Of a stretch of DNA of 37,878 nt, positions 1-37,878 are shown piece after piece. Source of the stretch: Candidatus Hadarchaeum yellowstonense (GTDB lineage: Archaea > Hadarchaeota > Hadarchaeia > Hadarchaeales > Hadarchaeaceae); assembly GCA_001515205.2 (NCBI GenBank), contig LQMQ01000057.1:1-37878 (forward strand), written 5' to 3'. The notes under the pieces were generated by a model, which saw nothing but the letters and a program-made list of their open reading frames with translations, made no database searches and was not told where the DNA came from. Positions within the stretch are counted from its first letter, which is position 1, and each line of letters starts with the position of its first letter. Made by a program: the position numbers and the translations under genes.

Positions 1-6
1 CAAAAG

Positions 7-284
7 TGGACAATAGACAAATGTGGACATGGGCAAAACGTGAGAGTTCGTTAAAACACACACCTGAAATAAAAACAGCAGATTAATTTAAAAAATTTCA
101 TAAAACGCGTCTTTTTGCCACATAGGCCGCATAAAAATTCCTTTAAAAGAAAGCCGAAAATCAATCAATTTGATCTTATTTGTCGTGAATATGCAACAAA
201 ATTTAGTTTTTTTATAAAAATGGACAAATGTAGACAAAAGCAATTAAGCTTAAATACTTAGACATAAATTGACAAATGTGGACA
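7..284. repeat. Iteron/operator-like direct repeats T(G/A/T)GACA, mostly 10-bp phased
   Basis: Hexamers at 7-12 TGGACA, 14-19 TAGACA, 24-29 TGGACA, 221-226 TGGACA, 231-236 TAGACA, 259-264 TAGACA, 269-274 TTGACA, 279-284 TGGACA. The 15-mer GACAAATGTGGACAT is exact at 16-30 and 271-285. Confidence 0.75.
248..257 (+). promoter_or_regulatory. Probable TATA box of the HTH/AAA operon
   Basis: GCTTAAATAC lies about 30 nt upstream of ATG 286; no Shine-Dalgarno is visible before that ATG, which suggests a leaderless transcript. Confidence 0.45.
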
Positions 285-285
285 T

Positions 286-879
286 ATGGAGAAACTGTAC
301 ACTTTGAAAGAGGCCAGAGAAATCCTTAGAGTATGTACCAAAACGATCCAAAGATGGGATAAAGAGGGAAAAATTAAATGTATTCGCACACCGGGGAACC
401 GGAGGCTTATTCCTGAAAGCGAAATTTTGAGGATAATTGGAAAAATAAACCATTTAAAAGTTGAAAATGCTGAAAATAAATCTTTAATTACCGGAACCGA
501 GACTAAAAAGGAAGAAACAGTCCTCAAAACAAAAATTGAACCCAAAGAAATTAAAATCAAGGAAGCTGCAAAAATTGAAAAACCAGTCGAACCAATTCAA
601 GAAGCGAAAGAATCTCCAGAAAAATCAAGCAAGCCAAAGGAGATGACGCGTTATGAGATGCTCGACGCCCTTGAACCACCAGGACTTGCGATCCGCGCGG
701 CATTCGGCGATCTGCTCTCGGCCGCCATCCTCTTAAAAAAATTCACCGGTAAAGACCTCTCTGCTCGGGCGCGTTGTCCCGAATCAGTTGTAAACCTGTT
801 TTGCCAGCGCATGCTCTCGTTAGGATATGTCGCGGAAAAGAACGGGGTTTTTGAGTTACTAGTTGAGGTTATCAGATGA
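286..879 (+). CDS. MerR/IS607-resolvase-like N-terminal HTH protein with Lys/Glu-rich linker and C-terminal winged-helix-like domain
   Basis: N-terminus [43 protein letters not shown] matches the IS607 TnpA HTH pattern; no serine-recombinase catalytic motif follows. Confidence 0.8.
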
Positions 880-1754
880 CGACTTTTGATGAAAAAATTG
901 GCCGAGATCAGCGCTTTGAAGCCTTTATTCAGCGATGGGGGTTACAAAAAGACCCTTTTAGCTTTGAAATGCCTTCTATTGACGCCTTTGCACCATCGCA
1001 GCAAGAAGATATCCGAAAAATCAAACAATTACTTCAGGAAGGCAAAGTGGGGGTATTGACCGGAGATCTAGGAATGGGAAAGACCACGCTTTGCGAATTT
1101 TTAGTTTCTGCTTTAAGGGAAGAAAGTCTAGCAACCCCAGATCCGGCCAAACAGGTCATACCGGTTTTTGTGCATGGAGCGGCTTACAAATCCTCCGGGG
1201 AGATCATCAGGGCGATCCTGCTGGCCCTTGAAATGCCTGTGGATAGGGATGACGCGAGCCTTTTTGATGTTCTGAGGAGATGGCACCAAGACCACCAAGA
1301 GCGGCTGGTGATTATCATCGACGATATCCCGGAAAGTGGGGCCAACGTCCTCGAAATAGGCGAATTTCTGCGCGTTCTTTCCGATATCCCCAACATTTCC
1401 ATTCTCATCAATGGAGAAAAAACCCAGATGCAACGTTTTTTAGACAAAGTTCCCTCCTTGAGAGACAGGGTCCAGCTACACGTCGAGCTCAAACCCATGG
1501 GCAAAGAAACCATAAAAGACCTGTTGAAACTGCGATTAAAGAGCGCCGGATGCCTGAATTACGACGCTTTAATAACCCCGGATGGTTTTGACGCAATTTA
1601 CAAACTCAGCAACGGCAACCCCCGGCTGGCTCTCAAGGTCGCCGACAACGCTCTGCACCTGGCCGCAGCGCTGGATGTCCCGATCAACGAGCGTGTGGTG
1701 AAAAAGGCAAACAAAGTACCCTTCTGGAAGCGGCTGTTTGGCTCACGAGGTTAG
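876..1754 (+). CDS. AAA+ ATPase, ExeA/TniB-like
   Basis: Walker [10 protein letters not shown], Walker [10 protein letters not shown]-terminal [10 protein letters not shown] and C-terminal [18 protein letters not shown] overlap with the upstream gene. Confidence 0.85.
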
Positions 1755-1779
1755 CCCGCCCATCGACAACCTTTTATTT

Positions 1780-1802
1780 TTGTTTCCTAAAATAGGAAAC
1801 AA
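1780..1802. promoter_or_regulatory. Perfect palindrome TTGTTTCCTA-AAA-TAGGAAACAA; candidate operator or RBS hairpin
   Basis: 10-bp perfect inverted arms with a 3-nt spacer, immediately 5' of GGAG (1803-1806) and ATG 1807. Confidence 0.7.
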
Positions 1803-1806
1803 GGAG

Positions 1807-2217
1807 ATGACGGGCTTGGAAGGCGAGGAAACGCTGAAAGCGGAGAGCTGGCTGCGCAATAACCTCTTGGCTAAGGTGCTGTTGGAGCGATCCCATTTGG
1901 ATGAAAAAACCTTGAAAGCCCTGCTGCTTTATTACTGGTCTGAAAATCCAACTTTCGAAGATATTGCCAAAAAACTCAAAATTAACAGGTCTGGCGCCTG
2001 GAAAAGGTGGAAAAAAGGCCAAAACGCCATAATGCGCTCTTTTTACACCATTGAGCTGGCAATTTATTCCGGAATTTTGGAAAAGGAAACGGCTGAAATC
2101 CTGATTGACGACTTGATTGACTACAGCGAGCTGGCAAAGGGTGCCGGAAATGTCGAAGAGATCAGGGACAGGATCGAACGCCGAATGGTCCAACTGGCGA
2201 GAAATCTGCGCGGTTAG
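1807..2217 (+). CDS. Small HTH DNA-binding protein (sigma-region-4/homeodomain-like HTH)
   Basis: Motif NPTFEDIAKKLKINRSGAWKRWKKGQNAI; start chosen at ATG 1807 with SD AAGGAG (the ORF track starts at TTG 1738). Confidence 0.6.
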   Translation: MTGLEGEETLKAESWLRNNLLAKVLLERSHLDEKTLKALLLYYWSENPTFEDIAKKLKINRSGAWKRWKKGQNAIMRSFYTIELAIYSGILEKETAEILIDDLIDYSELAKGAGNVEEIRDRIERRMVQLARNLRG

Positions 2218-2302
2218 GGCCCACACAAAACCCGACAACGAAAGGTATTTATTGCCTCGGGAGTGAAGAAAAACTACAAACAACCTAAGGAGGCAAAAAA
2301 CT

Positions 2303-2590
2303 ATGGCAGAACAAAAAACCGCCGAGAATGTGGTTTTTATTGGAGTGAAACCAGTGATGAACTATGTTCTGGCAGTGATAACGCAGTTCAATCAGGGCAT
2401 CAACGAAATTACCCTCAAGGCACGAGGCAAAGCGATTAGCAGGGCCGTCGATGTTGCTGAGATCGTCAGAAACAGATTCCTGCAGAACATGGTGGTGAAA
2501 AACATTTCCATAGGAACCGAAACCATGCAAGGAGAAGGCGGTACTACAAACGTTTCGACTATAGAAATTGTGCTCGGAAAGGGGCAATAA
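2303..2590 (+). CDS. albA: DNA/RNA-binding protein Alba
   Basis: [25 protein letters not shown]...[24 protein letters not shown] is the Alba signature; strong SD AAGGAGG at 2287. Confidence 0.97.
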
Positions 2591-2604
2591 ACTCTTTCCG
2601 TGCC

Positions 2605-2620
2605 TTTTTTATTTTTTGTT
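2605..2620 (+). terminator. Poly-T terminator after alba
   Basis: TTTTTTATTTTTTGTT directly downstream of the stop codon. Confidence 0.6.
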
Positions 2621-2692
2621 CCATTCCGCTCAGATGGCAGAACATCTCCCATTGTTCTGAGTTAATTTAAAAGGTAAGTAGCCTAATGACTA

Positions 2693-3205
2693 TTGATTAG
2701 CTTGCAGACGCCGATTTGCAAAATCTGCCTGAAAAGCGGCATACTCTGCCAAGGCTGCAGCCAGAAACTTCAAGAGGGGAAAATATCAAAATTAGAGCTC
2801 GACATCTCGCTCGCCCTTTTTGAACTTTCAAAGAAACACAAGGAGCTGGACCAACTCATTTTCAAACGCGCGGTTGACTCCGATGGCTTGGTCATTTTGG
2901 TGGTGGGGCCGGGACAAATTCCACTTCTCGTCGGCCGGAAAGGTAGGATCGTCCAAGAGCTGGAGAATATTTTGAAAAGTAAGGTTAGGATTGTGGAAGA
3001 AGGATCCACCGAGAAAAAACTCATTCAGGACCTTCTCACTCCGGCCGATGTGCTGGGGATCAACATACTTTACACCAAATCCGGAGACGAGTATAGAATC
3101 CGGGTGCCGCGCCAGCACATGAAGAGATTGCCCAAAAACAAGGAGAAACTTGAAGCGGCTCTGAGCAAGCTAACTAATAAGAACTACACCATCATATTTG
3201 AGTAG
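2693..3205 (+). CDS. NusA-like KH-domain protein with N-terminal Zn ribbon
   Basis: CKICLKSGILCQGC zinc knuckle and KH motif VGPGQIPLLVGRKGRIVQELENIL; overlaps the aspS start. Confidence 0.85.
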   Translation: MISLQTPICKICLKSGILCQGCSQKLQEGKISKLELDISLALFELSKKHKELDQLIFKRAVDSDGLVILVVGPGQIPLLVGRKGRIVQELENILKSKVRIVEEGSTEKKLIQDLLTPADVLGINILYTKSGDEYRIRVPRQHMKRLPKNKEKLEAALSKLTNKNYTIIFE

Positions 3206-3212
3206 TGATTTT

Positions 3213-4526
3213 ATGAAGCTCGATGATCTGGGCAACTGGCGACGCACTCATAAATGCAGAGAGATAACCGAGCAGCTGGATGGCCAAGAAGTCATTGTCA
3301 TGGGAAGAGTTGGGGACATCCGAGATCTGGGCGGGATCAAATTCTTTATTCTCCATGACATCAGCGGCTCCATCCAGATCACCGCCTCGCGAAAAAAGAC
3401 AGACCCAGAAACTCTTTCCAAGATGGACGCCCTTACCCAGGAGTCCTCAGTAGCGGTCAGGGGGAAGGTGGTGAAGGCCAGACAGGCCCCCCGCGGCGTC
3501 GAGGTGGTTCCTTCCGAGATCAGAATACTCAACCTGGCCGCGACCCCGCTACCGCTCGATCCCGGCGGCAAGGTCAAAGCCAACCTGGACACACGGCTTG
3601 ACGCCAGAGGGCTGGACCTGCGCCGGGCCGAGGCAATCGCAATATTCAAGATTCGAAATCAGGCTCTGAAAACCATCAGGGATTACCTCCTTTCCCAAGG
3701 ATTCATCGAGGTCCAAACGCCAAAAATCGTGGCCACGGCAACTGAAAGCGGCGCCGCCCTGTTTCCCATCTCTTATTTTGACCGGGAAGCCTTTCTCAGC
3801 CAGAGCCCCCAGCTTTACAAGGAGGTACTAACGGGCGCCTTTGACAGGGTGTTTGAGGTGGGGCCGATCTTCAGAGCTGAAGAACACGACACCCCCCGGC
3901 ATCTGAACGAGGCAACATCGATCGATATTGAAGCAGCCTATCTGACGGCCGGCGACGTGATGGAGATACTTGAGGAGCTCATCTGGCGTGCCTTCGACAG
4001 CGTGAAAAGGAACTGCGCTGAGGAGCTGAGAATACTCAATCACAGGCTCGAGATGCCTGAAAAACCTTTTCCCCGGATCACCTACGATGAAGCCATTGAG
4101 AAATTGAACGCCGCAGGAATAAACATCAACTGGGGGGAAGACCTGTCCACTCCTGCGGAAAGGAAACTGGCTGAAATCATCGGCGGGGCATATTTCATCG
4201 TTGACTGGCCGCTTGCGCTCAAGCCCTTCTACACCCTTCCCAAAGGCGATAAACTGGGCGATGCCTTTGACCTAATGTACCGGGAACTGGAGCTGGCCTC
4301 TGGAGGATCACGCATCCATTCTGAGGAGATGCTGGTGAAGCAGATGAAGGAGAAGGGGCTGAACCCTGAAAACTTTGAATCCCATCTCCTGAGCTATCGC
4401 TACGGCCTGCCACCACATGCGGGATTTGGTCTGGGTCTCGATCGCCTGACAATGGTCCTCACCGGGGCGGAAAATATCAGGGAGTGTGTCCTCTTCCCGC
4501 GCGACCGGAGAAGACTGACTCCATGA
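3213..4526 (+). CDS. aspS: Aspartyl-tRNA(Asp/Asn) synthetase
   Basis: OB-fold N-terminus and class II motifs (FIEVQTPKI, FRAEEHDTPRHLNE, GFGLGLDRLTMVLTG). TTG 3198 is an alternative start. Confidence 0.96.
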   Translation: MKLDDLGNWRRTHKCREITEQLDGQEVIVMGRVGDIRDLGGIKFFILHDISGSIQITASRKKTDPETLSKMDALTQESSVAVRGKVVKARQAPRGVEVVPSEIRILNLAATPLPLDPGGKVKANLDTRLDARGLDLRRAEAIAIFKIRNQALKTIRDYLLSQGFIEVQTPKIVATATESGAALFPISYFDREAFLSQSPQLYKEVLTGAFDRVFEVGPIFRAEEHDTPRHLNEATSIDIEAAYLTAGDVMEILEELIWRAFDSVKRNCAEELRILNHRLEMPEKPFPRITYDEAIEKLNAAGININWGEDLSTPAERKLAEIIGGAYFIVDWPLALKPFYTLPKGDKLGDAFDLMYRELELASGGSRIHSEEMLVKQMKEKGLNPENFESHLLSYRYGLPPHAGFGLGLDRLTMVLTGAENIRECVLFPRDRRRLTP

Positions 4527-4696
4527 GTGCTCAACCTAGCGCTGGCCCACAGAAAGCAATAACAACAATAACGGCCCAATATTTAGACGAAAGCTGCGGG
4601 TGATGCCTGGTCATGAAGCATTCCAAAGGCTGGAACGAAAAAAATGAAAACATCACATCAAACGGGGCCAAATCTGGAAATTACAGGTGATTTTTC

Positions 4697-5452
4697 ATGA
4701 TAGCTGAAGGCGAACGGATAGTGCTGATAGATGAAGAGGGGAGAAAATATCTGGTTCAAGTCGGGGAAAGAAAACTCCACACCAAGCTGGGGGTTGTGGA
4801 CCTTGCAGAAGTCATCGGGAGGGAACCGGGAACGAGAGTAAAATCTCACCTGGGGAAGGAGTTCATCGTGTTTCGACCATCTATAGTCGATTATCTGCAA
4901 AAGCTCCGTCGTGTCCCCCAGATCATGCTGCCCAAGGACGCCGGGCAAATAGCGGCCTACACCGGGGTTGGCCCGGGCAGTCTGGTGGTCGACGCTGGAG
5001 CGGGATCTGGAGCTCTGGCTATTTTTCTAGGAAACTTGGTGCGGCCAAACGGCTGGGTGGTAAGTTATGAGGTGCGGGAGGATTTCGCCAAAATAGCCGA
5101 GGAGAACATCAGAATGGCTGGGCTCAACGACATCGTGAGGGTGAAAAACAAGGATATTTATCAGGGCATAGACGAACGTGAGCTCGACCTGATCACCCTG
5201 GATCTGCCGCAGCCAGAGCTGGTGCTTCCGCACGCCCAGCAGGCCTTAAAACCAGGTGGATATCTTGCCGCCTTCACACCCTGCGTGGAACATCTGCAGC
5301 GGCTCTACCGGGAGTTCCCAAAATTTAATTTCACCGACATCAAGACCATTGAATGCTTGGTCAGGGACATCGAGGTCAGCTATAACTGCACGAGACCGAG
5401 CACGCGCATGATCGCCCACACCGGCTATTTAACCTTTGCCAGGCGCGCCTAG
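4697..5452 (+). CDS. trmI: tRNA (adenine-58-N1)-methyltransferase TrmI family
   Basis: SAM motif VVDAGAGSGALAIFLGNLV; ITLDLPQPE; overall TrmI-like organisation. Confidence 0.9.
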   Translation: MIAEGERIVLIDEEGRKYLVQVGERKLHTKLGVVDLAEVIGREPGTRVKSHLGKEFIVFRPSIVDYLQKLRRVPQIMLPKDAGQIAAYTGVGPGSLVVDAGAGSGALAIFLGNLVRPNGWVVSYEVREDFAKIAEENIRMAGLNDIVRVKNKDIYQGIDERELDLITLDLPQPELVLPHAQQALKPGGYLAAFTPCVEHLQRLYREFPKFNFTDIKTIECLVRDIEVSYNCTRPSTRMIAHTGYLTFARRA

Positions 5453-5478
5453 AATAGGACCCAAAAATCGGGAAGAGT

Positions 5479-5871
5479 TCAAACTTTCCTGAACTTGAAT
5501 CCGTAGTAAATGACTCCATCTTCATTGTCTGAGCCGATGCGCCTGAAGACCAGCTCCACCTCATCCCCTATCTTTACCTCATTGGGATCGCAGTCCACCA
5601 CCTGCGTCGTGAGGCGGGGCCCATCCTCAAGCTCCACTATGGCCAAAACATAGGGCACCTGATCCTCAAAACCTTCGGGGGCCACATGAACCACGCCATA
5701 AGTGACTATTTTGCCGCGCCGGCTTAGCTTGTAGGGTTCAAGTTTTCCCATCCTCCGGCAGTGGGGACAAATGTAGCGCGGGGGGAAGAGAACTTTATTA
5801 CAGTTGCCGCACTTGGTGCCGATGAGATTATACCTGTTCGGAATTTCCCTCCAGAAACGCGGCGCGGCCAT
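5479..5871 (-). CDS. DUF35 OB-fold / rubredoxin-like Zn-ribbon acyl-CoA-binding scaffold protein
   Basis: GTKCGNCNKVLFPPRYICPHC zinc ribbon and C-terminal OB fold; follows a thiolase gene. Confidence 0.92.
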   Translation of the reverse strand: MAAPRFWREIPNRYNLIGTKCGNCNKVLFPPRYICPHCRRMGKLEPYKLSRRGKIVTYGVVHVAPEGFEDQVPYVLAIVELEDGPRLTTQVVDCDPNEVKIGDEVELVFRRIGSDNEDGVIYYGFKFRKV

Positions 5872-7038
5872 TCAGTCACCTCTTTTGAAGATATGGACCA
5901 CGGCAGTGCCACCCGTCCCGCCAACGTTGTGCGTCAGTCCAATCTCCGCCCCCTTAACCTGTCGCTTTCCCGCCTCTCCACGGAGCTGCTGAACGATCTC
6001 CACCACTTGGGCGATTCCGGTGGCTCCAACCGGATGTCCCTTACCCTTAAGCCCCCCGCTGGTGTTCACAGGTATTCTCCCGCCGATCTCCGTCTGCCCC
6101 TCCTCAGTAAGCTTGCCGCCCTCTCCCTTCTTACAAAAACCAAGATCCTCTATCGCCATGATCTCAGCGATGGTGAAGCAATCATGGACCTCCGCCACAT
6201 CGATGTCGTTCGGCCCCACTCCCGCCATTTTATATGCCATCCTCGCCGCCTCCACGGTTGCCCTCAGCCCGGTGAGCGACTGCCGGCTGTGAAGTGATAT
6301 TGTGTCGCTGGCCTGCCCCGTTCCCGCGACCAACACCGGGACCCTATCCATCTTTCTTGCCTTCTCCGCCGGGGCCACCACGACACAGGCCGCACCATCT
6401 GTGATCGGTGAGCAGTCGAGCAGCTTGAGCGGCAGGACCACCGGCGGTGATTTCAGCACATTTTCCACCGTAATCTTCATGTGATATTGGGCGCAGGGAT
6501 TCATGCAAGCGTTGCTGTGGTTTTTCACCGCAACCATCGCCATCTGTTCTTCGGTGGTGCCAAATTCATACATGTGGCGGCGGGCCATCAAAGCGTAGAG
6601 CCCGGGGAAAGTCGCCCCGGCGTAAACCTCCCATTCCTGGTCGGCCGCTGTAGCCAGAGCACCGGTGGCCTGCTCAGACATGACATCAGTCATCTTTTCT
6701 ATGCCCGCTGCCACGACAAAATCGTGGATTCCCGAGGCCACGGCAATCACGGCCTGGCGCAGGGCCAGACCCCCTGAAGCACAGGCCCCTTCAACCCTAG
6801 TGGATGGTATCGGCACCAGGCCCGCGTGATCGGCAATCAGGGAGGCCGTATGCTCCTGGCTTATGAACTGACCTGAAGACATATTTCCCACGTACATGGC
6901 ATCTATCTGCTTGCCATCGATGTTGGCGTCCTCCAATGCCCGAGCGCCGGCTTCTATGATCATCTGCCGGAAGGAAAGGTCCCAGAGCTCACCGAATTTT
7001 GTCATCCCGACGCCAATGATGGCCACTTCTCGCATCAT
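5872..7038 (-). CDS. Acetyl-CoA acetyltransferase (archaeal thiolase)
   Basis: [16 protein letters not shown]..., [32 protein letters not shown]. Confidence 0.95.
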
Positions 7039-8081
7039 CTCACCAGCAAACCTCTGTACTTGATATATGTGGGGTAATCGATGTAAATTTTGTTATTGAA
7101 AAAATCGTCGACCTTCGGTGCCGAATCACGCTTTGCCTCTATCGCTTCCTTAACCTGAATGCTGAAGGCATCGCTGCCGGCACCCGAGCCATATGAAACA
7201 ACGAGAATTCTCTCCCCCGGCTTGGCCTTGTCGAGAACCGCCGCCAAGCCTATCATCGTGGACCCGGAATAGGTGTTACCTATTTTCGGCACCACCAGCC
7301 CGCAGACTATCTGGGACTTGGAAAAACCGAGTTCTTCCGCCACCTGGCAGGGGAACTTTCCATTGGGCTGATGGAAGACGGCATGAGCAAAGTCCTGGGG
7401 GGTGAGCTTCAGCTGCCGGAGAATGCCGTGGGCGGCGGAAAGCACGTGCCGGAAATAGGCTGGTTTTCCTGTAAACCTGCCACCGTGCTTAGGATAGGGC
7501 CGCATCTCACGGCGCCAAAAGTCCGGTGTGTCGGTAGTGTAAGAATAGGTTCCCTCAATCTCGGCTAAAGCCTCGTCGTTATTCTTCCCGACGATGATGG
7601 CCCCGCCACCGGCAGCCGCAGTGTACTCCAGGGGGTCTCCCGGAGCCGCCTGCGCGGTGTCGGCGCCTATTGAAATTCCGTACTTTATCATTCCCATTTC
7701 AACCAAGCCGGCGCAGGCCTGAATACCGGCCGTCCCCGCCTTGCAGGCAAACTCCATATCGGCCGCGGTGAGGTTGGGCGTGGCCTCAATGGCCTCGGCA
7801 ACTATGGTCGCGGTGGGCTTCACTGCGTAAGGGTGCGATTCTGAGCCGACGTAAATGGCCCCGATGTCCTGGGGTTTTATCTTCGCCCTTTTCAACGCGT
7901 TTCGTGCCGCTTCCACGGCTATGGTCGCGGTATCCTCATCCGGTGCTGGAACTGATTTTTCCTCGATCATCAGACCCTGTTTGATTCGAGATGGGTCCTC
8001 GCCCCAAACCTTGGCAATTTCCTCCACCCTGATGCGATACCTAGGAATGTAAACACCATAGCCAATAATGCCAACATCCAC
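7035..8081 (-). CDS. Hydroxymethylglutaryl-CoA synthase (archaeal type)
   Basis: [29 protein letters not shown] catalytic Cys region, [24 protein letters not shown]. Confidence 0.96.
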
Positions 8082-8193
8082 TATGAATCACCATCTATTT
8101 CCGTTCCATTAGTGTTTACGCCGATTTAGCCGTTTAAAAAGTTTTTGTTTGTCGTGGAAAACAACGGCATTTGCCGAAATATTAATTTAAAAT

Positions 8194-8919
8194 TCAGGAG
8201 GAGCACTTTCTGAGCCCTGAAAGAAGCTCGTTGACGGTGGGAACCTTGGCGATGACCAAGGGAACCTTAAGTATCTCTGCTATTTTTATCCCGAGATCAT
8301 CAACTGCCTTGAGATCTCCGTGCAAAATGACCATTCCCGGGGTGATGCCAATGACCTTGACGGCGACGAGAGGCGACCGGCCAGTGGTCACCCCGGTGAA
8401 AACCAACGCTCGCTCGGTGGTCAGTCCGTAAAGGCGCCGGAAATCATCGGCCGAAAGCGCCAGTATCGCCTTATGGCTGTCGATAACAGTGTAACCAAAG
8501 ATCTTTCGGTCAAGCAATTCTTTATTCGCAACTGCCTCTCCAGCCACGGCTTTGACCACCGCCCGGCCATCGACGGGGGTGGTGTATTCCCTGATCTCAA
8601 GGACCACCTCCGGAGGCAGCTGTGTGCCAAAGACCTGGGAAAAGACATTGAACATTTTTCCACCATGCTGCTCGTCGACCTCCAAAAGGGCCTCGACGAT
8701 CCTTTTTATAGTGGCGGCGCCGGGTGATTTTCTTCTGCCGGCCTCATAATCGCTTATGACCGACGGGGAAACCCCCATCACTTTGGCCAGCGCCGGTTGA
8801 TTGACGCCGAACCTCTCCCGCCACAGCTTAATGGCTGCTCCGGGAGAATCGGCCAAAGTGATATCACCGGCTATCCAGCGAGCGATCCTGTCCCTGATTT
8901 CCTCAGCCATAAAATTCAA
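8194..8919 (-). CDS. HTH transcriptional regulator of the type found next to archaeal HMG-CoA synthase genes
   Basis: GVNQPALAKVMGVSPSVISDYEAGRRKSPG Xre-type HTH with C-terminal domain; same strand, directly upstream of HMGS. Confidence 0.85.
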   Translation of the reverse strand: MNFMAEEIRDRIARWIAGDITLADSPGAAIKLWRERFGVNQPALAKVMGVSPSVISDYEAGRRKSPGAATIKRIVEALLEVDEQHGGKMFNVFSQVFGTQLPPEVVLEIREYTTPVDGRAVVKAVAGEAVANKELLDRKIFGYTVIDSHKAILALSADDFRRLYGLTTERALVFTGVTTGRSPLVAVKVIGITPGMVILHGDLKAVDDLGIKIAEILKVPLVIAKVPTVNELLSGLRKCSS

Positions 8920-8948
8920 CTGATTCTTTGGTGTGAACCCTTTAAAGG

Positions 8949-9518
8949 CTAAGGCTTCATCGCCAGCTTGAAGACATCCGCCTTGGTGATTATGCCGACC
9001 GGTTTTCCATGATCCACAACTAAAACCGCCGGCGCGTGCTCGAGTATGTGGTAAACGATGTCCACGTCAGCATCCCTAGAAACGGTGGGGAAGGGGTCAT
9101 CCATCACCTCACCCACGTTGCGGCGCAGCAACTTGGCCATGTTTTCCCCCGAGGCTATCCTTTGCACAATGCTGGTCTCGGAGATTGAACCCACTTGGAC
9201 GTCCCGATCCAGAACAGGCAACTGTGAGATCTCGTGGGCTTTCATTGCCTTGATGGCGGTTTCCACCTTATCTCCAGGCCTTATGAAGACTATCGGCGCG
9301 GACATTATGCGATCGGCCAGGACCTGCCTGCCCTGCGTCCCCGCCTGTTCCAAGACCCGGGAAATCCTCTCCAGCGTGGAAAATCTGGGATCAGCCTTTC
9401 CCGACTCTATCTTGGCAATGTAGGCCTGGGTGACACCGGCCAGCTTGGCCAGCTTTGACTGGCTGAGCCCCAGCCGCATTCTCATGGCCTTGACCTCAGA
9501 AGGCTTGATAATGCCCAT
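8949..9518 (-). CDS. HTH-CBS domain transcriptional regulator
   Basis: GLSQSKLAKLAGVTQAYIAKIESGKADP HTH followed by tandem CBS repeats (MKAHEISQLPVLD, HAPAVLVVDHGKPVGIITKADV). Confidence 0.9.
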   Translation of the reverse strand: MGIIKPSEVKAMRMRLGLSQSKLAKLAGVTQAYIAKIESGKADPRFSTLERISRVLEQAGTQGRQVLADRIMSAPIVFIRPGDKVETAIKAMKAHEISQLPVLDRDVQVGSISETSIVQRIASGENMAKLLRRNVGEVMDDPFPTVSRDADVDIVYHILEHAPAVLVVDHGKPVGIITKADVFKLAMKP

Positions 9519-9607
9519 AGAAATCCTTCATTCCTGTGAGTTATATTGTCTGGGAAACCTATAAATATAAACGTGACCTGTTAGAATCTAAATTCACGGG
9601 GCATGAA

Positions 9608-10819
9608 ATGATGAGAAACATCGTTGTCGAGGAGATCAAACAGGTCCCCCTGGTGGAACAAAATCTGGAAATAGTCGAAAGAAAAGGAATTGGGCACCCG
9701 GACTCGATCTGTGACGCAATCCTTGACCGTGTTTCGGTCGAGCTTTGCAAGGAATATCTGAAGAGATTTGGCGTCATCATGCACCACAACACTGACAAAT
9801 CTCTTTTGGTGGCCGGGAAGGTGGTGACCAGATTCGGCGGGGGCGAGGTCAAAGAACCGATGCTTTTGATTTTTGGTGACCGGGCAACCGATGAGGTGGA
9901 AGGAGAGAGGATAGATGTCGCCAAAATAGCGATAGAGGCCGCAAAGAAATGGATCAGGAGCAACCTCAGATACGTTGACCCGGAGAAACACCTGCGCTAC
10001 CAAGTGGAGCTAAAGCCGGGGTCGGCTGCCTTGACCGACATTTTCAGGAGAAAGGGAAAGGTCCTCAGCGCGAATGACACCTCGGCCGCAGTTGGCTACG
10101 CCCCCATGACTCCTACCGAAGAGATGGTGCTTAAAGTCGAACGCTATTTGAACTCGAAAAAATTCAAAAAGGAGTTCCCGGAATCTGGCGAGGACATAAA
10201 GGTGATGGGCTTTCGAAAGAACAACGATCTCTCGTTGATGATCGGCATGGCCTTCGTCGACCGGCACGTTAAGGATGAGAGGGATTACTTCCGGAAAAAG
10301 GATGAAATTCTGGAGCAAACTAGGCGGTTTGTGGAGGAAAACTCGGACTTTAATAAAGTTGATCTCAAACTCAACACACTGGATACCCCGGGAAGAGGAG
10401 TTGATGGAGTTTATCTGACGGTCTTGGGCACCAGCGCTGATGGAGCCGACTCGGGACAGGTGGGCAGGGGCAACAGAAGCAACGGTGTGATCCCGTTGAA
10501 CAGACACGTGGGATCTGAAGCTGCGGCGGGCAAAAACCCGGTGAGCCACGTGGGGAAGATCTACAACCTCCTGACACACAAAATAGCCAACGAAATTTAT
10601 CGGAAGGTAGATGGATTGAGTGAGGTTTACGTCTGGCTTGTTAGCCAGATAGGGAGCCCGATCGATCAACCCGCGATCGCTGCAGCCAGGGTGCTTACCA
10701 AGCCGGGCGTCAAACTGGAGAGCGTGAAAAAAGAAATTTTTGAAACAATTGAAAAAGAGCTGGAAAACATCAATGAGTTCACCAAATGTCTGGCCCGGGG
10801 AGATTTCCCAGTCTGTTGA
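9608..10819 (+). CDS. mat: Archaeal-type S-adenosylmethionine synthetase
   Basis: VERKGIGHPDSICDAI, HHNTDKSLLVAGKV, DSGQVGRGNRSNGVIPLNRHVGSEAAAGKNPVSHVGKIYN; start moved to ATG 9608. Confidence 0.96.
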   Translation: MMRNIVVEEIKQVPLVEQNLEIVERKGIGHPDSICDAILDRVSVELCKEYLKRFGVIMHHNTDKSLLVAGKVVTRFGGGEVKEPMLLIFGDRATDEVEGERIDVAKIAIEAAKKWIRSNLRYVDPEKHLRYQVELKPGSAALTDIFRRKGKVLSANDTSAAVGYAPMTPTEEMVLKVERYLNSKKFKKEFPESGEDIKVMGFRKNNDLSLMIGMAFVDRHVKDERDYFRKKDEILEQTRRFVEENSDFNKVDLKLNTLDTPGRGVDGVYLTVLGTSADGADSGQVGRGNRSNGVIPLNRHVGSEAAAGKNPVSHVGKIYNLLTHKIANEIYRKVDGLSEVYVWLVSQIGSPIDQPAIAAARVLTKPGVKLESVKKEIFETIEKELENINEFTKCLARGDFPVC

Positions 10820-10846
10820 AAAACAGGTAAAATTTTTTGCCATGCC

Positions 10847-12376
10847 GTGCCTCGGAGATATGGTGATCACATTTTCCAGATACTGAAACGTGACGGCATG
10901 GGCAGAATCGGCAGGGTGACAACCGCCCACGGCGATTTCACCACACCCACTTTGATGCCCGTCATTGACCCCACTGATATCGTTTTGAAGCCGAAGGAGA
11001 TGAGGCGAGAGTTCGGCTCGGAGCTGGTGATAACAAACGCCTACCTGACCCTGCTTCACTTTGGGAAAAATCCTGAGCTAAAAATTCATGAGGTCTTGGA
11101 TTACGATGGGCCAATCATGACCGACAGCGGTGGTTACCAAATTCTGCGCTACGGGAACATCGATATCTCACCTGAGGAGATAGTCAGGTACCAAGACGCC
11201 ATCGAACCGGACATTGCCACCATACTGGACATTCCCACGGGGATTAACGCGTCAAGAGAATACGCGGCCGAAACGGTACGGATAACTCTGGAAAGAGCAA
11301 GACAAGCGATAAAGATACGCTCCAACCCTAAAGTCCTGTGGTGCGGCCCCATACAGGGTGGACTTTTCACTGACCTCGTGGAGAAGTCCGCGAGAGAAAC
11401 GGGCGAGCTGGATTATCACTTCCATGCCATCGGCAGCCCCGTGGAGCTGCTGAACAATTACAGGTTTGCGGAACTCGTCGACCTGGTCATGGCGGCGAAG
11501 AGAAATCTCCCACTGAACCGGCCCGTCCATCTCTTTGGCGCTGGCCACCCGATGATGTTATCGCTCGCCGTGGCCATGGGGTGTGATCTATTTGACTCAG
11601 CGGCTTACATTCTCTTCGCAAGAGATGGAAGGTACCTGACCCCTGAAGGCACCCTGCACCTAGACGAGCTTTCTTGTCTCCCCTGTGAGTGCCCTGTATG
11701 CACCAGCACCACGGTGGAGGAATTAAAACGCGAAGAGGAGGGGGAAAAAGTCAAACTGCTCGCGCGTCATAACCTACACGTAACCTTCGGCGAAATTCGA
11801 AGAATCCGGCAGGCAATAGTCGATGGTAGATTGTGGGAACACGTCCAGATAAAATGCAGATCACACCCCAGCCTTTTAGAAGCGCTAAAGAAATTTCTAA
11901 GCTATGGCGATGTGATAGAAAGATTCGACCCGGTAACTAAGAAATCGGCTTTTTATTACTCGGGCAGTGAATCGATAAAACGCCCGGAAGTAATTCGCCA
12001 CAAGCTCAGGATGAAAAAAAGATATCAGCCCCCGCCGCTGGAAACATTGGTCATCTTGTCAAAACCAGATTTGGAAGAAATACCGGTGGAGGCTGAAAAT
12101 TACCACATTGTGAAGTTAGTACCACCGTTTGGTGTTGTACCTGAAGAGATTGAGGAGATATATCCGCTGTCCCAAAACCAAGCGCCGGAAGAACTGGACG
12201 CCGATGTCATCAAATCGGTTGCCGAGTCTTTGGAGAGCTACCTACAAAGTCACGGTGGCGTCTACAAACGAGTTATTTTACTCAATGACAAAGATCGGTG
12301 GGGCGACTCACTGGAAAAGGCTTGTCGGCCGGTTGTGGAGAAGCTGGAAGTGATTCAGCTCGGTGAAAAAATTTAA
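10847..12376 (+). CDS. tgtA: tRNA-guanine(15) transglycosylase, archaeosine biosynthesis
   Basis: TDSGGYQILRYG, WCGPIQGG, Zn motif CLPCECPVC...H; 509 aa. Confidence 0.94.
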   Translation: MPRRYGDHIFQILKRDGMGRIGRVTTAHGDFTTPTLMPVIDPTDIVLKPKEMRREFGSELVITNAYLTLLHFGKNPELKIHEVLDYDGPIMTDSGGYQILRYGNIDISPEEIVRYQDAIEPDIATILDIPTGINASREYAAETVRITLERARQAIKIRSNPKVLWCGPIQGGLFTDLVEKSARETGELDYHFHAIGSPVELLNNYRFAELVDLVMAAKRNLPLNRPVHLFGAGHPMMLSLAVAMGCDLFDSAAYILFARDGRYLTPEGTLHLDELSCLPCECPVCTSTTVEELKREEEGEKVKLLARHNLHVTFGEIRRIRQAIVDGRLWEHVQIKCRSHPSLLEALKKFLSYGDVIERFDPVTKKSAFYYSGSESIKRPEVIRHKLRMKKRYQPPPLETLVILSKPDLEEIPVEAENYHIVKLVPPFGVVPEEIEEIYPLSQNQAPEELDADVIKSVAESLESYLQSHGGVYKRVILLNDKDRWGDSLEKACRPVVEKLEVIQLGEKI

Positions 12377-12423
12377 ATAGATTATGATGACGAATTTAGC
12401 GCAGAGTTGGATTGGGATTTTGA

Positions 12424-12864
12424 ATGGACAGCGTGGACCTTAAACTCTTGAAGATGCTGGCTGAAGATGCCCACACACCACTTCATAAAATGGGCCGGGA
12501 AGTTGGCCTCAGCCCCTCGGGAGTGAGAAGGAGGATAAAACTGCTGGAGAAAAACGGTCTGATAAAAAAATACTCCGCCATCATAGACCCGAAAAAATAT
12601 GGATTTGGGGTGACGGCATTTATCAGCGTGGACGCCGATTCTCGTGAGCTGGGGGGAATAACCAACTCGCTCTTGCGCCGCCACGAGGTATGTGAACTCC
12701 ACCGCACCACGGGAGGGCATGACCTGATGATTAAGGTCCGAGTCAAAGACGTCGACAGCCTGAACAAGTTTGTTGACAACTACATAAGGTGTTTTGACTC
12801 AGTAAAAAGCGTGAGGATTACCCTGGCCATGGAAACGATCAAAGAAACTTTTGTCAATCCATAG
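12424..12864 (+). CDS. Lrp/AsnC family transcriptional regulator
   Basis: N-terminal HTH (MGREVGLSPSGVRRRIKLLEKNGLIKKYSAIID) and C-terminal RAM-like domain (TTGGHDLMIKVRVKDVDSLNKFV). Confidence 0.93.
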   Translation: MDSVDLKLLKMLAEDAHTPLHKMGREVGLSPSGVRRRIKLLEKNGLIKKYSAIIDPKKYGFGVTAFISVDADSRELGGITNSLLRRHEVCELHRTTGGHDLMIKVRVKDVDSLNKFVDNYIRCFDSVKSVRITLAMETIKETFVNP

Positions 12865-12869
12865 GTGTC

Positions 12870-13112
12870 TTGATGAAGGAAGAGCTCAAGAAGATCATGA
12901 TCGAATCTCTCTACTCAGTAATGCCCTACATCGCCTACCTGGGTGAGCTCAAAGAATTCATTGAAAAGGAAGCGGATGAATGCGAAAACATTGAAGCGTT
13001 CATTGAAAAACTGAAAAAGCTGAATGAAAAATCGGATATCATCCGCAGAACCGACGGGCAAATATTCCTCTCCGAACTGAGGCGCAACCTCGCCAAACTC
13101 GGCTCCGATTGA
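12870..13112 (+). CDS. Small uncharacterised helical protein, probably co-transcribed with the Lrp gene
   Basis: 80-aa ORF 5 nt downstream of the Lrp gene; highly charged and helical. Confidence 0.6.
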   Translation: MMKEELKKIMIESLYSVMPYIAYLGELKEFIEKEADECENIEAFIEKLKKLNEKSDIIRRTDGQIFLSELRRNLAKLGSD

Positions 13113-13149
13113 TTTTAATTCTGGCAGCTGAATTTAATCTTGGATTCAG

Positions 13150-14118
13150 ATGGTCAGCGACAGAATCGAAAAAATAGCGAAAGACATCAAAACCATGCGC
13201 ATAAGGGGGGCGGGGAGAATCGCCCGCGCGGCCGCAAGCGCCCTGAAAATGGCCGCCAGAGAATCCCAGGCCAAAACCCCGGCTGAATTTTCTGCCGAAA
13301 TGGAAAAGGTATCAAAAATTCTGCTGGAAACTAGACCCACTGCCGTTTCCTTACCCAACGCGGTGAGATACATTTTACTGGGTTTGAAGCAAGCGCATGG
13401 TGCCGACCTGTGGACGATGAAAAAAGTGGTTATTTCCCGAGCAGATGAGTTCATCAGAAACTCAATCGAGGCCGTCAAAAAGATCGGGGAGATAGGGGCC
13501 AACCGCATCTCCGACGGCGACGTTATTTTAACCCACTGCAACAGCCAGTGTGCGCTGTCGATAATAAAGACGGCTTTCAGGCAGGGAAAAAGGATCGAGG
13601 TTTTCACGACAGAATCTAGACCAGTGTGGCAGGGGCGCCTCAGCGCAAAAGAGCTGCTCAAGGAGGGGATACCGACGACCCTGATAATAGATTCCGCCGT
13701 GCGCCACTTTATCCGGGATGTAGATAAGGTGATAGTCGGCGCGGATAGCATTGCAGCAAACGGGGCGGTGGTAAACAAGATCGGCACCTCAAGCATTGCT
13801 CTGGCAGCACACGAAGCTAGGGTGCTCTTTTTCGTTGCCGCCGAGACATACAAGTTCCACCCGGAAACTTTGGTCGGGCGTTTGGTGGAAATAGAAGAAA
13901 GGGATCCCAATGAGCTGATAAATCTGAAAAAATATCCGGGTCTAAAAGTCAGAAACCCAGCCTTTGATGTAACTCCTCCCGAGTACGTGGACCTGATTGT
14001 CACCGAGCGCGGGATAATACCACCCTACGCCGCATACGCCATCATCCAAGAAATATTCGAATGGAAGCCGGGTGAAAGAACCAGTCACCTCGGCGACAAA
14101 CTAAGGCCATTAATTTAA
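13150..14118 (+). CDS. Ribose 1,5-bisphosphate isomerase (eIF-2B alpha-like)
   Basis: ILTHCNSQCALSIIKTAF, VFTTESRPVWQGRLSAKEL, GADSIAANGAVVNKIGTSSIAL, FDVTPPEYVDLIVTERGIIPP. Confidence 0.88.
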   Translation: MVSDRIEKIAKDIKTMRIRGAGRIARAAASALKMAARESQAKTPAEFSAEMEKVSKILLETRPTAVSLPNAVRYILLGLKQAHGADLWTMKKVVISRADEFIRNSIEAVKKIGEIGANRISDGDVILTHCNSQCALSIIKTAFRQGKRIEVFTTESRPVWQGRLSAKELLKEGIPTTLIIDSAVRHFIRDVDKVIVGADSIAANGAVVNKIGTSSIALAAHEARVLFFVAAETYKFHPETLVGRLVEIEERDPNELINLKKYPGLKVRNPAFDVTPPEYVDLIVTERGIIPPYAAYAIIQEIFEWKPGERTSHLGDKLRPLI

Positions 14119-14187
14119 ACGGAAAAATTTCAGAACCCAGATAAAACTAACCCGAAGGGAAAAGCTTACCGGACGTGTTTAAGGAAC

Positions 14188-14448
14188 CTAGGTAATTTTG
14201 TAGACCAGATCTCCTTCCCGAACCTTCTGCTGAACTTTAAGTCCTATGGACTGGCCCGCCCTAGCGCTGCTCAAATTTTTATGCTCAATTTGCATCGACT
14301 CCACGATCTGTTGGAAGTTTGTGGTGGTGCCTTCAATCGAGATCTTGTCCCCAACGTTCAAATCGCCGCTCAGCTCAACAACTGCCACACTTATCTTAGA
14401 ATAATAGTGAGCCACTTTTCCCACAAGCTTTTTCTCTCCCGCTTCCAT
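14188..14448 (-). CDS. Translation elongation factor-like protein (EF-Tu domain 2-like beta-barrel)
   Basis: LVGKVAHYYSKISVAVVELSGDLNVGDKISIEGTTTNFQQIVESMQIEH...GQSIGLKVQQKVREGDLVYKI; start set at internal Met. Confidence 0.75.
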   Translation of the reverse strand: MEAGEKKLVGKVAHYYSKISVAVVELSGDLNVGDKISIEGTTTNFQQIVESMQIEHKNLSSARAGQSIGLKVQQKVREGDLVYKIT

Positions 14449-14623
14449 CAACCTCGCCCAATTAAAGGTGGACCGCATAGTTAAATGCCTTTTCGGTAGG
14501 TGTCGCCGCCAGAAGCCAGACCAAAGAACCGACTCCTGTGAAGAAAAATTTGATGTTAAAATTACTCGCGCGCGGACCTCGCTGATCGAAAAATCATCGA
14601 GAACAAGAGAAACAGAATGATAA

Positions 14624-14664
14624 TATTTATATAGCAAAAAATATTACTCGTATCGAGCCAATAT
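14624..14664 (+). promoter_or_regulatory. Promoter of the nickel transport operon with imperfect palindrome (candidate NikR operator)
   Basis: TATA-like ATATTTATATAG, then ATATTACTCG-TAT-CGAGCCAATAT at 14641-14664, abutting the cbiM ATG. Confidence 0.4.
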
Positions 14665-15298
14665 GCATATCCCTGATGGGTTTTTAAGCTTTGAAGTCTG
14701 GGCGCCGCTGTGGGCAGTGGCAGCACTTATCATCGCCCTTGCCGTGCGGAAGACCAACAAAAAACTCAGCGACCGACATGTTCCATTGCTCGGCATCTTG
14801 GCGGCTTTCGTCTTCGCAGCGCAGATGTTAAACGTCCCGGTGGCTGGTGGTACAAGTGGACACTTTCTGGGAGGAGTGCTCACCGCCATCTTCGTTGGAC
14901 CGCTAGCGGGATCGCTGGTGATGAGTTCGATTTTTGTCATACAGGCCATTTTCTTCCAAGATGGAGGAATAACCGCGTTAGGTGCAAATATCATCAACAT
15001 GGGGCTCATCGGAACGATTATTGGATTTTATATCTACCTTGGCTTCACCAAATTGCTAAAAGGAAAAAGGGGCATGATCACCGGTGCCGCGGTGGCCGCT
15101 TGGATCTCGGTGGTTTTCGCCTCTGCCGCGTGTGCCCTGGAGCTGGCGGCCTCAGGGACCTCGCCAATTCAAATCGCCCTGCCGGCAATGGTGGGTATTC
15201 ATGCGATCATCGGCATCATCGAAGCGGCCATTACCGTTACTGTGATCGGTTTCGTGATGAAAACAAGGCCCGATCTGCTCAACTTGCCAAAAATTTAG
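14663..15298 (+). CDS. cbiM: Energy-coupling factor Co/Ni transporter S component CbiM/NikM
   Basis: N-terminus MHIPDGFLS (metal-binding Met-His); GGTSGHFLGGVLTAIFVGPLAG. Confidence 0.95.
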   Translation: MHIPDGFLSFEVWAPLWAVAALIIALAVRKTNKKLSDRHVPLLGILAAFVFAAQMLNVPVAGGTSGHFLGGVLTAIFVGPLAGSLVMSSIFVIQAIFFQDGGITALGANIINMGLIGTIIGFYIYLGFTKLLKGKRGMITGAAVAAWISVVFASAACALELAASGTSPIQIALPAMVGIHAIIGIIEAAITVTVIGFVMKTRPDLLNLPKI

Positions 15299-15306
15299 GT
15301 GAAAAA

Positions 15307-15606
15307 ATGAGAGGAGAGAAGTGGTGGGTCACCGGGCTGGTCGTCGCTGTGTTCATGGCCTGTGTGCTCTCTCTTTTTGCCTCCCCAGAACCTGACGGGC
15401 TAGAAAGGGTCGCCGAGGATCAGGGATTTGCCGAAAAGGCTGAGGGCCAAGAGGTCATACGGGCCCCGATACCGGACTATGTTGTCCCGGGAGTGGAAAA
15501 CGAAAAGCTTGGTACAGCACTTGCCGGTCTAATCGGAGTCCTGATAATCCTTGCGCTGACGATGAGCTGGGCAAAGATATTGAAAAATAGAACTGAGACA
15601 AAATGA
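15307..15606 (+). CDS. PDGLE-domain membrane component (CbiN/NikN-like)
   Basis: SPEPDGLERVAEDQGF with two flanking TM segments; ATG 15307 in the frame of the 14710-15606 ORF; overlaps the next start (ATGA). Confidence 0.9.
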   Translation: MRGEKWWVTGLVVAVFMACVLSLFASPEPDGLERVAEDQGFAEKAEGQEVIRAPIPDYVVPGVENEKLGTALAGLIGVLIILALTMSWAKILKNRTETK

Positions 15607-16355
15607 GGCACAGTTTTCTTGACCGTTACAGCAGCCTCAGCAGCCCGATTCATAGGCTGGATCCCCGGGCAAAAATAGTGGCGCTTTTTTCTTTTCTCTT
15701 GATCGTAGTCTTCACCCCGATAACACTGGGGCAAAAATTTGCCCTCTACGGCGCGCTGGTTTTTTCGCTGGTAGTGATCTCCAAAGTGCCGGTGAAATTC
15801 GTGATCAAAAGATCCTTGGTGATAATCCCATTCGTCGGCTTGGTGGCCATAGGGCTGCCTTTCTTAGGGAACGACGGCGGTTCATTGAACCTCGGTGTTT
15901 TCGCCATAACCCCATCCGCCCTGCTGCTCTTTTTAAATGTTATCGTGAAATCTTGGCTCTGCGTGGTGGCCATGATCGTGCTCACTTCCACAACGCCTTT
16001 TTCCAGGCTCTTAAGGGGTCTTCAGGGGTTAAAAATGCCTACCGTCTTTGTGATGATCCTCTCGTTCATGTATCGATTTACCTTTATTCTGGAGGACGAG
16101 CTGGAAAGAATGGTCAGGGCACGAGAGGCCAGAAGCTTCAAGCCGACTTGGCTGCAATCCGTTAAAGCCGCCGGAAACATCATCGGAAACTTGCTCGTGA
16201 GGAGTTATGAAAGAGGGGAAAGGGTCTATGCGGCAATGAGATCTCGGGGTTATGATGGGGAGATAAAATTGATCAGTGAACTTAAGATGAACAGCCACGA
16301 TGCCCTTTTCATCACCATATTTTTATCCCTGCTGATCCTGATACTGGTGGTCTGA
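15603..16355 (+). CDS. cbiQ: ECF transporter T component CbiQ/NikQ
   Basis: SSPIHRLDPRAKIVALFSFLLIV; YRFTFILEDELERMVRAREARSF; C-terminal TM. Confidence 0.93.
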   Translation: MRHSFLDRYSSLSSPIHRLDPRAKIVALFSFLLIVVFTPITLGQKFALYGALVFSLVVISKVPVKFVIKRSLVIIPFVGLVAIGLPFLGNDGGSLNLGVFAITPSALLLFLNVIVKSWLCVVAMIVLTSTTPFSRLLRGLQGLKMPTVFVMILSFMYRFTFILEDELERMVRAREARSFKPTWLQSVKAAGNIIGNLLVRSYERGERVYAAMRSRGYDGEIKLISELKMNSHDALFITIFLSLLILILVV

Positions 16356-17056
16356 TGCTGGCAGTGGAAGTAAGGAACCTGCATTACAGATACCCGGACG
16401 GCACCATCGCCTTGCGCGGCGTTGACCTGAGGGTAAAGAAAGGCGAACGGGTCTACCTGATAGGCCCCAACGGTTCGGGAAAATCAACGCTGCTCTTGCA
16501 CTTGAATGGAATCCTAAAACCGCAAAGGGGGAAAGTCGTGATTCTTGGAATTGATGCAAATGAGGAGAATGGCGAGCTGAAGAAAAAAGTTGGCCTTGTC
16601 TTCCAAAACCCTGACGATCAGCTTTTTATGCCAACTGTCTTTGAAGATGTGGCCTTCGGACCGGTGAACCTGAAACTGGGCGAGGCGGAGGTCAAAAAAA
16701 GGGTAAAAATGGCCTTGGAGATGGTGGGCTTGACCGGTTTTGAAAACAGGAGCCCTCACCACCTGAGCTACGGCGAAAAGAAAAGAATTGCGATAGCCAC
16801 AGTGCTGGCCATGGATCCCGAGATACTGGTATTCGACGAACCAACCCTTTCCCTTGACCCGTGGATAAAAAGAAACTTCATGGAGTTGCTGAAAACCCTC
16901 GGAAGAAATCGAACGATCGTGATTTCCGGTCACGACCTGGATCTGATGAAGCTGTGCGACCGCACCTACTTAATGAGGGATGGCAGAATAATCGGCGAAA
17001 TTAAGAACAGGAGGGAAATTTTCCAGGATAGCAAAACCGGCGCCTCTCGTCGTTAA
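16355..17056 (+). CDS. cbiO: ECF transporter ATP-binding protein CbiO/NikO
   Basis: Walker A GPNGSGKST, VFQNPDDQLF, LSYGEKKRIAIATVLAMDPEILVFDEP. Confidence 0.96.
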   Translation: MLAVEVRNLHYRYPDGTIALRGVDLRVKKGERVYLIGPNGSGKSTLLLHLNGILKPQRGKVVILGIDANEENGELKKKVGLVFQNPDDQLFMPTVFEDVAFGPVNLKLGEAEVKKRVKMALEMVGLTGFENRSPHHLSYGEKKRIAIATVLAMDPEILVFDEPTLSLDPWIKRNFMELLKTLGRNRTIVISGHDLDLMKLCDRTYLMRDGRIIGEIKNRREIFQDSKTGASRR

Positions 17057-17110
17057 GGATGCCAAATCTAACAGATTTTATATCAGGCAGTGGAAAGTAA
17101 ATCCGATGAA

Positions 17111-17251
17111 ATGGTGAAAATAAACATAATTGTTTTTACGCTTGACATGGAAACAAGCGCATCTTTCCTGAAAGCAATTGAACTATTGGAGAAGGCAAAG
17201 TTCCTGCCAGGGCAAGTAGATAATCAAAAATGTGGGGGAGAAAATGGCTGA
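17111..17251 (+). CDS. Small ORF (46 aa) overlapping the nikR start
   Basis: MVKINIIVFTLDMETSASFLKAIELLEKAKFLPGQVDNQKCGGENG; overlaps nikR ATG 17244 by 8 nt; below the ORF-track length limit. Confidence 0.35.
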   Translation: MVKINIIVFTLDMETSASFLKAIELLEKAKFLPGQVDNQKCGGENG

Positions 17252-17654
17252 AAAATTAACGCGAGTAAGTTTAACCCTTCCGGAGGAGTTACTGAAGGAG
17301 CTTGACGGTTCCCTTAAAGCCCGCGGTTATGCGAGTCGATCGGAGGCAATCAGGGATTCACTCCGGGACTTCCTGGCGGATTACAAATATCGCAAGGGAC
17401 TGAAGGGACAGATTGTCGGCGTCCTCGTCCTAGTCTACGAGCATGACGTCAGGGGGCTAACCGACGCAATAATTGACATCCAGCACTCCGCGGGGGAAAT
17501 TGTAAGTACCGTCCAGCACATTCACCTGGACGCCAAGAACTGCCTGGAAACTTCGGTACTCAAGGGACCGGCTGAAAAAATTGAAAAACTCGTGGAACGA
17601 CTTGAGGGTCTAAGGGGCGTCAAACAGGCGAAATTGATGATAATAAAAAAATGA
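17244..17654 (+). CDS. nikR: Nickel-responsive regulator NikR
   Basis: Ribbon-helix-helix RVSLTLPEELLKELDG...YASRSEAIRDSLRDF; ACT-like domain with STVQHIHLDAKNCLET nickel-site motif. Confidence 0.94.
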   Translation: MAEKLTRVSLTLPEELLKELDGSLKARGYASRSEAIRDSLRDFLADYKYRKGLKGQIVGVLVLVYEHDVRGLTDAIIDIQHSAGEIVSTVQHIHLDAKNCLETSVLKGPAEKIEKLVERLEGLRGVKQAKLMIIKK

Positions 17655-17660
17655 AAAGAA

Positions 17661-18266
17661 ATGGTGGTCGAGACGAAACTTAGCAACTTATTGCTGAAGC
17701 TGAACCGCTTAAAACTTATGCCGCGCACGGGTTGGCTCCTTTGCGGTGTCACACCAGCCGCCGCCGAGGATGTAGCCCAGCACTCCTTTGAAGTAGCCGC
17801 CATCACCATGTTCCTCATCGAAGGGCTCTCAAGGGAGGGGGGGAAAATTGACCGCGAACGTGCCCTCAGCATGGCGATCCTGCACGACTGGGCCGAGGCG
17901 GAGGTGGCCGATTTTCCCTACACTGCCCGAAAGTATCTGAAGCCAACCGGCGCCAAGGAGCAAATGGAACAGGCTGCCTTGGTGGATCTGTTGCGGGGAC
18001 TGCCCGAAAGGGAGAAATTCCTGGAACTTTGGAAGGAGTACCGCGAGGGAAAAACAACCGAGGCAAAGCTGGTTCATGCCGCCGACTACCTTTCAATCAT
18101 GGTGCAGGGCATCAGGTACCGGGAACAGGGCATTCGATCCCGGGAAATAAAGGAACTCTGGCAAGCGGTGAAACGTGATTTGAAACCATACGCCAAAGAG
18201 TTCAAGAACATTGATCAACTCATCAAGGAACTAAACCTAGCCTTTTTCTCACCGTCAACTTTTTAA
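17661..18266 (+). CDS. HD-domain phosphohydrolase (YfbR-like 5'-deoxynucleotidase family)
   Basis: RTGW...ESVAQHSFEVA-type motif (EDVAQHSFEVAAI), ILHDWAEAEVADF, ...LVHAADYLS; 6 nt after nikR. Confidence 0.85.
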   Translation: MVVETKLSNLLLKLNRLKLMPRTGWLLCGVTPAAAEDVAQHSFEVAAITMFLIEGLSREGGKIDRERALSMAILHDWAEAEVADFPYTARKYLKPTGAKEQMEQAALVDLLRGLPEREKFLELWKEYREGKTTEAKLVHAADYLSIMVQGIRYREQGIRSREIKELWQAVKRDLKPYAKEFKNIDQLIKELNLAFFSPSTF

Positions 18267-18295
18267 AAGCTCAATTATATGTAGTTGAGGATACT

Positions 18296-20287
18296 ATGAA
18301 AGGCATCAAATGGGTAGTGGAAGACCCCGTGGAAAAGGAAGTTTGGTGGCCATCCGAGGAACTCAAGCGAAGAGCTTGGGTAAACGATCCATCAATATAT
18401 GAAGAAGCCGATAAAGACCCGGTCGCATTTTGGGAAGCACGAGCCAGGGAAGGCCTGGAATGGTTCAAGACCTGGGACAAAGCCTATGAAGAAAACCTGC
18501 CTTATTTCAAATGGTTCATCGGAGGAAAAATTAACGCCTCCTACAACGCAGTGGACCGGCACGTGAAGGCGGGCAAGGGCAATAAACCAGCGATAATCTG
18601 GGTTCCCGAGCCTCCGGAGGAGCCCGACAGAGTAATAACCTACCAGCAGCTTAAGGATGAGGTCAGCCGCTTTGCCAACGTCCTGAAAAAACTTGGGGTT
18701 AAGAAAGGCGATCGGGTGAGCATATACCTTCCCCTCATCCCTGAAGTTCACATCGCCATTATGGCCTGTAACCGGATCGGCGCTGTTCACAGCGTTGTCT
18801 TTTCCGCTTTCACCGGGGATGCGTTAAGAGTTAGGCTCGAAGACGCGGAATCCAAGGTTTTGATAACCGCCGATGGCTATTATCGCAGGGGCAAAGTCGT
18901 CAATCTGAAGGAAAACGCTGACGAGGGGATCAAGGGCACCAGTGTTGAAAAAATAGTTGTGGTCAAAAGGGCCGGCAACGAGGTAAACATGGTAAAAGGA
19001 AGGGATTTCTGGTGGCACGAGCTGATGAGGGAAGTCGAACCCGAATGTGAACCAGAACACATGGACAGCGAAAGCATGTTGTTCTTGCTCTATACTTCGG
19101 GAACAACGGGAAGACCAAAAGGTGTAATTCATACCACAGGCGGTTATCTCACCCAGGCTTACTGGACCACGCGCTGGGTGTTTGACCTACACGACGACGA
19201 CATATACTGGTGCACCTCCGACATCGGCTGGATTACCGGACATACCTACATGTGCTATGGCCCGTTGCTCAACGGCGCCACGCTCATAATTTATGAAGGA
19301 TCACCTGACTACCCGGCGATAGATCGCTGGTGGGAGATAATAGAAAAATACAAGGTAACGATATTCTACACTGCTCCCACGGCAATTCGCATGTTCGTAA
19401 GAGCGGGGGAGGAGTGGCCAAGAAAACACGATCTCAGCAGCCTCCGCCTGCTTGGAACTGTTGGGGAACCGATTGACCGTGAAGCCTGGATGTGGTATTT
19501 CAACAACATTGGTGGCGGAAGGTGCCCGATAACGGACACTTGGTGGCAAACCGAGACGGGCGGCACACTGATGATGAGCCTGCCCGGCATCGGCCCGTTC
19601 ATCCCCACTGTTTCCGGAAGACCCTTCCCGGGGACCAGGAATGCTATCGTTGACGAAGAGGGCAATCCATCTCCACAGGGGGGTTACCTAGTGCTCGTCC
19701 CGCCGATGCCGCCAGGGATGTTGCGGGGTCTTTACAAGGCTGACGAAAAATACCGCGAGACCTACTGGAGCCGGTACGCCAACAAATATTACTTCACCGG
19801 AGACGGCGCCAGAGATGTGATTAACGAGCATGCACCCCACATCAAAGAAAGGGGAAAAATCAAACACTTCATCCGGGTTACTGGCAGGGTTGATGATGTC
19901 ATGAAAGTCGCGGGACACAGGTTATCCACCGCTGAGCTTGAGGATGCGCTCAACCGCCACCCGGCCGTGACGGAAAGCGCCGTCGTCCCGCAGCCGGATC
20001 CCATGAAGGGAGAAGTGCCTGTCGCCTATGTGGTGCTAAAAAGCGGCTACCGAGGATCGGAAGAGCTGAGCAAAGAGCTGGTAGAACACATCAGCAAGAT
20101 GGTGGGGCCGATAGCCAAGCCAAAGCAAATATTCTTCGTTGATGAACTGCCGAAGACCAGAAGTGGAAAGATCATGCGCCGGATCCTGAAGGCTCTGATC
20201 ACCAGAGACAAAATCGGCGACACGACAACGCTGGTCAACCCTGAAGTCGTCGAAAGCTTGAAGAAAATAGTCGGGTATCCTGATTAA
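18296..20287 (+). CDS. acs: Acetyl-CoA synthetase, AMP-forming
   Basis: YTSGTTGRPKGVIHTTGGYL, WWQTETGG, C-terminal LPKTRSGKIMRRIL. Confidence 0.97.
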   Translation: MKGIKWVVEDPVEKEVWWPSEELKRRAWVNDPSIYEEADKDPVAFWEARAREGLEWFKTWDKAYEENLPYFKWFIGGKINASYNAVDRHVKAGKGNKPAIIWVPEPPEEPDRVITYQQLKDEVSRFANVLKKLGVKKGDRVSIYLPLIPEVHIAIMACNRIGAVHSVVFSAFTGDALRVRLEDAESKVLITADGYYRRGKVVNLKENADEGIKGTSVEKIVVVKRAGNEVNMVKGRDFWWHELMREVEPECEPEHMDSESMLFLLYTSGTTGRPKGVIHTTGGYLTQAYWTTRWVFDLHDDDIYWCTSDIGWITGHTYMCYGPLLNGATLIIYEGSPDYPAIDRWWEIIEKYKVTIFYTAPTAIRMFVRAGEEWPRKHDLSSLRLLGTVGEPIDREAWMWYFNNIGGGRCPITDTWWQTETGGTLMMSLPGIGPFIPTVSGRPFPGTRNAIVDEEGNPSPQGGYLVLVPPMPPGMLRGLYKADEKYRETYWSRYANKYYFTGDGARDVINEHAPHIKERGKIKHFIRVTGRVDDVMKVAGHRLSTAELEDALNRHPAVTESAVVPQPDPMKGEVPVAYVVLKSGYRGSEELSKELVEHISKMVGPIAKPKQIFFVDELPKTRSGKIMRRILKALITRDKIGDTTTLVNPEVVESLKKIVGYPD

Positions 20288-20296
20288 ACTGAAAAC

Positions 20297-20304
20297 TTTT
20301 TTTT
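20297..20304 (+). terminator. Oligo-T terminator after acs
   Basis: T8 tract 10 nt after the stop codon. Confidence 0.4.
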
Positions 20305-20340
20305 GACTCCGCTGCTGGCGCTGGCTTCAAGAGGGAGGAC

Positions 20341-21021
20341 TCAAGAGTAGCTGATGGCAATAGATCTGATGATGTCGCTGACGTCCTCGCAGAGGTCCGC
20401 GATGCTTTCCATATTTTCCGTAATCTCTTTCAGCAGCATTGATTGTCCTATGTCCTTGACCTTTCTGTACCACTTTAAAAGTCCTGGCGTTAGCTCCTCG
20501 GCACGCAAATCGTCTATCTTTTCCTCCAGCTTCTCCACCTCGTGCGAAAATGCTATCGCCGTCTTGGGATCCTTTTCCAGGGAAACGAAGGTCTCATGAG
20601 TTCTGATCGTTATTTCCAAAACTGCTGTGGAGTAAGTTCTCATTGTCTTCTTCAGGCTCTCCGGAAGCTTTCTGGCGTCAATGTACTTCAACTTTCTGGC
20701 GGCCGCCTTGGCATTGGCAGCTATCTCGTCGGCGGTCATCGTCAGCCGGATTATCTCGTCCCGGTTTATCGGATGAAAGATTCCTTTGGAAAGTTCCTCC
20801 AGGATGTTCCTCTTGATGACATCGGCATCGCGCTCGCTCTTGAAGGCCTCTTGAAACCCCTCATCCCTTTTCTTCACATCGAGATCACAAAAGGCTTGGA
20901 CGGCCTTGTTCATGCCGGCAACTGTCTTGACAATCCTTTTGATGTGCTCATCGCAGATTTCCAGAATTTTTCTTTCCCTTGATTCAGCCATCCAAGTTAA
21001 CGGACCTTTTGACGCCATCAT
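20341..21021 (-). CDS. DUF47 / PhoU-like phosphate transport regulator
   Basis: KRDEGFQEAFKSERDADVIKRNILEELSKGIFHPINRDEIIRLTMTADEIAANAKAAARKL; overlaps pit start (ATGA). Confidence 0.92.
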   Translation of the reverse strand: MMASKGPLTWMAESRERKILEICDEHIKRIVKTVAGMNKAVQAFCDLDVKKRDEGFQEAFKSERDADVIKRNILEELSKGIFHPINRDEIIRLTMTADEIAANAKAAARKLKYIDARKLPESLKKTMRTYSTAVLEITIRTHETFVSLEKDPKTAIAFSHEVEKLEEKIDDLRAEELTPGLLKWYRKVKDIGQSMLLKEITENMESIADLCEDVSDIIRSIAISYS

Positions 21022-22232
21022 ATCCCCATCATTTTACTGATTAACCAAAACAACGACATACTAATTAAGATTACTGCTGGGATGGTTAAGATCCAAAACA
21101 GGATAATTTTACCTGTAACTCCCCGACTAACCCCCGCCAACCCCCTCGTCGCCAAACCAACCCCGATCAAAGATCCAACCGAAGCGTGCGTCGTAGATAT
21201 CGGCAGGCCAAAACCAAAAAACAGCGAGGGCAAAACAGTGAAAAGAAAAACCACGATTGCGTTCGCATATTCGGCGGCGGCTCCATTCAGCGTGTCGAGC
21301 CTAGTTACCTTATAGGCGGTGACCTCCAGGACTTTGTATCCCCAGGTGAAAGCCCCCAGCGCTATTCCCGCCGAGCCGAGAAGTGAAAGCAGCAGCATTG
21401 TACCAAAAGTCGGATTCCCCGTGATCTTTTGGGTGGGTGTCACGAAAACTCCAGTGGCGTTAGCCATGTCGTTAGCACCGAAGGAAAAAGCGGAAAAACA
21501 AAGCCCAATTATCAGAAGGACATAAAGAAAGTTGGAAACCCCCAACCTGCCATATCTGGCCCGGAGAACGTACGCGAGAATGGAGGAAAAAACAAGCGCT
21601 ACTGAAAGCGCCACTAAGACGCTAACAAATGGCCCTAGGCCAAGTGTTTGGTAGGAGATCATGAGCACGGCGGAAAAGGCCAGGGTAAAAACCAAAAGGA
21701 AAATTAATGCCAAATTTGCTCTCTCCGTCCTCTCCCGGCTAAAATAATTCTTCAAAAAGAGGTACAACCCGGCCGCCATAACTAAGGCCAAAACTGGGGA
21801 GATGATTAAACTCACGATAACCAAGTAGAGATTGCTCCACCTCATCGGGGCCGAGCTTATCAGTCCAAAACCAATGACCCCACCAATTATTGAGTGGGTT
21901 GTCGATACAGGCATGCCTTTGTAGGTGCACAAAGTTATCCAAATTCCGGCCGATAAACAGGCGGTGAAACTCCCCACAGTCAAAACCTCCAAACTCAAAC
22001 TTTCCCTATCCACCAAACCGCGATCAACCGTCTTCATGACCATGGGGCCCAGGAGAATGCCACCAGCAGCGGCAAAAATGGCAAATAGGGTGATGGCTTT
22101 TCGCATGCTCAGTGCTCCGGCGCCAACAGCGCAATCAGTGGGGTTGGCGGCGTCGTTGGCACCCAGGCACCACGCGATATAAAAGGACAGCGCCAACCCA
22201 ACGCCGTAGATCACCAGCTCCAACATCTGCAC
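21018..22232 (-). CDS. pit: Inorganic phosphate transporter PiT family
   Basis: GANDAANPTDCAVGAGAL; GMPVSTTHSIIGGVIGFGL; GANDMANATGVFV; GLPISTTHASVGSLIGVGL. Confidence 0.95.
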   Translation of the reverse strand: MQMLELVIYGVGLALSFYIAWCLGANDAANPTDCAVGAGALSMRKAITLFAIFAAAGGILLGPMVMKTVDRGLVDRESLSLEVLTVGSFTACLSAGIWITLCTYKGMPVSTTHSIIGGVIGFGLISSAPMRWSNLYLVIVSLIISPVLALVMAAGLYLFLKNYFSRERTERANLALIFLLVFTLAFSAVLMISYQTLGLGPFVSVLVALSVALVFSSILAYVLRARYGRLGVSNFLYVLLIIGLCFSAFSFGANDMANATGVFVTPTQKITGNPTFGTMLLLSLLGSAGIALGAFTWGYKVLEVTAYKVTRLDTLNGAAAEYANAIVVFLFTVLPSLFFGFGLPISTTHASVGSLIGVGLATRGLAGVSRGVTGKIILFWILTIPAVILISMSLFWLISKMMGI

Positions 22233-22301
22233 ACTTCCAGCTCAAACGTTCCTTAAGAAATGAATATAAAAAGACATCGGCGATAATTGTCCTTCCCGAC
22301 C

Positions 22302-22694
22302 TCAATCGACACCGCCTTTTTCCGATCTCCGGCGTCGTTCATTTTTCTCCAACAGGTTGTCAAAACCGCGAGCTGAAATCATCCTCTTTATTTCTTCCTC
22401 AGAAGTTTCGAGCCAAGGGGCCGGCGGCGGCGTTCTTCCAAAAAGCTTGGCTCTAAAAACCCCAATCACTTTTCCCAAAATAAGGGAGTAAACCAGCACA
22501 ACGAGCATTAAGAAAACCGGCTCGAGGTTGAGAAATGTGGAGGTCACTATGGCCAAGACGACTATCAGAAATCCCAGCAAGAAAGCGGCGCCCAGGGTTG
22601 CCCCCCTGTGGCGCCGGTAGATGAGCAAAAGTTTACCTCCAAAACCGACAAACATGGCCTCTAAACCAAAGGCCAAAGAACCCAGCAGGAGCAT
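22302..22694 (-). CDS. Small multi-TM membrane protein of unknown function
   Basis: Three to four hydrophobic segments and a charged C-terminal tail (EEEIKRMISARGFDNLLEKNERRRRSEKGGVD); start estimated at internal Met. Confidence 0.6.
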   Translation of the reverse strand: MLLLGSLAFGLEAMFVGFGGKLLLIYRRHRGATLGAAFLLGFLIVVLAIVTSTFLNLEPVFLMLVVLVYSLILGKVIGVFRAKLFGRTPPPAPWLETSEEEIKRMISARGFDNLLEKNERRRRSEKGGVD

Positions 22695-22776
22695 GATGTA
22701 GATGGTATCAATGGTGCTCAAACTGCCCACAGACCAACTTAAACGCGCTGAGAATTTAAATGCCGAGCGGCAGCGC

Positions 22777-23454
22777 ATGGAGGCCATCCTAAACCAGTTG
22801 AACGGGGTTTTCAAGCCCTGGCGCCTCCGAGAAAAAGATCCTTTTCTCTTGCTGGTCGGGACCGTCTTATCACAAAATACCAATGATCGCAACAGCTTTG
22901 CCGCCTTCAAGAGTTTAACATCCCGATTCACAACACCGGAACAGATAGCAAGCGCCAGCCTCCGGGAGATCGGGAAGCTGATAAAGATCGGCGGGCTTTA
23001 CAGGGAAAAGGCCAAAAGACTGAAGGAAATTTCAAAGCTGGTTTGGAAAAAATACGGGGGAAACATGAATTTAATCCTCCAAAAACCAGCTGTGGAGGCA
23101 AGAAGGGAGCTGCTCTCCTTGCCCGGCGTGGGGCCAAAAACGGCCGATGTGGTGCTAGCCTTCGGGGCCGGCCATGACGTTTTTCCCGTGGATACTCACG
23201 TCTTCAGAGTGTCAAAAAGACTGGGTTTTGCCGAGCCAAAGGACGGTTATGAGGAAGTGAAAAGGAAACTTGAGAGAGTAACTCCACCTGGAAGAAGGAT
23301 TGAAGGCCATGTTCTGCTGATCCAGCTAGGAAGAAACTATTGTCGCTCCAGAAACCCAAACCACAAGGAGTGCCCCATCAATCGATTCTGTCCAGTTGGA
23401 ACTCGCTATGCAGGGCCCTCACTGCCTTTACGGCGTCGCGCTCATCAACCGTGA
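22777..23454 (+). CDS. nth: Endonuclease III-family DNA glycosylase/AP lyase
   Basis: VLSQNTNDRNS; HhH LPGVGPKTADVVLAF with catalytic Lys; VDTHVFRVSKRL with catalytic Asp; Fe-S-like region CRSRNPNHKECPINRFC. Start uncertain (22702 possible). Confidence 0.9.
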   Translation: MEAILNQLNGVFKPWRLREKDPFLLLVGTVLSQNTNDRNSFAAFKSLTSRFTTPEQIASASLREIGKLIKIGGLYREKAKRLKEISKLVWKKYGGNMNLILQKPAVEARRELLSLPGVGPKTADVVLAFGAGHDVFPVDTHVFRVSKRLGFAEPKDGYEEVKRKLERVTPPGRRIEGHVLLIQLGRNYCRSRNPNHKECPINRFCPVGTRYAGPSLPLRRRAHQP

Positions 23455-24793
23455 AGGAGATATTGAGCTCAGAAGAACCTTGGGCTATCGTTAGGATGTT
23501 TATCCCGTTACGCCCCATTGTGCCGAAGACCCTGGCGGCAACCCCTGGTGTGCCCTTCATCCCGGCACCGATGGCCGCGATAACGCTGACATTTCTTTCA
23601 CAGTTAATGTTCCAGTCAATATGGCGTTTTTCAAACTCGGATCGTAGGGCATGAAGGGCGACATCCGCTTCCTTGCGGTCAACAACAAAGCTTATGTCCG
23701 CCTGGGAGGAACTCTGCGAAATCATCAGAACTTTCACTCCGGCACGACCAATGATGTCAAAAACTGTTGCGGCAACTCCTGGAACTCCTATCATCTCTGC
23801 CCCGCCAACGGTTATCAGGGAGACATTTCTGCTCATCGTGATAGACTTGACTATATCCTTGGCGCGGTTCGGTTTTCTAATGATCAAGGTGCCGCCCTGG
23901 TTGGGCTTGAAGGCGTTAAGAACCCTGACGGGTATATTAGTGTCCATCGCTGGCCTAATCATCCTAGGGTGGAGCACCTTGGCCCCAAAGTAGGCGAGTT
24001 CTGTGGCCTCTATGTAGGAGATGGCCTTGATCACCCTTGCTTTTGGCTCAACTTTGGGATCAGCGGTCATTATTCCATCAACGTCGGTCATTATCCAGAT
24101 TTCGTCCACCCCTAAAGCCGCGCCAAGTATGGAAGCGGTGTAATCAGAGCCACCGCGGCCCAGCGTGGTTATGATCCCGTCTTTGGTGCCACCAATAAAG
24201 CCAGTTATGACTGGGATCTCTTTATCAGCCCATATTTTGTTAATCCGTTGTTTTGCCAGCTTGCGAATTCTGTCCATCAGCGGGCGCGCCTCAGTAAAGT
24301 GGTCATCCGTGATGATGCCGGCTTCAAAACCGGTCAAGAACCGGGACGGGACACCCAGAGACTCAATGGCCCCGGCCAAGATAGGGGCGGAAAGTCTCTC
24401 GCCGAAGGATAAAATAAGATCTTGGGAACGCGGCGACAGTTCACCCAGGTAAGAAACGCCAATGAGGGCCCGTTCCAAAAGGTCGAGCGTCTCCTTGACC
24501 ACCCGGGTGGTCCTGCTCAAGACTTCTTTGTTTTTTATTGCGTCTTGACACGCCTGAAAGTGCCTTACCGAGATCTGCCGCATGAAGTCGGGGATCTGCC
24601 GTTCGGGGTTGGCTTGGGGTTCTATCAACCTGTTGGCAATATTCAGAAGTTGATCCGTCACCCCAGCCATCGCTGAGGTCACTACTGCAACCTGGTCCCC
24701 CTTTTTATATCGGGAAACAACGAATTCGGCGTCATTTCGGATGCTCTCGCCGTCCTTGACTGGCACACCACCAAACTTGATAACGAGCTTCAA
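23378..24793 (-). CDS. lysC: Aspartate kinase
   Basis: KFGGVPVKDGESIRN, GRGGSDYTASILGAALGVDEIWIMTDVDGIMTADP, two C-terminal ACT domains. Confidence 0.96.
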   Translation of the reverse strand: MKLVIKFGGVPVKDGESIRNDAEFVVSRYKKGDQVAVVTSAMAGVTDQLLNIANRLIEPQANPERQIPDFMRQISVRHFQACQDAIKNKEVLSRTTRVVKETLDLLERALIGVSYLGELSPRSQDLILSFGERLSAPILAGAIESLGVPSRFLTGFEAGIITDDHFTEARPLMDRIRKLAKQRINKIWADKEIPVITGFIGGTKDGIITTLGRGGSDYTASILGAALGVDEIWIMTDVDGIMTADPKVEPKARVIKAISYIEATELAYFGAKVLHPRMIRPAMDTNIPVRVLNAFKPNQGGTLIIRKPNRAKDIVKSITMSRNVSLITVGGAEMIGVPGVAATVFDIIGRAGVKVLMISQSSSQADISFVVDRKEADVALHALRSEFEKRHIDWNINCERNVSVIAAIGAGMKGTPGVAARVFGTMGRNGINILTIAQGSSELNISFTVDERDAVKAVRALHSEFQLDRID

Positions 24794-24814
24794 ATGATCG
24801 CCCTTCCAAAATGA

Positions 24815-25159
24815 TTACTCTGGTTCAACCACATAATAAGAATTGAGTGCCTGACATATGTTCTTCGCCAGGGCATGATAACACATGTCAACTCCCGCCT
24901 TACCTGTTGATATATTCATAACATAGTCGCTGCAGGTGCAGAAATTTTTCACCACCTCATATTCATCGTTTTTTCCCCGGACAAACCAGCGCTGCCCCCG
25001 CCGGATCACCCGCCGCCCCTTTATCGCTTCCAACGCACGCTTGCCCCGGCCCTGATAAACCTCAACTATTTCTCGCTCAATATCCGGATTGAGCACCGCT
25101 GCGCTCTGCAACTTTTTGAAAAGACGCTCCCTGGCCAGCTTAAAAGACTCGGAAATCAT
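24815..25159 (-). CDS. SWIM zinc-finger protein
   Basis: CxCx(n)CxH motif CTC-SDYVMNISTGKAGVDM-CYH; start estimated at internal Met. Confidence 0.8.
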   Translation of the reverse strand: MISESFKLARERLFKKLQSAAVLNPDIEREIVEVYQGRGKRALEAIKGRRVIRRGQRWFVRGKNDEYEVVKNFCTCSDYVMNISTGKAGVDMCYHALAKNICQALNSYYVVEPE

Positions 25160-25203
25160 TTTCCTCCAAATGTCAAAATAGCTGATTGGAGAGTATATAA
25201 CTG

Positions 25204-26037
25204 ATGTTGAAGGAAACAAGAGAGATCCTGAAGGAGCACGAGGCCTGGCTGAGCAGAAGAATGGGACAGAACCAAGTCATTGACCCCTCTTTTCTCAAAA
25301 AAATGATCGATTATGCCAACGTAACCGAAAGGGACGTGGTCCTGGAAATCGGGGCGGGTGTCGGCAATTTAACGCTCATGCTCGCCGGCCGGGCCAGAAC
25401 AGTCATCGCCGTGGAGAAAGATGAAAAACTGGTCGAAATCCTGCGCAAACGCCTCAAAGGACGGACAAACGTCAGGCTGCTCCAAGGCGACTTCCTAGAT
25501 ATGGACCTGCCCGAATTCAACAAAATAGTCTCCAATCTACCCTATTCAATATCATCGGAAATAATGTTCAGGCTGCTGGAGTTCAATTTTGATCTAGCCG
25601 TGCTGATGTTCCAGAAGGAGTTTGCGGAAAGGCTGGTCGCGAAACCCGGGTCGGAAAATTATGGTCGCCTGACCGTCAACACATACTACCGGGCGGAGGT
25701 GGAATTGCTAGAGGAAGTCCCGCCCACGGCATTTTTCCCCCAGCCAAAGGTGAGCTCAGCAATCGTCAGGCTGAAGCCCCGCAAGCCTCCGTTCACGGTC
25801 AAAGAAGAAAAAGTTTTTTCAGATGTCGTCCGAGCTTTGTTTCAGCATCGAAGGCAACTGGTGAGAAATGCCCTCCTGCATTCATTTTCAGAAATCTTTC
25901 CGGGGAAAAAGATGGACAAGAGTGAAATAAGGTCCTTTCTCAATGAATCGCTGCCAAGAAAACTTTTGGAAACAAGGGTTGTGGACCTGACTCCTGAGAA
26001 CTTTGGTGAAATAGCCAATCTGATTACTTCTCCATGA
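25204..26037 (+). CDS. ksgA: 16S rRNA dimethyladenosine transferase
   Basis: VLEIGAGVGNLTLMLA, KIVSNLPYSISSEI, FFPQPKVSSAIVRLKP. Confidence 0.96.
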   Translation: MLKETREILKEHEAWLSRRMGQNQVIDPSFLKKMIDYANVTERDVVLEIGAGVGNLTLMLAGRARTVIAVEKDEKLVEILRKRLKGRTNVRLLQGDFLDMDLPEFNKIVSNLPYSISSEIMFRLLEFNFDLAVLMFQKEFAERLVAKPGSENYGRLTVNTYYRAEVELLEEVPPTAFFPQPKVSSAIVRLKPRKPPFTVKEEKVFSDVVRALFQHRRQLVRNALLHSFSEIFPGKKMDKSEIRSFLNESLPRKLLETRVVDLTPENFGEIANLITSP

Positions 26038-28213
26038 ACTCCTCGGGCCGCGGCGGCTCTGGCTTCAGCCCCTTGCGCTTGCGGGTATCTCTGATGACCT
26101 GTTCCTGAAGCTCCTTCGGCAACACGTCAAACTTCTCAAACTCCGTGGCCCAGATGGCCCTCCCCTCCGTCTCGGAACGGAGCTCAGCAGCCAGACCAAA
26201 GGAATTAGCCACGGGCAGCGAAGCCTTTATTATTGTGATGTCTTCCTCAGCCTCCATGCTCAAGATCTTTCCGCGGCGGCCTTGAATGACCTTGGTAGCT
26301 CCACCCATGAACTCCTGCGGAACTCGCACCTCCAGCCTGAGCAGCGGTTCCAGCAGGGTTGGCTCCGCCAGAAGAATGGCGGCCTGGATCGGTCGCCTCA
26401 CCGCAGGTATTATCTGCGCCGGGCCTCTGTGCACCGAGTCCTCATGCAGGGTGGCATCCACGATCATGGCCTTTAAGCCGCGCATGGGCTCACGCATGAT
26501 GGGGCCCTCCTCAACCACTTCTTTGAAGGCCTCGATGATGTAGTCCTCAACCTCGTTCATGTACTGGACCCCTTTAGTAGCGTCAACCAGGACATTGGGG
26601 CCGATGATGGTGACAATGTTACGGGCCTCATGAGTTTCCCAGCCCAGCTCCCGCAACAGGTTGGCGCGCTCCTTTCTCTCCTGTTTGTCGGTGATCTTGC
26701 CCTCTTCAATGGCCTTGATGACCTCCGGCTCCAGTGGCTCGACAACGATCTGGAAGCGGTTGTGCTTGTTCGGTGACTTGCCTTCCACGGGGCCTGCTCG
26801 CTTGGTTGGCGTCTCACGGTAAACCACAATCGGCTCAGATGTCTTAACCTCAAGCCCGGCCTTTTTCAGCTTGTATTCAACTATCTCCAGGTGCACCTCA
26901 CCCATCCCGGAGACGAGATACTCCCCGGTCTCCTCGTTTATCTTCACCTTGACGTTGGGGTCCTCGCGGGATATTCTCTTCAGTTCATTGACGAGCTTGG
27001 GAAGATCCTGGAAGTTCTTGGGCTCGACGGCCACGGTGACAACGGGCTCGCTTATGTACCTCAGCTCCTCGAAACCCTTGCCCTCAACACCGGCCTCGAT
27101 CAAGGTTTCGCCAACGAAGGCCTCCTTCATTCCAATTATCGCCCCGATATTTCCGGCCGGAACCTTATCCACCATCACCCGATCGGGCCCCATGTAAATG
27201 TTGACCTGCTGGATGCGGGCTTCCTGACCAGAGCTCACCAGCCTAACCGTCTTCCCCTTTTCCAAGGTTCCTGAGAAAACCCTGCCTGTGGAGATCACGC
27301 CGGCCTGTTCATCGACGATAATGTCAGTGATAACCATGCAGATTTTTCCGTGAGGATTGGCCGTCATCATGTCGCGTCCCAGCTCGCTGTTGATGTCCCC
27401 CTTCCAAATAACGGGGATCCGGCTGGCCTGCGCCTCCTTGGGGTTGGGGAGGTGCCGGATCACCATGTCCAAAACTACCTCATAAACTGGGCTCTTCTTT
27501 GCAAGCTCAGCTTGTTTTCCTTCCCGGTAGGCGTTGAAGATATCCTTGAAGCTGATGTTTTTCTTTCTCATTTGAGGAATGGATAGAGCCCATTTTTCTT
27601 TAGCCGAGCCAAAAGCAACAGATCCCGCCTCAACGCTGACCAACCACTTGTCAGCGACGCTGGGGTGGGCATATCGTTTCACCAGCTCATTGAACTTTGT
27701 TATCAGCTTGACAAAGCGGGCCTGCATCGCTTCAGGGGTGAGCTTAAGCTCGTCGATTAGGCGATCGACTTTATTGATGTAAAGAACGGGACGCACCCGT
27801 TCACTCAGCGCCTGCCTCAGCACCGTTTCCGTCTGAGGCATGACGCCCTCCACCGCGTCCATCACCACAATCACGCCGTCAATGGCCCGCAGCGCCCGGG
27901 TCACGTCACCGCTGAAGTCAACGTGTCCGGGTGTGTCCAGAAGGTTAATCAAGTACTCCTGGCCGTCGAGGGTGTGGGAGAGACTAACAGCAGAAGTCTG
28001 AACTGTGATGCCTCGCTGCTGCTCAATGTCAAGGAAATCCGTGAAAAGCTGTTCGCCAGCCAGTTCAAAGCTTATTATTCCTGATGCGGCGACCAATGAA
28101 TCCGTGAGCGTGGTCTTGCCGTGATCGACATGGGCGACTATACCGATGTTCCTGATGTGTTCCGGCTCCCACATCAGCTTCTGGACATCGGCCAAGTGCT
28201 TGTATCTTCTCAT
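26024..28213 (-). CDS. fusA: Translation elongation factor EF-2
   Basis: GIVAHVDHGKTTLTDSL; DTPGHVDFSGDVTRALRAIDG; diphthamide-site motif LHEDSVHRGPAQIIPAVRR. Confidence 0.98.
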   Translation of the reverse strand: MRRYKHLADVQKLMWEPEHIRNIGIVAHVDHGKTTLTDSLVAASGIISFELAGEQLFTDFLDIEQQRGITVQTSAVSLSHTLDGQEYLINLLDTPGHVDFSGDVTRALRAIDGVIVVMDAVEGVMPQTETVLRQALSERVRPVLYINKVDRLIDELKLTPEAMQARFVKLITKFNELVKRYAHPSVADKWLVSVEAGSVAFGSAKEKWALSIPQMRKKNISFKDIFNAYREGKQAELAKKSPVYEVVLDMVIRHLPNPKEAQASRIPVIWKGDINSELGRDMMTANPHGKICMVITDIIVDEQAGVISTGRVFSGTLEKGKTVRLVSSGQEARIQQVNIYMGPDRVMVDKVPAGNIGAIIGMKEAFVGETLIEAGVEGKGFEELRYISEPVVTVAVEPKNFQDLPKLVNELKRISREDPNVKVKINEETGEYLVSGMGEVHLEIVEYKLKKAGLEVKTSEPIVVYRETPTKRAGPVEGKSPNKHNRFQIVVEPLEPEVIKAIEEGKITDKQERKERANLLRELGWETHEARNIVTIIGPNVLVDATKGVQYMNEVEDYIIEAFKEVVEEGPIMREPMRGLKAMIVDATLHEDSVHRGPAQIIPAVRRPIQAAILLAEPTLLEPLLRLEVRVPQEFMGGATKVIQGRRGKILSMEAEEDITIIKASLPVANSFGLAAELRSETEGRAIWATEFEKFDVLPKELQEQVIRDTRKRKGLKPEPPRPEEFMEK

Positions 28214-28256
28214 TCAAATCACTCCACGAAATATGAATTCCATCATTTAAATAATA

Positions 28257-29432
28257 TCAACGTACTGGGAGATAAGTTGATTCAATCTCATCCTTTTTCT
28301 CCTCGGGAGGGGCGGGAAACTCCGCCGGTAACTCCTTGACGCTCTGACCAATGCCGATGGTATTCCCGATGCCGGCTACGATCACCGTGTCGCCCGGCTT
28401 GGTGCGTTGTCTTATGGCGTTCTTAACCCGTTCAACGGCCTCATCCACACCTTTCACCAATTTTTTATTGAGGGGCTTCAGCGACTCGGTGTAGGATTCC
28501 TTGATCACGATGGCGTCAACTGGTATCTTTCGCTTCACCGCTATTTCCTCTATCTTGTACTTTTCAGTCGGCGGGCCACCAATGGCGGCACCCACACCTT
28601 CAACGACATCGCCGCTGGCCTCACCCTCAAGTTTTCCAGCGGCATCGATCATGATGATGCGTGCCACCTTTCTTTTCTTAGCCAGCCTGGCTATCAGTTC
28701 ACCCGGTTTACCGACCCTGCCGCCGGGTCCTTTGGCCTTGACTATAATGAGCTTCCGCCCCTCAAATTCGGTTTCAGTGTAAACGGTGTCCTCCACCGGT
28801 TCGAGGAATTTGGCCTCTTTAACCAGCTTCACCACCGTCAAGGGACCAACGCCGTCACCTATCGGCTTGCCCTCGACGAACGCCTTGGTGGCGTCCACGA
28901 AGGCCTTGGCGTAGGTCCTCAGGAAAGGAATGTTCATCTGAACCAGCATGACAATCTGGATGTTTTTCGTCTTCTCGGCCAAAACTAAAAAGTGCCGAAC
29001 CAGCCGATAGAGGGTATAGTTGGCCATGGCCCCCTCCATCGCCATCTCCAAGTTGGCGGCGGTTTCGGGATCGGCATTGGGGGCCAGCCTGGCGATCGCG
29101 TCTTTGAAGCGTTTGTCTCGGACGTCCAGTATATGCTCGAGCCTTTTTAAAACTCCCACCGGATCCTCGCTGACGGGCTCGATGGCAAAGAAGTCCAAGA
29201 AATCATTGAACTCCTTCTCCACGTCCTGCTTGGGCTTACCATGCTTTATTATCGCCTTCAATGCTATCCTTCTGCTTTCCTTGGCCATGTTGTCCAGCTC
29301 GACGACTGCCTTTTTCATCTGAGTCAGCCCGGCGCGCGCCTGCAGCCACATCATCTGTGGACTCAAGAGAGTTACCACTGCAAAGAAGATGATGCTCGCC
29401 ACTATCCACCAGATGATGTCAATCTCGGGCAT
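28257..29432 (-). CDS. DUF1512 family archaeal protein
   Basis: N-terminal TM; MWLQARAGLTQMKKAVVELDNMAKESRRIAL; VIVAGIGNTIGIGQ; archaeal DUF1512 layout. Confidence 0.85.
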   Translation of the reverse strand: MPEIDIIWWIVASIIFFAVVTLLSPQMMWLQARAGLTQMKKAVVELDNMAKESRRIALKAIIKHGKPKQDVEKEFNDFLDFFAIEPVSEDPVGVLKRLEHILDVRDKRFKDAIARLAPNADPETAANLEMAMEGAMANYTLYRLVRHFLVLAEKTKNIQIVMLVQMNIPFLRTYAKAFVDATKAFVEGKPIGDGVGPLTVVKLVKEAKFLEPVEDTVYTETEFEGRKLIIVKAKGPGGRVGKPGELIARLAKKRKVARIIMIDAAGKLEGEASGDVVEGVGAAIGGPPTEKYKIEEIAVKRKIPVDAIVIKESYTESLKPLNKKLVKGVDEAVERVKNAIRQRTKPGDTVIVAGIGNTIGIGQSVKELPAEFPAPPEEKKDEIESTYLPVR

Positions 29433-29464
29433 AACATCCCCAAATTAATCTCCCTGTTTTTTGA

Positions 29465-29486
29465 TAAAGGTTGTTGCTAACCTTTA
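29465..29486. promoter_or_regulatory. Inverted repeat TAAAGGTT-GTTGCT-AACCTTTA overlapping the tRNA promoter
   Basis: 8-bp perfect arms with 6-nt spacer; right arm merges with TATA-like CCTTTAAAAC about 30 nt upstream of the tRNA. Confidence 0.5.
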
Positions 29487-29514
29487 AAACTTTGCTGTGA
29501 GAGGATTCAAGGGA

Positions 29515-29602
29515 GCGGGGGTAGCCAAGCCAGGTTGAAGGCGCTGGCTTCAGGAGCCAGTCCCGTAGGGGTTCGGGGGTTCAAATCCCCTCCCCCGCAC
29601 CA
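29515..29602 (+). tRNA. tRNA-Leu (CAG), CCA encoded
   Basis: Acceptor GCGGGGG (29515-29521) pairs CCCCCGC (29592-29598), then ACCA; anticodon arm CTGGC-TTCAGGA-GCCAG; long variable arm; T-arm GGGGGTTCAAATCCCC. Confidence 0.97.
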
Positions 29603-29705
29603 ACAAATTCAATGCTCGTTCCCAGCTGCAGAAAACTCCAATCAGCGGTGAAGTATAATTGCAGTGTTCGATGCCGAAAAAGACCTCAGAAAGGATAATT
29701 TGAAA

Positions 29706-29912
29706 TCATTGGGCTTCGCTTTCCTCGGGAATGAAAATGTCGTCAACCCTCGCCTTGAAAAATCGCGCAATCTTGAAGGCGAGTTCAAGAGAGGGACAGT
29801 ACTTTCCTTTTTCAATGGCTATTATCGTCTGCCTCGTCACCCCCAACCTGGTCGCCAGCTCTTCCTGGGTTAAATCGTGCATCGCCCGGTAAATCCTGAG
29901 CTTATTTTTCAT
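29706..29912 (-). CDS. Small Xre-family HTH regulator
   Basis: MKNKLRIYRAMHDLTQEELATRLGVTRQTIIAIEKGKYCPSLELAFKIARFFKARVDDIF. Confidence 0.93.
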   Translation of the reverse strand: MKNKLRIYRAMHDLTQEELATRLGVTRQTIIAIEKGKYCPSLELAFKIARFFKARVDDIFIPEESEAQ

Positions 29913-29917
29913 AAAGG

Positions 29918-30316
29918 CTACTCCCCAAATTTCCAAGAATAATATCTGTAGAACATCAGGTACACCGCAAGCAAAAATATCGCCAGGTAAGTTAACGCCA
30001 TTCCAAAATCGGTCAATGCCGGATATCCGCCTCTACCCAGAACGATCATAATCAGGCCAACTATTGCGGTCACTGTGCCCACGACCTGGATGGTTCTCCG
30101 AGAGGCTTTCTCGCTTATTTTGAAGGCCCGCTCATCCACCAAAACCTGCTCGACCCTGCCTTTGATTGAGTACAAAATCAGCAGCCCTATGACCACGGAG
30201 GATATTGCCAAGGCAAACTCACCAGTAACGGCAGAGAGTCCAACGAGAAGGGCTACGGCGATCATTATTGCCCGCCGGTACAACTCATATCTTTTAACAT
30301 TCAATTTCTTCACCAT
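29918..30316 (-). CDS. DUF2178-like small membrane protein
   Basis: Four predicted TM segments with a central KGRVEQVLVDERAFKISEKASRRTIQV motif; immediately upstream of the HTH gene. Confidence 0.75.
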   Translation of the reverse strand: MVKKLNVKRYELYRRAIMIAVALLVGLSAVTGEFALAISSVVIGLLILYSIKGRVEQVLVDERAFKISEKASRRTIQVVGTVTAIVGLIMIVLGRGGYPALTDFGMALTYLAIFLLAVYLMFYRYYSWKFGE

Positions 30317-30430
30317 GTTAATTTTAGTTTACATTATGTTATTTAAACTTTACTATTTGTAAAAATAATTTTACGAAAAAAAGAGCGATTTAAAAACGAA
30401 CGAAAAATCAGGCATTTTCCATTTTCCGAA

Positions 30431-30661
30431 ATGCTTAGACGAATTATCAGGGGAAACAAAATTGAAAAGTTATTTTACCCCAGCAATGGATTAAACTTTC
30501 GGGGTGATGGTGTGGATGTCAAGCTCTCGGTAGACGGCGAGGAGATCGATCTGAACGAGTTCGTTGTAAAAATACTGAGCGGGGCCATCGTCGGGGCTGT
30601 GACCTCGCTGCGGGGGATAAAGAAGGACTGGAAGGAAATAGAAATTAGAGTGAAGAAGTAA
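30431..30661 (+). CDS. Small conserved-looking archaeal protein of unknown function
   Basis: 76-aa ORF with ATG start and good composition; convergent with the following gene. Confidence 0.6.
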   Translation: MLRRIIRGNKIEKLFYPSNGLNFRGDGVDVKLSVDGEEIDLNEFVVKILSGAIVGAVTSLRGIKKDWKEIEIRVKK

Positions 30662-30668
30662 TCTCTGC

Positions 30669-33359
30669 TCAGGTGAGGTTCAAAACAGCCACATAGCCCT
30701 CTTCAGACGGTTTGATGGTGAAGCCCATCTTCTGGGCCAGGCGAAGCATCTTCTTGTTTTCGCGCATGATGATGCCGTAAATGCTCTCGAGACCTTTTTC
30801 CTGAGCAATTTCAATGAGCATGTCCATCAGCTTGGTGCCCAGACCCTTGCCCTGATACTTGTCGGCCAGAACAATCGCGAACTCGCCACGCTTTTTACCC
30901 GGCTCGGTGATCAACCTCGCCACACCGATCTCCTTCTTTTTGTCCCCTTCCCGAAGCTCGGCGATTATCGCCATTTCCCGGTCATAATCTATGTTGCAGA
31001 AACGCACCAAGTCTTCATGGGACAGGTCCTTGATTACCCTGAAAAATCTGAACCTGCTGGTTTCCTCAGAAAGCCCCTTAATGAACTCATACTCTATCTG
31101 TTCATCCTCCGGTCGGATTGGCCTGAGGATCACCTCGGTTCCGTCCTTCAACCTCCACGGAACCACGTATTTGGTGGGATAAGGCAAAATGGAGAGGTGC
31201 CCGTAAGGATCGGTAAGACGCAACGCCTCAACATCAATGGTTGCCCTGGCATCGAGAGCGGTGATCTCGCCCTTTGAAGCCGCAAGCGGGTTTATATCGA
31301 TCTCGGCGAACTCGGGGAAGTCAACTATCAGGTTGGAAAACCGAACCACGATTTCCTCCAAAGCTTTCATATCCACCGGCGGCTTGTTTCTCAAGCCCCG
31401 GGAAATGGCGCGGTAAATCTTTGTTTCCTCCATCAGTCTCCGGGCCAGCGTCTGATTCAACGGCGGCAGGGCTATGGAGAAGTCCCTGTAGAATTCAACA
31501 CCAATTCCCCCCTGACCAAAGAGAATAACCGCGCCAAAGTCCTTGTCCTTTCTGGCGCCGAGGATCAGCTCATAATCAAACTTTTTCATCTTCTGAACGT
31601 AGACGCCATCCACTTTTGCCTGAGGCAAGGCTTTTTTAATTGACTCCATCATGGCCTTATACTCCTTCCTCAAGCTCTCCTCAGAATTGATGCCCACGAC
31701 AACTCCGCCGACATCGCTCTTGTGCACGATATCGGGAGAAGCCACCTTGAGCACAACCGGGTAGCCCAAGCGTGACGCAGCGGCGGCGGCCTCATCTTCA
31801 TTCTTTGCCAGATGAGCCTCAGGCCTAGGAATCCGGTAGGCATCAAAGAACTTGTCTATTTCCGCCTGGGTCAGGTTGGTCCTTCCCTCCGCAACCGCCT
31901 TTCTAATGATGAGCTTCAGGTGGCTCTTCGGCGGGGAAAGATCCACGGAAAGTTCCTCGGGCGTCTCATAAAGAAGTTCAAGGTTCCGCTTGTACCTGTA
32001 CATGTACATGTAGGTTTTGATGGCCTTTTCCGGTGTGGGGTAGGTGGGCACATCATTTTGATAAAATATCCTCCTGGCCTCCTCAACTTCATTTTCACCC
32101 ATCCAGACCGTCAGAATGGGCTTGATCTTTTTTCTCGCAATTTCGACAACCCTTTGCGCCAGTTCAGTGGACTTGGCAGCACCCTGAGGCGTGTAGAGAA
32201 CTACTACCCCATCAATTTTGGGGTCAGAAAGGCAGACTTCTAAGGTTTTACAATACCTTTCCACGTCGGCGTCCCCGAGGATATCAACAGGATTGCCCCT
32301 GCTCCACTGTGGGGGCAAAAACTTGTTTAGAGCGGCCACTGTCTCGCTGGAGAGATCTGCCAGCTCCCCGAGGTTGTCTATGATGGCATCGGCCGCGATC
32401 ACCCCGGGACCGCCAGCGTTGGTTATCACGGCAATGTTTGGTCCGGCCGGCAAATACCTTGAATCAAGAACGCTAGCGCAGTTGAAAAGATCCTCAATTT
32501 CATCGACCCTCACCACGCCCGCCCTTCTGAAAGCCGCCCGGTAAACCTCAAAATTCCCGGCCAAGGCGCCGGTGTGTGATTTAACCGCCTTGGCGCTCTC
32601 AACATACTTTCCGGGCTTTAAAATTATGATCGGCTTGGTCCGAGCAAAACCTCTGGCGGCGCTCATGAATTTTCTGGCCGAGCCAACGCCTTCCATATAA
32701 ATTATTATGCTCCGGGTGCGCGGGTCCTCACCAAGATAATCTATCAGGTCCCCAAAGTCGATATCCAACATAGATCCCAGGGAGGCAAACATGCTGAAGC
32801 CGATGTGAGTACTGACCGCCCAGTCCAGTATCGCAGCACCCAAGGCCCCACTTTGCGAAATAAAGGCTATCTCCCCAGGCTCAGGCTGGCTTCTTAAAAA
32901 AGTAGCATTCATGGACTCATGGGGCCTGATGAACCCAAGACAATTGGGGCCGAGAACTCTGAAGCCATATTTTTCCTGCAACCTCTTGATCTCTTGCTCC
33001 AGCTTCGCTCCCTCCTCCCCAGCCTCCCTAAACCCCGAAGAAATGATCACGATGCCATCCACACCGCTTCGCCCGCACTCCTCAACCACGGAGGGGACGC
33101 TTTTGGCCGGTATGGCTATCACGGCCAAATCAACGTGCTCCGGGACCTGAGTGATGCTGGGGAAACACTTTAAGCCCATCACTGTCTGGTGGTTGGGATT
33201 AATGGGGTAAATCTTCCTTTTTTCCTTGCCAATAAGTAGATTCCTCATGATCTGGTTGCCTACCGATCCCTCCTTCTCGCTCGCCCCTATTAGCGCCACG
33301 ACCTTGGGATTAAGCATGTTTTCCAGTTTGCCCATTAACCCACCATTTTCACCATTCAC
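30669..33359 (-). CDS. ADP-forming acetate/acyl-CoA ligase (alpha-beta fusion) with C-terminal GNAT domain
   Basis: N-terminal CoA-binding VVALIGASEKEGSVGNQIMRNL; KSHTGALAGN with His; ATP-grasp LGYPVVLKVASPDIVHKSDVGGV; C-terminal GNAT VLADKYQGKGLGTKLMDMLIEIAQEKG. Confidence 0.95.
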   Translation of the reverse strand: MNGENGGLMGKLENMLNPKVVALIGASEKEGSVGNQIMRNLLIGKEKRKIYPINPNHQTVMGLKCFPSITQVPEHVDLAVIAIPAKSVPSVVEECGRSGVDGIVIISSGFREAGEEGAKLEQEIKRLQEKYGFRVLGPNCLGFIRPHESMNATFLRSQPEPGEIAFISQSGALGAAILDWAVSTHIGFSMFASLGSMLDIDFGDLIDYLGEDPRTRSIIIYMEGVGSARKFMSAARGFARTKPIIILKPGKYVESAKAVKSHTGALAGNFEVYRAAFRRAGVVRVDEIEDLFNCASVLDSRYLPAGPNIAVITNAGGPGVIAADAIIDNLGELADLSSETVAALNKFLPPQWSRGNPVDILGDADVERYCKTLEVCLSDPKIDGVVVLYTPQGAAKSTELAQRVVEIARKKIKPILTVWMGENEVEEARRIFYQNDVPTYPTPEKAIKTYMYMYRYKRNLELLYETPEELSVDLSPPKSHLKLIIRKAVAEGRTNLTQAEIDKFFDAYRIPRPEAHLAKNEDEAAAAASRLGYPVVLKVASPDIVHKSDVGGVVVGINSEESLRKEYKAMMESIKKALPQAKVDGVYVQKMKKFDYELILGARKDKDFGAVILFGQGGIGVEFYRDFSIALPPLNQTLARRLMEETKIYRAISRGLRNKPPVDMKALEEIVVRFSNLIVDFPEFAEIDINPLAASKGEITALDARATIDVEALRLTDPYGHLSILPYPTKYVVPWRLKDGTEVILRPIRPEDEQIEYEFIKGLSEETSRFRFFRVIKDLSHEDLVRFCNIDYDREMAIIAELREGDKKKEIGVARLITEPGKKRGEFAIVLADKYQGKGLGTKLMDMLIEIAQEKGLESIYGIIMRENKKMLRLAQKMGFTIKPSEEGYVAVLNLT

Positions 33360-33453
33360 TGGCGACCAATTTATATATGGGTATGTCTCAAAATCCTAGC
33401 TTCCGTCTTAGCCAGTCACGGGGCAAGCTTTTAAAGAAACGATGGCCTGAAGA

Positions 33454-36119
33454 TTAGGCTACGGTGTAAGACTTTGCTTCCTTTGACTTCAGCGCGGCGT
33501 GAGCGGCCGCCAGTCTTGCCACTGGTATTCGGAAGGGAGAACAGGAGACATAGTTCAACCCCAGCTCATGACAGAACTCGATTGAGGACGGGTCTCCGCC
33601 GTGCTCGCCGCAAATGCCTATCTCCAGATCAGGCCTTTTGCCCCTGCCCAGCTCCACCGCTATTTTCATGAGCTTGCCCACCCCTTTCCGGTCCAGCCGC
33701 TGGAAGGGATCTGCCTCAAGTATTCCTTTCTCAATGTACTGGAAGAGAAATCTGCCCTCGGCGTCATCCCGGGAGTAAGCGTAGACCATCTGGGTAAGAT
33801 CATTCGTCCCAAAGGAGAAGAACTCCGCATATTCCGCAATCTCGTCTGCAGTAAGCGCCGCACGGGGGACCTCGATCATGGTGCCGAACTTGTATTTCAG
33901 ATCCACACCATGTTTCTGCATCACCTCATGCGCGACCTTCTCCAGCTGCTCCCTGACCAGCTTCAACTCGTTGACATGGCCCACTAGTGGTATCATTATT
34001 TCCGGCTTGGGATTCTTGCCCTCGCGCTTGAGCTCGCAGGCTGCCTCAAAAATAGCCCTGACCTGCATTTCATTGATCTCCGGGTAGATGATGCCCAGCC
34101 TGCAGCCGCGAAGGCCCATCATGGGGTTGGCCTCGCGCATTCCTTCGACCCTCTTGAGCAGCTCCTCTTTCTCCCTGAGCTTCTCAGGATCAGAACCCCT
34201 GAGCCTGAGCTCGATTACCTCCTCCAGCAGTTTTTCGTATCTTGGCAGAAATTCGTGTAAGGGTGGGTCCAGCAGCCTGATGATCACAGGCAGACCATCC
34301 ATCACTTCCAAGATCTCCTTAAAGTCATTCTTTTGTATCTGGAGAAGCTTTTCTAAGGGTTTTTGCCTCTCCTCCTTGGTCTCCGCCAGGATCATCTCGT
34401 GAACAAGCGGCAGCCTGTCCTCTTCAAAAAACATGTGCTCGGTGCGGCATAACCCAATCCCTTGGGCCCCAAGCTCCCTAGCTTTTCTCGCGTCTCGCGG
34501 GTAATCGGCATTGGCCCAGTTTTGTAGCTTTTTCACCTCATCAGCGAAGGAAAGAATGGCCAGGAGCTCCGGCGACATCTTGGGCTCAATCAGGGGGGCT
34601 GCCCCTAAAATGACCTCCCCGGTGGTTCCGTTTATCGTTATCAAATCCCCCTCTTTAACCACCGTTCCGTCCACTTCAAAGAGCCTGGCATCGACGTCAA
34701 TCTTTATGCTCTCACAACCCACCACCGCCGGCTTGCCCAGTCCCCGCGTCACCACGGCTGCATGGCTGGTGACCCCACCTCTGGAGGTCAAGACACCCTG
34801 AGAAGCGATGATGCCACCAACGTCGTCGGGGCTGGTCTCTGGTCTCACGAGAATAACTTTTTCCCCAGCCTTGCCCATCTCCTTGGCCCGCTCGGAATCG
34901 AAAACCGCCTTACCTACCGCAGCCCCGGGGCTGGCGTTCAACCCCTTGGCTATGACGGTAACTTTGGCCTGGGGATCAACCTGCTTGTGCAGAAGTTGCT
35001 CGATGTGGCTCGGCTCAATGCGCAACAGGGCCTCCTCCTTTGTAATCAGGCCCTCCATCACCATGTCAACCGCTATCTTGACCGCCGCCTGCGCCGTGCG
35101 CTTGCCGGCTCTCGTCTGTAGCATGTAAAGCTTTCCCCGCTCAACGGTGAACTCAATATCCTGCATGTCCCGGTAGTGGCGCTCCAGCTTCTCCGCTATT
35201 TCCACCAGTTTATTGTAGATCTCAGGATACCTCCGTTTCAGGTCATCTATTTTGAGGGGGGTCCGTATACCGGCAACCACATCTTCTCCCTGAGCATTAA
35301 ACAAAAACTCACCAAACAGCTTGCGCTCGCCTGTTGATGGATCCCTGGTGAAAGCCACTCCTGTTCCCGAATCCTCGCCGATATTCCCGAAAACCATCGT
35401 TACCACGTTGACGGCGGTGCCGAGATAATCTGGAATCTTGTAAAATCTCCTGTATTCGATGGCTCGCTTGTTCTGCCAGGAAGCAAACACCGCTCCTATG
35501 GCCAACTCGAGCTGTTTAACTGGATCGCTGGGGAAATCTTGATGGGTCTCCTCCTTCACCAGCTGCTTGAACTTTTTAACAATCTCCTTGAGATCGGTGG
35601 CGGTGAGATCAGTATCAAACTTGGCGCCGACCTTTTTCTTCTGCTCCTCAAAGATCTCCTCAAATTTCTTGCCATCAACGCCCAAGACTATCTTGCCAAA
35701 CATCTGAATGAAACGACGATATGCATCATAGGCAAACCTCTCATTGTTTGTGAGCTTCGCCAGCCCCTCGACGGTTTCATCATTTAACCCGAGGTTGAGA
35801 ATCGTGTCCATCATACCCGGCATTGAATACATCGACCCGGAACGTATGGAAACCAGCAGCGGGTTTTTGGGATCACCGAAACCCTTGCCGGTGATCCTCT
35901 CCAGCTTTTTCATCGCCTCCATTACCTCATCCATCAGGCCGGCAGGAAGCTTTCCGCCGGCGTCATAGTACTGCTTGCAGACCTCAGTTGTAATTACAAA
36001 ACCCGGAGGCACGGGCAGTCCCAGCTGGGCCATGGTACACAGGCCGGCACCCTTGCCCCCCAGAAGCCTTTTGTTGGTGCCGTCTCCCTCGTCGAAAAAG
36101 TACAACCGCTTTGCCATAG
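33454..36119 (-). CDS. ppdK: Pyruvate, phosphate dikinase
   Basis: Starts MAKRLYFFDEGDGTNKRLLGGKGAGLCTMAQLGLPVPPGF; swivelling-domain GGVTSHAAVVTRGLGKPAVVG; C-terminal GICGEHGGDPSSIEFCHELGLNYVSCSPFRIPVARLAAA. Confidence 0.97.
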
Positions 36120-36213
36120 CATCCCTCAACAGGTTAAGCGTGCTACCAAACTTAAAAGTCTTTGCATCGATAGAGTTAAACATCAATGAAAAAAGGATGG
36201 TTTGTGAGAAAAA

Positions 36214-37095
36214 ATGAAATTTGAAGAAGTGACGCCGGTCAGACCGGGATTTGGCGGTTTTGATTTTCCCTACGAAAAGTCTCAAGTGGTCTTTCTGGGT
36301 GTACCTCTGGACATCACCTCGAGCTACCGTCCCGGCTATCGCTTTGCTCCGGCTAAAATAAGGGAAGCGTCGGCCAATATTGAAACCTATGTGATGTCGG
36401 CGGGTGTTGATGTCTTTGAGAAGCTTAACATTTCCGACCTCGGCGACATCGTCATCACGCCCACTGACCTGAAGCTGACTGGGGAAAAAATCACCCGGGT
36501 GGTTAAAAAAATTCTTCATGACGGGAAAATACCGGCGGTAATGGGGGGTGAACACACCATCTCCTATTTTGTCTTGAAGGCTTTTGACGATGTGACCGTC
36601 ATTCACCTTGACGCCCATAGAGATCTCCGCGATGAATACCTGGGCGACAGGCTGTGCCATGCGACGGTCATGCGCAGAGTGCTCGACCAACTGCCCGCTG
36701 ATCGGCTAATTCAACTGGGAGTGAGATCATGCTCCAAAGATGAAGCCGAATTTGCCGAAAATTCCGGAATCAGGGCCTATACTTCAGAACATCTGATTAA
36801 GGAGCCTGAAAAAATCATTGCCAATTTGAAAAAAATTGTGAAAAACTCAGAGGTCTACCTCTCCATAGACCTTGACGTTCTCGATCCGGCCTTTGCCCCC
36901 GGTGTTTCAACACCTGAACCCGGCGGAATATCCACAGTTGAACTTCTGCGACTTTTGCGGGAGCTGGGGAAGTTAAACATATCGGGCTTTGATGTCGTGG
37001 AACTGGTCCCACCACACGACGACGGAACGACATCCTTCGTCGCGGCAAGGATAATCTACGAACTGCTGGCCGCGCTCGGCTCTAAAAAACGATAA
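36214..37095 (+). CDS. speB: Agmatinase / ureohydrolase family
   Basis: GGEHTISYF, VIHLDAHRDL, SIDLDVLDPAFAPGVSTPEPGG. Confidence 0.93.
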   Translation: MKFEEVTPVRPGFGGFDFPYEKSQVVFLGVPLDITSSYRPGYRFAPAKIREASANIETYVMSAGVDVFEKLNISDLGDIVITPTDLKLTGEKITRVVKKILHDGKIPAVMGGEHTISYFVLKAFDDVTVIHLDAHRDLRDEYLGDRLCHATVMRRVLDQLPADRLIQLGVRSCSKDEAEFAENSGIRAYTSEHLIKEPEKIIANLKKIVKNSEVYLSIDLDVLDPAFAPGVSTPEPGGISTVELLRLLRELGKLNISGFDVVELVPPHDDGTTSFVAARIIYELLAALGSKKR

Positions 37096-37096
37096 T

Positions 37097-37624
37097 TCAC
37101 TGGAGATATTCCTGGCCCTTTTCCACGATGATCTTCGCCTTGAAAGGAATTTTCAGATTGGCCCTGTGGAGAGCCTCCTTAGCCACCCTAGCAAACTCCT
37201 TTTTGCACCTCACCGTCATCAGTTTTTGACCAACGCTGACACGGGCAGCCGTCCCTATCGGCTTACCAAAGGCCTTTCTCATCCCATCGGAAACCCGGTC
37301 TGCGCCCGCCCCCATGACGATGGGATTCTCACGAAGAATTTGATGAGGGTAAACCCTGAGCTTTAAGTGGTAATTTTCCTTACCCACCTTTTGCTCCAAG
37401 AGCCGATTGGCAGCAACCCTTGCCGCCTCGAGGCTGTTGTGCCTTATCTGACCAGCCTCCGTCAGAACCAACGACATCTCCACATCAAATTCCCCTTTAG
37501 GATTACCCATGTCAAAGAAAGTCACTCGTGAAGCGGGCACTCCCTTGACAAACTCACGCCTGGTGTAAGCTGGACCGCTAAATCTTCTATAGCTCCTGGC
37601 CGGTCTCAATGGCATTTTTAGCAC
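37097..37624 (-). CDS. rpl10e: Ribosomal protein L10e (uL16)
   Basis: [61 protein letters not shown]. Confidence 0.97.
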
Positions 37625-37731
37625 CTCTTCAACTCATAATCTTCTCCCTATTTAATAGACTTGCCGCCCTCAAACGTTGTGGTACTGGGTATATAATCTT
37701 TTTAGTTGGGAAAGCGAGGACCAGCCTGCCT

Positions 37732-37878
37732 TCACTGGGCGTGGAGCTCAACGATATCTTTATCACCCAGCACGTAATCCCGCGTCACCTGCTGTCCGGG
37801 AAACTTGGTCGACCCCCACACCCGGGCAAACTTCAAATTTTTGGCAAGATCCTTGTGAACGAAACGGGCGACATCCAT
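37732..37878 (-). CDS. C-terminal TGS domain of a DRG-family GTPase (5' part beyond window)
   Basis: Reverse strand reads MDVARFVHKDLAKNLKFARVWGSTKFPGQQVTRDYVLGDKDIVELHAQ*, matching the DRG TGS domain; open at the window edge. Confidence 0.85.
   Translation of the reverse strand: MDVARFVHKDLAKNLKFARVWGSTKFPGQQVTRDYVLGDKDIVELHAQ

Follow-up and report, generated by a model that had tools for sequence, protein, structure and literature searches.

A three-gene cassette of Hadesarchaea with a phased upstream array, a BldC-like HTH protein and an AAA+ ATPase, possibly acting in chromosome handling

Introduction

BldC occupies 9-bp direct repeats in a head-to-tail arrangement, with CAATTCGGACAATTCGGACA as a site, and its residues Lys26 and Arg30 both contact bases (PMC5859096). 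The cassette described here, from a 1.23 Mb genome of the Hadesarchaea (Hadarchaeota), encodes a protein with a BldC-like domain (gene 1), an AAA+ ATPase (gene 2) and a second HTH protein (gene 3), and is preceded by an array of short direct repeats. Gene 1 shares with BldC (6ama/6amk) the MerR-like winged HTH, the equivalents of Lys26 and Arg30 and a GGACA-like direct-repeat core, the BldC site being close to GACAAATGTGGACA of the present array; head-to-tail phasing would be expected on the phased repeats. Unlike in stand-alone BldC, the HTH is fused to a linker, sometimes carrying an HNH domain, and to a C-terminal winged helix. The repeats are also spaced by 10 bp and not 9 bp, gene 1 is coupled to an AAA+ ATPase, and, unlike the BldC regulon, its sites are essentially confined to its own locus.

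The combination of a predicted site-specific DNA binder with an AAA+ ATPase of the same group is known from the Tn7-type TnsD/TniQ-TnsC modules and from MuB of Mu. Unlike those modules, the cassette has a chromosomal core position, lacks transposase and element ends, and its adaptor contains no recognisable TniQ. An array located 5' of an adaptor-NTPase operon, unique to its replicon and co-diverging with the specificity of an adaptor that probably contacts the ATPase, resembles ParMRC/ParABS. In contrast to these systems the ATPase is AAA+ and not ParA, ParM or TubZ, the location is chromosomal, and a third gene, for an HTH protein, is present together with an operator of its own. Gene 2 has an AAA+ fold related to that of archaeal Orc1/Cdc6, but is without the fused winged helix, and real Orc1/Cdc6 genes are found separately in the genome. 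A homologous ATPase domain (24-30% identity) is also present in fused AAA+-winged-helix proteins of other archaea (354-391 aa; L043-L049, L052), whose genes often neighbor those for a 2'-5' RNA ligase, a DUF92-like membrane protein and a protein with a PRC barrel. Unlike the gene 1-2 pair these are single polypeptides, with neither a BldC-type adaptor nor gene 3, and their winged helix shows no detectable homology to the C-domain of gene 1. No relevant report on a TnsC-like archaeal segregation ATPase was found in the literature.

Results and Discussion

The window (the whole stretch of DNA analyzed, 37,878 nucleotides) is contig C55 of the genome. The following features were assigned, numbered from the first nucleotide of the window.

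6-29, + strand: right end of the distal array, GTGGACA (6-12), ATAGACA (13-19) and GTGGACA (23-29)
220-236, + strand: proximal array part 1, ATGGACA and GTAGACA, 10 bp apart, 5' of the TATA-like box
250-260, + strand: TATA-like element TTAAATACTTA; a leaderless start is predicted from sequence near the gene 1 ATG
258-284, + strand: proximal array part 2, TTAGACA, ATTGACA and GTGGACA at exact 10-bp spacing
286-879, + strand: gene 1, adaptor protein, 197 aa (open reading frame and profile matches)
286-441, + strand: BldC-like winged HTH of gene 1 (Foldseek, phmmer); K19 and R23 are the equivalents of BldC Lys26 and Arg30
637-876, + strand: C-terminal winged helix of gene 1 (alignment; AlphaFold pLDDT about 88-96 by block)
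876-1754, + strand: gene 2, AAA+ ATPase of the MuB/TnsC/Orc/ExeA group, 292 aa
1062-1088, + strand: Walker A of gene 2; G66, G68, K69 and T70 invariant
1302-1334, + strand: Walker B region of gene 2; D149 invariant, DE in the third family
1713-1751, + strand: basic, aromatic C-terminal tail of gene 2; pattern kept across orthologues
1782-1800: palindrome GTTTCC-N7-GGAAAC in the gene 3 promoter
about 1807-2217, + strand: gene 3, all-helical HTH protein (sigma-70 region 4-like), 136 aa

The arrangement proposed in the initial annotation, two putative DNA-binding proteins flanking an AAA+ ATPase, was borne out by profile matches, with the ATPase assigned to the TnsC/MuB/Orc group, and the ATGA overlap of genes 1 and 2 was confirmed at 876-879. 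An upstream TTG at 1738 was without support as the start of gene 3. Alba (2303), a KH protein and AspRS follow on the 3' side. The left neighbor was found to be contig C63, which overlaps the start of the window with its last 123 nt and encodes HypE, a PHP protein and the operon of an energy-converting hydrogenase. No mobile element was observed in C63 or at the start of the window, and no transposase, recombinase or element ends were found on either side or at the loci of the relatives, whose neighborhoods likewise held no conserved secretion or envelope partner. The absence of transposase and recombinase genes nearby, as first described, extends to C63; this contig is a hydrogenase locus, and the decayed IS607/Tn element that had been considered was rejected. 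The assembly break itself falls inside the array, and contigs of G004, G012 and G022 also begin in or near it.

The cassette was searched for in 101 genomes, 27 of them in the same order (families f1-f3). It is a single-copy, vertically inherited locus, with Alba and AspRS as neighbors in 22 of these. Close relatives of gene 2 were likewise found in 22, and outside the order the set gave weak AAA+ matches. Gene 3 was detected in 23, with two marginal matches outside (E about 3e-4 to 8e-4), and gene 1 followed the same pattern, save for unrelated MerR-type HTH matches. The three genes are adjacent wherever the contig allows; a lack of co-occurrence elsewhere, named at first as a refuting condition, was contradicted by 22 genomes in which they stand together. 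Gene 3 is divergent from genes 1-2 in f3, and in G003 it alone was detected, at a contig end. In a scan of about 85,000 species, close relatives were confined to Hadesarchaea and one archaeal MAG; the remaining matches were mostly ExeA-like ATPases of 22-28% identity, largely from Omnitrophota. The three-gene module is more than a chance association.

Gene 1 consists of a BldC-like HTH, a disordered linker and a C-terminal winged helix. In Pfam and NCBIfam it matched HTH_17 (3e-11), the BldC subfamily (4e-9) and IS607 (1e-6); the NCBIfam HTH_BldC match, at 3.8e-9, scored 36 bits, under the cut-off of 77. BldC was the best match by both structure and sequence, with a TM-score to target of 0.82-0.89 and 38% identity against 6ama/6amk in Foldseek and 7e-6 in phmmer. 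The IS607 match covers the HTH only (positions 1-50 of 187). Of the 'IS607-type' assignment made at first, the HTH was retained, with BldC as the nearer relative, and the serine-recombinase catalytic domain, which is absent from gene 1, was not. Because a linker and a C-terminal winged helix are attached, the HTH is regarded as a BldC-like domain and gene 1 not as a BldC orthologue. The C-terminal winged helix is the part of gene 1 retained in all three families, the N-terminal domain of f3 being different from that of f1/f2. A descent of this C-domain from the winged helix of the fused archaeal ATPases was unsupported (hhalign probability 2-8%).

Judged from its sequence, gene 2 encodes an AAA+ ATPase that is intact and belongs to the MuB/TnsC/Orc/ExeA group. 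Walker A, Walker B, the sensor 1 Asn, the finger-position Arg and the sensor 2 Arg are all invariant or nearly so. Pfam AAA_22 was matched at 2e-11 and TniB at 0.0018, under its cut-off, and the nearest named relatives are MuB-type phage proteins, the XrtA-associated ATPase, TnsC and Orc1. A MinD-like amphipathic character of the C-terminal tail was considered and rejected; the composition is conserved, but the helical moment is unexceptional and not discriminating. In the G005 orthologue (L031:8882-9835) the short basic/aromatic tail is replaced by a hydrophobic, membrane-helix-like segment near the C-terminus.

Gene 3 gave only weak HTH and sigma-r4 matches in Pfam/NCBIfam. Its predicted structure has seven helices (mean pLDDT 87) with a weak likeness to sigma region 4, and a fold search returned no significant match, only a weak sigma-r4/UPF0122 likeness. 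The palindrome, or an ACTTCC/GGAAGT variant, was found 5' of gene 3 in 22 of 22 genomes, and in several of them it is the sole match in the genome.

Upstream of gene 1, direct half-sites are phased at 10 bp, of the GACA type here and of the GTTA type in most relatives. Three mismatch-free copies of GACAAATGTRGACA are present in 285 bp, compared to 0.4 expected window-wide even with two mismatches allowed. With C63 and the window joined, the 346 bp from HypE to gene 1 hold 11 GACA/GTACA half-sites in two blocks: a distal block, running on leftwards into C63, from -337 to -263 relative to the gene 1 start, and a proximal block from -66 to -8 around the TATA-like box. Both blocks are kept in the sister genome G001 at nearly equal offsets. 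Part 2 of the proximal array overlaps the predicted transcription start and is the only GACA-N6-GACA-N6-GACA of the genome. This motif occurred once each in G000 (the present genome), G001 and G004, immediately 5' of gene 1, and not at all in the other 21 genomes searched, and 10 of 11 GTTA-type phased matches lay within the HypE-gene 1 interval. The phased arrays are almost unique in each genome; weaker two-site targets may be present elsewhere. Autocorrelation of the repeats gave 10 bp for the GACA group (z = 10), 10 and 20 bp for the GTTA group (z = 12 and 28), and 20-23 bp in f3, where the array consists of palindromic GTAGG-N7-CCTAC units. Over 1.26 Mb of G023, an f3 genome, the array is the sole cluster to reach 6 or more of these half-sites within 150 bp.

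Half-site type and recognition residue were found to change together. When chains of half-sites were scored against dinucleotide shuffles, the matching type was significant in 17 of 18 genomes (p <= 0.032) and the non-matching type in none. The weakest chain, that of G009 (p = 0.10), reads by eye as GTTA, GTCT, GTTA and GTAA at 10-bp steps. The residue at the BldC Lys26 position agreed with the half-site type in 18/18 genomes, with K (five orthologues) or R (one) accompanying GACA arrays and N (twelve) accompanying GTTA arrays. The BldC Arg30 position is conserved in the GACA group and is R, L or K in the GTTA group. On a tree of the gene 1 C-domain, gene 2 and gene 3, a single origin of either half-site type was rejected (AU p = 4e-7 each), and parsimony gave four joint switches within f1/f2, two of them forced by strongly supported branches. 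The array adjoins the HTH, so that both could be exchanged in a single recombination event. The presence of an HNH domain travels with the GTTA type, the inserts (L023, L024, L026-L030, L035) always being found with a GTTA-type HTH. The upstream repeats almost certainly belong to the cassette, as had been supposed. Because array and binding domain evolve together, the cassette has the appearance of a machine for handling chromosomal DNA. The co-switching is new here and sharpens the earlier reading. It also provides two natural specificities, GACA/K and GTTA/N, with which recognition of DNA by the adaptor can be tested directly through swaps of residues and sites.

A co-conserved adaptor-ATPase pair, a cognate phased array and an autoregulatory layout were established by these sequence comparisons. 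The explanation tentatively preferred, with a confidence somewhat short of even, is an autoregulated cassette of address array, adaptor, AAA+ ATPase and regulator, most likely acting in chromosome positioning or segregation. On strong sequence evidence, the gene 1 protein would coat its upstream half-sites head-to-tail through the BldC-like HTH, thereby repressing or tuning its own promoter and marking one chromosomal site. Its C-terminal winged helix, made next to gene 2 by translational coupling, may recruit the ATPase, which, like MuB, TnsC and Orc, would assemble on DNA in the presence of ATP; the basic/aromatic tail of gene 2 perhaps touches the membrane. The gene 3 protein probably controls its own level by binding to the palindrome in its promoter. 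Coating of the array, recruitment of the ATPase and action at one chromosomal address are inferred; the likeliest purpose would be to position or segregate the chromosome of an order that has lost SMC.

None of the order's 27 genomes (G000-G026) contained the SMC hinge, which was present in 56 of 74 outside it, including G027, the only sampled member of the phylum outside the order and one that is without genes 1 and 3. The module was absent in the 18 other archaeal genomes lacking the hinge. The loss of SMC is one evolutionary event and its tie to the module is only circumstantial; ParA/MinD-type ATPases are also encoded. The more specific proposal, a chromosomal segregation or anchoring system in which an AAA+ ATPase of the transposon-targeting/replication group is brought in by a BldC-like protein covering a single centromere-like array, with the specificity exchanged as a unit and with tasks of SMC taken over, is regarded as rather improbable.

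Arrays at the own promoter would be equally expected if genes 1 and 3 controlled only their own transcription and the ATPase acted elsewhere, for example in an ExeA/GspA-like envelope or secretion role or in general DNA repair. Such a plain autoregulated operon is possible but doubtful. It fits the overlap of the arrays with the predicted start, their position on both sides of the TATA-like box and the promoter location of the gene 3 palindrome, and an ATPase acting elsewhere agrees with the best NCBIfam match of gene 2, an XrtA/PEP-CTERM ATPase, and with the membrane-helix-like segment in G005. However, the arrays are long, with at least 11 half-sites over 330 bp, and the distal block is located by HypE, far from the promoter. 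Array copies in G018-G020 also persist with no gene downstream in their direction, and the lack of a conserved secretion or envelope partner argues against an envelope role. In G020 (L028:10400-13100; also L029, L030) the array-promoter block occurs three times at a spacing of about 1.24 kb, separated by two DUF4367-like gene copies, and the extra arrays drive no gene in their own direction.

A domesticated transposon-targeting module, in which a TnsD/TniQ-like binder and a TnsC/MuB-like ATPase were kept for a host task, is an unlikely explanation, and one which accounts for origin more than for present function. PHROG 296, 'DNA transposition protein', matched gene 2 over residues 11-280 at 9.6e-18 (about 1e-17), and TnsC was its best near-full-length PDB match (4.6e-6). 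The gene 1 HTH is also like those of IS607 and excisionases, and an HNH domain is inserted into the linker in 12 of 18 f1/f2 (BldC-type) gene 1 orthologues. Judged by eye, genus g6 and G008 seem to have kept the HNH residues, and in G002, G009, G012 and G022 these look damaged. Against this origin stand the absence of transposase, recombinase and element ends on either side, the position conserved throughout the order, and the gene 1 C-domain, a winged helix and no recognised TniQ.

Replication initiation, one of the roles named in the initial annotation, did not hold in the form of a replacement for Orc1/Cdc6; this genome has two full Orc1/Cdc6 genes of its own, and nearly every relative carries canonical copies. 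Against gene 2, TIGR02928 (Orc1/Cdc6) scored 18 bits with a cut-off of 181, and gene 2 has no winged helix. An accessory origin factor, acting in addition to Orc1/Cdc6 on an iteron-like array, would agree with the Orc-group AAA+ and the phased direct repeats. In G023 the locus is at most 51 kb from an Orc1/Cdc6 gene and about 80 kb from the GC-skew minimum, a distance with a chance probability of about 13%, and an origin-proximal location was rejected as not significant. The proximity is that of one genome, and in G000, G009 and G013 the Orc1/Cdc6 genes are on other contigs; this role is considered highly unlikely. An anti-phage or selfish defence cassette of HTH, ATPase and sometimes HNH nuclease is very improbable indeed, for although the HNH inserts resemble ZorE and phage nucleases and the gene 1 HTH resembles mad1, the cassette is single-copy at a fixed position over the order, the HNH is lost or degenerate in many genomes, and the defence matches are partial domain matches with none of full length.

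If the preferred explanation, the array-bound adaptor and ATPase acting on the chromosome, is true, the cassette would be an archaeal DNA machine, shared by a whole lineage, in which a MuB/TnsC/Orc-group ATPase works with no transposon and does not serve as the initiator; it would also be a concrete candidate for chromosome handling in an SMC-less archaeal order. A gene for a PHP-domain phosphoesterase (L022:3900-4592 and relatives) was found near the cassette in most genomes, and directly 3' of gene 2 in f3.
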